A stretch of DNA of 57,165 nucleotides, from NCBI GenBank assembly GCA_020719775.1, contig DYPS01000004.1:1-57165 (forward strand), read 5' to 3'. Below the pieces are notes generated by a model. It worked only from the letters and a program-made list of their open reading frames with translations. It ran no database searches and was not told the origin of the DNA. Source of the stretch: Desulfosporosinus sp. Its GTDB lineage: Bacteria > Campylobacterota > Campylobacteria > Campylobacterales > Arcobacteraceae. Below, one piece after another: positions 1 to 57,165 of this stretch. A program made the translations under genes and the position numbers. How positions within the stretch are numbered: the stretch's first letter is position 1; the number at the start of each line of letters is the position of its first letter.

Positions 1-42
1 GATAAAATTTTAGAACTTATTCGATGCCTGACATAGAATTTA

Positions 43-642
43 TTACATTCTCATTTTTGGTGGATTTATATTTTTTCCAAGCAAGGCATAACTTTTACCT
101 ACTCGCGCTACTGGTACATAATCAAGGGTTAGTTTTTCTTTGTCTGTAATAATCTTTTCATCTATATATTGTGCCTTAATCTCAACAATAAGAGGAATAG
201 TCTTGGAACCCTTTAGGTCAATCTCTTGATAGAGTTCACAAAAAAAAGCACTTGGAATCCCCTTTACTATTGGAGGAAATTCATCAACAACTTTTTCTGT
301 ATTAATGTTAAAAAGTTCGGCTTCACTTTGTGATGCTTCAAGCTCTTTTGAACTAAAATGCATCTGTTCTAAATTTGTTTCATTAACCATACAAATTGTA
401 CATTTTTTAGATTCACGCAAGTTTTTAAGCGTATCTTTTTGTGTTCCATCACTTTTGTGCCCAATACTCACTATCATTGTAGGAGGCTCAGAAGAGATCC
501 CCATAAAATAGCTAAAAGGAGCAATATTAAGAGTACCTTTTGCATCTTCCGTACAAATCCAAGCAATAGGTCGAGGGATAATAGTCTGCGCCATAAGTTG
601 GTAACGCTGTGTAAGTTCTTTATCTGCATAATCAACAATCAT
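43..642 (-). CDS. flavin reductase-like FMN-binding protein
   Basis: The protein of about 199 residues looks like a member of the flavin reductase-like (split-barrel FMN-binding) family. The stretch PRPIAWI near residue 23 is followed by NIAPFSYF and then PPTMIVSIG, the usual order in this family. Members bind FMN and either reduce free flavin for a partner or act as small flavoproteins; the substrate here cannot be read. The start is placed at the ATG at 642 rather than the in-frame GTG at 648. GGAG lies 7 bases before that ATG, and the ATG overlaps the TGA of the upstream coiled-coil gene (ATGA), which implies translational coupling. It is the last gene of a long minus-strand run. Confidence 0.8.
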   Translation of the reverse strand: MIVDYADKELTQRYQLMAQTIIPRPIAWICTEDAKGTLNIAPFSYFMGISSEPPTMIVSIGHKSDGTQKDTLKNLRESKKCTICMVNETNLEQMHFSSKELEASQSEAELFNINTEKVVDEFPPIVKGIPSAFFCELYQEIDLKGSKTIPLIVEIKAQYIDEKIITDKEKLTLDYVPVARVGKSYALLGKNINPPKMRM

Positions 643-869
643 ATACACTCCAATAAAAGATTATTCAAATGGTCAATCTTTTCTCTGAAATCTTTCACTT
701 GAGTTCTGAATTTATCCATATCCTCTTTTATACATTCCTCTTCAAAGGAATCAAATGCAAATTCTAATTTCTTTTTTACATTTTTATAATTATTAACAGC
801 AATGCTTAATTGTTCTTCATATTCTTTGAGTAAAATTTTTTGTTCATTTTCTATTATTGTTTCAGTCAT
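639..869 (-). CDS. small coiled-coil hypothetical protein
   Basis: This 76-residue acidic protein has no family I recognise. Almost the whole length is Lys/Glu-rich with hydrophobic residues at heptad-like spacing, so a helical hairpin or coiled coil is likely. There is no signal peptide or membrane segment. Its stop codon overlaps the start of the flavin reductase-like gene by four bases, so the two are probably made together. Codon use looks like its neighbours. The coding call rests on the overlap and the uninterrupted frame. Confidence 0.6.
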   Translation of the reverse strand: MTETIIENEQKILLKEYEEQLSIAVNNYKNVKKKLEFAFDSFEEECIKEDMDKFRTQVKDFREKIDHLNNLLLECI

Positions 870-904
870 ATTTTTATCCTTTTAAATCTTTTGAAAATAC
901 ATTT

Positions 905-1264
905 TTAATTATTAATATTTAAAAGTTCAGTTATATATTTTGCTTCATCATAAGCACAAAGCACTTTATCTAAATCTTTTCCATATACGATGATTGGTCT
1001 TTTGAAAAGCATATTATCTTTTTTCAGCCATTCTAATTTTCCATTATCATCAAGATTTAATTCTTTCAATCCTAATGTTTTGTATTTTGTCCCTTTTGAA
1101 TTAAATAAAAGATTAATATCAACTTTTGAAGCAAAAAAATTGACAGTTTCATCAGAAATAGGTTCTTTTCTAAAATCTATAAATTCGTAAGAGAGTTGAT
1201 GACTTTCACAAAACTTGATGGCATTTCTTACACTACCACAAGTTTTTATACCATAGATTTTCAT
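905..1264 (-). CDS. ArsC/Spx-family thioredoxin-fold protein
   Basis: This 119-residue protein belongs to the ArsC/Spx/YffB family. It opens with KIYGIKTCGSVR, which places a single cysteine (C9) where arsenate reductases have their nucleophile, and the later FKRPIIVYG matches the conserved RP segment. There is no second Cys in a CxxC as in Spx, and the extra cysteines of glutaredoxin-linked arsenate reductases are missing. A YffB-like thiol-dependent reductase of unknown substrate is therefore as likely as a true arsenate reductase. It lies 5 bases after gatC in the same run, with no arsenic genes nearby, so a resistance role is not supported by context. Confidence 0.8.
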   Translation of the reverse strand: MKIYGIKTCGSVRNAIKFCESHQLSYEFIDFRKEPISDETVNFFASKVDINLLFNSKGTKYKTLGLKELNLDDNGKLEWLKKDNMLFKRPIIVYGKDLDKVLCAYDEAKYITELLNINN

Positions 1265-1269
1265 AATTT

Positions 1270-1560
1270 TTATTCTATGATTTGTGGGACAATAAAATAG
1301 TTATCTTCACTGTTTGGAGCATGTTTTATAATATGTGATGCAAATTCTTCATTTTCATTTATTATATCTTCTCTCATTGGTTGTCCACCACTTAAAGTTG
1401 TAAATGTTGCATCAACTCCACTTACATCGATTTCGTTTAAGTTTTCCACGAAGTTTACAATATCAGCAAGCTCTGCTTTTAAATGTTCTTTTTTTGACTC
1501 ATCTATCTTTAATGATGAAAGTTTTGCTAATTTTTCTATTGTTTTGTCATCTATTATCAT
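1270..1560 (-). CDS. gatC: Asp/Glu-tRNA amidotransferase subunit C
   Basis: This 96-residue protein matches GatC, the small subunit that clamps GatA to GatB in the enzyme converting misacylated Glu-tRNA(Gln) and Asp-tRNA(Asn) to the amidated forms. Seen: the N-terminal pattern IEKLAKLSSLKIDES, then LADIVNFVENLNEIDVSGV, then the PMREDI segment, in the usual order and at the usual length. gatA and gatB are not in the window. The gene sits 14 bases after tgt, so two tRNA-related genes are adjacent. Confidence 0.93.
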   Translation of the reverse strand: MIIDDKTIEKLAKLSSLKIDESKKEHLKAELADIVNFVENLNEIDVSGVDATFTTLSGGQPMREDIINENEEFASHIIKHAPNSEDNYFIVPQIIE

Positions 1561-1574
1561 TTCGATTTTCCTCT

Positions 1575-2744
<1,170 letters not shown>

Positions 2745-2782
2745 TTATAAGGTTGAAATGATACAAAAAAAGGGCTTATTAT

Positions 2783-3244
2783 CTAGTAAACGGCTGGAAG
2801 TTGATAGTTTGGAAGAGTATCAGCAAAGCAAAGTTCATAATTAATTTCTTCTGGTAATACAAAATTATTGATTATTTCATTTAACTCTAAAGATCGCATT
2901 TTTATCTCACTGTTGATATCTAAAAAGAAATATTTTTGACCTAAGGCTTTGATTGGTGAGTTTCCATTTGTATCAAATCCACTAATAGCTAAAAAGGGTA
3001 CATCAAGGGTAATTGAGAGAGTTTTCAGGAAAATATAGGCTATTTTGATAGACATATAACTTCCTGGACCATTAACATAAATAATCTCATCAATAGTTTG
3101 TTTTTCTAAAATTTGATTGACAATATGAGGTAATATATCGCTTGTTTTTCCCTCTTTTTCTATGGTTTCAGTTAAAATACCGTTTTTGTAAATACCTATC
3201 AAAATAGGATTCGCAATAGAGATTATAAAAAGTGTAGTTTTCAT
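2783..3244 (-). CDS. tsaB: short TsaB-like protein (t6A tRNA modification)
   Basis: This protein of 153 residues resembles the N-terminal lobe of TsaB, the scaffold that helps TsaD transfer threonylcarbamoyl to A37 of tRNA. The diagnostic stretch is YVNGPGSYMSIKIA near 59-72, equivalent to the GPGSFTGLR region of TsaB, followed by a conserved hydrophobic helix and PFLAISG. Usual TsaB proteins have about 220-230 residues, so most of the second lobe is missing. The frame ends with a clean stop and no in-frame continuation was noticed. It follows lpxC by 12 bases. The family is likely; that it works as TsaB is an inference. Confidence 0.7.
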   Translation of the reverse strand: MKTTLFIISIANPILIGIYKNGILTETIEKEGKTSDILPHIVNQILEKQTIDEIIYVNGPGSYMSIKIAYIFLKTLSITLDVPFLAISGFDTNGNSPIKALGQKYFFLDINSEIKMRSLELNEIINNFVLPEEINYELCFADTLPNYQLPAVY

Positions 3245-3256
3245 ATTATTAATTTT

Positions 3257-4168
3257 TTATGTTACTTTATTTGTTGCATATGCCATTTGAAGGTTTTTAG
3301 CTTCAGTTGTTTGTGTTGCTAATTCCAGATCAATTATTTCGTAATTTTCTGTATCTTCAAGGAGTTTTTTTGTAAGCAAATGATTAAGATGATGACTCCC
3401 TGCAATTGCTTGATATTCACCTATCATTGTATATCCTAAAAGGGACATATCTCCGATAGCATCAAGAATTTTATGTCTTACAAACTCATCATCATATCGA
3501 AGCCCATCGGGATTGAGTATTTTTTGGTCATCTAAAACAATTGCATTTTCCAAACTTCCACCAAGTGCAAGTCCTACACTTCTTAGATATTGTACTTCAT
3601 GCAAAAAACCAAAAGTTCTAGCACGACTAATATTTTCTTTATAATCTTCAATAGAATAGTCAAATCTAAAATTTTGCTCACCAATTACAGGATGATCAAA
3701 GTTGATAGAAAAATCATAAATAATATGATTTGAAGGTTTTAGCTTAACACTTTTATTACCAACTTCAATTATTACCTCTTTTTTGATTCTCAAGGCTTTT
3801 TTAGGTTTATCTTGCTCTTTGATACCAACTTCATCAATAAGCATACAATATCCACTGCTACTTCCATCCAAAATTGGGATTTCATCATTATCAAGAATAA
3901 TCCGAAGATTATCTATCCCATAGGCATAGACGGCAGAGAGGAGATGCTCGATAGTTGAGATAACGACCCCATTTTTCCCAATAACAGTTGCCATTTTTGT
4001 ATCAATAACACTACTAGGATTTAATGGTATTGTAACCCCTTCATCTTTTCTGTAAAAGATGATTCCCATATCAGTTCCAAGTGGTTCTAAAACCATCTTT
4101 ACAGGGACACCTTTGTGAAGACCAATCCCTACTATTTCTACACTTTTTCTAATCGTTCTTTGCTTCAT
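3257..4168 (-). CDS. lpxC: UDP-3-O-acyl-N-acetylglucosamine deacetylase
   Basis: LpxC is the zinc enzyme of the committed step of lipid A synthesis in the cytoplasm. The 303 residues are full length. The zinc ligands are visible as TIEHLLSAV (H75) and VRHKILDAIGD (H232, D236), with the C-terminal GSHHLNH supplying the catalytic histidine. The start region KQRTIRKSVEIVGIGLHKG is typical. It lies 43 bases downstream of an M23 peptidase gene, an arrangement also found in Campylobacter, so outer membrane and cell wall genes share one run. Confidence 0.97.
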   Translation of the reverse strand: MKQRTIRKSVEIVGIGLHKGVPVKMVLEPLGTDMGIIFYRKDEGVTIPLNPSSVIDTKMATVIGKNGVVISTIEHLLSAVYAYGIDNLRIILDNDEIPILDGSSSGYCMLIDEVGIKEQDKPKKALRIKKEVIIEVGNKSVKLKPSNHIIYDFSINFDHPVIGEQNFRFDYSIEDYKENISRARTFGFLHEVQYLRSVGLALGGSLENAIVLDDQKILNPDGLRYDDEFVRHKILDAIGDMSLLGYTMIGEYQAIAGSHHLNHLLTKKLLEDTENYEIIDLELATQTTEAKNLQMAYATNKVT

Positions 4169-4211
4169 TCTTCAGCCTTACTCTGTTTCATTATGATATT
4201 TCTGCACTTCT

Positions 4212-5609
4212 TTATGGATTTTGGTTTATCATCTCTTTACTTGCCGTAAGTATATCAGTTATCCTTGTTTTTATCCAATTTGGATCCATCCATTCAATAG
4301 GATTTACTTCAATTCCTTGTACTAAAACACCAAAGTGGAGATGATCACCCAAAACAGCACCTGTAATACCTGTTGTTGCTATTTTTTGGTTGGTAGTTAC
4401 TTTTTGTCCAATATCAACAAATTGGTTTGTAGTATGAGCATAGAGTGTTGCAAGCCCAAGTCCGTGATTGATAATGATAGTATTCCCATAAATTCCAAGA
4501 TATTCTTTAAAAATAACATCTCCGCCATTTGAAAGAGTGATACTATCTTGTGCAACACTTGCCCAATCAAGTCCTAAATGCCAAGCTTCATCAATTTTTT
4601 GGTTATTGAAAAAATAATGTCTTCTCTCTCCAAAACCAGCAGCTGTGCTTGAACCTTGCAGTCTTACAAAAGTATTGAGTGGAAAATCGCTAAAACTATC
4701 TTTTGGGAGATTTTTTAAACAAACTTCTTTAATTGTAGTTATATTTTTTGCTCTAAGTTCTCTATTTTGTTTTACAAATCTTGCTGTTAAATCTTGTGGC
4801 ACTTCCTCATTCATCTTCTCTAAGACATTTTTACTAACTGTATCTATAAAGTTTTGAGGTATATTTAAATTGTCATTTTTAACTGCGAAATCTTGAATAT
4901 AAAGAGGTACTTTTGCTATAGATTTGTTTCCTGCTTTATCGATTGCCACAACATTCACCCCTTGAAATGCTTCGAATGGAATATTGATATCCCAAGCGAT
5001 AATGGCTGCATAATGATTTGGCTTATAAAAAGGGATGAGTTTAAAATTGTGTGTATTATTAAAAGTTATGTAAGCAGTATCAAGATTTTCATCAGCAACT
5101 TTGACAACAACTAATGCACTACCACCTCGTGAGATATATCGACTGTTATTTAAAACTACTGTTTCTGGCGATTTTGTATCAACTACAATATCATAAGTGG
5201 TATCGGTTGTATTTCCAGTTAAGAATACCCATTGACTATCATCGGTTGCTTCAATTCTAATTTTAATAGCTTTCCCTTTGTATAGTGTATCAAATTTTGG
5301 TGGAGCAACTTTTAACGATAATTTTTGAGTTTTTGTAGTAAGAATTTTTTCCTCTAGAATTTTTTCCTCTTTTTCATCTATAAAAGTTATTTTATAAGAT
5401 ACAAGAGAGCTGTTATCAGTAAGTTCTATATCAAGAGGTTCTTTTAAATTCCATGAACTATTTTGTTTAAGCTTAATAATAGGAGATTCTCTTTCAAATT
5501 GAGGTGAAAACAAGATAAAAGCTCCCCCTAATATTGCTATGATTATTAAAATAGGAATGAGTAATCTCCCACCAGTATTTTTTCTGTCACCAAAATTTCT
5601 TTCTCTCAT
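4212..5609 (-). CDS. membrane-anchored M23 peptidoglycan endopeptidase
   Basis: This 465-residue protein has one N-terminal membrane helix (about 15-34), a long periplasmic beta-rich region and a C-terminal LytM/M23 domain. The zinc motifs are present: H-x3-D in WHLGLDWA, and HLHFG near the end. Catalytic M23 enzymes cut peptide cross-links in peptidoglycan, and in curved Campylobacterota such enzymes shape the cell. The start codon overlaps the stop of the DHH phosphoesterase gene by four bases, and lpxC follows. I cannot tell which named Csd- or Pgp-type protein it corresponds to. Confidence 0.9.
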   Translation of the reverse strand: MRERNFGDRKNTGGRLLIPILIIIAILGGAFILFSPQFERESPIIKLKQNSSWNLKEPLDIELTDNSSLVSYKITFIDEKEEKILEEKILTTKTQKLSLKVAPPKFDTLYKGKAIKIRIEATDDSQWVFLTGNTTDTTYDIVVDTKSPETVVLNNSRYISRGGSALVVVKVADENLDTAYITFNNTHNFKLIPFYKPNHYAAIIAWDINIPFEAFQGVNVVAIDKAGNKSIAKVPLYIQDFAVKNDNLNIPQNFIDTVSKNVLEKMNEEVPQDLTARFVKQNRELRAKNITTIKEVCLKNLPKDSFSDFPLNTFVRLQGSSTAAGFGERRHYFFNNQKIDEAWHLGLDWASVAQDSITLSNGGDVIFKEYLGIYGNTIIINHGLGLATLYAHTTNQFVDIGQKVTTNQKIATTGITGAVLGDHLHFGVLVQGIEVNPIEWMDPNWIKTRITDILTASKEMINQNP

Positions 5610-6574
5610 TGTATTCCTCCATTAGTATAAAAATTATTTTTTATAAAGTTTATTATTTCATTTTTTGCTTTTAAAACATTATCATGTTCTATTGTACAGC
5701 CAGCTGCCATTTTATGACCCCCACCTTGGAATTCTGAAGCTATCTTTGAAACATCTATCCCATTTTTACTTCGTAAAGACAATCTTGTTTTTCCATTTGT
5801 TGGACGAAGCAAAATAGCAATTTGCACTACAGAAATAGAAAGTATCATATTTACAGAATCTTCAACATCTCTATAATCAGCACCTGTTGTTATTAACCAT
5901 TCTGGTAATGTATAAATTGTCGCGACAGTTCCTTCTAAGTGAAGCTCTAAACTCCCAAGAACCAAAGGAAGGAGCCTATATTTTGCTAATGATTCCCTTT
6001 TTGTAAGCATATCTGCAACATAAGATGGATTAGCTCCACAATCACAAAGATGATGAGCTATTTGAAACATTTCTCCATCAACTCTTGGTGTACTAAATTG
6101 TATACTATCATCGTACATTCCAGCATAAAGACAAGTGGCAACATTCGCAGATATTTTCAAATTATTTTGTTTGAAAAACTGGTATAAAACCTCAGCTGTA
6201 CTTGCTTTTGTTTCATCTAGAATATTGATATCACCAAAATAATCATTTGAAGCATGATGATCAATATTGATCATCTTTGCATCACTATTAATCTCTACAG
6301 CAGGTCTTCTTTGATCACCACAATCAACATAAACTACCACATCATATGAGGTTGGTAATTTGTTTGTAATATGTTCAAATCTATTGAGAAAATTAACATT
6401 TCTTGGTAAGTTATCCATTTTATTAAAAACTTTATGTTTGATTTTATTTTCATACATAAAGTTACTAAGTGCTAAACCACATGATATAGTATCGACATCT
6501 GGGTTTATATGAGTTAAAACAAGAATATAATGTGCTTGCCTTATGGTTTCTAAAGCTTCTTGATAAAAAGACAT
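5606..6574 (-). CDS. DHH-family phosphoesterase, NrnA-like
   Basis: This 322-residue DHH/DHHA1 protein is probably an NrnA-type oligoribonuclease or pAp phosphatase that degrades very short RNAs. Metal-binding motifs are complete: THINPDVDTIS (H22, D26, D28), VDCGD (D84), and IDHHASND (D105, H106, H107). The DHHA1 domain ends with the substrate-binding GGGHKMAAG near 285-293. The length is typical. It lies between nadC (15-base gap) and the M23 peptidase (4-base overlap), so it is cotranscribed with NAD synthesis and cell wall genes. The exact substrate, RNA dinucleotides, pAp or a cyclic-dinucleotide product, is not settled by sequence. Confidence 0.9.
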   Translation of the reverse strand: MSFYQEALETIRQAHYILVLTHINPDVDTISCGLALSNFMYENKIKHKVFNKMDNLPRNVNFLNRFEHITNKLPTSYDVVVYVDCGDQRRPAVEINSDAKMINIDHHASNDYFGDINILDETKASTAEVLYQFFKQNNLKISANVATCLYAGMYDDSIQFSTPRVDGEMFQIAHHLCDCGANPSYVADMLTKRESLAKYRLLPLVLGSLELHLEGTVATIYTLPEWLITTGADYRDVEDSVNMILSISVVQIAILLRPTNGKTRLSLRSKNGIDVSKIASEFQGGGHKMAAGCTIEHDNVLKAKNEIINFIKNNFYTNGGIQ

Positions 6575-6589
6575 TTAAGAAGTAACCAA

Positions 6590-7414
6590 TTAATCAAATT
6601 TCATAGAAAAATCAAGCCATGTTGCTTGATGTATGATAGAACCACTACTTATAGCATTTACACCACTATTTAAATAAGCAGAAATAGTTTCTGCTGTAAT
6701 ATTTCCACTTGCTTCAAGGAGTATATGGGGATACTTTTCATCTCTAAAATCTGAAACTTCTTTGATTTGAGCAGGCGTCATGTTATCACACATAATGATG
6801 TCTCCACCAGCATCCATTGCCTCTTGAGCTTGTTTAAATGTTTCACACTCTATCTCTATTTTCGTAACCCAAGAGATTCTTTTTCTGGCAATTTTGACAA
6901 ATTCTTTAAGATCCGCAATAGTTTTTAAGTGAGTATCTTTAAGCATTAGGCAATCATCAAGTCCAAGTCTATGATTAATCGCTCCACCAACTCTACTTGC
7001 ATATTTTTCAAAATTTCTAAGTCCAGGTCTTGTTTTTCTTGTATCAAGTAAAACGACATTGCTTCCTTCAAGTAGCTTAGCATATTTTGAAGCATTTGTA
7101 GCTATTCCACTTGCATGTTGGAGGATATTTAAAAAAGTTCTTTCACTGCTAAGAAGGATAGATGCCTTCCCTTCCAATTCAGCGATAGTATCCCCTTTTT
7201 GTACGATATCGCCATCTTGAAGTTTAAAAGAACAATCAAATTTTTCAGTTCTAGCTAGCACTTTTGCATATTTTACACCTGCTAGAACTCCATCATCTTT
7301 AGCAATTACTCGAGCTGTAAATCGTCCCTTTGGAGCAATATCGAAAAATAAATCACCTCTTCCATTGTCTTCTAAAATTGCATTTTTTACAAATTTTCTA
7401 ATATCTATTGCCAT
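6590..7414 (-). CDS. nadC: quinolinate phosphoribosyltransferase
   Basis: NadC converts quinolinate and PRPP to nicotinate mononucleotide, the step after NadA in de novo NAD synthesis. The 274 residues contain LLDTRKTRPGLR (122-133), GGAINHRLGL (143-152) and LKDTH (158-162), the active-site loops that bind the two substrates. It starts 2 bases after the nadA stop codon, so the pair is tightly coupled. nadB, for aspartate oxidation, is not in the window. Confidence 0.97.
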   Translation of the reverse strand: MAIDIRKFVKNAILEDNGRGDLFFDIAPKGRFTARVIAKDDGVLAGVKYAKVLARTEKFDCSFKLQDGDIVQKGDTIAELEGKASILLSSERTFLNILQHASGIATNASKYAKLLEGSNVVLLDTRKTRPGLRNFEKYASRVGGAINHRLGLDDCLMLKDTHLKTIADLKEFVKIARKRISWVTKIEIECETFKQAQEAMDAGGDIIMCDNMTPAQIKEVSDFRDEKYPHILLEASGNITAETISAYLNSGVNAISSGSIIHQATWLDFSMKFD

Positions 7415-7416
7415 TG

Positions 7417-8412
7417 TTAATTTACCTCAAACATTCTTTCAAGAGCCATTCTTGCATATTTTACCGTATCATCAGATACAAAAATTTCATTGTCAAATTG
7501 TCCATTTTTAATAGATAAAAGTGTATTATACAGATCTTCTACAGTGGTTTCATTCATTGTTGGGCATTCTGGTTTTGTTCCACTTAATACATAAGTATTT
7601 TTTTCTCTTAGACGGTTTACCATATTGTATTCTGTTCCAACAACCACTTTTTGTTCAATATCTAAATCTTCTGTAATATATTTAATAAGTTGTGAAGTGC
7701 TTCCTACAAAATCAGCTTTATCTACAACAGCTGGATCACATTCAGGATGAACAGCTACTATGATCTCAGGGTATTTTGCTCGGAAAAAATCGATATCTGC
7801 TGGAGTAAAGAGTTGATGAACGGAACAAAAACCATTAAAACAAATTATATCTGCACTTTTAACATCTTCAATATCATCTATTCCAATAACTGCAGATTTT
7901 AATCCGATTTGTTTGGCAAAATTTTGTCCTAAACATCTATCGGGGACAAAAAATATTTTTTTCCCACTTTCGAGACCTTTATGGATGATTTTAAATGCAT
8001 TTGCACTTGTGCAAACATACCCACCCATTTTCCCAACAGCAGCTTTAACTGCAGCACTTGAGTTGATGTAAGTGATGGGCAAAATATCTTCATTTGATAT
8101 TCCTGCTTCATTTAAAATTTTTAGATTTGCCTCATAATATTCAACATCAATCATCCGAGCCATAGCACAACAAGCAATCTTAGGCATTAAAACTCTTTTA
8201 TTTGGAGCAAGTACTTTGACACTTTCTCCCATAAAACCAACACCACAAAATAGGATATTTTTTGCTGGAGTTGCTATCGCTTTTTTTGCTAATTCTAAAC
8301 TATCACCAACAATATCGGCTAATTCAAAAACTTCATCTTTTTGGTAAAAATGAGCTACAATCGTAACATCCAGTTCTTGTTTTAGTTTTAAAATCTCTTC
8401 TTTGAAATTCAT
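7417..8412 (-). CDS. nadA: quinolinate synthase A
   Basis: NadA condenses iminoaspartate with dihydroxyacetone phosphate to quinolinate using a [4Fe-4S] cluster. In this 331-residue protein the likely cluster ligands are C82 (KIACCAMA), C196 (NGFCSVH) and C283 (ECPTMN). The substrate-binding AHFYQ (20-24) is at the N-terminus. It heads the minus-strand run; an AAAGG ribosome site lies about 10 bases before the ATG, and AT-rich TATATT-like sequence lies further upstream. It diverges from ruvB. Confidence 0.97.
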   Translation of the reverse strand: MNFKEEILKLKQELDVTIVAHFYQKDEVFELADIVGDSLELAKKAIATPAKNILFCGVGFMGESVKVLAPNKRVLMPKIACCAMARMIDVEYYEANLKILNEAGISNEDILPITYINSSAAVKAAVGKMGGYVCTSANAFKIIHKGLESGKKIFFVPDRCLGQNFAKQIGLKSAVIGIDDIEDVKSADIICFNGFCSVHQLFTPADIDFFRAKYPEIIVAVHPECDPAVVDKADFVGSTSQLIKYITEDLDIEQKVVVGTEYNMVNRLREKNTYVLSGTKPECPTMNETTVEDLYNTLLSIKNGQFDNEIFVSDDTVKYARMALERMFEVN

Positions 8413-8542
8413 AAATAGTAGTACCTTTTAAAAAAATATAACCAATAATATAACTAAAAGTTCTTAAAGAAAAACTTGGGCTAGATCATTTTTACAAAAA
8501 TGTTAGGAAAGCTTAGATAAAATCAAAATTAGAATTATTTGC

Positions 8543-8548
8543 TAAAAT
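8543..8548 (+). promoter_or_regulatory. extended -10 promoter element for ruvB
   Basis: TAAAAT preceded by TGC gives an extended -10 (TGnTAAAAT). A transcript would start near 8555, about 21 bases before the TTG start of ruvB, with AAAAGGA in between. Campylobacterota promoters rely mainly on the -10, so the lack of a clear -35 is not a strong objection. Confidence 0.55.
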
Positions 8549-8575
8549 GAAAAATATTATTTAAAAGGATCTTTT

Positions 8576-9598
8576 TTGGAAAGACTTGTCGGTGTTGAAA
8601 AAATATCATTCGAAGAAGAAAATGGTGAAAATATATTGCGACCTAGTGTTTGGGATGAGTATATTGGACAAGAAAAGATAAAAAAAAATCTTCAAGTTTT
8701 TATTGAAGCTTGTAAAATAAGAGATGATGTACTTGATCATATCTTGTTATTTGGCCCCCCAGGACTTGGAAAAACAACACTTAGTCATATTATTGCAAAT
8801 CAAATGAGAGCAAATATTAAAGTAACAGCGGCTCCTACGATTGAAAAAGCTGGAGATTTAGCTGCTATTTTAACAAATCTTCATGAAGGTGATATATTAT
8901 TTATAGATGAAATTCACAGGTTAAGCCCAGCCATTGAAGAGATACTTTATCCTGCTATGGAGGATTATCGCCTTGATATCATCATAGGAAGTGGACCAGC
9001 TGCTCAAACTGTTCAAATAGATTTACCTAAGTTTACCCTTATTGGTGCAACAACAAGAGCAGGAATGATAAGTAATCCTTTAAGAGATAGATTTGGAATG
9101 CACTTTAGGATGAATTTTTATAGCGATGAAGAACTTTCAAAGATTGTAACTATTGCTTCAAAAAAATTAAACAAACAAACTACTGCTGAGGCTAGTTTTG
9201 AAATAGCAAGAAGAAGTAGAGGGACACCAAGGGTTGCTTTACGACTTCTAAAGCGAGTGAGAGATTTTGCTGAAGTAAATGGAGAAAACGAGATAATAAT
9301 CTCAAGATGCAAATATGCTCTTGATGAATTAGGTGTTAATGATAAAGGATTCGATGAGATGGATTTAAAACTTTTAGAACTACTCGTTTCAAACAAAGGG
9401 AGACCGATGGGATTATCAACTATTGGAGCAGCACTAAGTGAAGATGAAGGAACTTTAGAAGAAGCGATAGAACCATATCTACTTGCAAATGGCTATATTG
9501 AAAGAACAGCAAGAGGTAGAATCGCTAGTGTAAAAGCATATGAATTGTTTAGACTCACGCCACCGAATAATGATATGAGTAAAACTTTATTCAATTAA
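8576..9598 (+). CDS. ruvB: Holliday junction branch migration helicase RuvB
   Basis: RuvB is the hexameric AAA+ motor that, with RuvA, drives branch migration at Holliday junctions. The 340 residues include Walker A GPPGLGKT (60-67), Walker B LFIDEIH, the sensor motif ATTRAG and the arginine finger NPLRDRFG, then the winged-helix C-terminus with [13 protein letters not shown]. The start is a TTG with AAAAGGA 6 bases upstream; no better ATG lies near. The 3' end overlaps the convergent pdxA gene by 12 bases. Confidence 0.97.
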
Positions 9599-10510
9599 TA
9601 ATTTTTTAATGGCATTAAGATAACTTAAATTGGAAAGAGTATTTTCTTTTCTATAAGCTTTGTCAAAAGCAGTACCATGATCAACCGATGTTCGCTTTAT
9701 TGGAAGATTGAGTGAAACATTTATCCCCTCGTCAAAATAAAGAGCTTTGAGTGGTGCTAAACCTTGATCATGATACATTGCTATAAAATACTTAAAGTTT
9801 TTTCTTTGTTCTTTTGTAAAGATAGTATCGGGGACAAAAGGACCAAAAAATACCTCTATACCTAGTATTGTGTTGATTTTTAAGATAGCTTTTGTTATCT
9901 CTTTTTCTTCATTGCCCAAAACCCCATTGTCACCAGCATGAGGATTCAGACCAAGAACTGCCACTTTTTGTGGATTTTCACTTTTATAAAAATTATCAAA
10001 AAATTGGTAAAGCTTCTTTTTTTTAATCTCTTTTGCTACATCTTTTAATGGAATATGTTCTGTGAAAAGTGCAACAAACATTTTTTCACATCCAAGCATC
10101 ATAATTGCTTCAGTTTTAAAAATATCTCTAAGCATATCGGTGTGTCCTACATAGTTTATTCCGGCTTTTTTCCAAGATTCTTTATTTATAGGGAGCGTAC
10201 AAACACCATCTGCTTTCCCTTTTTTTACTAATGTGATACCATTTAAAAATGAAAGATAACTAAACATACCAGATTTTTTTGATACTTTTCCTGGTTTGAT
10301 AAGAAAATCATGATATGTTGAAAAAATTGTGAAGTCAGATGGGATTGGAAACTCTAAAAGTTCACTAGCTTGTTTTAAAAGTTCCTGATTAATACAATAA
10401 ATTGGATGGCATAAATCTCTAATAATATAATGATTTTTTAATGCAAGTTCTATTCCAATGCCATTGATATCCCCAATAGAAATAGCAATGTTTTTTTTAT
10501 TTCTACTCAC
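9587..10510 (-). CDS. pdxA: 4-hydroxythreonine-4-phosphate dehydrogenase
   Basis: PdxA oxidises 4-phosphohydroxy-L-threonine in the DXP-dependent route to vitamin B6; the product is used by PdxJ. The 307 residues show the N-terminal [15 protein letters not shown], the metal and substrate region [18 protein letters not shown] and the C-terminal [11 protein letters not shown]. Spacing of these blocks is as in the family. The start overlaps the end of pdxJ by four bases, so the two consecutive enzymes are translationally coupled. Confidence 0.95.
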
Positions 10511-11286
10511 TTTATGATAGCTTTCATATCAGCTATTGCTTGAGATAATCCAGTAAATACACTTCTTGCTATGATACTTTGCCCAATATTAAGTTCTATG
10601 ATTTCAGGAATTTCAGAAATTAGAGAAACATTTTGATAGTTTAATCCATGCCCTGCAGCCACTTTTAAATCTAAATTTACAGCAAGTCTAGCACTATCTG
10701 CTATCTCATAGACATTATGAGTTAATTTTTCTGAAAGTTCATCTCGTGATAGTTCAAGTTTTTTAATACTATGGTGTGTTTTAGATAAACCACTATAAAG
10801 CATTGCATAGATATTTGCAAAAGTTCCTGTATGAAGTTCTACCCATTTAACTTCTAGCTCTTTTGAAAGTTCTATCATCTCAAAAGTAGGGTCTATAAAA
10901 AGGGAAGTTTCAATCTGATTATCATGTAAATTTTTGATGGCAGTTTTAATTCTTTCAAAATGAGTTTTTAGATCAAGTCCCCCTTCTGTTGTCACTTCAG
11001 CTCTATTTTCTGGTACGAGTGTTACCCGATGAGGTTTTAAATTACAAGCTATTTGTATCATCTCTTCGTTGATACTACATTCTAAATTAACAGGAAGTTG
11101 CGAAAGATTGATGATGTCCCTTGCATCATTATCGTGAATATGTCGTCTATCCTCTCGTAAGTGAATTGTAATCTGATCAGCTCCACAAAGCTTACAAATA
11201 GAAAGTGCATCTAGTGGATTTGGGTCATTTATTTTTCTAGCTTCTCTCAATACGGCAATATGGTCAATATTTACACCTAATAACAT
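10507..11286 (-). CDS. pdxJ: pyridoxine 5'-phosphate synthase
   Basis: PdxJ closes the B6 ring by condensing the PdxA product with 1-deoxyxylulose 5-phosphate, giving pyridoxine 5'-phosphate. The 259 residues begin LLGVNIDHIAVLREAR, with the conserved DPxxA segment and the phosphate-binding HLREDRRHI; AAGHGLNYQNV is in the second half. AAGGA lies 6 bases before the ATG, and a TAAAAT -10 candidate at 11314-11319 would start transcription near 11307. The gene leads the pdxJ-pdxA pair and diverges from the AAA gene. Confidence 0.96.
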   Translation of the reverse strand: MLLGVNIDHIAVLREARKINDPNPLDALSICKLCGADQITIHLREDRRHIHDNDARDIINLSQLPVNLECSINEEMIQIACNLKPHRVTLVPENRAEVTTEGGLDLKTHFERIKTAIKNLHDNQIETSLFIDPTFEMIELSKELEVKWVELHTGTFANIYAMLYSGLSKTHHSIKKLELSRDELSEKLTHNVYEIADSARLAVNLDLKVAAGHGLNYQNVSLISEIPEIIELNIGQSIIARSVFTGLSQAIADMKAIIK

Positions 11287-11398
11287 TTTGTATCCTTATG
11301 TTTTTGATTTTTGATTTTACCCTAAACTTTATTAACCACTAACTATAAAACATTTAGCTAAAATATTTTTTCAATAAAAGAGAAAAAAAAGGAACACA

Positions 11399-12856
11399 AT
11401 GTTTCAGAAATTAGATAACAATAATGATAAAAATCTTCGTTTTATGATGATAAGTGCCTCTGTACTTATTGGACTTTTTATTTATCTAAGCCTCAAAAGT
11501 GATAATCTTATAGAATATAGAAGTTATTTTCTAGGAACAATATTTGTATTGGTTTTAATTGGTTTAATTTTTTATTTGAATAAATATAAAGAGAAAGTAG
11601 GAGCGATGATTTTTTCAAACAAACTTCAAACTGAGCTTGAAAATATGGCTAAAGAACCACAAAAAGAGATCTTTTCACAAATTTCTTCAAATTCTCAAAT
11701 AGAACCAATAACTTCTCATATTAAATTTAGTGATATTGCTGGAATTGAATCAATTAAAGAGGAACTTGAAGAGATTGTTGATTTTCTTAATAATCCAAAA
11801 AAATATACCTCTTTTGGGGTAACTTTACCAAAAGGTGTACTTTTGGTGGGACCTCCAGGGGTTGGAAAAACACTTATTGCTAGAGCAGTTGCTGGGGAAG
11901 CTGATGTTCCATTTTTTTATCAAAGTGGGGCGAGTTTTGTCCATATTTATGTAGGGATGGGAGCTGTTAGGGTAAAAGAGCTTTTTTTAAAAGCAAAATC
12001 TATGGCACCAGCTATTATTTTTATAGATGAGATTGATGCTGTTGGAAAAAGTAGAAGTGGCGGAAATAACGATGAGAGGGAAGCAACTTTAAATGAACTT
12101 TTGACTCAAATGGATGGATTTGATGGGCAAAATGGTGTGATAGTAATAGCAGCTACGAATAAAATAGAAGTTCTTGATGAGGCACTTTTACGAGCTGGGA
12201 GATTTGATAGACGAGTATTTTTATCGTTGCCATCACTCAGTGATAGGATAAAAATACTTAAACTCTATACTAAAAATAAAAATATTGTTTTTGATATTGA
12301 GAAATTAGCGAGTGAGACAAGTGGCTTTAATAGTGCAGCTTTGGCTACTCTTATCAATGAAGCACTTTTAAATATGATAAAACGAGGAGATGTCTCATTG
12401 GTTGAAGAGGATATTAATAGAGCAAAACAAAAAGTACAATTTGGAAAAAAACAGCTCAATATTTTGTGTGAAACACAAAAAGATACTCTTGCTACTTATC
12501 AGGCTTGTAAGGGATTTATTATTCAAAAAAAAGTTTCCCTTTTTGATGATGGGATAAGTGATGAACTTTGTGAATATCCAAGTAAAAGTGAGTTGATATC
12601 TAAAATAAAAGGATATCTTGCTGGAAGTGTTGGGGTGGAGATATTTAAAAATGAACCTTATGCAGTTTTCCCAAATGAGTTAGCAAAAGCAAAAGAGATA
12701 GCAAATGATATGGTAGAAAAATTTGGGATGGAGAAAGAGAGTAAAGATATTTTAGAGAAAGCGAAAGCTGAACTTAGAGTAATTTTATCCTCAAATCATG
12801 AAGAGATCGAAAGACTCAAAAAAATGATGATAAAGGATGAAGTAATTGTTTTTTAG
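11399..12856 (+). CDS. FtsH-family membrane AAA protein lacking the protease zinc site
   Basis: This 485-residue protein has two N-terminal membrane helices (about 15-32 and 43-61) joined by only about ten residues, so the usual FtsH periplasmic domain is absent. The AAA module is complete: Walker A GPPGVGKT (151-158), pore segment FVHIYVG (180-186), Walker B IIFIDE, and the second region of homology ending RAGRFDRR (265-272). In the M41 part the zinc motif is gone: where FtsH has YHEAGHA this protein has YQACKGF (367-373), and the third-ligand segment reads FPNEL (E427) instead of an Asp. It should hydrolyse ATP and may unfold or chaperone membrane proteins, but should not cut them. An AAAAAAGGA site precedes the ATG, and bioV overlaps its end. 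Confidence 0.88.
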   Translation: MFQKLDNNNDKNLRFMMISASVLIGLFIYLSLKSDNLIEYRSYFLGTIFVLVLIGLIFYLNKYKEKVGAMIFSNKLQTELENMAKEPQKEIFSQISSNSQIEPITSHIKFSDIAGIESIKEELEEIVDFLNNPKKYTSFGVTLPKGVLLVGPPGVGKTLIARAVAGEADVPFFYQSGASFVHIYVGMGAVRVKELFLKAKSMAPAIIFIDEIDAVGKSRSGGNNDEREATLNELLTQMDGFDGQNGVIVIAATNKIEVLDEALLRAGRFDRRVFLSLPSLSDRIKILKLYTKNKNIVFDIEKLASETSGFNSAALATLINEALLNMIKRGDVSLVEEDINRAKQKVQFGKKQLNILCETQKDTLATYQACKGFIIQKKVSLFDDGISDELCEYPSKSELISKIKGYLAGSVGVEIFKNEPYAVFPNELAKAKEIANDMVEKFGMEKESKDILEKAKAELRVILSSNHEEIERLKKMMIKDEVIVF

Positions 12857-13370
12857 TGGATTTTCTTTAATAAACGAAAGTGAAATTTTTGATGAGTATC
12901 ATATCAGAAGTGATGTGGTTGCTTGTGGATTTAGTTACGGGTGTATTAAATTAGTTGAAAATATTTTAAATGGCACTTTTGAAAATGAACCTTTCACAAA
13001 AAGAATAGATAAAATACAACTTTTTTCTCCTGCATATTTTAATGATAAAGAGGAAAAATTTAAAAGAATGCAATTGATGTTTTTTCAAAAAGATCGTGAT
13101 ATCTATTGTGATAATTTTTTAAAAAATTGTGGTTTTGATAAAAATGCTAAAAAGAAATATTTTAACATGGGAACTTTTGAAGAGTTGCAAGAATTACTTT
13201 ATTATTTTTGGAGCAAAGAGAAGATGGAAAAGCTAAAAGAGAAAAATATTATTATTGAAACTTATCTTGGAGAAAATGATCTCATTGTCAATACTTGTGA
13301 AGCGCTGGAATTCTTTAGAGAGTTCGGAGAGGTTTATTTTATAAAGAAAGCAAGTCATAATTTATCTTAA
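12846..13370 (+). CDS. bioV: pimeloyl-ACP methyl ester esterase, BioV type
   Basis: This 174-residue alpha/beta hydrolase looks like BioV, the Helicobacter-type esterase that removes the methyl group from pimeloyl-ACP methyl ester and releases pimeloyl-ACP for biotin synthesis. The start MFFSGFSLINES and the compact size fit BioV rather than the longer BioH. A catalytic triad is readable: S30 in CGFSYG (GxSxG), D145 in GENDLI, and H171 in KKASHNLS four residues from the end. It starts at a TTG inside the last codons of the AAA gene (11-base overlap). Other biotin genes are not in the window. BioG-like esterases are the main alternative. Confidence 0.85.
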   Translation: MFFSGFSLINESEIFDEYHIRSDVVACGFSYGCIKLVENILNGTFENEPFTKRIDKIQLFSPAYFNDKEEKFKRMQLMFFQKDRDIYCDNFLKNCGFDKNAKKKYFNMGTFEELQELLYYFWSKEKMEKLKEKNIIIETYLGENDLIVNTCEALEFFREFGEVYFIKKASHNLS

Positions 13371-13396
13371 AAAATCACTTTCTTTTATCCATTAGA

Positions 13397-13933
13397 TCAA
13401 TTATCTTTCCATATCTCTTGTGTAATAGTTACACTATTATTGGTATTCATTAAAGTAAGTTCATCATCACTGATATTACATTGAAGATTGATTGAACGAT
13501 CTATAAGAGATTCTATATTATCATTAGTTTGTAAAAAGATTATTTGAAGATTTTTGAATCTTTGAAGAGAATTTTTGATTTGTTTAAACCAAGGATTCGC
13601 TATTCCTTCTTGAAAAGTATAGATGATTACTTTTTTAGAACGACCACATGCTTTTTTGATTCGTTTTTCATCAGGTTGACCCAAATCTATCCATAGTTCG
13701 ATATCACCATTTAAAGATCTTTGCCATAAAGCTGGCTCATCATCTTCTGAGATATCTTTAGAAAATATTAAAGTATCGCTAGCATTTAAAATAAATGCAA
13801 TCACTCTAATCATTAATCTTAAATCATTTTCAGATGGATGTTTAGCAATAGTTAGATTATGCTCGGCATAATAATGTTGATCCATATTTGCTATGTTTAG
13901 TAGAGCTTTATGAATAGTTGCATTTGCAGCCAT
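13397..13933 (-). CDS. yaeQ: YaeQ family protein
   Basis: The protein belongs to the YaeQ family, which has a nuclease-like fold but no settled function. The pattern MAANATIHKALLNIANMD, then AEHNLTIAKHPSEND, the acidic EDDEPALW, GDIELWIDLGQPDEKRIKKA and a distal VIIYTF all match. The start is set at the ATG at 13933, because homology begins there (compare MxxKATIYKAEL) and AAAAAGGA precedes it by about 10 bases; an in-frame ATG at 13966 would add 11 residues. The gene converges on bioV with 26 bases between stop codons. Confidence 0.9.
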   Translation of the reverse strand: MAANATIHKALLNIANMDQHYYAEHNLTIAKHPSENDLRLMIRVIAFILNASDTLIFSKDISEDDEPALWQRSLNGDIELWIDLGQPDEKRIKKACGRSKKVIIYTFQEGIANPWFKQIKNSLQRFKNLQIIFLQTNDNIESLIDRSINLQCNISDDELTLMNTNNSVTITQEIWKDN

Positions 13934-14004
13934 AATGTTGGTGTCCTTTTTGTTATTTTTACTCATAATAAGATAAATTCCTGTAATTTTTTAATAAATA
14001 TGTA

Positions 14005-14757
14005 TCACATACAAGAGTGTGCTAGTAGCTCAGGACGATATTCAAAATGCATAGTATCATAGTGATACCATCTTCCTCCCCAAATAAATCCATATTTTTC
14101 AAAAATTTCTACAACTGATAATGGCATACTATTTTTATAATTTATTTTTGCCATTTCATCTTGTGCCTCATTTTTCCAATATTCTGCTTTTGATGGCGAA
14201 ATATCTATAGCAATACCAAAACTATGCATTGAAAGACGCTTTGTATCTCTGATGGTTCTATAGTAATATGTTGATGGATTATCACCCCATATTCTTTCAT
14301 TTACAGGTAGCTTAGCTATTTCTTGACCAACAAGATAAAGTTTTTTATCAACCTCACCAATTTTATTCACAAATAGTTTTACTAATCCTTTTGATGTTGG
14401 CCAGTCTATTTGAACTAGATTTTGTTCAACTTCTTGTTTTGTTTTTCCATAAAGTGCTTCAAAAAAAGGCTGATAACGAAGTCTTCCTGGATCAAAAAGA
14501 TAAGTTGGCTGTGTATTAATTTTTTCTCTTTTATATTGTTGACTTAATTGCATAGCTAAATCAGCATTATTAATTTTATCATTCCAACTCTCTTGTTTAC
14601 TATTTGTATGATAAGGTAAAATAGTTCCATTTTTTAAAACAATAGATGTTTCATTGGCAGATTGTATAAGTTCACCATATCCTTCTTTATAACATTGAGG
14701 AGAATTGCCATAAAGTGAAATAGTAAATAAGAACCATAAAATTAAATAATTTTTCAA
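14005..14757 (-). CDS. periplasmic M15 peptidase
   Basis: This 250-residue protein carries an N-terminal signal peptide (about 1-17, ISLYG before the likely cut) and an M15 (VanY/endolysin-like) zinc peptidase domain. The ligands are readable as SMHSFGIAID (H178, D185) and DTMHFEYRP (H237), with a YYYR segment near 164-167. M15 enzymes cut D-Ala-D-Ala or L-Ala-D-Glu bonds in peptidoglycan stem peptides; which bond is cut here cannot be told. It stands between yaeQ and cmoB with short gaps. It is a second wall hydrolase in the window, distinct from the M23 enzyme. Confidence 0.88.
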   Translation of the reverse strand: MKNYLILWFLFTISLYGNSPQCYKEGYGELIQSANETSIVLKNGTILPYHTNSKQESWNDKINNADLAMQLSQQYKREKINTQPTYLFDPGRLRYQPFFEALYGKTKQEVEQNLVQIDWPTSKGLVKLFVNKIGEVDKKLYLVGQEIAKLPVNERIWGDNPSTYYYRTIRDTKRLSMHSFGIAIDISPSKAEYWKNEAQDEMAKINYKNSMPLSVVEIFEKYGFIWGGRWYHYDTMHFEYRPELLAHSCM

Positions 14758-14784
14758 AATATATCCCTTGAACTTTTTAAATTC

Positions 14785-15714
14785 TTATTTTTTCTTTGCT
14801 TTAAGATAGACTCTTTTTGGCGCTGGATAGCCTTCGATGGTTTTACTTTGATTTTCATTATCTAAAAAGTCTTCCAAACTACATTCAAAACTCCAAGCAG
14901 TTGCTCTTTGTTCTGTACTATCTGTTTTAGTGATTTCAAGCACTTCAATATCTTTAAAACCAGCACGATTGAGCCAATTTTTGAAACATTTAACTGTAGG
15001 GATAAAATATATATTTGGTATCATAGCATATCTCTCAAATGGTGTCAAACAAACTTCTTCTTCCCCATCAATCATAAAACTATCAACGATTAACTCCCCA
15101 TCAGGATTAAGACTACGTGCAAGTGCCTTTAAAGTAGAAATAGGATCACTTCTATGGTATAAAACTCCAAGCATAAAGATAAAGTCAAATTTATGAGGAT
15201 AGCTCTCGATATGTTCAACCCCAAGCATCTCATAAACTATATCACTTTTGACAAAACTATTAACAAAATCAAATTGGCTTCTAAAAACAGCCGATGGGTC
15301 AAACCCTACAAGTTTTTTAGGATTATCTTCAAGCATCCGAAACATATAATAGCCATTATTACACCCAACATCTGCTACCACTTTATCTTTAAGATTAAAA
15401 TATGGTCGAAGAAGATTGTACTTTTTATTTGACTGCCATTCACTATCAATTTTAAGTCCACAAATATCAAAAGGACCTTTTCTCCAAGGGATTAAAGTTT
15501 TTGCATTTTCTGTAAGAATTTCAAATTCTTTAGTAGTTAAATCTTCTTTTTCTCCTACTTTAAACCAGTCGATACATTGATATTCATACTTTTGTTTATT
15601 TGCAATAAGAGTAATATTTCCAATAGCATCTCTCATAGGGACTATGTTTTTCCAAGTAAGCCATTTTTCCCGATCCATCTTAATTTTTTCTAAATTTTTC
15701 ATATCTTCTTTCAA
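14785..15714 (-). CDS. cmoB: tRNA U34 carboxymethyltransferase
   Basis: CmoB uses carboxy-S-adenosylmethionine to make 5-carboxymethoxyuridine at the wobble position of tRNAs. The 309 residues contain WRKGPFDICGLKIDSEW, the cofactor loop VVADVGCNNGYYMFRM, FDFIFMLGVLYHRSDP and a distal GYPAPKRVYL, all typical of CmoB rather than a generic methyltransferase. CmoA, which makes the cofactor, is not in the window. The second residue block before the domain (MREKWL-type) also fits. Confidence 0.93.
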   Translation of the reverse strand: MKEDMKNLEKIKMDREKWLTWKNIVPMRDAIGNITLIANKQKYEYQCIDWFKVGEKEDLTTKEFEILTENAKTLIPWRKGPFDICGLKIDSEWQSNKKYNLLRPYFNLKDKVVADVGCNNGYYMFRMLEDNPKKLVGFDPSAVFRSQFDFVNSFVKSDIVYEMLGVEHIESYPHKFDFIFMLGVLYHRSDPISTLKALARSLNPDGELIVDSFMIDGEEEVCLTPFERYAMIPNIYFIPTVKCFKNWLNRAGFKDIEVLEITKTDSTEQRATAWSFECSLEDFLDNENQSKTIEGYPAPKRVYLKAKKK

Positions 15715-15784
15715 TTAACAATTAATTAATACTTAAGTTTTATAATTCCCTTACTTAAAATAAATAAAGCACAATTCAAGTATG

Positions 15785-17011
15785 TTATAAAATAATAACA
15801 TCCACTAGATCACCAACATTTAGTGGAGTTTTTACTTCCCCTTGTATCAAAAGTCCAGTATCTCCTAACATATTCGTTAAAATAGCACTTGTCCCTGATT
15901 TTTTCCCATCAAAATCTATATAATATTTCCCATTAATAAGGTTTAAATTGCAAGCTTCAAAAGTGGTTTTATCCCCTTTGGCATTCAGCTTTTCATTTAA
16001 AATAGCTTTGATGATAGGTAACTTTTTATCTTCACCTTGTAGTTTAAAAAAGATTGGCAATACAAAAAGAGCAAAAGTAACAGTACTACTATAAGCAAAT
16101 CCTGGGAGTCCAACGATAAATTTATCCCCTTTTTGAGCAATGATAATATGTTGTCCTGGCTTGATATTGACCCCTTGAAAAAGAACAGTTGCTCCCAGTT
16201 TCTCTTTGATAATATCTTTTACAAAATCATAATCCCCAACACTGACTCCACCAGTTGTCACAACGATATCATTTGTAAGGAGAGCGGTTTGAATAAGATT
16301 TAAAATGGATGCTTTGTCATCTTTTAGAACACCCATTTGATTGACGTTCGCACCATATTTTTTCCCTAATGCTTCAAGTGTAAGATGATTTGTGCTTCTT
16401 ATTTGAGCTTTATTTGTTTGGATTTCACCCAAATCAAGTATCTCACTTCCTGTACTTGCTATTGCAATTGTAGGAGTTTCATACACTTCCACTTCGCTAA
16501 GATTGAGCCCAGCCATCACACCAATTTCAGCAAATCCAATCTTCGTACCACTTTTGATAAGTACCTCATCTTTTTTGTAACTCTCTCCAACTTCTCGAAC
16601 CGAAAATCCAAAAGGGACTTTGTGAGTTATCAAGATTGTGCCATCCTCAACCCTCACATTTTCAATAGGGATCAAAGTATCACTCCCACTTGGCATCAAA
16701 GAACCTGTAAAAGTTTTGATACAACTCCCGCTTTGGACAAGAAGCCCATCATCACTCCCAGCTGGATTAATCCCACTTATCGTAAGACGATTTAACTCTT
16801 GATCATCAAACTGTATCGCATACCCATCCATAGCAGAAGTTGGAAACTCTGGATAATTTCCCATTGCTACGATATCAGTTGCTAAGATTTTTCCTAAACT
16901 TTCCATCAAAGAGAGCTTTTTTATAGCCCTTTTTGCTATCTCTACACTTTGTAATATCTCTACACTTTTTTCATAAGAGATAAACTTTTTCTTACCAATT
17001 TCACAACTCAT
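15785..17011 (-). CDS. moeA: molybdopterin molybdenumtransferase
   Basis: MoeA inserts molybdate into adenylylated molybdopterin. The 408 residues show EFPTSAMDGYAI in the N-terminal region, the MPTGS-equivalent FTGSLMPSGSDT, ASTGSEI, VVTTGGVSVGDYDFV and GLPGFAYSS, in the usual order. It belongs functionally with mobA (29744) and moaD-moaE (47490), though these are dispersed. It lies 70 bases after cmoB's start and just downstream of uvrB on the same strand. Confidence 0.95.
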   Translation of the reverse strand: MSCEIGKKKFISYEKSVEILQSVEIAKRAIKKLSLMESLGKILATDIVAMGNYPEFPTSAMDGYAIQFDDQELNRLTISGINPAGSDDGLLVQSGSCIKTFTGSLMPSGSDTLIPIENVRVEDGTILITHKVPFGFSVREVGESYKKDEVLIKSGTKIGFAEIGVMAGLNLSEVEVYETPTIAIASTGSEILDLGEIQTNKAQIRSTNHLTLEALGKKYGANVNQMGVLKDDKASILNLIQTALLTNDIVVTTGGVSVGDYDFVKDIIKEKLGATVLFQGVNIKPGQHIIIAQKGDKFIVGLPGFAYSSTVTFALFVLPIFFKLQGEDKKLPIIKAILNEKLNAKGDKTTFEACNLNLINGKYYIDFDGKKSGTSAILTNMLGDTGLLIQGEVKTPLNVGDLVDVIIL

Positions 17012-17041
17012 CTTTTTCTATTTCCCTTTTTATATTATTTT

Positions 17042-19015
17042 TTATAACTGCTTTATCTTCTCAATCTCATCTCTAAGCCTGATAGCCTCTTCAAAATTCA
17101 AATCTTTTGCAGCTTTACTCATTTGTTTATTAAGTTCAGCGACTAGTTTTTGTCTTTCCCCTGCTGGCATTTTTGTAAGCCTATCGAGTTTAAGTGCTAT
17201 GGTGTCGTACTCTTCCATTTTCAAATCTTCATCAAGCCGTCTAATTGTTGTAGTTGGTGTGATATTGTTGAGCGTGTTAAATTCCTCTTGGATTTTTCTT
17301 CTATTTTGTGTCGTTTTGATGGCAAATTGCATACTATCTGTCATCTTTTTGGCAAACAATAGCACTTTTCCATTACTATTTCTTGCAGCCCTTCCCATAG
17401 TTTGGATAAGGCTTGTTTTACTTCTTAAAAACCCCTCTTTATCGGCATCTAAAATAGCTACCATTGAAGCTTCAGGGATATCTAAACCTTCTCTTAAAAG
17501 ATTTATCCCAACAAGTACATCAAATTGTCCAAGTCTTAGTTGTCTTATGATTTGATTTCTCTCAATCGCATCAATTTCAGAGTGCATATATTTTACTTTT
17601 AAGCCCAAATCGTTGTAATAAGTTGCTAGCTCTTCAGCCATTTTTTTGGTCAAAACAGTGACTAACACCCGCTCATTTCGCTCCACAACTTTTTTTATTT
17701 CATCGTGAAGTCGCTCCACTTGATAGGTGCTGTCAAGCACTTCTATCAGTGGGTCAAGAAGTCCTGTTGGTCGTATGATTTGTTCAGCGACTACACTTGA
17801 CATATTAAGTTCTAGCTCATTTGGAGTGGCACTTACAAAAAGATAATTTGCTTTTTTATTGATAAACTCATCAAACATAAGGGGACGATTATCAAGTGCA
17901 GATGGAAGCCGAAAACCATACTCCACCAAAACAGTTTTTCTGCTTCTATCAGCTGCATACATTCCACGAAACTGCGATAAACTCACATGAGATTCATCAA
18001 CTATAAGCAAATAAGGACGATTCATTGCTTCAAAATAATCTATAAGTGAATAGGGAGTTTCTCCCACTTTTTTATCTGTTAAAAGCCTTGCATAGTTCTC
18101 AATCCCTTTGCACATTCCTGTTGCTTCAAGCATCTCAAGGTCAAATTCAACTCTTTGTTTAAGTCTTTGATACTCTACAAGTTGATCATTTTCCTTAAAA
18201 AATTGAAGTCGTTCTGCTAATTCCTCTTCGATTGATTTGATAGCATTTGCCAATCTATCTTGAGAAACAATAAAAGGATTGACACTGTAAAGAATAAAAT
18301 TTTCTAAACTTTCTGTTTTGTTGTTTGTGAGATATTCATATTTTGTGATAGATTCAACATCATCTCCAAAAAACTCGATTCTGATATATTCCTCTTGATA
18401 ATAAGCTGGAAAAATATCGATAACATCGCCATTTACTCGAAAATCACTTCTGTCAAAAAACTTATCATTTCTTTTGTATCCCATCTCGACAAGTTTTAAA
18501 AGTAAAGTTCTTTGGGGATATTGTTGTCCAACTTCAAGTCTTTGGACATTTTGTTTGTATTCTTCTGGATTTCCAAGTCCATAATTAGCACTTACAGAGG
18601 CAACACAAACTATATCCTCAAAACTAAGAAGTGATGCTGTTGTACTTAGCCTCAATCTTTCAAGTTCGGAGTTAATTGAACTATCTTTTTCTATAAACAA
18701 ATCTTGACGAGGAATATAAGCTTCAGGTTGATAGTAGTCATAGTAAGAGATAAAATACTCCACATGATTGTCTGGAAAAAAGCCACGAAATTCACTATAA
18801 ATCTGAGCTGCTAAGGTTTTATTGTGGGTCATTATCAGTGTTGGCATCTGAAGTGCTTCGATCACTTTTGCCATGGTGTAAGTCTTACCACTTCCTGTAA
18901 CTCCAAGAAGAGTGTTGTATTTATTGCCATTTTTTATAGAGGCGGTCAGTTGCTCTATCGCTTTTGGTTGGTCTCCTGCTGGAATATAAGGTGTGTGTAC
19001 TTTAAATGGTGTCAT
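17042..19015 (-). CDS. uvrB: excinuclease ABC subunit B
   Basis: UvrB is the damage-verifying helicase-like subunit of nucleotide excision repair. Seen: Walker [10 protein letters not shown], the beta-hairpin that inserts between strands ([15 protein letters not shown]), LIVDESH, the later helicase motifs with [10 protein letters not shown] and QTMGRAARN, and a C-terminal UVR motif near the stop for binding UvrA/UvrC. The start is placed at the ATG at 19015, giving 657 residues and the standard opening [17 protein letters not shown]. An upstream in-frame TTG at 19048 would overlap the promoter. No Shine-Dalgarno precedes the ATG (see the promoter entry). Confidence 0.96.
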
Positions 19016-19022
19016 AGGGTGG

Positions 19023-19028
19023 ATTATA
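19023..19028 (-). promoter_or_regulatory. extended -10 promoter predicting leaderless uvrB mRNA
   Basis: On the minus strand TGC is followed directly by TATAAT, a perfect extended -10. Only seven bases (CCACCCT) separate it from the uvrB ATG, so transcription would begin at 19015 or 19016, at or one base before the A of the start codon. No ribosome site is present. The inferred mRNA has no 5' leader. Confidence 0.65.
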
Positions 19029-19118
19029 GCAAATTTGTGTTTAGTCAAAAGACTTATAGAAAATAAAAGCTAAATTCTCCTGTTTTTTAGAAGTTCATTA
19101 TTGTTTTAAATTTTTTTA

Positions 19119-19841
19119 CTAGTTGATTGCTCCAAATAATAAAAGAGCATTTTCTAAATCCTCTTTTGTATCTATTCCAAAACTTTTGGAAGATACTTCT
19201 ACCATAGCTATTTTTTTACCAAATGATATTGCTCGTAGTTGCTCTAATTTCTCAATATTTTCTAGATTAGATGGTTGAAATTGGCAGAATTGATTAAGGC
19301 TTTTTTTTGTAAAACCATAAATTCCAAGATGTCCAAAATAAGTAACATTAGAATAATGATCCCTATTATATGGAATTTTACTTCTTGAAAAATAAATAGC
19401 ATCTTTTTTATCATCAACAACAACTTTTACATGATTTGGATCATCTGCAAGTTCACTATTGATCTCTTTATAAAGGCTAACCATAGTGAATTCTTCACTT
19501 GAACTCTTTACCCTATCTATTACTGCTTGCACCACTTCTGGCTCTATAAAAGGTTCATCTGCTTGAACATTAATAATTATCTCATCTTCTTTTAAACCTA
19601 AAAGATTTGATGCTTCATTGATTCTATCGGTTCCGCTTTGATGTAATTCACTTGTCATTACAGCTTTTATATTATATTTTTTTGCTAATTCTATAACTTC
19701 TTGTGAATCAGTAGCTATCACCACATCATCCAATGCTTCTACCCTTTTTGCTGTTCGTATAACCATAGGAAGTCCTAATATATCGGCCAATATTTTATTT
19801 TCAAAACGACTACTTTTAAGTCTAGCTGGTATTATTATCAT
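19119..19841 (-). CDS. kdsB: 3-deoxy-manno-octulosonate cytidylyltransferase
   Basis: KdsB activates Kdo as CMP-Kdo for attachment to lipid A. The 240 residues open with IIIPARLKSSRFENKIL (nucleotide-binding loop), then VVIATDSQEV, SGTDRINEA, VNVQADEPFIEP-like IINVQADEPFIEP, and FGHLGIYGF, all standard. TAGGAG lies about 10 bases before the ATG. It pairs functionally with lpxC. The gene diverges from polA across a 244-base gap. Confidence 0.96.
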   Translation of the reverse strand: MIIIPARLKSSRFENKILADILGLPMVIRTAKRVEALDDVVIATDSQEVIELAKKYNIKAVMTSELHQSGTDRINEASNLLGLKEDEIIINVQADEPFIEPEVVQAVIDRVKSSSEEFTMVSLYKEINSELADDPNHVKVVVDDKKDAIYFSRSKIPYNRDHYSNVTYFGHLGIYGFTKKSLNQFCQFQPSNLENIEKLEQLRAISFGKKIAMVEVSSKSFGIDTKEDLENALLLFGAIN

Positions 19842-19938
19842 TCTTCTAATGCTCCTATTGGTAGAGATGTTTTAAATTTTTCATGTAAAAATTCAAAAGG
19901 TAAAAAACTTTACTTGTATATTAAAGTTTGTATTTATA

Positions 19939-19981
19939 TTGGTGATTTTAACATAGTAAGCTTAAAAAGTTAATTCACCAA
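19939..19981. repeat. imperfect inverted repeat in the kdsB-polA gap
   Basis: Arms TTGGTGATTTTAAC (19939-19952) and GTTAATTCACCAA (19969-19981) pair apart from one bulged base, giving a stem of about 12 pairs with a 16-base loop. A second hairpin follows (AGAGTAT 20008-20014 with ATACTCT 20032-20038). The gap lies between divergent genes, so neither is an obvious terminator of kdsB or polA. Nothing else was recognised in 19842-20085 apart from AT-rich sequence and the polA ribosome site (GAGG). Confidence 0.5.
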
Positions 19982-20085
19982 GATTTATATTTTGTGTCTA
20001 TAAAATAAGAGTATTTTTTATGAAAGAAATGATACTCTAAAACAATATTTGATATCATAAATAATAATTATAGAAAAGAGGTACA

Positions 20086-22794
20086 ATGAAAACACTCACA
20101 ATTATAGATACTTTTGGATTTTTATTTAGAAGTTATTTTGCATTGCCACCACTCAAATCAAAAAGTGGATTTCCTACTGGGATGATTACTGGATTTATGA
20201 ATTTTATCGCTAGTATTGGGAAAGATTTTCGCACTGACTATTTGATTTTTGCCCTTGATAGCAAGGGAGATAGTTTTAGAAAAGAGATTTATAACGAATA
20301 TAAGGCTCATCGTCCTGAAGCCCCTGAAGATTTAAGGGTACAACTTCCTGTTGTAATAGATTTGATAGAAAAGATGGGATTTATTGTTGCTTCAAAAGTT
20401 GGTTATGAAGCAGATGATATTATCGCTTCGCTTTGCCTTGACGCGAAAAAAAATAATATCAAAGTACAGATAGTAAGTCATGATAAAGATTTGTATCAAC
20501 TTATCGATGAGACCACTTTTATGTTTGACCCAATTAATAGAAAAAAAGTTACCGATAATGAGTGCTTTACAAAGTATGGTGTTCATGCTTCCCAATTTGT
20601 GGACTACCAATCACTTTTGGGTGATAGTGCAGATAATGTCCCAGGGGTAAAAGGAGTCGGTGCAAAAACAGCTATGAGTTTAATAAGCGAATTTGGAACA
20701 ATTGAAAATCTTTATGAAAATATAGATAAAGTGGAAAAGCCAAGATGGAAATCGTTGCTTTTAGAAAATAAAGAGATGGCATTTATCAGTAAACAACTTG
20801 TGACTTTACACCCTGAATGTATCACATTTGAGGAGTTTTCTTGTCTTTTAGAGGATATGACTTTGCCACTAGAAAATCCTATTTTAAAAGTGGCTGATAT
20901 TTTGCGAGGGTACGATATGCACAATATCATCGCTAAGGTGCAAAAAGAGGGGACAAGTTATAAAACTATTATCCCTAAAGATTATGTTGAAAAAGAGGAG
21001 GTGATTTTAAAAGTTGATAAAAATATCAAATATGAGCTAGTAACTGATGGTAAAATCCTTGTAGATATAGTAAATAGTATCCCAAAAGCAACTATCGTAG
21101 CTTTTGATACCGAAACAACTGGACTTGATAGTTTAAGTGAAAAGATAGTTGGGTTTTCGTTTTGTTATGATGAAAAACACTCCTATTATGTCCCGATTGG
21201 ACATTTTTATTTGGGTGTTGGGGAACAAGTGAGTTTTGATATGGCTAAAAAAGCTATCGAAATACTGAGTCATCATAAACTTGTGGTGCATAATTTTAAA
21301 TATGACTATGAGATAATCAAACAAAATTTTGGTATCGAACTTGAATTGTTTGCCGATACGATGATAATGTCGTGGTTGGTTGAAAGTGATAAACCAGTTG
21401 GACTTGATAAATTAGCACTCAAACATTTTTCCCATGAGATGATAGCTTTTAAAGATGTGGTGAAAAAAGGGGAAGATTTTTCAAATGTGGAGATAGAAGT
21501 TGCTTGTAAATATGCTGCTGAAGATGCTTATATCTGTTTTATTTTGTATAAAAAATTTGAGAAAATTTTTCAAAGTGAGAGTGAGCTTATCACTATTTCA
21601 AAAGATTTGGAGTTTCCATTTATTAAAGTGCTGAGTTATATGCAAGAAAATGGGATAAAACTCGATATTGCTAAACTTGAAGAGCTCAAAAAAGTAAATA
21701 AAATCACCCTTGAAGAGCTAACAAACGATATCTATAAAGAGAGTGGTATGACTTTTAATATCAACTCCCCAAAACAACTGGGAGAAGTTCTTTTTAACCA
21801 TCTTGGGCTTCCAACTGCTAAAAAAACCCAAACGGGATTTAGTACAAATGAGCAAGTTTTGGAAGGACTCAAAGATGCTCATATAGTTGTAGCAAAACTT
21901 CTTGATTATAGGGAAGCTTTTAAGTTGCAAAGTACCTATATTGAGCCACTTTTGGAACTTGGAAGTAGCAAGGAAGACCATAGAGTGCATACCTCTTTTT
22001 TACAAACAGGAACTGCAACAGGACGGCTCAGTAGTAAAAATCCAAATCTTCAAAATATCCCTGTAAGAAGTGTTGCTGGAAAAGAGATACGAAAAGCTTT
22101 TATAGCTGAGGCTCAGCATAAACTTGTCAGTGTCGACTACTCCCAAATTGAGCTACGACTCCTCGCCCATTTTAGTAAAGATAAAGCCTTGTGTGAAGCT
22201 TTTTTTGATGGAGCAGATATTCATCTTCGAACAGCGATTCATATCTTTGGGGAAAGTGAAGCAGAACAAAAAAGAAATATCGCAAAATCTATCAATTTTG
22301 GACTTTTATATGGGATGGGTGCAAAAAAACTTGGGGATACTTTGGGTATCAGTGCAAAAGAAGCTAAAAGCTATATCGATAAATATTTTGAGAGTTTTAC
22401 CGATATCAAAAAGTTTTTAACTAGCGTAGAAGAGGAAGCAATGGAGAAAGGGTATATCACAACTCTTATTGGAAGAAAACGGAAATTTGACTTTAAAAAT
22501 GCTACACCAATGCTAAAAGCCGCATATCTTAGGGAAGCTGTCAATGCTGTATTTCAAGGAAGTGCCGCTGATTTAATCAAACTTTCAATGGTAAAGATTT
22601 TCCAAAAATACAAAAATAATCCCCATATGAAGATGCTTTTGCAAATCCACGATGAACTGATTTTTGAGATAGAAGATGAGTATGTCTATGAGATAACAAA
22701 AGATATCAAAACGATTATGGAAGATATTTATAAACTCGGTGTTCCACTCAAAGTAAGTGTTAATATTGGTGATACTTGGGGTGATCTAAAATAA
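20086..22794 (+). CDS. polA: DNA polymerase I with intact proofreading
   Basis: PolA fills gaps in repair and removes RNA primers. The 902 residues hold three domains: a 5'-3' exonuclease (about 1-290, with YKAHRP and KGVGAKTA), a 3'-5' exonuclease (about 325-510) and the polymerase (about 520-902). Proofreading residues are present: AFDTETTGL (first Asp-x-Glu), HNFKYDYE, and YAAEDAY (Y-x3-D). Polymerase motifs A (VSVDYSQIELR), B (KSINFGLLYG) and C (LQIHDELIFE) are intact. Some Campylobacterota polymerases lack proofreading residues, so the complete set is worth noting. GAGG lies 6 bases before the ATG. Confidence 0.97.
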   Translation: MKTLTIIDTFGFLFRSYFALPPLKSKSGFPTGMITGFMNFIASIGKDFRTDYLIFALDSKGDSFRKEIYNEYKAHRPEAPEDLRVQLPVVIDLIEKMGFIVASKVGYEADDIIASLCLDAKKNNIKVQIVSHDKDLYQLIDETTFMFDPINRKKVTDNECFTKYGVHASQFVDYQSLLGDSADNVPGVKGVGAKTAMSLISEFGTIENLYENIDKVEKPRWKSLLLENKEMAFISKQLVTLHPECITFEEFSCLLEDMTLPLENPILKVADILRGYDMHNIIAKVQKEGTSYKTIIPKDYVEKEEVILKVDKNIKYELVTDGKILVDIVNSIPKATIVAFDTETTGLDSLSEKIVGFSFCYDEKHSYYVPIGHFYLGVGEQVSFDMAKKAIEILSHHKLVVHNFKYDYEIIKQNFGIELELFADTMIMSWLVESDKPVGLDKLALKHFSHEMIAFKDVVKKGEDFSNVEIEVACKYAAEDAYICFILYKKFEKIFQSESELITISKDLEFPFIKVLSYMQENGIKLDIAKLEELKKVNKITLEELTNDIYKESGMTFNINSPKQLGEVLFNHLGLPTAKKTQTGFSTNEQVLEGLKDAHIVVAKLLDYREAFKLQSTYIEPLLELGSSKEDHRVHTSFLQTGTATGRLSSKNPNLQNIPVRSVAGKEIRKAFIAEAQHKLVSVDYSQIELRLLAHFSKDKALCEAFFDGADIHLRTAIHIFGESEAEQKRNIAKSINFGLLYGMGAKKLGDTLGISAKEAKSYIDKYFESFTDIKKFLTSVEEEAMEKGYITTLIGRKRKFDFKNATPMLKAAYLREAVNAVFQGSAADLIKLSMVKIFQKYKNNPHMKMLLQIHDELIFEIEDEYVYEITKDIKTIMEDIYKLGVPLKVSVNIGDTWGDLK

Positions 22795-22852
22795 TTTGTA
22801 ACTATTTTGTAATACAATAATAATAAACTATTAGAAAATAGTGGAGTATTGT

Positions 22853-24559
22853 GTGATAGATATAGAAAAAGAGATTCAAAAAAAATTTCCAAAAGTTGAT
22901 ACTAAATTACCTATGATAAAAAAATCAATTTTTAAAGTAGCTAAAAAATTGATTCATGAAGATAAAATTAATGCATTTTTAAAAGAGAACAATGAACTTA
23001 GTGGTTTTGAATTTATTGATGCTACTTTAGATTATTTTGGATTTGATTTTAGTTTTCAAAGTAATCAAATTGAAAATATACCTGCAACTGGAAGAGTGGT
23101 GATTGTAGCCAATCATCCACTTGGAGCATTGGATGCCTTGTGTTTACTTAAACTTATTAGCAAAGTACGAAAAGATGTTAAGATAATTGCAAATGATTTT
23201 TTAGCAGGGATAGCAAATATTGATTCGCTTTTAATTAAAATAGATAATTTTAAATCAAAACAAAATAAAGAAAATATTTTAAGGGTTTATAAGGCTTTAG
23301 AAAACGAAGAAGCTTTGATTATTTTTCCAGCTGGTGAAGTAAGTAGAGTTACTCCAACAGGTATCAAAGATGGAAAATGGGAAAAAGGTTTTTTAAAATT
23401 TGCTAAAAAAACAAAAAGTCCAATTTTGCCTATTTTGGTGGATGGAAAGAATTCAAAAACTTTCTATACAGTATCTCTTCTTAATAAAACATTTTCAACT
23501 ATTTTGCTATCAAATGAAATGTTTAAACAGCAGAATAAAATCGTTAATCTTGAAATTGGTAAGCTTATTGAATATGAAAATATTTTTTTACTACATACAT
23601 CTATAGATGCTTTGCCAGAAATGTATAAAAAGCATCTTTATGGATTGAAAAAAAATAAAAATCAATTGTTTAAAACATCAAGTCCAATAGCACATGGAGA
23701 AGATAGAAAAAGCCTTAAAAAAGAGTTGAAGCAAAGTGAATTGTTAGGAACAACAAATGATGGAAAAAAGATTTATTTATATAGTTATATGAATGATGGA
23801 ACTGTATTAAAAGAGATAGGAAGACTTCGAGAAGTAAGTTTTAGAAAAGTTCAAGAAGGTGTTAATAAAAAAAGAGATATTGATAAGTTTGATAAATATT
23901 ATAAACATATTGTTCTTTGGGATGATGAAGAGCTTGAAATAGTGGGAGCCTATAGAATTGGAATTGCTGAAGAGATTTATGAAGAGTATGAATTTGATGG
24001 ATTTTATGCCAATACACTTTTTAAATTTCAAAAAGATTTTTTACCATTTATGGAAAATTCAATAGAACTCGGAAGAAGTTTTGTTCAACCAAAATATTGG
24101 GGAACAAGAGCATTGGATTATCTTTGGTATGGAATAGGGGCGTATCTAAAAAATAATCCACAAATAAAGTATATGTATGGACCTGTAAGTCTTAGTGGTA
24201 GCTTTCCACAATATGCAAAAGAATTAATGGTTGATTTTTATAGTAATTATTTCAAAGGTAATAAAAAAATAGTAGAATCAAAAAATCCTTTTGAATATGA
24301 AACGAAAAATATAGCTTTGGAGAATAATTTTTCATTTCAAGACTATTCAAGTGATTTTAAAATTTTAAAAGATAAATTAAAAAGTATAGATTTAAATGTG
24401 CCAACACTTTATAAACAATATAGTGAACTTTGCGAAGAGGGTGGAGTAAAGTTTTATGGATTTAATATCGATCCTGATTTTAATGACTGTGTTGATGGAT
24501 TTATTGTTGTTGAAGTAGCAAAAATCAAAGAGAGCAAAAAAGAAAGATATATAAAATAA
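22853..24559 (+). CDS. OlsF-like two-domain acyltransferase (ornithine lipid type)
   Basis: The protein joins two acyltransferase domains. The N-terminal part is PlsC-like, with ANHPLGALDAL (catalytic histidine) and FPAGEVSR. The C-terminal part is a hemolysin/OlsB-like N-acyltransferase, with LREVSFRKV, VGAYRIG, ELGRSFVQPKYWG and GPVSLSG. This order is that of OlsF, which makes ornithine lipids in one polypeptide: the C-terminal half N-acylates ornithine and the N-terminal half adds the second chain. The GTG at 22853 is preferred, because GGAG lies 6 bases upstream; a GTG at 22841 would add four residues. The aminolipid product is inferred. Confidence 0.75.
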   Translation: MIDIEKEIQKKFPKVDTKLPMIKKSIFKVAKKLIHEDKINAFLKENNELSGFEFIDATLDYFGFDFSFQSNQIENIPATGRVVIVANHPLGALDALCLLKLISKVRKDVKIIANDFLAGIANIDSLLIKIDNFKSKQNKENILRVYKALENEEALIIFPAGEVSRVTPTGIKDGKWEKGFLKFAKKTKSPILPILVDGKNSKTFYTVSLLNKTFSTILLSNEMFKQQNKIVNLEIGKLIEYENIFLLHTSIDALPEMYKKHLYGLKKNKNQLFKTSSPIAHGEDRKSLKKELKQSELLGTTNDGKKIYLYSYMNDGTVLKEIGRLREVSFRKVQEGVNKKRDIDKFDKYYKHIVLWDDEELEIVGAYRIGIAEEIYEEYEFDGFYANTLFKFQKDFLPFMENSIELGRSFVQPKYWGTRALDYLWYGIGAYLKNNPQIKYMYGPVSLSGSFPQYAKELMVDFYSNYFKGNKKIVESKNPFEYETKNIALENNFSFQDYSSDFKILKDKLKSIDLNVPTLYKQYSELCEEGGVKFYGFNIDPDFNDCVDGFIVVEVAKIKESKKERYIK

Positions 24560-24640
24560 TTTTTCTTCGGTAGTTTATTTTAAAGTTAAAGAGTTAAAAA
24601 ATAGATATAATCAATCCATCTCAATAATTAGAGGGAAAAA

Positions 24641-25297
24641 GTGATGGAAGAGATAAATAAAAAATTTGAAAGATGTCAAATGTTATTTGGCGAAAATTTT
24701 TTGAAAATTCAAAAAGGGAAGATTATTATCCTTGGAGTAGGAGGGGTTGGTGGCCATGCTCTTGATTGTCTTTATAGAAGCGGAGTAAGTGATATTACGA
24801 TTGTTGATTTTGATAGATATGATCTTACAAATCAAAATAGACAAATTGGAAGTGATGCTCTTGAGCAATATAAAGTAGAACATCTTCAAACTATTTATCC
24901 TGGGATAAAAATCATTAATCAAAGAATTGATGAAAATTGGATTAAAGATACAGATTTAAGTCAATATGATCTGATTTTAGATGCCATTGATGATATTAAG
25001 CCTAAAGTTGAATTGATTAAAAAATACTATAAAAAGATAATATCTTCTGGCGGAAGTGCGAAAAAAACAGATCCAACAAAAATAGAGTATATCTCTTTAT
25101 GGAAAACGATAAATGATCCATTTTTACGAAAAATTAGAACAATGCTAAAAAAAGATAAATTTGACAAAAGCTTTAAAGTGATATTTAGTAGCGAAGTGCC
25201 AAAAACAGTTTCAAAAGGCTCATTTATTGGTGTTACTGGGAGTTTTGGACTTACAATGTGTAGTATTGCAATTGACAGATTAATTAAAAAGATTTAG
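24641..25297 (+). CDS. tcdA: ThiF/E1-family protein, TcdA-like
   Basis: This 218-residue Rossmann-fold E1-like enzyme resembles TcdA (YgdL), which cyclises threonylcarbamoyladenosine at A37 of tRNA using ATP. The nucleotide loop is GVGGVGGHALDCLYRSG (about 31-47), followed by IVDFDRYDLTNQNRQIG, the conserved acid and DxNxxRQ-type block, and ILDAIDDIKPK. The later SSGGSAKKTDP and TGSFGLTMCS also fit. It may start at GTG 24641 or ATG 24644, after AGAGGG. It would act downstream of the TsaB/TsaD pathway. MoeB/ThiF-like roles are the alternative, but no C-terminal rhodanese or sulfur-carrier gene is next to it. Confidence 0.82.
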   Translation: MMEEINKKFERCQMLFGENFLKIQKGKIIILGVGGVGGHALDCLYRSGVSDITIVDFDRYDLTNQNRQIGSDALEQYKVEHLQTIYPGIKIINQRIDENWIKDTDLSQYDLILDAIDDIKPKVELIKKYYKKIISSGGSAKKTDPTKIEYISLWKTINDPFLRKIRTMLKKDKFDKSFKVIFSSEVPKTVSKGSFIGVTGSFGLTMCSIAIDRLIKKI

Positions 25298-25691
25298 TTT
25301 TAAGAAATTTTGAAAGATATCTGTCAAGAATTATTTGAGCCGCAATACTATCAAGTCTCCCATCTCTTTTATGTTTCATATCTCCTTTTGTGAGCTCTTC
25401 TGCTTCTATAGAGCTCATATTTTCCTCTTGAAAAATAATCTCATTTTTAAACTCCAAAAGAGAAACAAAATGTTTGATACGGTTTTGCATATCTATACTA
25501 GCACTTGGAAAACCAACAATTAAAATGTCAATCTCCCATTCTTTTAAAAAGTTATCTACCTCCAAAGCAGCTTGATTTCTATTTTTTCTAAGGATTGGAT
25601 GTTGAGGTGTTGTTATTCCAAGTCCAGCTGAAATAGCAACACCAATTCTTTTTAGACCTATATCTATGGAGGCAATTTTTTTATTTGACAT
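25284..25691 (-). CDS. ruvX: RuvX/YqgF RNase H-fold nuclease
   Basis: This 135-residue YqgF-family protein has the RNase H-like fold: SIDIGLKRIGVAIS at the N-terminus (first acidic residue), ILIVGFP, ENMSSIEAEEL, and LDSIAAQIIL with the last acidic residue. Family members are proposed to resolve Holliday junctions or mature the 5' end of 16S pre-rRNA. The 3' end overlaps the convergent tcdA-like gene by 14 bases. GAGG precedes the ATG. Confidence 0.93.
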   Translation of the reverse strand: MSNKKIASIDIGLKRIGVAISAGLGITTPQHPILRKNRNQAALEVDNFLKEWEIDILIVGFPSASIDMQNRIKHFVSLLEFKNEIIFQEENMSSIEAEELTKGDMKHKRDGRLDSIAAQIILDRYLSKFLKTKSF

Positions 25692-25860
25692 TTTATAACC
25701 TCTTTTCCCATAATTTTTAATTTTTTCGAGATATGATTAATCGCTACAAACTTTCAAGTTTATATAATTAAGGTCGATAAACAACCCCTCTCGTACAGCC
25801 TGATGATATAATAAAATCCCTTAATAGCAATTCTAAAATTTAAAAACAATTTTTATGATA
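25692..25860. other. intergenic segment without a recognised gene
   Basis: Between the ruvX start and the argH promoter lies about 170 bases with no convincing ORF. It contains an inverted repeat AAACTT-TC-AAGTTT (25747-25760) and a locally GC-richer block around 25770-25803 (CAACCCCTCTCGTACAGCCT). On the minus strand TATT- and TATA-like sequences lie near 25806-25820, so a long ruvX leader or a small RNA is possible. Nothing definite was seen. Confidence 0.3.
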
Positions 25861-25896
25861 ACTTTTTGTTGTTGCTATTTTATAATACTAATGTGT

Positions 25897-25902
25897 TATA
25901 AT
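25897..25902 (+). promoter_or_regulatory. extended -10 promoter for argH
   Basis: TGT followed by TATAAT gives an extended -10. Transcription would start near 25909, leaving a leader of about 23 bases with AGGA before the GTG. A second TATAAT lies at 25881-25886. Confidence 0.6.
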
Positions 25903-25931
25903 CTTTAAAAATCATAATACTAGGATTGTAG

Positions 25932-27317
25932 GTGCCAAATAAACAAATACTAAAAAATACTAATGCAGAAATTCTAAATCAATTTAATGCTTCACTACTT
26001 TTTGATAAGAAATTGTATCTTCAAGATATTAAAGGAAGTATTGCTCATAGTAAAATGTTAGCTTTACAGGGGATTATATCTATTGATGATCAAGATAGTA
26101 TCGAAAAAGGTCTTTTGCAAATAAAAGAAGAGATAGAAAATAGACAATTTGTTTGGAAAATTGAAGATGAAGATATCCATATGGCTGTTGAAAATCGCTT
26201 AAGTCAAATTATAGGTACACCAGCTGGAAGACTACATACTGCGCGAAGTAGAAATGATCAAGTTGCGACTGATTTTACTTTGTATGTGCAAGATAAAACT
26301 TTGGATATCAAAGAGAAACTCAAAAAACTTATAACTACTTTTGTGGATATCGCTTCAAAGCATAGTGATACTTTAATTCCAGGGATGACGCATCTACAAC
26401 ATGCACAACCTATAAATTTTGGTTTTCATATGTTAGCTTATGCAAATATGTTTAAAAGAGATTTTGAAAGATTTACAAGTAGCTATGAAAGAAACAACTA
26501 TTCTCCGCTTGGAAGTGCTGCACTTGCAGGAACTCCACACAATATTGATAGATTTAAAACAGCTGAACTTCTTGGATTTACAGCACCAACAAATTGTGCA
26601 CTTGATAGTAGTAGTAATCGTGATTTTGCACTAGAAATTCTTTTTAATATAGCAACTTCAATGATGCACATAAGTCGAATATCTGAAGAACTTATCCTAT
26701 GGTCAAGTTATGAATTTGGTTTTGTTAGAATGAGTGATGAATATGCAACAACAAGTTCAATCATGCCACAAAAGAAAAATCCAGATGTCCCTGAACTTTT
26801 AAGAGGAAAAACAGGAAGAGCATATGGAAACCTAATAGGACTTTTAACCGTGATGAAAGGGCTTCCACTTGCATATAATAAAGATACGCAAGAGGATAAA
26901 GAGGGTGTTTTTGATAGTGTTGAGACTATAGAGATAAGTTTAGATATTCTAACAGCTGTGATGGAAACTTTGATTATAAATAAAGAAAACATGGAAAAAG
27001 CTTGTAAAATTGGGCATTTGACAGCAACTGATTTAGCTGATTATTTAGTACAAAAGCAAAATATTCCATTTAGAACAGCTTACTACATTACAAAAGATGT
27101 TGTCGCTTATGCAAATGGATTAACAAAAGATGTGAGTGAACTTACAATAGAAGAAGTAAGAGCCTCAAGTAGTGAATTACAAAGCGTTTCAGAAGATATT
27201 ATTGATTGTTTAAATCTTAGAAACTCAATGAATGCAAGACAAAGTTTTGGTGGAACAAGTACAAGCGAAACGAATCATCAGGTAAAAATATTTGTAGATT
27301 GGTTAAGTAAAAATTAA
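25932..27317 (+). CDS. argH: argininosuccinate lyase
   Basis: ArgH releases arginine and fumarate from argininosuccinate, the last step of arginine synthesis. The 461 residues include [37 protein letters not shown] and the fumarase-superfamily signature [16 protein letters not shown], where the flexible loop with the catalytic serine lies. The start codon is GTG, preceded by AGGATTGTAG. No other arg genes are in the window. Confidence 0.97.
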
Positions 27318-27370
27318 TTTCTTAAGCCAAATATGATAAAATGGAAGAAAAATTTTAATAAAGGATTTTA

Positions 27371-29179
27371 TTGGACTGTATAGGTATTAAGAGGGATGAT
27401 ATAGTATATGACCTTCAAACTGCTAAAGCCTTGAATATTCAAGGGGAAGAAATCATGGCATCGAACACTAAAGATGCATTGGAGATATTAAGGCACTCAA
27501 CTGCACATTTAATGGCTCAAGCTATAAAAGAACTTCATCCGGAAGCTCAATTTTTTGTTGGACCAGTTGTTGATGAAGGGTTCTATTATGATTTTAAAGT
27601 TTCAAAAGCAATAACTGATGAAGATTTGAAGATGATAGAAAAAAAAATGAAAGATATCGCTTCAAAAAGATTGCCAATTGAAAGAGCAGAAATTAGTAGA
27701 GAAGAGTTCGCTCTTAAATTTGTAAATGATCCTTTAAAGCAAATGGTTCTCAAAAATATCAAAGATGATATTTTAACTGTCTATAAACAAGGTGATTTTG
27801 AAGATTTATGTAGAGGACCACATTTAGAAAACACAAGAACTATTAGAAATTTCAAACTTTTAAGAGTTGCTGGTGCGTATCTTGGTGGCGATGAAAATAA
27901 TGAGATGATTACTAGAATTTATGGTATCTCATTTTTTGAAAAAGAAGATTTAACAACTTATCTTACAATGCTTGAAGAAGCTAAAAAAAGAGATCATAGA
28001 AAATTAGGTACAGAGCTTAAATTGTTTACTTTTAGTGATGATGTTGGTGCTGGTCTTCCTTTATGGCTTCCAGCTGGAGCTAGACTTAGAGGTAAGTTAG
28101 AACAACTTTTATACAAAGCGCATAGAAAAAGAGGGTATCAACCTGTAAGAGGTCCTGAAATACTGAAAGCAGAAGCTTGGGTTAAATCAGGGCATTACGC
28201 AAATTACAAAGAAAATATGTATTTCACTCAAATTGAGGGGCAAGAATATGGGATTAAACCAATGAACTGTGTTGGTCATATTCAAATTTTCAAAGATGAT
28301 TTGGTTTCATACAAAGATTTACCACTTAAATATTTCGAATATGGAGTTGTTCATAGACATGAAATGAGTGGAACAATGCACGGACTTTTCAGGGTTAGAG
28401 AGTTTACACAAGATGATGCACATATTTTCTGTATGCCTACTCAAGTAAAAACAGTAATTATGGAAGTTTTAGAATTCGTTGAAAGTTTAATGAAGTTATT
28501 TGATTTTCAATATGAAATGATGGTCTCAACTAGACCTGAAAAAGCTATTGGTGATGATGTGTTTTGGGAAGCAACGACTCAAGGTATAAAAGATGCACTT
28601 GATGAAAATAATTACACTTATGGAATAGATGAGGGTGGTGGAGCATTTTATGGTCCAAAAATAGATATTAAAATACTTGATGCAATTGGTAGAAAATGGC
28701 AATGTGGAACTATCCAAGTTGATATGAATTTACCAGAAAGATTTGAACTTCAATATACGACAAGCGAAGATACAAGAGAGCGTCCAGTTATGATTCATAG
28801 AGCAATTCTTGGAAGTTTTGAAAGATTTATTGGAATTTTAACAGAGCATTGTGCTGGAGAATTCCCATTTAGTATCGCTCCAACAGAGGTTGCAATTATC
28901 CCAATTAGCGATAATAACTTGGCTTACGCGAAAGAGATCGCTGCAGATTTAAGAGAACTTGATATTGATAGTGAAATTTTTGATAAAAATGATAGTTTAA
29001 ATAAAAAAATTAGAAATGCTGAAAAGGGACGAGTTCCTATGATTTTGGTTTTAGGCGAAGCTGAGATGGAAAATCAAATGGTAGCACTCAGAGATAGAAG
29101 AAAGAGAGAGAGAAGTGAGATTTCCAAAGCAGAATTCTTAGAAATGGTAAAAAATAAAAAACAAGAGGACAAAATTTGA
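27371..29179 (+). CDS. thrS: threonyl-tRNA synthetase, TGS-poor form
   Basis: ThrS charges tRNA(Thr). The 602 residues are about 40 fewer than the E. coli enzyme: only a remnant of the N-terminal TGS domain is left before the editing domain ([16 protein letters not shown]). The class II core is complete, with zinc ligands in MNCVGH, HRHEMSG and TEHCAGEFP, and the motif-2 segment [15 protein letters not shown]. The C-terminal anticodon domain reaches the end. The TTG start has AAGGA 5 bases upstream. infC overlaps its stop codon, so synthesis of both is coupled. Confidence 0.96.
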
Positions 29180-29706
29180 ATTTAAAAACAAAAAAAACAG
29201 ATGATACATTGATGAACGACGACATAAGATTCCCAGAAGTTAGATGTAATGGAGACGATGGAACATCTTATGGAATAATCAGCTCAAAAGAAGCATTAAA
29301 GCTTGCAGATGAGCAAGGGATGGATCTTGTTTGTATCGCTGCTACTGCTAATCCACCAGTTGTAAAAATCATGGATTATAGTAAATTTAAATATCAATTA
29401 GAAAAAAAGAAAAAAGAAGCCAAGAAAAATCAAAAAATAATTGTAACAAAAGAGATAAAATTATCAGTAAAAATTGCTGCAAATGATGTAAGTTACAAAG
29501 TAAAACATGCTAGAGAGTTTATCGAAGAAGGAAATCATGTTAAATTTAGAGTTTTCCTTAAAGGTAGAGAAATGTCAAACCCAAAAGCTGGTGAGGATGT
29601 TTTAAATGCAGTTTGGCCTATGTTAGAAGATATTGGTGTCAAAGATCAAGATCCAAAACTTGAAGGTAGATATGTAAATATGTTGATTGTTCCTAAAAAG
29701 AAGTAA
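29176..29706 (+). CDS. infC: translation initiation factor IF-3
   Basis: IF-3 (176 residues) keeps ribosomal subunits apart and checks the start codon. Seen: [28 protein letters not shown], the lysine-rich linker (KKKKKEAKK-type) and the C-terminal domain with [20 protein letters not shown]-like KGREMSNP and a closing [10 protein letters not shown]. The start is a TTG that overlaps the thrS TGA (TTGA). A non-canonical start is common for infC and fits autoregulation, because IF-3 discriminates against poor start codons; the usual codon elsewhere is AUU. rpmI and rplT, which often follow, are absent. Confidence 0.96.
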
Positions 29707-29743
29707 GATTCTTTAAATTTTTTTCAAGAATTAGAAATTAAAA

Positions 29744-30346
29744 TTGGTAAAAATTAAAAATATTCCTTGTGTTATTTTAAGTGGTGGGAAAAGTAGTCGA
29801 ATGGGAGAAGATAAATCACTCCTTCCCTTTGGTAATTTCAAAACTCTTATTGAATTTCAATACACAAAATTATCTACTATATTTGAAAATGTTTATATTT
29901 CAAGTAAAAATGATAAATTTACTTTTCCTTGTAAAATAGTTTATGATAAAAATGAGATTTATTCTCCAATGGTGGCTTTGGAGTCTATTTTTTATACATT
30001 GAAAGAAGATTCAATTTTTATTATATCTGTTGATACTCCACTGGTAAAAGAAGCAAGTATAAGATTTCTTATTGAGCAATCGCTCGAACAATCATTTGAT
30101 GCCATTATTTGTAAGGATGCCAATAAAATACATAATCTTATTGGAGTATTTAAAAGAGTGGTAGAAGATAAAATAGGGAAGATGCTAGTTCAGAATAATC
30201 ATAAAATTAATATGCTTTTAACTAAAGAGATCATAACAAAAATAGTATTCTTTGAAGATGCCAATCAATTTACAAATATCAATGAAAAAGATGATTACTT
30301 AAACTTAGTTAAAAAATTTTCAACTTTTAATCGAATAGAACTATAA
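29744..30346 (+). CDS. mobA: molybdenum cofactor guanylyltransferase
   Basis: MobA attaches GMP to molybdopterin to give the guanine-dinucleotide cofactor. The 200 residues begin IPCVILSGGKSSRMGEDKSLLPFG, the nucleotidyltransferase loop, with IISVDTPLV as the metal-binding aspartate region. It follows infC by 37 bases. The start is probably the TTG at 29744; no strong ribosome site is seen, so the exact start is uncertain. Its 3' end overlaps the convergent ygbA gene by 52 bases. Confidence 0.88.
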   Translation: MVKIKNIPCVILSGGKSSRMGEDKSLLPFGNFKTLIEFQYTKLSTIFENVYISSKNDKFTFPCKIVYDKNEIYSPMVALESIFYTLKEDSIFIISVDTPLVKEASIRFLIEQSLEQSFDAIICKDANKIHNLIGVFKRVVEDKIGKMLVQNNHKINMLLTKEIITKIVFFEDANQFTNINEKDDYLNLVKKFSTFNRIEL

Positions 30347-30630
30347 ATCATCACCTTAGCAAGTCTTTTCCAATAAACTTTTTCATAGCAAGGGGCTTTG
30401 CAATGGCGACATCTTGGTTTTATTTCATGAGGACAATTTTGGAGTCTATTTATGGAATAGCTGATGTCCTCAAAACATTGTGGGCAAAGTGTAAAATGTT
30501 CTGTAAAATTGACATTTTTGTAAGTGTGTAAGAGCTCATGTTCTGTTTGATTTTGATGATTTGTTTTACAAAAATAATCAAAATATCGTGTTAAGATAGC
30601 AATTTCTGAAGTGTATTTTTCTATATCCAT
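30295..30630 (-). CDS. ygbA: YgbA-like nitrosative-stress protein
   Basis: This 111-residue protein belongs to the family named after E. coli YgbA (nitrous oxide-stimulated promoter family), induced by nitric oxide in several bacteria. Seven cysteines lie in clusters: YFCK, LCPQCF, NCPH, and RCRHCKAPCY; they may bind a metal or Fe-S cluster. The start is set at the ATG at 30630 because family similarity begins there; an ATG at 30678 would run through the promoter and FNR-like box. The molecular function is unknown. The promoter points to control by a CRP/FNR-type regulator. Confidence 0.82.
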   Translation of the reverse strand: MDIEKYTSEIAILTRYFDYFCKTNHQNQTEHELLHTYKNVNFTEHFTLCPQCFEDISYSINRLQNCPHEIKPRCRHCKAPCYEKVYWKRLAKVMIYSSIRLKVENFLTKFK

Positions 30631-30636
30631 GATGAT

Positions 30637-30642
30637 ATTATA
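30637..30642 (-). promoter_or_regulatory. -10 box predicting leaderless ygbA mRNA
   Basis: TATAAT on the minus strand is followed by exactly six bases (ATCATC) and then the ATG at 30630, so the expected +1 is the A of the start codon. No Shine-Dalgarno is present before the ATG. Confidence 0.65.
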
Positions 30643-30664
30643 GTCTAAATTTAAATTGTATTTA

Positions 30665-30678
30665 TTGACTGTGATCAA
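30665..30678. promoter_or_regulatory. FNR/CRP-type operator at -41.5 of ygbA
   Basis: TTGAC-TGTG-ATCAA is one mismatch from the FNR consensus TTGAT-N4-ATCAA. Its centre (30671.5) is 41.5 bases upstream of the predicted start at 30630, the classical class II activator position. A CRP/FNR-family sensor, such as an NssR- or HcpR-like NO regulator, is the likely binder. This is inferred; no such gene is in the window. Confidence 0.65.
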
Positions 30679-30717
30679 AAAAAGATATAAATATATTAGT
30701 AGATTTTCTATTGTTTT

Positions 30718-32490
30718 TTACTTCTTGAAAATATATCCTAGTTCAAGAAGTTTATTATAAATATCTCCAGTAATTTCACCAGCTGCACTTGCTCCATGTC
30801 CACCATGTTCAACTAAAACAGTAACCGCATACTGAGGATTTTCGTATGGGGCAAAAGATGTTAACCAAGCATGAGATCGTTGAAAATATGCAAGTTCATG
30901 TTCTTGCATTCTTTTTTTCTCAGATTGAGGAATCCCAATGACTTGAGCTGTTCCAGTTTTTGCTCCTATTTTAACAAGTGAATTTCGAAGATTACTGAAA
31001 GCTGTCCCCTCGCTATGATTAGCTACTTCAAACATTCCTTGTTTTACAAGGGCAAGATGAGCTTGAGAAACGTTTAATTCTTTTGAAGAGATAGCATTTT
31101 CATCTTTTAAAAAATGAGGTTTTACAAGTTTTCCTGTTGCTAAAGATGCTGTATATCTTATGATTTGCATAGGAGTCACTGTTAAAAATCCTTGACCAAT
31201 AGAGGAAACAACAGTTTCCCCCTGATACCATGGAAGTTTATGAACTTTTTGTTTCCAAAATTTATTAGGATTTATCCCTTTGGATTCATTTGGTTGATCA
31301 ACACCAGTTTGTTCCCCCATACCAAATTTTACTAAAGTTTGATACATTGCATCAACACCTATTTTAAGACTTCCTTTATAGAAAAAATCATCACAACTTT
31401 CTCTAATTGCTTTGACAAATCCAGTTTCACCATGCCCTGTTGTTTTCCAGCATCTAAAAGATCGATTACCTAAAGGCATACTCCCTGAACATTCAACAGT
31501 TGTATCTGGAGAGATACCATTTTCAAGAAAAGAGATGGCTACACCCATTTTTATAACTGATCCAGGCGGATATTTTCCGTTAATAAGTTTATTTGTAAAA
31601 GGATGATTGAAGTCGTTGATAATTTTTTCCCAATTATCATGACTTACACCATTTACAAAAATATTATTATCAAATTCAGGGAAACTTCCAGCCGCTAGTA
31701 TCTCTCCATTTCGGACATCCATTACAATAACTGCGCCAGTTTGATTAGCAAATCTTTCATGGATATACTGTTGAAGTCTTATGTCAACAGTAGTTTGAAT
31801 ATCATGTATCATAGGGGGAGTATTACTTGCGATGCCAACTATTTTATAAACAGAATTGACTTTGATTGTTTTGACCCCAAGTGTCCCTTGAAGTTGTTTG
31901 TTGTAATATTGTTCTATTCCACTTCTACCAATAGTTTCAAAATGTTTTTGATTGGTATCTTTGTCTATATCGGGGATAGAAATTTTCCCTGTATATCCAA
32001 TAAAATGAGCTCCAATAACTCCATATGGATAAAACCTACTAGACGATGATTTGATCTCTATATAATCATTTGAATTAAAAATAGGATAATATTTAAAAAA
32101 AACCTCATAAGGGATGTGCTCAACTAATACAATATTCTCATGGTTATAAACTCCATCTTCTTTTTCATATTTTTTCTTTAAATCTTCATAGGTAAATTGA
32201 GGAAAGTACTTAGCAGTCATTTTGAAAATATTTTCAAGATCATTAATAGTTTCAAGATTTTGCAAGTGAGGCTTGATGGTAATTTTAAAGCCAATATCAT
32301 TAATAGCAAGATATTCTCCATTTCTATCTAATATTGCACCTCTTGGTGGTGGTGTGAATTCTTGTTTGAGATAGTTTTTATTTGAAAGATCAGCATAATA
32401 ATCATTTTTTCCAATACTCAAGCTAAAAACTCTTATAAGAATTAAGATAGAAATTGCTATTGCAAAGTAGATAATAATAAAAACTCTCAT
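30718..32490 (-). CDS. mrdA: penicillin-binding protein 2
   Basis: PBP2 is the transpeptidase of the elongation (rod) complex. The 590 residues have one N-terminal membrane helix (about 3-22), a PBP dimerisation domain with PPRGAILDRNGEYLA (48-62), and a transpeptidase domain with the active-site S311-x-x-K314, the second motif SCD (365-367) and the third motif AKTGTA. It begins inside the end of the MreD-like gene (4-base overlap) and is probably expressed from that gene's promoter. rodA is not adjacent. Confidence 0.96.
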   Translation of the reverse strand: MRVFIIIYFAIAISILILIRVFSLSIGKNDYYADLSNKNYLKQEFTPPPRGAILDRNGEYLAINDIGFKITIKPHLQNLETINDLENIFKMTAKYFPQFTYEDLKKKYEKEDGVYNHENIVLVEHIPYEVFFKYYPIFNSNDYIEIKSSSSRFYPYGVIGAHFIGYTGKISIPDIDKDTNQKHFETIGRSGIEQYYNKQLQGTLGVKTIKVNSVYKIVGIASNTPPMIHDIQTTVDIRLQQYIHERFANQTGAVIVMDVRNGEILAAGSFPEFDNNIFVNGVSHDNWEKIINDFNHPFTNKLINGKYPPGSVIKMGVAISFLENGISPDTTVECSGSMPLGNRSFRCWKTTGHGETGFVKAIRESCDDFFYKGSLKIGVDAMYQTLVKFGMGEQTGVDQPNESKGINPNKFWKQKVHKLPWYQGETVVSSIGQGFLTVTPMQIIRYTASLATGKLVKPHFLKDENAISSKELNVSQAHLALVKQGMFEVANHSEGTAFSNLRNSLVKIGAKTGTAQVIGIPQSEKKRMQEHELAYFQRSHAWLTSFAPYENPQYAVTVLVEHGGHGASAAGEITGDIYNKLLELGYIFKK

Positions 32491-32930
32491 AATAAAATTC
32501 CCAAGATTATCATATCAATAAAATAATTTATTAGTAAAATAGTTTTAAATTCATAATTTAATTCACCTAAAAAATTAAATAAGAGAAGTGTTCCAAAGTA
32601 AAATACAAAAATCATAATGAAATTTATTAATTTTTGAGACGAAAGAGCTTTTTGTAAAATAGGGTAAATAGAAATATAGATAAAAAATGCGAGTAATGAA
32701 AGGCTAAATAATTTTAAGCCTTGTGCAAGTTCGATAAAACAAAAAGCAACAATCATCAATGTTAAAGAAGAATAACATTCTCTTTCAATAGCTTGTGAAA
32801 AAGTGCTATAAATTGTTCCAATAAGTAAAAGAGCAATAAAATGGACCGGTAAAAATATATTAGAGATTATTGCAATCATGAATAAGATAAATATAATAAC
32901 AGGATTATCTAATAGTGTATATTTGTACAT
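32487..32930 (-). CDS. MreD-like polytopic membrane protein
   Basis: This 147-residue protein is almost entirely hydrophobic, with four to five membrane helices (about 9-28, 29-44, 57-75, 76-93, 100-120 and 127-146 as candidates). Its place immediately before the PBP2 gene with a 4-base overlap, and its size, suggest MreD, the membrane subunit of the rod complex. Sequence similarity to MreD is too weak for me to claim the symbol. It opens a two-gene unit that diverges from thiC, and its promoter predicts a leaderless mRNA. Confidence 0.6.
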   Translation of the reverse strand: MYKYTLLDNPVIIFILFMIAIISNIFLPVHFIALLLIGTIYSTFSQAIERECYSSLTLMIVAFCFIELAQGLKLFSLSLLAFFIYISIYPILQKALSSQKLINFIMIFVFYFGTLLLFNFLGELNYEFKTILLINYFIDMIILGILL

Positions 32931-32936
32931 TCTATA

Positions 32937-32942
32937 AATATA
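32937..32942 (-). promoter_or_regulatory. extended -10 promoter of the mreD-like/mrdA unit, leaderless
   Basis: TGC followed by TATATT forms an extended -10 with one mismatch from TATAAT. Six bases (TATAGA) separate it from the ATG at 32930, so the predicted +1 is the A of the start codon. No ribosome-binding sequence is visible. Confidence 0.5.
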
Positions 32943-33041
32943 GCATATCTTTTCTAATACATATATTTGAAGACAATTGTATTTGCTATTATTTAAAGAG
33001 ACTAGAAAAAATGACTAAGAAAAACTTATGGTTAAATCCCA

Positions 33042-33047
33042 TATAAT
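33042..33047 (+). promoter_or_regulatory. -10 box for thiC
   Basis: TATAAT lies 37 bases before the thiC ATG and would give a leader of about 31 bases. That is far too short for a TPP riboswitch, and no CTGAGA-type core is present in the gap. Confidence 0.5.
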
Positions 33048-33084
33048 CCAAAAATTTTAAAAAAAAGTATTAGGAATTAGAATA

Positions 33085-34428
33085 ATGAAAGAATGGTTAG
33101 AAAAACATAAAAACGATCCTGTAAGAACTCAGATGTATTACGCAAAACAAGGGATAGTTACTCCTCATATGGAATATATAGCAAAAGTTGAAAATGTTGA
33201 TGTTGAACTTATAAGAAGTGAAGTTGCTAGAGGGAGAATGATTATCCCTGCAAATGTAAATCATACAAACTTAAAACCGATGGCAATTGGTATTAAAAGT
33301 CTTTGTAAAATAAATGCAAATATTGGTTCATCTGCACTTGCAAGTGATATTCAAGGAGAAATTGATAAAGTTGATGTTTGTTTAAAATATGGTGCTGATA
33401 CAATTATGGATTTATCAACTGGCGGTGATTTGGATAGTATTAGAGAAGCGGTAATTGCTCACTCTTATGTACCAATTGGAACGGTTCCTATTTATCAAAT
33501 TATTCATGATTGTGGTGGGGATGTAAATAATCTTGATCTTGAAACTATGTTAAAAACATTAGAGAAACAAGCACAACAAGGGGTAAGTTACTTTACAATT
33601 CATGCTGGGTTTTTACTTGAAAATATGCCAAATATAGCAAAAAGAAAAATGGGAATTGTGTCAAGAGGTGGAAGTTTGATGGCTTCTTGGATGATGCACT
33701 ATCATAAAGAAAATCCATTCTATGAAGCTTATGATGCTATTTTAGATATTTGTGCTAGATATGATGTATCGCTTTCTTTAGGAGATAGTTTAAGACCTGG
33801 ATGCTTAGCAGATGCTTCAGATGAAGCACAACTAAATGAACTTAAAATTTTAGGAGAACTTACTCTTAAAGCTTGGGAACGAGATGTGCAAGTTATGATT
33901 GAAGGTCCAGGGCATGTTCCTTTGAATCAAATTGAAAGAAATATGAAACTAGAAAGAGAATATTGCCACGAAGCACCTTTTTATATTTTAGGACCATTAG
34001 TAAGCGATATTGGTGCTGGATACGATCATATAACTTCAGCTATTGGAGCAGCTATCGGTGGATGGCATGGATGTAGTATGCTTTGTTATGTTACACCAAA
34101 AGAACATTTAGGTCTTCCAAATGCGGAAGATGTTAGAGCTGGGATTATTGCTTATAAAATAGCTGCACATGCTGCTGATATAGCAAGAGGACGAAAAGGG
34201 GCTAGGGATATTGATGACGAAATGAGTGATGCTAGATACAATTTTGACTGGAATAAACAATTTGAACTTGCACTTGATAGTGACAAAGCTAGAGAATTCC
34301 ACGATGAAACATTACCTCAAGATGTATTTAAAGATGCAGAATTTTGTTCAATGTGCGGACCAAAATTTTGTTCATACAAAATTACAAGAGAGATTGTAGC
34401 TAACAATCCTTCTTTACAAACAAACTAA
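33085..34428 (+). CDS. thiC: phosphomethylpyrimidine synthase
   Basis: ThiC is a radical-SAM enzyme that rearranges aminoimidazole ribotide into the pyrimidine half of thiamine. The 447 residues are the short form without the long N-terminal extension. Seen: [37 protein letters not shown], and the cluster motif C-xx-C-x4-C in [10 protein letters not shown] near the C-terminus. AGGA lies 12 bases before the ATG. A YeeE-type sulfur transporter follows 24 bases later, which may connect thiamine and sulfur supply, though the link is only positional. Confidence 0.97.
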
Positions 34429-34452
34429 AAATATTTCTACATAAGGATAAAG

Positions 34453-35523
34453 ATGATAGTAGATTTTTTAATGGAATTAAGAGAAGAAAAGCTATATCTT
34501 TATCTCTCTTTGCTAATTGGATTTCTATATGGATTTATAGCACAAAGAGAGCAATTTTGTTTTAGTGGTGGGATTAAAGACTTGATTTTATTTAAGCAAA
34601 CAAAAAGGACAGCTTCCCTACTGGTAGCTATGATTGTAGCTGTTGTTGTTACTCAGTATAGTGCTTCAAAATTTGAATTTGACCTTCTTGATACGAGATA
34701 TTTTACAAATGTGAATTATCTTTTTTTGGTACTTGGCGGAATGATGTTTGGGTTTGGAATGATGGTAAGTGATGGGTGTAGTAGCAGACATCTTATCAAA
34801 ATGGTTCAAGGTGATAAAGATTCCTTTTTTATTTTGATAAGTTTGGCTATGTTTTCATTTTTAACATATACTTTATTGGCTCAATATAATGATGTTATTT
34901 ACCAAAATACTTTGGTTGAATATTTTCAAATAGATGCTTCTTTTTTAATGAACATCTATTTGGTTTTAGCTATTTTAGCTTTAGCTTTGTATTTTAGTTT
35001 AAAAAATTTGAAAAATATTTTAGAAACTTGGGATGGGTTTTTGATAGGTTTGGTGATAGCAAGTGGTTGGGTAGTGACTTATTATTTTATAAATGAACTT
35101 TTTTTAGAAGAGACTTTACAAAGTTTATCGTTTGTCTATCCACTTGGAAAAGCTATTGAATATGGTTATACCAAATTTGAATCAAATATTTTCATTTTTC
35201 CAGTTTTGACGATGATAGGGGTTCTCATCGGAGCTTTTATCTCTTCACTGTTTAATAAAAAATATTCAAAAAAACAGATGTGTGATACTTCTGCTTTCAA
35301 TCCTCCAAAACTTTGGTTAAAAATGATTGGCGGAGCTTGCATGGGAATTGGTGGAATTTTAGCTATCGGGTGTACTGTGGGACAAGGACTTAGCGGATTA
35401 TCTACTCTTTCTTTTGCATCATTTATAGCGATTAGTTCAATTTACTTTGCTGGATATTTAACAGCAATTTATATGAAGAAAACTAACTCTTTAGTTGCTT
35501 GTTTTTATTTTAATTTTCGATAA
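34453..35523 (+). CDS. YeeE/YedE (TsuA-like) sulfur transporter
   Basis: This 356-residue polytopic protein, with about nine or ten helices, belongs to the YeeE/YedE family, whose studied member TsuA takes up thiosulfate. The two family half-repeats are readable, each with a conserved cysteine in a re-entrant turn: SDGCSSRHLIKMVQGD near residue 113 and AIGCTVGQGLSGLSTLS near 308. A further cysteine lies near residue 32 in REQFCFSGG. AAGGA precedes the ATG. It directly follows thiC and precedes mrp, so a role in sulfur for Fe-S or thiamine synthesis is plausible. The substrate is not proven. Confidence 0.85.
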   Translation: MIVDFLMELREEKLYLYLSLLIGFLYGFIAQREQFCFSGGIKDLILFKQTKRTASLLVAMIVAVVVTQYSASKFEFDLLDTRYFTNVNYLFLVLGGMMFGFGMMVSDGCSSRHLIKMVQGDKDSFFILISLAMFSFLTYTLLAQYNDVIYQNTLVEYFQIDASFLMNIYLVLAILALALYFSLKNLKNILETWDGFLIGLVIASGWVVTYYFINELFLEETLQSLSFVYPLGKAIEYGYTKFESNIFIFPVLTMIGVLIGAFISSLFNKKYSKKQMCDTSAFNPPKLWLKMIGGACMGIGGILAIGCTVGQGLSGLSTLSFASFIAISSIYFAGYLTAIYMKKTNSLVACFYFNFR

Positions 35524-35625
35524 AAAAACTTATTGATAAAAAAATTAAAAACGAAAGATTAATTAAGACTTAATTTATCTTAATTAGTTAGAATTCCTAT
35601 GAAATTGAATTATAAAGGAAAAATA

Positions 35626-36825
35626 ATGTTAACAATTGAAAATATAAAAGAGAAGTTATCTACTATTTCATATCCAGGATTTACGAAGTCTATTGTAGAT
35701 TTTGGATTTGTAAAAGACATAGCGATTGATGGAGATAAAGTTGCTGTATATGTTGAAATAACTTCAAGTGCTGAAGAAGTAGAAAAAGAATTAAGAGAAA
35801 ATATTACAAAAGAATTAACGATGTTAGGAGCAACAGATTTAAATATTGCCATTGCTAAGCCTCAAGCCCCAAAACAGATGAGCAATTCAATGAGTGGAAA
35901 CAATATGACTCCACAAGTTAAAAATTTTGTAATGGTAAGTTCAGGAAAAGGTGGAGTTGGGAAATCAACAACTTCTGTGAATTTAGCTATCGCACTTGCT
36001 ATGCAAGGTAAAAAAGTGGGACTTCTTGATGCTGATATTTATGGTCCAAATATTCCTCGTATGATGGGTCTTGATGGACAAGAACCTGAAATTATTGGAA
36101 GTAAAATCATGCCATATAAAGCTTATGGTGTGGAAGTTATGTCGATGGGAAGCCTTGTAGAAGAGGGGAAAGCTCTTGTTTGGAGAGGTGCTATGATTCA
36201 AAAGGCTATTCAACAGCTACTAAGAGATATTTTATGGTCTGATTTGGATGTTTTAGTTATCGATATGCCACCAGGAACAGGTGATGCTCAACTTACTCTT
36301 GCTCAAAGTGTTCCAGTTGCTGCTGGTATCAATGTCACAACACCGCAACATGTAGCACTTGATGATAGTAGAAGAAGTTTAGAAATGTTTAGTAAACTTC
36401 ATATTCCAATTGCTGGAATCATTGAAAATATGAGTGGATTTGTATGTCCAAAATGTGGTGAAGAAAGTGATATTTTTGGAAGTGGAACTTGTGATGATTT
36501 GGCAAAAGAATATAATACAAAAGTATTAGCAAATATTCCAATTGAGCCAAATATAAGAGTTGGTGGAGATGAAGGGAAACCTGTAGTTTATTTCTATCCT
36601 GATAGTAAAACTGGTAAAAAATATCTTCAAGCAGCACAACAACTTTGGGAAAATATTGAAAAATCTCATGCGGATGGTGCGATAGGAAATGCAGATATTC
36701 AACCAAATCTTCCTGCTGGAGTAAGTGCTTGTAGTACTGAAGGACAAGCATATCAAAAAGAGCAAGAGGCTAAGAAAGCTGCAGAAAAAAGTGGATGTTG
36801 TGGTGGCGGACACTGTGATTCTTAA
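35626..36825 (+). CDS. mrp: Mrp/ApbC Fe-S carrier ATPase
   Basis: Mrp (ApbC/NBP35 family) carries Fe-S clusters to target proteins. The protein of about 399 residues has an N-terminal DUF59-type domain (residues 1-80) and a deviant Walker A SSGKGGVGKSTTS, DADIYGPNIPRMMG, VIDMPPGTGD, and a C-xx-C in FVCPKCGEES. The C-terminus ends in a short Cys-rich tail, SGCCGGGHCDS, which could be an extra metal site. The ATG at 35626 is chosen because AAAGGA lies 7 bases upstream; an in-frame ATG at 35599 would contain that site inside the gene. A strong terminator follows. Confidence 0.92.
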   Translation: MLTIENIKEKLSTISYPGFTKSIVDFGFVKDIAIDGDKVAVYVEITSSAEEVEKELRENITKELTMLGATDLNIAIAKPQAPKQMSNSMSGNNMTPQVKNFVMVSSGKGGVGKSTTSVNLAIALAMQGKKVGLLDADIYGPNIPRMMGLDGQEPEIIGSKIMPYKAYGVEVMSMGSLVEEGKALVWRGAMIQKAIQQLLRDILWSDLDVLVIDMPPGTGDAQLTLAQSVPVAAGINVTTPQHVALDDSRRSLEMFSKLHIPIAGIIENMSGFVCPKCGEESDIFGSGTCDDLAKEYNTKVLANIPIEPNIRVGGDEGKPVVYFYPDSKTGKKYLQAAQQLWENIEKSHADGAIGNADIQPNLPAGVSACSTEGQAYQKEQEAKKAAEKSGCCGGGHCDS

Positions 36826-36853
36826 AAATTAACAAATAATTAAAATTTAGTTC

Positions 36854-36894
36854 AAAAGAATCTGTCAAATTGACAGATTCTTTTACTTTTTTTT
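36854..36894 (+). terminator. strong intrinsic terminator after mrp
   Basis: Arms of AAAAGAATCTGTCAA (36854-36868) and TTGACAGATTCTTTT (36870-36884) are perfectly complementary around one central base; the real loop would open to a few bases. A run of T follows (36887-36894). It lies 29 bases after the mrp stop and before the yifB-like gene. Confidence 0.85.
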
Positions 36895-36936
36895 AAAATT
36901 TAGTTATCATTTTCTAGAAACTTTTGAAGGTTAAGA

Positions 36937-38451
36937 ATGAAAAAGATGACAAATTTAAAATGTGCTACAATTGATGGAAATGATGCAATAGTAGTTGATA
37001 TTGAATCAACTTTTACAAATGGTTTACCAAGTTTTTCTATAGTAGGCCTTGGAAATGCAGCGATACAAGAATCAAAAGATCGTATTAAATCATCACTTCT
37101 CACTAATGAATTTAAATTTCCTCCAAAAAAAATAACAATTAATCTAAGCCCAAGTGAAGTAACAAAAAAAGGAAGTCATCTTGATGCGGCTATGGCACTT
37201 TTGATAGCATTACATGATAAAAAAGTTTATTTTGATGACTTTTTTGTTTTTGGTGAATTAGGACTGGATGGAAGCTTTAAAGATACAAGTTCTATATTTG
37301 TATTGATTCTTTCTTTGGCTAAACAAAAGAATAGTATGAATGTTCTTATTCCTAAAGAATCTGTTGATAAAGTTTCAAAAATTCCAAATATTAATATTTT
37401 TGCTACAGAAAATCTAAGTAAAGCGATTGAGTTTTTTAGCACTAAAAATGCCGAGATAAGAGAGCAATTTAAGATTGAAAATAAAGATTTTGAATACCAA
37501 TCAATAGAAATAGTAAATGAAAAATATTATTTTGATGAATATTACAAGCTTGATTTTAGTGATGTAAAAGGACAAAAGATTGCAAAACGAGGAGCATTGA
37601 TAAGTGTTGCTGGTAATCATAATATTCTTTTCGAGGGAAGTCCAGGATGCGGAAAATCAATGATAACAAAAAGAATGCAGTATATTATGCCACCTATGAA
37701 TCTTGAAGAAATCTTAGAGAAGGCAAAAATTGATGCCATTTCTGGAAGAAAACCTGATTTTAAACCAGCTAGAGTATTTAGTTCCCCCCATCATACGAGT
37801 ACGAAAGCTTCAATTTTGGGTGGAACAAAAATAGGTGAAATTGCACTTTGTAATAATGGAATACTTTTTTTTGATGAGTTGCCATATTTTAATAAAGATG
37901 TTCTTGAAGCACTTAGAGAACCACTTGAAGATCATGCGATCTTGGTTTCAAGGGTAAATAGTAAAATAAAATATGATACAAAATTTCTTTTCATTAGTGC
38001 TATGAATCCTTGTCCTTGTGGTAACCTTTTTTCTAAAACGAAAGAATGTAGATGTAATGAACTTGAAATTAATCGATACAAAAATCGCCTTTCAGCTCCA
38101 TTTTTAGACAGAATCGATCTAATAGTCACTATGAGTGAAATTTCTATCGATGATAAGCCTGATATTGATTCTGCAACAATGCATAAGATAGTGTTAAAAA
38201 CTTTTTTAGCTCAAAAAAGAAGAGGACAAAAAGAATTTAATGGAAAACTAAGTGAAGAGGATATCCGAAAATATTGTACTTTAGATAGTGATTGCCAAAT
38301 TATACTTGATAAAGCTATTACTCAATTTTCACTTTCATTTCGTGCAATTAACAAGCTACTTAAAGTTGCTCGAACTATTGCGGATATTGGTCAAAGTGAA
38401 AATATTCAAAAAGAGCATCTTCTAGAAGGATTAAGTTTTCGAAGACGATAA
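36937..38451 (+). CDS. YifB/ComM-family AAA ATPase
   Basis: This 504-residue protein belongs to the YifB/ComM (magnesium chelatase-like) AAA+ family. An N-terminal Lon-like domain (FSIVGLGNAAIQESKDRI, PKKITINLSPSEVTKKGSH) precedes an AAA core with Walker A FEGSPGCGKSM and Walker B GILFFDELPYF. The zinc-finger-like AMNPCPCGN...CRCN follows, and the family signature RLSAPFLDRIDL. ComM, in naturally competent bacteria, is a helicase promoting branch migration during DNA uptake; function in this clade is inferred. GAAGG precedes the ATG. It converges on a small secreted-protein gene with 11 bases between stops. Confidence 0.9.
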   Translation: MKKMTNLKCATIDGNDAIVVDIESTFTNGLPSFSIVGLGNAAIQESKDRIKSSLLTNEFKFPPKKITINLSPSEVTKKGSHLDAAMALLIALHDKKVYFDDFFVFGELGLDGSFKDTSSIFVLILSLAKQKNSMNVLIPKESVDKVSKIPNINIFATENLSKAIEFFSTKNAEIREQFKIENKDFEYQSIEIVNEKYYFDEYYKLDFSDVKGQKIAKRGALISVAGNHNILFEGSPGCGKSMITKRMQYIMPPMNLEEILEKAKIDAISGRKPDFKPARVFSSPHHTSTKASILGGTKIGEIALCNNGILFFDELPYFNKDVLEALREPLEDHAILVSRVNSKIKYDTKFLFISAMNPCPCGNLFSKTKECRCNELEINRYKNRLSAPFLDRIDLIVTMSEISIDDKPDIDSATMHKIVLKTFLAQKRRGQKEFNGKLSEEDIRKYCTLDSDCQIILDKAITQFSLSFRAINKLLKVARTIADIGQSENIQKEHLLEGLSFRRR

Positions 38452-38462
38452 ATTTAATTTCG

Positions 38463-38897
38463 CTATTCTAAATTTGATTTATATTCAATCTTTTTTATTT
38501 GACGGTTATCTAAAGTAAGTATTGTTATTTTATTTTCATTTTTAGGAAAGAGTGAAACATGTTGTGTCTCTTCAAGCAATATCATTGAAAATGGATATTT
38601 TCTTGTTTTTGGTTTCATAAATATATTTACCATTAAAGAAGGTGCTTGGCTCATATCAGCTGCATACAATGCATTATGTAGTTGTAAATAGTTTGGATTT
38701 TTTAGAAGAAATGTTTTAATCTTTTCCCCATCATCTTTTGAAAATGCGACAATAAATTGTTTTGTCTCTTTTGATAAAAATATATTGTCTTCAAATTGAT
38801 TTTTAAAAGAAGTTTGAGGAAAAGTATCACCCACTTTTAGGCTTTCACCTAAAAGAAGTGTTCCAAAAAAAAATATACTAAAAAGTATCCTTTTCAT
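38463..38897 (-). CDS. secreted hypothetical protein, possible thioredoxin fold without cysteines
   Basis: This 144-residue protein has a signal peptide (about 1-17, cut near LLGES). The mature start VGDTFPQTSF and the segment KQFIVAFSKDDGEKI look like the beginning of a thioredoxin- or peroxiredoxin-type fold, but no cysteine is present anywhere, so it cannot do dithiol chemistry. I do not recognise a named family with certainty; a YtfJ-like protein is one candidate. It follows the DsrE-like gene by 5 bases and is presumably cotranscribed, which suggests a shared periplasmic role. Confidence 0.6.
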   Translation of the reverse strand: MKRILFSIFFFGTLLLGESLKVGDTFPQTSFKNQFEDNIFLSKETKQFIVAFSKDDGEKIKTFLLKNPNYLQLHNALYAADMSQAPSLMVNIFMKPKTRKYPFSMILLEETQHVSLFPKNENKITILTLDNRQIKKIEYKSNLE

Positions 38898-38902
38898 AAG
38901 AG

Positions 38903-39340
38903 TTAGAAACTGATATTGCTATAAGCTGAATTGAGTAAATCCCCAGCAACAACAGGTGGTTTCGCTACAGTAATCCCATCTATAAGAGCTGTTACATCTT
39001 TAGTTATATTTGGTAAAAAAAGTGGACAAACACTTACTTTTGCTCCACCTTTCATAAGTCCCATAAGTGCATTTTTTGGATTGATAGTTGTTCCATCTGC
39101 TTTTTTTAAATCAGCTGATTTGTACTCTTTAAGAGCAAGATTAGCAGCATCAGAACATAATGTAATATTTACCTCTTTTTTATGAGTAGACAGTGTTGCA
39201 TTTGAAAGTACCATTGCCATCATTTGAGTTTGTACATTACTAGAGTTAATAATCACATTTAACCCTTTTATCTCATCTGCTAAGATATTTGATTGGAATA
39301 AAAATCCACCTAAAACTAAACTTGAAACTATTTTTTTCAT
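38903..39340 (-). CDS. periplasmic DsrE-family protein
   Basis: This 145-residue protein has a signal peptide (about 1-21, cut after ILA) and a DsrE/YchN-type sulfur-relay fold. Two cysteines remain in the mature part: C62 in TLCSDAANLALKEY and C105 in KVSVCPLFLP, the second at the DsrE active-cysteine position. DsrE-like proteins bind or hand over sulfane sulfur; periplasmic versions occur in sulfur-oxidising Campylobacterota. AAAGGAG precedes the ATG, and three TATAAT copies lie upstream (39384-39410). The partner and substrate are unknown. Confidence 0.75.
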   Translation of the reverse strand: MKKIVSSLVLGGFLFQSNILADEIKGLNVIINSSNVQTQMMAMVLSNATLSTHKKEVNITLCSDAANLALKEYKSADLKKADGTTINPKNALMGLMKGGAKVSVCPLFLPNITKDVTALIDGITVAKPPVVAGDLLNSAYSNISF

Positions 39341-39383
39341 AAAAACTCCTTTTTGATTTATAGAGGAGAAAGTTATCTTAATT

Positions 39384-39410
39384 ATTATATATTATAATAA
39401 AAATATTATA
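39384..39410 (-). promoter_or_regulatory. cluster of three -10 boxes before the dsrE-like gene
   Basis: TATAAT occurs on the minus strand at 39384-39389, 39391-39396 and 39405-39410. Any of them would give a leader of about 36-58 bases for the DsrE-like gene. The sequence is extremely AT-rich, so some copies may be chance. Confidence 0.4.
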
Positions 39411-39448
39411 ATTGATTAAAAAACATAAGAGAAGTTTAATATTTTACT

Positions 39449-40015
39449 TTAAAAAGAAAACTTATCTTGTGCTATCACATCTATCCCTTTAGAGAGTAAT
39501 GTACTTTTAAATCCTTCACCAATTTGTGACACTATATATTGATTGACACCATAGTGTAAAAAAATATTTGTCAGCTCAATAGTTGGCTTTAAATCTGTAC
39601 CATAAAGAGGATTGTCTAAAAAGAGTTTTTCTTTGATTTTTCCAGTTGCATTAAAAGTAAAAATGCAAATATGTCTATTTTTTGAATTAAGATTTGTATA
39701 GTGAGAGATATCATTAGAACACAATGCGACAATACGATTCCCATTTTGCGATTCTAAAGCTAAAGTATTTCCCATAAGTAATCCCAGAGCTACTTTTTTT
39801 CTTGCACTTTTTATGATTCTTGCAAAAGTTGGTCTTGAGGTCCCCATCTTTTGTGCAGCATCCTCTTGATAGAGTTCTAGTAAATCCATAAGATAGAGTG
39901 CTTCGATCTCTTCACTTAAAAGCGTAATTATTTCGTTTGTCCCATTTTCATTAGGGGAAAAACTTTTACATTTTGGCTTAAAGCTCAATTTTCTTTCATT
40001 TTTTGTTCGTGACAT
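39449..40015 (-). CDS. DUF134-NifX transcriptional regulator
   Basis: This 188-residue protein fuses two domains. The N-terminal DUF134 domain (about 8-86) has a helix-turn-helix in YQEDAAQKMGTSRPTFARII followed by KSARKKVA. The C-terminal part (about 92-186) resembles the NifX/NifB dinitrogenase-cofactor-binding fold (NRIVALCSND, then FLHYGVNQYIVSQIGEG), usually a small-ligand or metal-cluster pocket. Neighbours suggest it controls the divergent cytochrome bd operon: a palindrome covers that promoter's -35, and a weaker match spans its own start codon (autoregulation). A NifX-fold protein is also encoded inside the operon. The ligand is unknown. Confidence 0.82.
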   Translation of the reverse strand: MSRTKNERKLSFKPKCKSFSPNENGTNEIITLLSEEIEALYLMDLLELYQEDAAQKMGTSRPTFARIIKSARKKVALGLLMGNTLALESQNGNRIVALCSNDISHYTNLNSKNRHICIFTFNATGKIKEKLFLDNPLYGTDLKPTIELTNIFLHYGVNQYIVSQIGEGFKSTLLSKGIDVIAQDKFSF

Positions 40016-40022
40016 ATCTTTT
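40013..40022. promoter_or_regulatory. weak second copy of the operator at the regulator start codon
   Basis: GACATATCTT overlaps the first codons of the regulator gene. It matches 8 of 10 bases of the palindrome GACATATGTC at 40074-40083. A repressor bound here could block its own transcription or translation. Confidence 0.35.
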
Positions 40023-40071
40023 ACTTTTAAAATTATTTTTTAAATTTTAGCTAATTTTTATTTAAAAATAC

Positions 40072-40100
40072 TTGACATATGTCCATAATAGTTTTACAAT
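40072..40100 (+). promoter_or_regulatory. consensus promoter of the cytochrome bd operon with overlapping operator
   Basis: TTGACA (40072-40077), a 17-base spacer and TACAAT (40095-40100) make a near-perfect sigma-70 promoter with a start near 40107. The 10-base palindrome GACATATGTC (40074-40083) overlaps the -35, as a repressor site would. A full -35 is unusual in this clade. AAAAGG then leads to the ATG at 40129. Confidence 0.7.
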
Positions 40101-40128
40101 TCAATCATATATTTTAAAAGGTAAAATT

Positions 40129-40350
40129 ATGAATATTATAAAACAAATTTATCTATTTTATTTTGAAGGTTTTAAAAATATGACTATTGGAAAAACACTT
40201 TGGAAAATAGTAGTACTCAAACTTCTTGTAATTTTAGTATTTTTAAAATTTTTCATTCATGATAAAACTTTTAAAAGTGAATATCTATCAACTGAAGCAA
40301 AATCAGATTTTGTTTCAGCAAATCTCATCAAAGGAAAATCAAATGATTGA
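40129..40350 (+). CDS. DUF4492 small membrane protein of the cyd operon
   Basis: This 73-residue protein matches the DUF4492 family found before cydA in Campylobacterota and Bacteroidetes. It has IIKQIYLFYFEGFKNMTIGK, then one membrane helix (about 27-43, IVVLKLLVILVFLKFF) and a polar tail. A role in assembly or stability of cytochrome bd is likely but not proven. The ATG at 40129 has AAAAGG 7 bases before it. The last 8 bases overlap the start of cydA, so the two are translationally coupled. Confidence 0.85.
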   Translation: MNIIKQIYLFYFEGFKNMTIGKTLWKIVVLKLLVILVFLKFFIHDKTFKSEYLSTEAKSDFVSANLIKGKSND

Positions 40351-41872
40351 AGAAACACTTGTTGATTGGAGTAGAGCTCAATTTGCCCTCACCGCACTCT
40401 ACCACTTTTTATTTATCCCACTCACTTTAGGGCTTGGCTTTATTGTTGCTATTATGGAGAGTATCTATGTCAAAACTGGTGATCCAATGTGGAAAAAAAT
40501 CACAAAATTCTGGATGACCCTTTTTGCTATCAATTTTGCGATTGGTGTAGCGACTGGGATTATTATGGAGTTTGAGTTTGGTACAAATTGGGCAAATTAT
40601 AGTTGGTTTGTTGGGGATATTTTTGGAGCACCTTTAGCAATTGAGGGGATGATGGCATTTTTTATGGAGAGTACCTTTTTTGCTGTGATGTTTTTTGGTT
40701 GGGATAAAGTCACAAAAGGATTTCATCTCCTCTCCACTTGGCTAGTAGCGATTGGTTCAAACCTCTCAGCTCTTTGGATTTTGGTCGCAAATGGTTGGAT
40801 GCAATATCCTGTTGGGATGGAGTTTAATCCTGATACTGTACGAAATGAGATGGCAAATTTTTGGGATGTTATCCTTTCGCCTGTAGCTATTAGTAAGTTT
40901 TTACATACAGTTGGAAGTGGTTATGTTATTGGATCGCTTTTTGTAATAGGGATAAGTAGTTGGTTTTTACTGAAAAAGAAAGATGTTGTTTTTGCTAAAA
41001 AATCGATTATTATTGGGGCTACTTTTGGACTTATCACTTCCATTTTTCTTATTCTTAGTGGTGATGAATCAGCACATCAAGTTGCTCTAAAACAACCTGT
41101 AAAATTAGCTGCTATGGAGGGTCTTTATGAGGGAAAAACAGAAGCTGAAATTGTAGGGATTGGTATTTTAAATCCAAAGAAAACTTTGGATAATAGTGAA
41201 GAGTCTTTTCTTTTTGAGCTTAAAGCTCCATATGCCCTTTCGCTCCTTGGATACCATGATATCCATGCTTTTGTCCCTGGGCTTCAAGATTTAGTGTATG
41301 GAAATAGTGAATATAATATTATGAGTGCAGATGAAAAAATAGCAAAAGGAAAAATTGCTTTAGAGGCATTTAGTGCTTATAAAGAGGCAAAAAAAGTCGG
41401 GGATATTGAGGTTGCTGAGTTGGCAAAAACAACTCTTGAAGCAAATATGGCTTATTTTGGATATGGGTATTTAGAAAAACCACAAGATATTGTTCCACCA
41501 ATTGGCTTAACATTTTATAGTTTCCATATTATGGTCCTTTTAGGGAGTTGGTTTACATTTCTTTTTGCTATTGTCCTTTATTTTGCAATAAAAAAAGATA
41601 TTGCAAACTATCCACTCCTTCTCAAAGCTTCCCTCTGGTCAATTCCACTTGGCTATATCGCAGCTGAGGCTGGCTGGATAGTAGCTGAAGTTGGAAGACA
41701 ACCTTGGGCAATACAAGATTTGATGCCTGTTGGAGTAGCAGTTACTCATATCTCAAGCACCAATGTAATGATAAGTTTTATCTTGTTTGCAGTTCTTTTT
41801 ACTGCACTTTTAATTGCGGAGATAAAAATTATGACAAAACAAATAAGTCTTGGCTTTGAAGGGGGACACTAA
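40343..41872 (+). CDS. cydA: cytochrome bd oxidase subunit I
   Basis: CydA carries the three hemes and the quinol site of the high-affinity terminal oxidase. The protein of about 509 residues starts at the ATG at 40343; this gives the standard opening WSRAQFALTALYHFLFIPL with H21 as a heme ligand. KFLHTVGSGYVIGS contains another heme histidine, and KLAAMEGLYEG leads into the Q-loop region. GRQPWAIQDLMP is the family signature in the C-terminal half. AAAGGA lies before the start. It could be called cioA if cyanide resistant, which cannot be read from sequence. Confidence 0.95.
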   Translation: MIEETLVDWSRAQFALTALYHFLFIPLTLGLGFIVAIMESIYVKTGDPMWKKITKFWMTLFAINFAIGVATGIIMEFEFGTNWANYSWFVGDIFGAPLAIEGMMAFFMESTFFAVMFFGWDKVTKGFHLLSTWLVAIGSNLSALWILVANGWMQYPVGMEFNPDTVRNEMANFWDVILSPVAISKFLHTVGSGYVIGSLFVIGISSWFLLKKKDVVFAKKSIIIGATFGLITSIFLILSGDESAHQVALKQPVKLAAMEGLYEGKTEAEIVGIGILNPKKTLDNSEESFLFELKAPYALSLLGYHDIHAFVPGLQDLVYGNSEYNIMSADEKIAKGKIALEAFSAYKEAKKVGDIEVAELAKTTLEANMAYFGYGYLEKPQDIVPPIGLTFYSFHIMVLLGSWFTFLFAIVLYFAIKKDIANYPLLLKASLWSIPLGYIAAEAGWIVAEVGRQPWAIQDLMPVGVAVTHISSTNVMISFILFAVLFTALLIAEIKIMTKQISLGFEGGH

Positions 41873-41873
41873 G

Positions 41874-43004
41874 ATGTTTGAAAATTTAACACTTTTACAA
41901 TTACAACAATACTGGTGGATTATCATCTCCTTATTAGGTGGACTTTTTGTATTCATGATGTTTGTACAAGGGGGGCAAACTTTGTTTCGCTCCTTAGCAA
42001 GAGATGAAATTGAAAAAACTATGCTTATTAACAGCATAGGGAGAAAATGGGAGCTAGGATTTACCACTTTAGTCCTTTTTGGTGGAGCTTTATTTGCAGC
42101 TTTCCCTCTTTTTTACAGTACAAGTTTTGGTGGAGCTTATTGGGTTTGGATGGCTATTTTATTTTGTTTTATTATTCAAGCGGTGAGTTATGAGTATAGA
42201 ACCAAGCCAAACAATTTTTTAGGGCAAAAAACTTATGAGTTTTTTTTAGAGATAAACGGGAATGTTGGAGTGTTTTTATTAGGGGTTGCAATAAGTACTT
42301 TTTTTACTGGAAGTGAATTTTTTGTAGATGAGAGAAATTTCTCTTACTGGAAAAATGAACTTCGAGGATTAGAAGCACTTACAAATCCATTTAATCTTTT
42401 TCTTGGATTTTCGTTAGTATTTTTATCAAAAATTTTAGGAGCGATGTATTTTATCAACAATATCGACCATAAAGAGATACAAAACAAGGCAGTTGATTCT
42501 ATAAAAATCAATATGGTTTTATTTTTAGTTTTTTTCTTTGGATTTTTAGGATGGATTTTCACAAAAAATGGATTTAAAGTTGATGCAATGGGTGTTATTT
42601 CGATTGTTCCTTTAAAATATATCCAAAATTTTATCGATATGCCAATTGTTTTTGGGATGTTTATTGTAGGTGTTGGGATGGTTATTGTGGCAGTCTATAG
42701 AACAATTGAGCAAGAGAAAACTTGTTGTATTAAAACAGGAGGCGTTGGTGTTGTTAGCACTGTTATGGCACTTCTCTTATCAGTTGGGCTTAATAACACC
42801 CCATTTTATCCATCTACTTATGATTTGCAAAGTAGTTTAACAATTATGAATAGTTCAGGAAGTCACTACACTTTAGTCACTATGAGTTATGCATCACTCC
42901 TTGTACCATTTGTGTTAGGATATATTGTTTATGCTTGGAGAGCAATGGATAAGGTGAAGATTACAAAAGAGGAGATGAGTGCAACTGATGCTCATCATTA
43001 CTAA
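41874..43004 (+). CDS. cydB: cytochrome bd oxidase subunit II
   Basis: CydB stabilises the heme subunit in the membrane. The protein of about 376 residues starts at the ATG at 41874, one base after the cydA stop, with GGGGGA upstream. It opens LQLQQYWWIIISLLGGLFVFM and has about eight or nine membrane helices, with WELGFTTLVLFGGALFAAFPLFYS in two parts as the conserved core and SHYTLVTMSYASLLVPFVLGYI at the end. Length and order fit the family. A 33-residue membrane protein follows after 14 bases. Confidence 0.94.
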   Translation: MFENLTLLQLQQYWWIIISLLGGLFVFMMFVQGGQTLFRSLARDEIEKTMLINSIGRKWELGFTTLVLFGGALFAAFPLFYSTSFGGAYWVWMAILFCFIIQAVSYEYRTKPNNFLGQKTYEFFLEINGNVGVFLLGVAISTFFTGSEFFVDERNFSYWKNELRGLEALTNPFNLFLGFSLVFLSKILGAMYFINNIDHKEIQNKAVDSIKINMVLFLVFFFGFLGWIFTKNGFKVDAMGVISIVPLKYIQNFIDMPIVFGMFIVGVGMVIVAVYRTIEQEKTCCIKTGGVGVVSTVMALLLSVGLNNTPFYPSTYDLQSSLTIMNSSGSHYTLVTMSYASLLVPFVLGYIVYAWRAMDKVKITKEEMSATDAHHY

Positions 43005-43018
43005 GAAAGGAGGAGTAT

Positions 43019-43120
43019 ATGGAATATGTTGAATCATTAGCTTGGCTAACATTATGGCCAATAGTTTTATATTTTGGATATAAATTTTCGATTAAAAATA
43101 GCTTACAAAAGGAGATATAA
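43019..43120 (+). CDS. 33-residue one-helix membrane protein after cydB (CydX-like in role)
   Basis: A short frame begins at ATG 43019 with AAAGGAGG ideally placed upstream and ends with TAA at 43118-43120. The product MEYVESLAWLTLWPIVLYFG plus a basic tail (YKFSIKNSLQKEI) has one helix of about 17 residues and is amphipathic at its end. Its TAA overlaps the ATG of the next gene (TAATG). Small helix subunits such as CydX (about 37 residues in E. coli) bind CydA/CydB. This one is not clearly homologous by eye, so the comparison is of position, size and topology. Confidence 0.65.
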   Translation: MEYVESLAWLTLWPIVLYFGYKFSIKNSLQKEI

Positions 43121-43530
43121 TGATAGCGATACCACTTAAAATGGAAAAAGAAAGTTCAGCTGTTTCCCCACTTTTTGGGAAAGCAAAATATTTTGCGATA
43201 GTAGATAAAGGGGAAGTTAAGATTTTAAAAAATCTTTGTCATGGGGGAAATCAAGTTGCTATGTGGCTTCATTCGTTGGGAGTAGAAAAACTTATTCTTT
43301 CTCATATGGGTGCAAATCCATTTGAAAAGCTTACAAGCTTTGGGATTGAAATTTACTTTGCAGGAGAAGAGAGAATTGTATTAAAAGATGTTCTTTTGGC
43401 TTATGCCGATGGGGATTTAGTAATGGTAAGCAAAGAAAATTTTGATACTATTTTTCCTCCACATGATCATTCACATGGAGAGGGTCACCATCATAATCAT
43501 GGAGATGATACACACCACACATGTTGTTAA
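43120..43530 (+). CDS. NifX-fold protein with His/Cys-rich metal-binding tail
   Basis: This 136-residue protein has a dinitrogenase iron-molybdenum cofactor biosynthesis (NifX/NifB-like) domain, with ESSAVSPLFGKAKYFAIVD and LCHGGNQVAM (C40), followed by a tail (about 111-136) containing ten histidines, three aspartates and a final Cys-Cys. The tail should bind metal such as iron, nickel, zinc or copper. There are no nif genes. It is the fifth gene of the cyd operon, and its start overlaps the stop of the 33-residue gene. The same fold is fused to the DNA-binding domain of the divergent regulator, so both may sense or carry the same ligand. Confidence 0.85.
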   Translation: MIAIPLKMEKESSAVSPLFGKAKYFAIVDKGEVKILKNLCHGGNQVAMWLHSLGVEKLILSHMGANPFEKLTSFGIEIYFAGEERIVLKDVLLAYADGDLVMVSKENFDTIFPPHDHSHGEGHHHNHGDDTHHTCC

Positions 43531-43595
43531 GAAGAGAGATATTTAATCTTCTCACTTATAAATAATTACCATTTTACAAAATAAAGGAAATAAAA

Positions 43596-43991
43596 ATGAA
43601 ACAAATGCTTTTTAAAGAAAAATATCCAATCTATGTGATTGAAATCGCTAAAAATGAAACAACTATGAATTCTATTGATGCTATTATTGAGTTTTTAAAG
43701 AACAAAATTGATAATCACCCAATAGCAAAATTTATCGCTATTTTTGATCATATGAGTCATACAAAATCGTTTGAAGATGGTGTGATTGTTGATGGTTTAG
43801 TTGATGCTAAAAATCTTATCTTTTGTTTTGGAAAAGAGATTCCTACAAGTAAAATTTTAGCAGTTCGACCGCGAAGTATTGGTGTTTGTGAGTTTCAAGA
43901 TCATTTCGAACTCAATTTACTTGAAGTTCCAAACGAAAATCTTCATATACTTACAGAGTCTTGGATAAAAGAGATAGTAAATAAAAAATAA
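43596..43991 (+). CDS. conserved-looking protein of unknown family after the cyd operon
   Basis: This 131-residue soluble protein has no family I can name. It has a mixed alpha/beta pattern, starts KEKYPIYVIEIAKNETT, and has a central DHMSHTKSFEDGVI with two histidines, VDAKNLIFCFGKE with a single Cys, and VRPRSIGVCEFQDHF with a second Cys. No signal peptide or helix is seen. AAAGGA precedes the ATG, 65 bases after the NifX gene, so it may belong to the same transcription unit. Its association with oxidase or metal handling is only positional. Confidence 0.65.
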   Translation: MKQMLFKEKYPIYVIEIAKNETTMNSIDAIIEFLKNKIDNHPIAKFIAIFDHMSHTKSFEDGVIVDGLVDAKNLIFCFGKEIPTSKILAVRPRSIGVCEFQDHFELNLLEVPNENLHILTESWIKEIVNKK

Positions 43992-44081
43992 TATTTGAAG
44001 TGGTGACAGATATTTTATTGGCAACCTAAATAGAATTTAATTATGATAGTATGAGAAACTATTTTAACTAAAGGGTTTCTT

Positions 44082-45908
44082 GTGCCAGTTTTATCTGATT
44101 CAGTTGTTTTTCTTGCCTTTCTCATTGGTATTATAAGTGCTGCTTCCCTTCCTCTTGGGGCATTAACCTCTTTTTTTTGGAAACCAGATCAAAGAATTAT
44201 TGCAGCACTTATGGCATTTGGAGCTGGTTCTTTATTGGCAGCACTCACATTGGATCTTGTAGCTTCAGCTCTTAAGAATGGACATTTTATCTCATTGGCA
44301 GTTGGTAGTATCATTGGTGGTATATTATTTATTTTTCTTGATAATGTAGTTAACAATATTGGTGGATACAAAAGAAAATTTGCAACGGCAATTTATCATA
44401 GAAATATTCAAAATAGAAAAAAGCTTCAAGATACTCTATGGCACCTAGGAAGAGTGGAGTTGTTTCATGATTTAAATGATCAAGATATAGTATATTTGTC
44501 TCAAAATATTGAAAATAGATTTTATGCAAAAGGGAGTAAAATATTTTTAATAGGGGAGATTACGGATGAACTATTTATTATTCAAAAAGGTTCGGTGGAA
44601 CTTAAAAATGAGTTTAAAAAAGAGATACTTGTAGCCAATGATGGATTTGGTAAAGCCTCTTTATTTAGTGGTTTGGCCCATGTTTTTAATGCTACTGCAA
44701 TAGAAGATTGTTTTATAAGTATTATTCCTAAAAAAACACTTGAAAGTTTTTTATTGATCTCTGATAGCTTTAAAGAACATACTAAACAATGGCTTGCAAG
44801 TGAAGAGATGAAAAGCTATTTGAAAAATGATCAAAATTTTGATGATCTTACTATTGAAAAATGGCATGAGGCATTAGAGGAAAGTTTTAGCAAAGAATGT
44901 ATATTACCAGATGTTGTAACAAGAGATAATAGTAAAGAAAAATTTTTTGAAATTGGTTCACAGATTAATCGAATTTCATGGCTTGAGGAGCTTGATGCCG
45001 ATGATATAGAAGATTTTGTAGAAGTTTTGACTTATAAAACATATAAAAAGGATTCCTATCTTTATACACAAGGAGAACCAGCTCAGTATCTTTATATTAT
45101 CGATCAAGGTGAAGTTATTATTTGCGATGAAAATGATACAAACTATCGTTATTTACAAACAAGAAAAGATGCTTTAGGTAATCTCTCTTTTATCTGTGGA
45201 CTTCGCCATACTACTAGTGCGAAAGCTGAGTCAGATGTTGGAGTTTGGATATTAAGAAGAGAATCTTTGACTAAATTGATAGAGAAAAATCACAATTTTA
45301 AACTAAAGATTCAATTTTTTTTACAAAGCAATACACTCAATGGGTATCTTCAAAAAAGATATAGCTTAAATCAAGGAACAATTCTTTCTTGGATTGATAA
45401 AGCAATGAATAATTTAAAAGCAGAGAAACTTCCACCAAGCTTACTTGAACTTGGTATAGAATCATCAAATGCTCATGGTGCATCATTTGCAATTTGGCTT
45501 GGAATATTACTTGATGGGATACCAGAATCACTCATAATTGGTGCTAATATGATTCATAGCACCATTAGCTTATCTCTTGTTGCAGGACTTTTTTTATCAA
45601 ATTATCCAGAAGCTCTTTCTAGTTCTCGAGGAATGAGAGATGAAAATTTATCACGATGGAGAATTTTTATTATGTGGAGTTCAATTATGATTTTCACTGG
45701 AGTTGGGGCAGCTCTTGGAAATATCTTTATGCAAAATGCTGAAGCACATTGGTTCGCTTTTTTAGAAGGTCTTGCAGCTGGTGCTATGTTGACGATGATA
45801 GCACAAACTATGTTACCAGAAGCCTATATTAAAGGAGGTTCCATTACTGGATTAGCTACTTTAATGGGATTTTTAGTAACGATATCACTTAAAACAATTG
45901 AAAACTAA
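44082..45908 (+). CDS. ZIP-like membrane protein interrupted by two cNMP-binding-type domains
   Basis: This 608-residue protein starts with three membrane helices (about 5-30, 38-63, 71-91), has two cyclic nucleotide-binding-type beta barrels (about 119-235 and 297-412), then a C-terminal membrane block (about 465-605). Helices IWLGILLDGIPESLIIGA and FLSNYPEALSSS, and the final GAMLTMIAQTMLPEA, follow the ZIP/GufA metal-transporter pattern. The usual metal-ligand histidines of HNxPEG are Asp (478) and Ser (507). The phosphate-binding arginine of cNMP domains is missing in both barrels (FNATA and TTSAKA). It may be a regulated transporter or a sensor. The start is a GTG after AAAGGG. Confidence 0.75.
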   Translation: MPVLSDSVVFLAFLIGIISAASLPLGALTSFFWKPDQRIIAALMAFGAGSLLAALTLDLVASALKNGHFISLAVGSIIGGILFIFLDNVVNNIGGYKRKFATAIYHRNIQNRKKLQDTLWHLGRVELFHDLNDQDIVYLSQNIENRFYAKGSKIFLIGEITDELFIIQKGSVELKNEFKKEILVANDGFGKASLFSGLAHVFNATAIEDCFISIIPKKTLESFLLISDSFKEHTKQWLASEEMKSYLKNDQNFDDLTIEKWHEALEESFSKECILPDVVTRDNSKEKFFEIGSQINRISWLEELDADDIEDFVEVLTYKTYKKDSYLYTQGEPAQYLYIIDQGEVIICDENDTNYRYLQTRKDALGNLSFICGLRHTTSAKAESDVGVWILRRESLTKLIEKNHNFKLKIQFFLQSNTLNGYLQKRYSLNQGTILSWIDKAMNNLKAEKLPPSLLELGIESSNAHGASFAIWLGILLDGIPESLIIGANMIHSTISLSLVAGLFLSNYPEALSSSRGMRDENLSRWRIFIMWSSIMIFTGVGAALGNIFMQNAEAHWFAFLEGLAAGAMLTMIAQTMLPEAYIKGGSITGLATLMGFLVTISLKTIEN

Positions 45909-45981
45909 TTATTTATAACGATAGTAAATAAATTAATTATCACTATAAATAATTTAGAGAATATTATATAAGATTAAAAGT

Positions 45982-46749
45982 TTATCTAATAAAAAACCAA
46001 AAAGTTAAACCAATAATGATTCTATATACTCCAAATGCGACAAATGTATGAGTTGTGAGAAATTTCATCATTGCCTTGACGGTCACAAGAGCAACAATAA
46101 ATGCTGTAATAAAACCTATTGCCAATAGTGAATAATCATCAATTATCATCTCACTTCTATTTTTGTACAAATCATAAAAAGTAGCTACAAACATAGTTGG
46201 AATGGCAAGTAAAAATGAAAACTCAGCAGCACTTTTACGGCTAAGACCAGCGAATAATCCACCAATCATAGTTGCTCCACTTCTACTTGTTCCAGGAACC
46301 ATGGAAAAGCTTTGAAATAATCCAATAGTAAGTGCCTCTTTGATACTCAAATCATCAATAGTTTTATCTTTACTATCATCATGATTTCTCCTAAAGTATT
46401 CGATAATCAAAAAGATAATTCCACCAATAACAAGCATAATAGCAACCGTTTCTATCCCAAAAAGTGCTTTAATGGTTTTGTAAAACAAAAATCCAAAAAT
46501 AGCAGTTGGTAAAAAAGCGAGGATTATTTTTACCCAAAGCATTTTGTCTACTAAAAGTCGTTTCACAAATAAAAATAAAACCGCCAAAATACTTCCAAGT
46601 TGGATAGCAACTTCAAAAGTTTTATGTGCATTTGTTTGTTCTATCCCTAAAAGATGGGAAGCCATGATAAGATGTCCTGTACTTGAAATAGGTAAAAATT
46701 CTGTCAAACCCTCTAGTGTTCCTAAAATTATTGCATCAAATATTGTCAT
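45982..46749 (-). CDS. uppP: undecaprenyl-diphosphatase
   Basis: UppP (BacA) recycles the undecaprenyl lipid carrier of cell wall synthesis by removing a phosphate. The 255 residues are a polytopic membrane protein with the two catalytic motifs: LEGLTEFLPISSTGHLIM near the N-terminus and VPGTSRSGATMIGGL near 154. About seven or eight helices are visible. AAAGGAAA precedes the ATG. mqnA lies just upstream on the same strand (6 bases). Confidence 0.96.
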   Translation of the reverse strand: MTIFDAIILGTLEGLTEFLPISSTGHLIMASHLLGIEQTNAHKTFEVAIQLGSILAVLFLFVKRLLVDKMLWVKIILAFLPTAIFGFLFYKTIKALFGIETVAIMLVIGGIIFLIIEYFRRNHDDSKDKTIDDLSIKEALTIGLFQSFSMVPGTSRSGATMIGGLFAGLSRKSAAEFSFLLAIPTMFVATFYDLYKNRSEMIIDDYSLLAIGFITAFIVALVTVKAMMKFLTTHTFVAFGVYRIIIGLTFWFFIR

Positions 46750-46755
46750 AAATTT

Positions 46756-47418
46756 TTATTTTCCTTTCTTGTGTGCTAATGTAAAAAATTTTTTGAGAGC
46801 CATTTTTTCTTTACTATTTATTTTATAACTTATTTTTGTGAGATAGTGTTTGATTTCATTTTTACTAAGCCCACTTCGTTTAGAATAAATATCAAGGGTG
46901 TATTGTGGGATATAAATTTTTGTATTTACAAACTTTTTTGAAAGTTTTTCTAGGTTTTTTTGATGTTTGTTGAAACATAGCCTTGCAAAAACAAAAGGGA
47001 GCTTGTATTTTTCATTCCAAATTTTTGCTAAATCTTGAAAATTTCTATTTTCTCCATAATAATAATAATGTAATGCTTTGTCACCGATTAAAATTTCTCC
47101 ATTGAGTTCTAAAATTTTAGCTAAAGCATTAGAAGTATCTGATTGATAATCCTTTTTATATGATTCATATCCTATTGAAAGAACAGACAAAACCTCCCCT
47201 TTTGCTACTATTCCAGCATCTAAGCATTTAGAATTTTTAGAAGTAATAGATGAGATGAATGCTGCATCAATTCTTCTATTTTTAAATTGTTTATTGATAG
47301 CTGATGGGTATGATTTCTTATAATTAATAATTTGTTTTATTTGAGTTGATTGGATATTTTTTTTTAAAAATATGTAAAATGGTAAAAGATTGATAAAATC
47401 AATTTTAGCAAATATCAT
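46756..47418 (-). CDS. mqnA: chorismate dehydratase
   Basis: MqnA dehydrates chorismate to 3-enolpyruvylbenzoate, the first step of the futalosine pathway to menaquinone used by Campylobacterota. The 220 residues begin FAKIDFINLLPFYIFL and contain RRIDAAFISSITS, LIGDKALHYYYY and FVFARLCFN, the binding-protein-like fold of MqnA/MqnD. It matches MqnA better than MqnD by the opening. GAGG lies before the ATG. Other mqn genes are absent from the window. Confidence 0.88.
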   Translation of the reverse strand: MIFAKIDFINLLPFYIFLKKNIQSTQIKQIINYKKSYPSAINKQFKNRRIDAAFISSITSKNSKCLDAGIVAKGEVLSVLSIGYESYKKDYQSDTSNALAKILELNGEILIGDKALHYYYYGENRNFQDLAKIWNEKYKLPFVFARLCFNKHQKNLEKLSKKFVNTKIYIPQYTLDIYSKRSGLSKNEIKHYLTKISYKINSKEKMALKKFFTLAHKKGK

Positions 47419-47452
47419 AAAGAATAGCCTCTTAATTTTTATAGTGAATTGG

Positions 47453-47458
47453 TATAAT
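47453..47458 (+). promoter_or_regulatory. extended -10 promoter for moaD-moaE
   Basis: TGG followed by TATAAT forms an extended -10; a transcript would start near 47465 and leave a 25-base leader with GAAAAGG before the moaD ATG. It lies between the divergent mqnA and moaD. Confidence 0.6.
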
Positions 47459-47489
47459 AGCTAACTATGAATAAGAAAAGGTATAAAGA

Positions 47490-47711
47490 ATGGTAACGAT
47501 AGAATTTTTAGGACCAATAGGACTAGCACCAATGAGTTTAGATATCAACAGTTTTGAGCAATTAAGAGAGATTTTAAAACAAGATGAAAGAGTAGTTGGT
47601 TGGTTAGAAAATAGTGCAATTGCTATAAATGATATTTTAATAAAAGATAAAAATATCATTTTAAATGATGGAGATAAAGTTTCACTTTTACCTCCTGTAT
47701 GTGGTGGATGA
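47490..47711 (+). CDS. moaD: molybdopterin synthase small subunit
   Basis: MoaD is the ubiquitin-like sulfur carrier of molybdopterin synthase; its C-terminal Gly-Gly is thiocarboxylated. The 73 residues form the beta-grasp pattern and end VSLLPPVCGG, with the required GG at the very C-terminus. The segment SIAINDIL-like AIAINDILIKD and LNDGDKVSLLPP are also typical. moaE starts 1 base later. Confidence 0.93.
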   Translation: MVTIEFLGPIGLAPMSLDINSFEQLREILKQDERVVGWLENSAIAINDILIKDKNIILNDGDKVSLLPPVCGG

Positions 47712-47712
47712 A

Positions 47713-48156
47713 ATGAAGTATCTTGAATTATATAATGGAAGTTTGGAAGTTGAAAAAATTACAAATCAATGGTACAACGATTTTAGACTTTCTAATTTTG
47801 GAGCAATTATCACTTTTGTTGGAGTTGTAAGAGATGAAGATGGAATTGATGGATTGAGTTTTGATATTTATGAGCCTATTTTGAACTCTTGGTTTAGTAA
47901 TTGGCAAGAAAAAGCAAAAGATAAAAATGCGATAATTTTAATGGCTCATTCTAGGGGAGATGTTTTAAATCATACAAGTAGTTATATTGCTGCTGTATGT
48001 AGCCCAAAAAGAAGAGTTGCTTTGGAGTTAATAGATGAATTCGTAGAGGATTTTAAAGCAAGTGCACCTATTTGGAAATATGACATCATCAATGGAAATA
48101 GGGTTTATGCACTTGAAAGAAGCACTGCTATTTCTGGTGCTGGGATTTTAAATTAA
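47713..48156 (+). CDS. moaE: molybdopterin synthase large subunit
   Basis: MoaE is the catalytic partner of MoaD, converting precursor Z to molybdopterin by inserting two sulfur atoms. The protein of about 147 residues contains GAIITFVGVVRDE, LMAHSRGDV (the HR-x-G block) and PKRRVALELIDEFVEDFK, then APIWKYDI, the lysine-bearing active site. The ATG at 47713 follows moaD by one base, with GGTGG upstream; an in-frame ATG at 47665 lies inside moaD and gives a non-homologous extension. With moeA and mobA this completes much of the molybdenum cofactor route. Confidence 0.93.
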   Translation: MKYLELYNGSLEVEKITNQWYNDFRLSNFGAIITFVGVVRDEDGIDGLSFDIYEPILNSWFSNWQEKAKDKNAIILMAHSRGDVLNHTSSYIAAVCSPKRRVALELIDEFVEDFKASAPIWKYDIINGNRVYALERSTAISGAGILN

Positions 48157-48167
48157 AGGTTATCACT

Positions 48168-48953
48168 ATGAGAGTAGATTTACATAATCACACTTACCTT
48201 TGTAATCATGCAGATGGTGAAATGGAGGAATATATTCTAAAAGCTATTGAACTAGGGATAGATACTTTTGGTTTTAGCGAGCATGCTCCTATGAAAAATT
48301 TTGAAGATGGTTATCGTTTAACATTAGAAAAACAAGATTTTTATCAAAATAGTGTTCTTTCTTTACGGGAAAAATATCAAAATAAAATTGAAATACTTTT
48401 AGGATATGAAGTTGATTATATTGAAGGTGACTATCTCCTTGATAGTATAGTAAATGCACCAGTTGATTACTTGATAGGTTCTGTTCATTATTTGGATAGT
48501 TGGGGATTTGATAATCCAGCTTTTATTGGAGAGTATGAAAAAAGAGATATTGATACGATTTGGGAAGAGTATTTTAAAGCGATGCAAAGTATGGTGCGAA
48601 GTGGTCATTTTAATATTGTTGGCCATTTTGATTTAATGAAAGTATTTAATTTTCTACCAAAAAAAAATATGAAAGAATTATGTTTTGAAACTCTAAAAGA
48701 GATAAAAAAAGCAGATATGGCAATAGAGATCAATGCTTCTGGGTTTAGAAAAGATCCAAAAGAACAGTACCCATCTTATGAAATATTACAATTAGTTTAT
48801 GGATTAGATATTCCAATTACTTTTGGCTCTGATGCTCATAGAGTGGAACAAGTTGGGTTATTTTATGATGATGTTATAAAATTAGCAAAAAAAGTTGGTT
48901 ATCAAAGTTGTGTTTCTTTTAAACAAAAGGAAAAAATAATTTACAATTTTTAA
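48168..48953 (+). CDS. PHP-family histidinol-phosphatase
   Basis: This 261-residue PHP-domain protein is probably a HisJ/HisK-type histidinol-phosphatase, the penultimate step of histidine synthesis. Metal-binding motifs: VDLHNHTYLCNHADGEM (H6, H8), FGFSEHAPM, LLGYEVDYI, GSVHYLD, VGHFDLMKVF and TFGSDAHRVEQVG. The block order is that of the trinuclear phosphoesterases. It starts 11 bases after moaE, presumably in the same unit. DNA polymerase-type PHP or other PHP phosphatases are less likely given the length. Confidence 0.85.
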   Translation: MRVDLHNHTYLCNHADGEMEEYILKAIELGIDTFGFSEHAPMKNFEDGYRLTLEKQDFYQNSVLSLREKYQNKIEILLGYEVDYIEGDYLLDSIVNAPVDYLIGSVHYLDSWGFDNPAFIGEYEKRDIDTIWEEYFKAMQSMVRSGHFNIVGHFDLMKVFNFLPKKNMKELCFETLKEIKKADMAIEINASGFRKDPKEQYPSYEILQLVYGLDIPITFGSDAHRVEQVGLFYDDVIKLAKKVGYQSCVSFKQKEKIIYNF

Positions 48954-48998
48954 ATTTATAAGTTTAATATAGTGATAAATTATAAATTAACAATTATA

Positions 48999-49017
48999 AA
49001 AGGGAGATTTTCCCTTA
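48999..49017 (+). terminator. possible weak terminator after the PHP gene
   Basis: AAGGGA (49000-49005) pairs with TCCCTT (49011-49016) around a 5-base loop; flanking CAATTA and TAATTG extend the symmetry. On the plus strand the downstream T run is interrupted (AATTGTATAAAAATT), so it may be a weak terminator or an element in the glnA leader. Confidence 0.45.
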
Positions 49018-49112
49018 ATTGTATAAAAATTATACAGTATTGGACTTGAAGTTTGATGTTGGTTTGGATAAAATGTTCGTAAATTGAAATTTAAAATAAA
49101 AGGGGATTAAAA

Positions 49113-50540
49113 ATGGGAAAATTCGTTAATAATATTGAAGAGTTTTTAGCTTATTGTGATGAAAATGAAGTACAGTTTGTGGATTTTAGATTTACTGATT
49201 TAAAAGGTATGTGGCATCATGTTAGTTATAGAATGAGTGCTATAAATAAAGATAATTTAAGTGCAGGACTTCCATTTGATGGAAGTAGTATTGATGCTTG
49301 GCAACCAATTAATCAATCAGATATGATTCTTAAACCAGATGTTCCAACAGCATTTTTAGATCCATTTACAGCTGATGTTACAATCATTGTATTTTGTGAT
49401 GTTTATGATATTTACAAAGGTGATTTATATGAAAAATGCCCAAGAAGTATTGCTAAAAAAGCACTTAAATATGCTGAAGAACTAGGTGTAGCAGATGCTG
49501 CATATTTTGGTCCTGAAAATGAATTCTTCGTTTTTGATGATGTGAAAATTATTGATGGAATGAATGAGTCTTATTATAAAGTAGATTCAACTGAAGGTGA
49601 ATGGTCTGATAACACATCTTATGAGGGTGGAAATATGGGGCATAGACCAAGAATTAAAGGTGGTTATTTTCCGGTAGCTCCTATTGATAGTGGTGTTGAT
49701 ATGAGAGCTGAAATGATGCTTGTATTAGAGCAAGTTGGTCTTGAAGTAATCCTTGGGCATCACGAAGTTGCTCAAGGTCAACACGAAATTGGTATAGTTT
49801 TCTCTGATATTATTGGAGCAGCTGATAATGTTCAGAAATTAAAATATGTAATCAAAATGGTAGCTCATTTAAATGGTAAATCTGCAACATTTATGCCAAA
49901 ACCACTTTATGGTGATAATGGAAGTGGTATGCATGTGCACCAATCTTTATGGAAAGATGGGAAAAATTTATTTTATGCGCAAGGAAGTTATGGAAATATT
50001 TCAGATATGGCTAGACATTATATCGGTGGTATTTTCCAACATGCAAGAAGTGTTGCATCGTTTACAAACCCATCAACAAACTCTTATAAAAGACTTATTC
50101 CAGGATTTGAAGCACCTTCAATCTTAACATTCTCTTCTCAAAACAGAAGTGCATCTTGTAGAATCCCTTATGGTGCAGGTGAAAAAGCTGTTAGAGTTGA
50201 GATGAGATTCCCTGATAGTACTGCTTGCCCATATTTAGCATTTGCAGCTATGATGATGGCTGGACTTGATGGTATCAAAAATAAAACTGAGCCTATCGGA
50301 CCTATGGATGAAGATTTATATGAATTAACACTTGATGAAATTAGAGAAAAAGGTATCCCTCAAATGCCTCACACTTTAAGAGGTGCATTAGAAGGTTTAA
50401 TCAGAGACAATGAGTATTTACAACCAGTATTTACACCTGAATTTATAAATGTTTATCAACATTACAAATTTGAAACTCAAGTTTGGCCATACGAAGCTAG
50501 ACCTACACCATTTGAATTTAAAACAACTTATTCTTGTTAG
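49113..50540 (+). CDS. glnA: glutamine synthetase type I
   Basis: GlnA joins ammonia to glutamate and is the main ammonia-assimilation enzyme. The 475 residues are of the GSI type with the N-terminal [64 protein letters not shown] and [11 protein letters not shown] tyrosine sits in the adenylylation loop (MDEDLYELT), so covalent control by an adenylyltransferase is possible. AAAAGGGG lies 7 bases upstream. No clear sigma-54 promoter was found; a TAAAAT near 49067-49072 is the best -10. Confidence 0.97.
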
Positions 50541-50560
50541 TATAAAATTCTGAAAATAGA

Positions 50561-50597
50561 AAAAGGTCAAAGAGAAATCTTTGACCTTTTTTGTTTT
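50561..50597 (+). terminator. strong intrinsic terminator after glnA
   Basis: Thirteen-pair stem AAAAGGTCAAAGA (50561-50573) with TCTTTGACCTTTT (50578-50590) around a GAAA tetraloop, followed by TTGTTTT. It lies 20 bases after the glnA stop and ends transcription before the convergent leuC. Confidence 0.9.
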
Positions 50598-50637
50598 ATA
50601 TTTGAATAATCTATCTATTTATATTTTTGATTAGAAT

Positions 50638-50662
50638 AATTCCAAACCAAAGGTCTGGAATT
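50638..50662 (-). terminator. possible terminator of leuC
   Basis: AATTCCA (50638-50644) pairs with TGGAATT (50656-50662), with ACC/GGT extending the stem after one mismatch. It lies just beyond the leuC stop. The following T run on the minus strand is weak, so confidence is limited. Confidence 0.45.
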
Positions 50663-50672
50663 AGATAAGAGT

Positions 50673-51956
50673 TTATTTTATCGTTATCGGATTTGTTATA
50701 TAGCCACTAATTGCACTAGCTGCTGCAACAGCACTATTTGATAAATAGACTTTAGAAGTTCTACTTCCCATTCTTCCCACAAAGTTTCTATTTGTTGTTG
50801 AGATACAAACTTCATCATCACCTAATATCCCCATATATCCACCAAGGCAAGCTCCACAAGTTGGATTTGATACAACCGCTCCTGCATCAACTAAGATATC
50901 AATATAACCTAATTTTGTAGCTTCTCTTAAGATTTTTTGAGTCCCTGGAGTTACTATCATTCTTACATGAGAAGCTACTTTTTTTCCAATTAACATCTCA
51001 GATGCAACTTTCAAATCACTCAATCTTCCATTGGTACAGCTTCCTATGAATACTTGATCAATTCTGATATTATCAGCTACAGCTTGGCTTATACTATGTC
51101 CGTTTTCTGGTAAAAATGGATATGCAATAACTGGCTCAAGATTTGCTACATCTATCTCTAAAACCTTACAATAAGCAGCATCTTTATCACTATAATGAAT
51201 CTTTGGCTCACTTCTAAGTCCTCCATTTGCCTCAGCTCTTTGCTCTAAAAACTCTTTTGTCACATCATCATAAGCTACTATCCCAGATTTTGCTCCAGCT
51301 TCGATAGCCATATTACAAAGTGCAAATCTATCATCCATTGTAAGATAAGGAATTGTATCACCCGTGAACTCTAAAGTTTTATATAATGCCCCATCAACCC
51401 CAATCATTCTAATAATTTCAAGGATTAAATCTTTTCCAGTTACAAACTCTTTTGGCTTCCCACTAAATATAACTTTGATAGATTCAGGCACTTTAAACCA
51501 ATTTCCTCCAGTTACCATAGCAAAAGCTAAATCTGTACTTCCCATACCTGTAGAAAATGCCCCTAAAGCTCCATGTGTACAGGTATGACTATCGGCCCCA
51601 ATAATCACATCACCAGGAATTACTAGCCCTTTTTCTGGGAGTAGTGCATGTTCTATCCCCATGTCTTTTTCATCAAAAAAGTTTTTTAGATTGTGTTTCG
51701 CAGCAAAATCTCTTGAAATTCTTGCTTGATTTGCACTTGCTATATCTTTTGCTGGGATAAAGTGATCTAGAACTATACAAAATCCATCTGGATTTGCTAG
51801 TTTCTCTGCACCACTTTCCTCAAAGGCATGGATAGAGATAGGTGTTGTGATATCGTTTCCTATTACCATATCAATTGGGCTTCTTACAATTTGCCCTGCA
51901 AATACTTTTTCTCCAACATGCTCACTAAAAATTTTTTCTGTTATTGTTTGACTCAT
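50673..51956 (-). CDS. leuC: 3-isopropylmalate dehydratase large subunit
   Basis: LeuC, with LeuD, isomerises 2- to 3-isopropylmalate in leucine synthesis using a [4Fe-4S] cluster. The 427 residues are the short (archaeal-type) form with ligands C307 (FIGSCTNGR), C367 and C370 (PTCGACLGG), and the substrate loop ADSHTCTHGALGAFSTGMG. leuD is not adjacent in the window, although the short form usually has a neighbouring leuD, so the small subunit must lie elsewhere. An extended -10 lies upstream. Confidence 0.95.
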   Translation of the reverse strand: MSQTITEKIFSEHVGEKVFAGQIVRSPIDMVIGNDITTPISIHAFEESGAEKLANPDGFCIVLDHFIPAKDIASANQARISRDFAAKHNLKNFFDEKDMGIEHALLPEKGLVIPGDVIIGADSHTCTHGALGAFSTGMGSTDLAFAMVTGGNWFKVPESIKVIFSGKPKEFVTGKDLILEIIRMIGVDGALYKTLEFTGDTIPYLTMDDRFALCNMAIEAGAKSGIVAYDDVTKEFLEQRAEANGGLRSEPKIHYSDKDAAYCKVLEIDVANLEPVIAYPFLPENGHSISQAVADNIRIDQVFIGSCTNGRLSDLKVASEMLIGKKVASHVRMIVTPGTQKILREATKLGYIDILVDAGAVVSNPTCGACLGGYMGILGDDEVCISTTNRNFVGRMGSRTSKVYLSNSAVAAASAISGYITNPITIK

Positions 51957-51996
51957 AATGTTTTTCTCTTTTTTTAAGTTTTTGTATAATTTGCGG

Positions 51997-52002
51997 ATTA
52001 TA
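51997..52002 (-). promoter_or_regulatory. extended -10 promoter for leuC
   Basis: TGT followed by TATAAT on the minus strand gives an extended -10. A start near 51990 leaves about 34 bases of leader with GAGAAA before the ATG. No attenuator or leader peptide was seen. Confidence 0.55.
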
Positions 52003-52063
52003 ACAAATCTTACTTAAATGAGAAAGAATAGAATCGTTTTATTAGGTTGTCAGAGTCGACAAT

Positions 52064-53755
52064 TTATATCGCCTCTGAATTATCCATAAGAACAGGGATG
52101 AAAATTAGTGAAACTATCACCGCTGCCATAGTTCCTGAAATTAAAGCAACACCAAGTCCACCAAATACAGGATCGCTTGCAAGTAAAGCAGATCCCAAAA
52201 TAATAGCAATTGCTGTGAGCATAATAGGCTTAGCTCTTGTTGCGCTTGCTATTGCAATAGCTCGTTTTTTTTCAATATGATGTTCCAAGATCAAATTTCT
52301 TGCAAAATCTATAAGTAACAGTGAATTTCTTGAACTAATTCCCATAAGAGCAATAAATCCAATTAGCGAAGTAGCTGTAAGGAAAAATGTCTCTTGAGTT
52401 ACTAAATCAGCTACAAAATGCCCAATAATAACCCCAATAATAGAGAGAAAACTTCCTGCTAAAACGATTCCACTAATTGCAAAAGATTTATAATAAACTA
52501 CAAGTAATAAGAATATTAATAGTAATGCAGCAATAAATGCAGCACCTAAATCTCTAAAAGTATCAAGTGTTACTTTCATCTCTCCATCCCATCTTAGAAG
52601 ATAACTTTCACCTGTAACTTTGTCTTTAAGTTCAAGGTCAAACATATAAGTTGAGATACCAGCAACTTTATTCACTACATAGTTTTTAGAAAAATATTCA
52701 ATCATTTGTTCCCTTGCATCTAAAAGAGGATATACTTGACTTACCATATCTGTAGTAGCCTGAACATTCACCATTGTGTTTAGATTCTTATGATAAATAG
52801 TTGGGATAGATGTAGCTTCTTTTATTTCAATAACTTCTATTAAAGGGACCATAAAGCCACTTCTACTCATAAGATTGAGTGAACTCAATTTTGCTTTGAG
52901 ATCTTCTAAGGTATTCGCATGAATTTTTTTAGTATCTTTACTAAGTGATAAAAAAATATCTATTTGATGATTTGATTTGATGGTATCTTTTGATGCAATT
53001 CCCATCCCCTCAAATGCCAAATAGAGAATTTTATTTACCTGTTCAACACTAAGACCGCTTTTTGCAATCTTATCTTTGATTGGGATGATTTGATATTTTT
53101 TATATACTTCATCAGCCATTATATCCACATCTACAAGTCCAGAAGTTTTGGATAAAATTTGACTAACTTCATTTGATAAAGCGATAACTTTTTGATTATC
53201 TTTTCCATAAACTTCCACAACTATATCAGCAAGTGTAGGTGGACCAGCTGGCATTTCAACCATTTTGATAGAAGTTTGTGGAACAATTTTTTCACATTTA
53301 TTATTGATGATTGGTCTAACTCTTTGTACCATCAAAAAAGATTCTTCATCTCTTTGTGATTTATCTGTAAGATTAACTACAAGTTCCCCATATTCTTCCC
53401 CTTGTTTCATACCGCTCCCTTTAACAAGACCAGCATAATCAAGTGGAGACCCCATTCCTAAATATAGCTCCATATCTACAATATTTGGTTCTCTTTTTAA
53501 AACATTTTGAATACACATAGCAACACTCTTTGTTTGTTCTATACTACTTCCTGATGGCGTGTCAATATAGACAGTAAAAGTATTTGTACTTTTTCCAGGG
53601 AGCATTTTTGCTAATACAAGTTCTGTAGGAAACATCATAATAGAACCAATCAAACTCCCAAGAGTAATTAAAATTACTAAAAGTTTTTTTGATTTATTTT
53701 CTAAAATCTCATAAACAAATTGTTCAAATTTTCCATTAGTTTGAGTGTGACTCAT
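52064..53755 (-). CDS. RND efflux permease, C-terminal half
   Basis: This 563-residue protein corresponds to the second repeat of an RND permease: helix 7 at about 23-42, a large periplasmic loop (about 43-400) with AGPPTLADIVVEVYG, and helices 8-12. LMGISSRNSLLLIDFARN carries Arg at the position equivalent to the AcrB helix-10 lysine, and TRAKPIMLTA is typical. The ATG overlaps the stop of the first half (TAATGA) with GGAGG placed 7 bases upstream, so it can be translated on its own. The two frames differ: one extra A in the AAAAA run (53758-53762) would fuse both halves into a normal full-length permease. Confidence 0.85.
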   Translation of the reverse strand: MSHTQTNGKFEQFVYEILENKSKKLLVILITLGSLIGSIMMFPTELVLAKMLPGKSTNTFTVYIDTPSGSSIEQTKSVAMCIQNVLKREPNIVDMELYLGMGSPLDYAGLVKGSGMKQGEEYGELVVNLTDKSQRDEESFLMVQRVRPIINNKCEKIVPQTSIKMVEMPAGPPTLADIVVEVYGKDNQKVIALSNEVSQILSKTSGLVDVDIMADEVYKKYQIIPIKDKIAKSGLSVEQVNKILYLAFEGMGIASKDTIKSNHQIDIFLSLSKDTKKIHANTLEDLKAKLSSLNLMSRSGFMVPLIEVIEIKEATSIPTIYHKNLNTMVNVQATTDMVSQVYPLLDAREQMIEYFSKNYVVNKVAGISTYMFDLELKDKVTGESYLLRWDGEMKVTLDTFRDLGAAFIAALLLIFLLLVVYYKSFAISGIVLAGSFLSIIGVIIGHFVADLVTQETFFLTATSLIGFIALMGISSRNSLLLIDFARNLILEHHIEKKRAIAIASATRAKPIMLTAIAIILGSALLASDPVFGGLGVALISGTMAAVIVSLIFIPVLMDNSEAI

Positions 53756-55356
53756 TATTTTTCCTCCGCTGTTGAGACAATGATATGATTATCTTTTTTG
53801 AGTAGTTTTTTACTTAGATATGGTGTAAAAATATAAGCGATAAATAATGAAGCAATAAGTGCTATTGGGACATTAAGAGGGATTGGTTTCATAAATTCCC
53901 CCATCATCCCTCCAACAAACGCCATGGGAACCATTGTTAAAATAATAGCTAATGTTGCGATATTTGTTGGTGCTCCAATCTCATCTGTTGCAGTTACAAG
54001 TAATTCATCCATATCTCTACTTTCACTTCCGCGACTATGAAGATGCCTATGGATATTTTCAATCACAATAATAGCAGCATCGACAAGAAGTCCTAGTGAA
54101 AGTAAAAATGCAAAAAGAGTGATACGATTGATGGTCTGATCCCCAAGATATGCTACAAAAAGTGTCACAGCTAAAATAGCAGGAACTGTAAAAGTAACTA
54201 TCAAAGATTCTTTCCAGCCAAGGAAAAATACAAGCATTACAGCTATGATAATAATCGTGATAAGTAAATGATGTACAAGTTCATTAACAGCTTCATTTGC
54301 TCTTTCCCCATAGTCTCTTGTGATTTTATATCCAATACCAAGCTTTTCCAATTCAACTTTTTTACTTTCAAGAAGTTCTTTTAAATCATCTGCAACAAAA
54401 ACAGCATTTGTCCCAGCAAGTTTTGAAATACTCATAGTTACTTGATTATAATTTTTAAAAACACCATTTTCTTCAAACATAATCATCGCATCTTGTTTTC
54501 TCTGTTCATTCAGACCTGCTGTTACTTTTGCTATATCTCTTAGATAAATTGGTGATCCAAAATATTCAGCCACCATGATATTTTCTACATCTTGAATAGA
54601 TTCAATAGCATTTTTAATCCCAAAGATAGCGATCTTATTATCTTCTGTTGGGGTTTTTATATTTGGTACTCGAGTAGCGATTGCATTGATACCATTAGCT
54701 ATTTGTCCTAACGAAAGATTGTAAGATTTTAGTTTATGAAGATCCACTTCAATATTGAATTGCTCTTTTTTAGCCCCTTTAAGTTCAGTTTTTGAAATAT
54801 TTTCAATTGATGAGATATCTCGTTTTAGATTCTCAATCTTTTGAATAAATTCTGGATAAGTCACGGTTTGATTTTGTTGGAAAAAAGCAATATTTATAAT
54901 AGGTATATCAATATCAATATCAAAAGGTTTAATAATTGGTTGCATGATATTTCTAGGTAATAGATCCATATTTTGCATCACTTTATCATAAATCTTTAGA
55001 TTTGAAATCTCTCTATTTTGTCCGATATAGTACATAACATTGACAATACCAACATTATCAGCTGCAACACCATAAATATGCTCAATCCCTTTTACTTCTC
55101 GTAGTTTTTGTTCTAATGGTTCAATAATTAGTTTTTCTACCTCTTGTGGAGAAAGACCAGGAGCAGGTACAATAATACTTCCACCACTAATAGCAATTTG
55201 AGGATCCTCTTCCCTTGGCATAATTTCTAAAGCTAAATAGCCAATAAGAAGTAAAAATGCAGCAAGTAATGCTGTTAAAGGATTATAAATAAAGTTTTTT
55301 GCTAGTTTTCCAGCGGTATCTTTTGGTTTGAGATTGGCTAATGTTTCCATTGACAT
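53755..55356 (-). CDS. RND efflux permease, N-terminal half
   Basis: This protein of about 533 residues covers the first repeat of an RND permease: helix 1 (about 26-45), a periplasmic loop beginning MPREEDPQIAISGGSI, then helices 2-6, ending with a polar tail after helix 6. Helix 4 reads GLLVDAAIIVIEN: the first relay Asp of AcrB is kept and the second is Ala, as in CusA-type metal pumps. The substrate is unknown. The ATG at 55356 has AAAGGA at the end of the adaptor gene; the GTG at 55359 lies too close. The C-terminal half follows in another frame. Confidence 0.85.
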   Translation of the reverse strand: MSMETLANLKPKDTAGKLAKNFIYNPLTALLAAFLLLIGYLALEIMPREEDPQIAISGGSIIVPAPGLSPQEVEKLIIEPLEQKLREVKGIEHIYGVAADNVGIVNVMYYIGQNREISNLKIYDKVMQNMDLLPRNIMQPIIKPFDIDIDIPIINIAFFQQNQTVTYPEFIQKIENLKRDISSIENISKTELKGAKKEQFNIEVDLHKLKSYNLSLGQIANGINAIATRVPNIKTPTEDNKIAIFGIKNAIESIQDVENIMVAEYFGSPIYLRDIAKVTAGLNEQRKQDAMIMFEENGVFKNYNQVTMSISKLAGTNAVFVADDLKELLESKKVELEKLGIGYKITRDYGERANEAVNELVHHLLITIIIIAVMLVFFLGWKESLIVTFTVPAILAVTLFVAYLGDQTINRITLFAFLLSLGLLVDAAIIVIENIHRHLHSRGSESRDMDELLVTATDEIGAPTNIATLAIILTMVPMAFVGGMMGEFMKPIPLNVPIALIASLFIAYIFTPYLSKKLLKKDNHIIVSTAEEK

Positions 55357-55366
55357 CACTTATCCT

Positions 55367-56110
55367 TTAGTTGATATTGATTTTTGCATACATTCCAGGA
55401 TACACTTTGCTTGGTTTTTTAAATCCAATTTTGATGATAAAAGTATGGGTAAGTGGATTTAAACTAGGAACTATTGATTTAACGATGCCTGTTCCTGCAT
55501 AAGCAACTGATGGGATTTCAAAAAGGATTTTTTTCCCTAATTTAACTTTTTCAAGGTCACTTTCGTTTACTTCTATTTGAATCTTAATATCATTGATATC
55601 AGTTAAAACCATAGCTGGCATACCAGGGATTGCCATCTCCCCAACTTTAAGCATCCGTTTTGTTATTATTCCACTATTAGGTGCTTTTATAGAAAAATAT
55701 TTGTTTTGGTTATCCACCTCTTTGCTTTGTGATTTGGCAATAGCTAACATATCTTGAAGATTTTTATAATTCATCTCCAATTGCTCCACTTGTACTTTTG
55801 CCACAAGCCCTTTTTCATACAATCTTTGATGTCTTTCATAGTTCATTTTCACAAAATTCATTTGTGTTTCATACATACTTATTTGTAAATTTGCTTGATT
55901 TTTCTTTTGGCTCATATCTTCAGCCTCGATATCATAAAGAGAATCACCAGTTTTTACATAAGAACCTTCTCTTACATAGACATTTTTTACATAGCCCATA
56001 TTTCTACTTGTGATATATTTTTCATTATCAGAGATAACTGTTCCACTAAATTCTAAAGCATTTGCATAAGTTACTAAGGATAAAATTGCCAGTGTTATTA
56101 TTTTTTTCAT
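55367..56110 (-). CDS. periplasmic adaptor (membrane fusion) protein
   Basis: This short adaptor of 247 residues has a signal peptide (about 1-18, cut near ANA), a barrel-sandwich half-motif (SRNMGYVKNVYVREGSYVKTG), a helical hairpin (about 75-125), the second half SIKAPNSGIITKRMLKVGE and a beta-barrel domain ending KVYPGMYAKI. It would link the RND permease to the TolC-type channel. It lies 11 bases after the TolC gene and 10 bases before the permease. Many adaptors are longer (350-400 residues); here the membrane-proximal domain is reduced. Confidence 0.88.
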   Translation of the reverse strand: MKKIITLAILSLVTYANALEFSGTVISDNEKYITSRNMGYVKNVYVREGSYVKTGDSLYDIEAEDMSQKKNQANLQISMYETQMNFVKMNYERHQRLYEKGLVAKVQVEQLEMNYKNLQDMLAIAKSQSKEVDNQNKYFSIKAPNSGIITKRMLKVGEMAIPGMPAMVLTDINDIKIQIEVNESDLEKVKLGKKILFEIPSVAYAGTGIVKSIVPSLNPLTHTFIIKIGFKKPSKVYPGMYAKININ

Positions 56111-56121
56111 CTATATTTCCT

Positions 56122-57165
56122 TTATTTTAAATCATTACCAATTGAGAGTTGTAGTTCTGCTAAAGCGAGTGTAAGTTCATATTTTGCCATGATTAGATCT
56201 GTGATAGCTTTTTGTTGATTTGCACTTTGGAGTAATAAATCATTCATACTCATAAGTTGATTTTTATACATCTCTTTTGATTTTTCTAAAATATCATTTG
56301 CAAGAGTTTGAGCTTTGAGTTTCTCTTCTAAAACAGAAGCTTTTGTTTTAGAAGTAAGATATATTTTTTCCACTCCAAGTTTCAAACCATCTTTCATATA
56401 ATCCAAATAGTGTTGAGTTTTTGCATAGTCTATTTTGGCTTTTTCGATATTTGACGATGTTGTGTATCCATCAAATATTTTATATTCTAAGCCAATAGCC
56501 ATCGTATAATAATCTTTTGAGCTACTTAGATTATTAAGGTGATTATCATTAAAGCCATATTCAAAATGGGAGCCTATCATAGGGTAATTTCCACTTTTTT
56601 CAAATTCAATTTTTGTTGCCATTGTTTTAGTATTTTGTTCCATCCATTTCAAATCATCTCTATTGGTAAGTGCCAATTCTTGTAAAGTTTTTAAATCAGC
56701 TTTATTTGAATTGATAGTTTTAAATTCATCTACACCATCGATTTGCGTATCGTTTGTCAAAAATTTAAGATAAGCAAGAGCAAGTCCATATTGATTTTTA
56801 GAGTCAAGCATCATCGTGTTGATTTTCATATCATACACCTCTGCTTGTTGGATATCGATATTTGTTGTATATCCCTCTTTAAACATCTCCGTTGCAAGAT
56901 AAACAAAAGATGTCGTTGCCTCTTTTACTTTACTAATTGCAGTGATGAAATATTTTGCCGCAACTGCTCCATTGTAAGCTTTGAGCACTTCAAGTTGGAG
57001 TTGTTTTTCATCAAAGTTGTATTTTGCTTCATTTGCTTTCACTTGTAAAGCAGACATCTCTTTTGCACTTTGGAGTTTGTACCCTGTAAAAATTGGAAGT
57101 TCGTAAGTGAGTTTTGTTTCAAAGTTTGTTCGTGCTTCTGGATGATTTAAATCATTTGGAGTAGT
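56122..57165 (-). CDS. TolC-family outer membrane channel, 5' end outside the window
   Basis: The frame is open to the right edge, so only about 347 residues are seen. The repeat structure is that of TolC/OprM channels: long amphipathic helices alternating with beta-strand pairs, with NFETKLTYELPIFTGYKLQ near the edge and SHFEYGFN, MAIGLEYKIFDGYTTSSNIEKA, then a last helix ending LALAELQLSIGN. An internal ATG at 57057 is not the start, because similarity continues upstream of it. It heads an outer membrane-adaptor-permease operon. Confidence 0.85.
   Translation of the reverse strand, partial: TTPNDLNHPEARTNFETKLTYELPIFTGYKLQSAKEMSALQVKANEAKYNFDEKQLQLEVLKAYNGAVAAKYFITAISKVKEATTSFVYLATEMFKEGYTTNIDIQQAEVYDMKINTMMLDSKNQYGLALAYLKFLTNDTQIDGVDEFKTINSNKADLKTLQELALTNRDDLKWMEQNTKTMATKIEFEKSGNYPMIGSHFEYGFNDNHLNNLSSSKDYYTMAIGLEYKIFDGYTTSSNIEKAKIDYAKTQHYLDYMKDGLKLGVEKIYLTSKTKASVLEEKLKAQTLANDILEKSKEMYKNQLMSMNDLLLQSANQQKAITDLIMAKYELTLALAELQLSIGNDLK

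Follow-up and report, generated by a model that had tools for sequence, protein, structure and literature searches.

A paired palindromic operator points to a DUF134-NifX-fold protein as a likely local repressor of cytochrome bd genes in Campylobacterota

Introduction

Fe-S-sensing repressors such as IscR/Rrf2 and RirA report Fe-S status to metabolic promoters, and in Escherichia coli the transcription of cydAB is controlled in a redox-dependent manner by ArcA and FNR. Their product, cytochrome bd, contributes to bacterial survival under oxygen, NO and sulfide stress. Here, we describe a candidate regulator encoded beside a cytochrome bd operon in the window, the whole stretch of 57,165 nucleotides that was analysed. 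This protein would work in the same way as IscR/Rrf2 and RirA, but its fold, a sigma-4-like helix-turn-helix (HTH) followed by a NifX domain, and its operator differ from theirs, and it has no three-Cys cluster motif. ArcA and FNR also control cytochrome bd, but these proteins and their sites are unrelated to the DUF134 system.

The HTH of the window protein is that of DUF134/UPF0251 (PF02001; NCBIfam PRK04217, 'hypothetical protein'). Unlike plain DUF134/UPF0251 proteins, the window protein has this HTH joined to a NifX-fold domain and is tied to cytochrome bd. The NifX-fold domain is common to MrpORP and IssA (PMC6345978, PMC5524996), which are cluster carrier or storage proteins and, unlike the proposed regulator, do not bind DNA. 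In the literature searched, most subscription papers being outside its scope, we found no description of DUF134/UPF0251/PF02001/COG1342 as a regulator, nor of its function, operator or regulon, and cytochrome bd control in Campylobacterota is not covered by a review of respiratory regulation (PMC6682613). The present analysis provides this large family without known function with a predicted DNA target, a promoter architecture and a target list, which makes it directly testable.

Results

Genes of the locus and domains of the regulator

The regulator gene (39449..40015, minus strand; PF02001, E 1.2e-17, and fold comparison) is divergent from an operon on the plus strand that starts with the gene of a small DUF4492 membrane protein (40129..40350; PF14899, 4e-23), followed by cydA for cytochrome bd subunit I (40343..41872; PF01654, 1e-163) and cydB for subunit II (41874..43004; PF02322, 2e-69). 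Both the CydA and CydB domains are present, which identifies the cytochrome bd operon, and the Pfam matches bear out an earlier, sequence-only reading of the locus, which had a divergent DUF134 regulator facing DUF4492-cydAB. Downstream of cydB, also on the plus strand, are the genes of a stand-alone NifX-like (Nitro_FeMo-Co) protein (43120..43530; PF02579, 3e-14) and a DUF6858 protein (43596..43991; PF21651, 5e-52), which is a repeated neighbour of NifX/cyd/DUF134 loci throughout the phylum.

In the DUF134 HTH part of the regulator (residues ~1-88; 39752-40015, minus strand), residues 2-88 match PF02001 with 64.7 bits against a cut-off of 27. An AlphaFold2 model based on an alignment of 31 relatives has a pLDDT of 84.8, and residues 14-84 of this predicted model resemble sigma region 4 with a Z of about 7, a fold match that is modest by itself. 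For the second part (residues ~94-188; 39452-39736, minus strand), a fold search with residues 94-188 of the predicted model gave TM1816 with a Z of 12.0 (rmsd 2.0, 91 residues), and the orange protein (ORP; Z 10.3), NafY (10.1) and NifX (9.7) have the same fold. The NifX-like nature of this domain, which the sequence-only reading had proposed, therefore holds by fold but not by Pfam in the window protein itself, where PF02579 gave no match at 0.01; a profile comparison (A1) with MTH1175 gave an E of 0.046. Since a relative (L165) matches both the DUF134 and the NifX Pfam models above their cut-offs (PF02579, 43 bits versus 26.3), the pairing of the two domains is real. In the 31-member alignment of the closest proteins, Cys99 never varies and stands opposite the proline of canonical NifX sequences; it is absent from several more distant two-domain proteins. 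With so few cysteines, classical cluster ligation is not evident.

A conserved pair of operators around the cyd promoter

The cyd promoter consists of the -35 hexamer TTGACA (40072..40077, plus strand), a 17-bp spacer and the -10 hexamer TACAAT (40095..40100, plus strand). It agrees with the consensus at 11/12 positions and is the top promoter-like match of 39900-40400. The palindrome GACATATGTC occurs exactly at 40074-40083, so that the promoter with a palindrome over its -35 reads as previously described. The window contains 81 perfect 10-bp palindromes across its 57 kb and eight promoter-like pairs with at least 11/12 matches. Since palindromes of this length are not rare, the window palindrome is not significant by itself, and conservation is what counts.

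In the intergenic regions between the regulator and cydAB, a consensus operator, TTGACATATGTTCA, sits over the -35, and a second operator (TGAACATATGTTCA, CGGTCATATGTTCA or similar) is located 30-32 bp from the first, just past the -10 in relatives. The true operator, as predicted from these alignments, is TTGACATATGTTCA/TGAACATATGTTCA and not specifically GACATATGTC, and its two copies flank the -10. Operator 1 of the window was assigned by promoter comparison across relatives and has the sequence TTGACATATGTCCA (40072..40085, plus strand), with the -35 hexamer inside it. Operator 2 was assigned from an alignment of 19 promoters and is a decayed copy, CAATCATATATTTT (40102..40115, plus strand), directly past the -10. 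The window is thus an outlier among its relatives, with an altered first site and a degenerate second one. Its genome has one good operator only and is one of the weaker examples of the system. The sequence-only reading overlooked this predicted second operator and placed a weaker copy over the start of the regulator gene (GACATATCTT, 40011-40020); that copy is not borne out, being absent there in orthologues and no better than chance (18 matches with up to two mismatches versus 20.4 expected).

The operators are conserved together with the regulator. In a set of 104 genomes that we take to be the family Arcobacteraceae, 48 have the regulator, and strict TTGACATATGTTCA was found in 39 of these 48 versus 1 of the 56 regulator-negative genomes (Fisher p 9.5e-19, with many of the compared loci belonging to close relatives and not independent). 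The sole regulator-negative match (L109 of G042) falls within a coding ORF, and a reversed-pattern control was near zero. The 320-bp upstream region contains at least one operator at 62 of 70 regulator loci and two or three at 47. Where operators are paired, the usual distance is 30-32 bp and the -35 falls inside operator 1. A looser pattern, TKNACATATGTNMA, was rejected for regulon definition as too noisy.

Of the family genomes, 40/104 have cydA. The sequence-only reading had proposed to look for the palindrome at orthologous loci, and its idea held up: the operator is present in all 22 DUF4492-cydAB promoters on the regulator's side (21 that adjoin the regulator on one contig, and one in G101, where both pieces lie at contig ends), whereas CATATG was found within 400 bp of none of the 18 unlinked cydAB promoters, in genomes with or without the regulator (Fisher p 9e-12). 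One genome (G030) has two cydAB copies (C1:270023 and 1707575), only one of which adjoins the regulator, and this copy has the operators. In regulator-less relatives within one genus (G003, G010 and G013), a TTGAC-17-TATAAT-type promoter is kept and the operators are missing. The linkage between cydAB and the regulator recurs in further families (L172, L173, L177, L175, L182 and L195), and since at least six changes of the cydAB-linkage label are needed on the tree, it was gained or lost repeatedly.

DUF134 genes across the phylum and beyond

DUF134 was found in 73/397 genomes of the phylum. The family also occurs across bacteria and in archaea, with Methanocaldococcus and Methanosarcina among the controls. 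Outside Campylobacterota, 47 DUF134 loci were compared, and the 6-bp palindrome seen most often up to 150 bp upstream is CATATG (27/47; the next reaches 11/47), and TKNNCATATGNNMA lies upstream of 15/47 in comparison with 3/1415 control windows. These loci include full palindromes, for instance TGAGCATATGCTCA and TGAACATATGTTCA, even at a locus with 72% GC; the 20 genes without upstream CATATG may include operon-internal ones. Since CATATG palindromes mark DUF134 genes in other phyla too, the operator seems to be a feature of the whole DUF134 family. Elsewhere, the motif is often about 20-100 bp upstream of the DUF134 gene, and autoregulation of the window regulator gene is therefore plausible.

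Other genes with operators

Group-B paralogues are divergent from a NifX-like gene and have the same two-operator promoter, and NifX-like genes are common site-bearing targets of DUF134 regulators elsewhere. In 11 genomes of group-B genera, aceE (pyruvate dehydrogenase) is preceded by the same operator, and at most of these 11 loci another copy lies about 53 bp further upstream. Paired operators precede porG (pyruvate:ferredoxin oxidoreductase; three genomes) and nifJ (G035). This distribution suggests that oxygen-tolerant and oxygen-sensitive pyruvate oxidation are both under the control of a single factor. Several single exact matches in group-B genomes, all within coding genes, were discarded. 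In another family of the order, TehA/SLAC1-type channel genes have an operator or face the regulator. Operons of paired MinD/NUBPL-like 4Fe-4S ATPases and NifX-like proteins are headed by short DUF134 genes or, as is seen in other families, preceded by operators (L110, L190, L191, L202, L290 and L291); this module is widespread, and we found no study of MinD/NUBPL-NifX-DUF134 in the literature searched. The predicted system is much wider than the cyd genes.

Discussion

Taken as a whole, the DUF134-NifX protein is likely to be a palindrome-binding local repressor of DUF4492-cydAB with a NifX-fold sensor. Judging from the conservation of the sites, it very probably binds the palindrome, and the position of the sites implies repression: the operators overlap the core promoter and are conserved alongside the regulator, as is looked for in a two-operator repressor. 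The earlier claim that the regulator represses cytochrome bd is supported by site geometry and conservation, while the operator sequence and the place of the second copy had to be corrected. In the proposed mechanism, the gene at 39449-40015 encodes a one-component DUF134-family transcription factor, whose sigma-region-4-like HTH, probably dimeric, would bind the T(T/G)(A/G)ACATATGTTCA palindrome. Binding to operator 1 would block the -35 of the cyd promoter, and in most relatives a second dimer would occupy operator 2 just past the -10. Since the operators are three helical turns apart, the two dimers would lie on the same DNA face, and together they would exclude RNA polymerase, resulting in local repression of DUF4492-cydAB.

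Sensing is probably the task of the C-terminal NifX-fold domain. Our best guess for its signal, a speculative one by analogy, falls on iron-sulfur or related metal-sulfur species, such as an Fe-S cluster or a thioferrate-like species. This working guess is based on MrpORP (PMC6345978) and IssA (PMC5524996), whose NifX-type (Di-Nase, IPR003731) domains bind Fe-S and thioferrate, respectively, and on targets that include MinD/NUBPL, aceE, porG and nifJ. Gain or loss of such a species upon a change in oxygen, NO, sulfide or iron would relieve repression, and cytochrome bd would be made when the Fe-S/redox balance is upset. The targets NifX, MinD/NUBPL, TehA/SLAC1, pyruvate dehydrogenase and pyruvate:ferredoxin oxidoreductase fit Fe-S/redox sensing.

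Cytochrome bd is also sulfide-tolerant, and the sensor domain might respond to sulfide/persulfide or a Mo-Cu-S species rather than to an Fe-S cluster. We consider this unlikely, though it is the alternative to be taken most seriously: sulfide-type oxidoreductase-like genes (L175, L192), the TehA/SLAC1 channel and a cysteine-synthase gene are found at some sites or loci, and the fold relative ORP binds a Mo-Cu-S cluster (PMC6345978). However, these gene links are lineage-specific, the L175/L192-type oxidoreductases score far below the SQR cut-offs, and the aceE, por and MinD/NUBPL targets suit Fe-S/redox sensing better. A NifX-type sensor would link cofactor chaperones to gene regulation. By a tentative and rather doubtful extension, all DUF134 proteins could be autoregulated repressors that read TKNNCATATGNNMA palindromes, and so form one large family across phyla. 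Those fused to NifX would then be the first known transcription factors with a nitrogenase-cofactor-chaperone (NifX) sensor, and through them the genes of respiration (cytochrome bd), pyruvate oxidation and cluster handling would respond to free Fe-S/metal-sulfur clusters.

The sign of regulation could also be the opposite, with the regulator activating cydAB, or activating and repressing according to its ligand. A sigma-region-4-like HTH near the -35 could touch the polymerase, and the position of group-B sites varies more at aceE and porG. In contrast, the cydAB operators lie over the -35 and to either side of the -10 with a near-fixed spacing, and near-consensus promoters are retained in relatives without the regulator. 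Since such promoters should in principle need no activator, this argues for repression, and we regard activation as improbable.

Another reading assigns the palindrome to an NO- or oxygen-sensing CRP/FNR protein that controls cydAB through a TTGAC-N4-GTCAA site (NssR/DNR-like), with the DUF134 protein as a bystander. The 5-4-5 spacing is known for sites of NO-responsive FNR relatives, the window site TTGAC-ATAT-GTCCA fits it, and cytochrome bd is NO-tolerant. However, strict sites have a fixed ATAT centre rather than four free bases, most copies are TGAAC/GTTCA and not TTGA(T/C), and the motif tracks the presence (39/48 versus 1/56) and the position of the DUF134 gene, in many other phyla as well. 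The window regulator itself matched only PF02001 in Pfam, with no cNMP-binding or Crp-type HTH domain found. These features make a CRP/FNR-type site very unlikely. A LexA (SOS) box is hardly credible: GAACATATGTTC resembles the Gram-positive LexA site, and the identical 12-mer appears in an SOS-response review, but the site-bearing targets are respiratory and metabolic, and the LexA DNA-binding domain was found in 0/25 genomes examined with working positive controls, a rejection that holds unless an unrecognised LexA exists.

Besides the proposed DUF134-NifX repressor and its operators, two observations concern the window and its assembly. There are only two copies of GACATATGTC in the 2.85-Mb assembly, and the second (L108) is on a contig (C221) without obvious bacterial genes, whose sole ORF tested encodes an EF-hand protein; this contig is probably eukaryotic contamination. 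At 36868-36893 of the window, two promoter-like pairs, each with a perfect TTGACA, lie on opposite strands with starts two bases apart.
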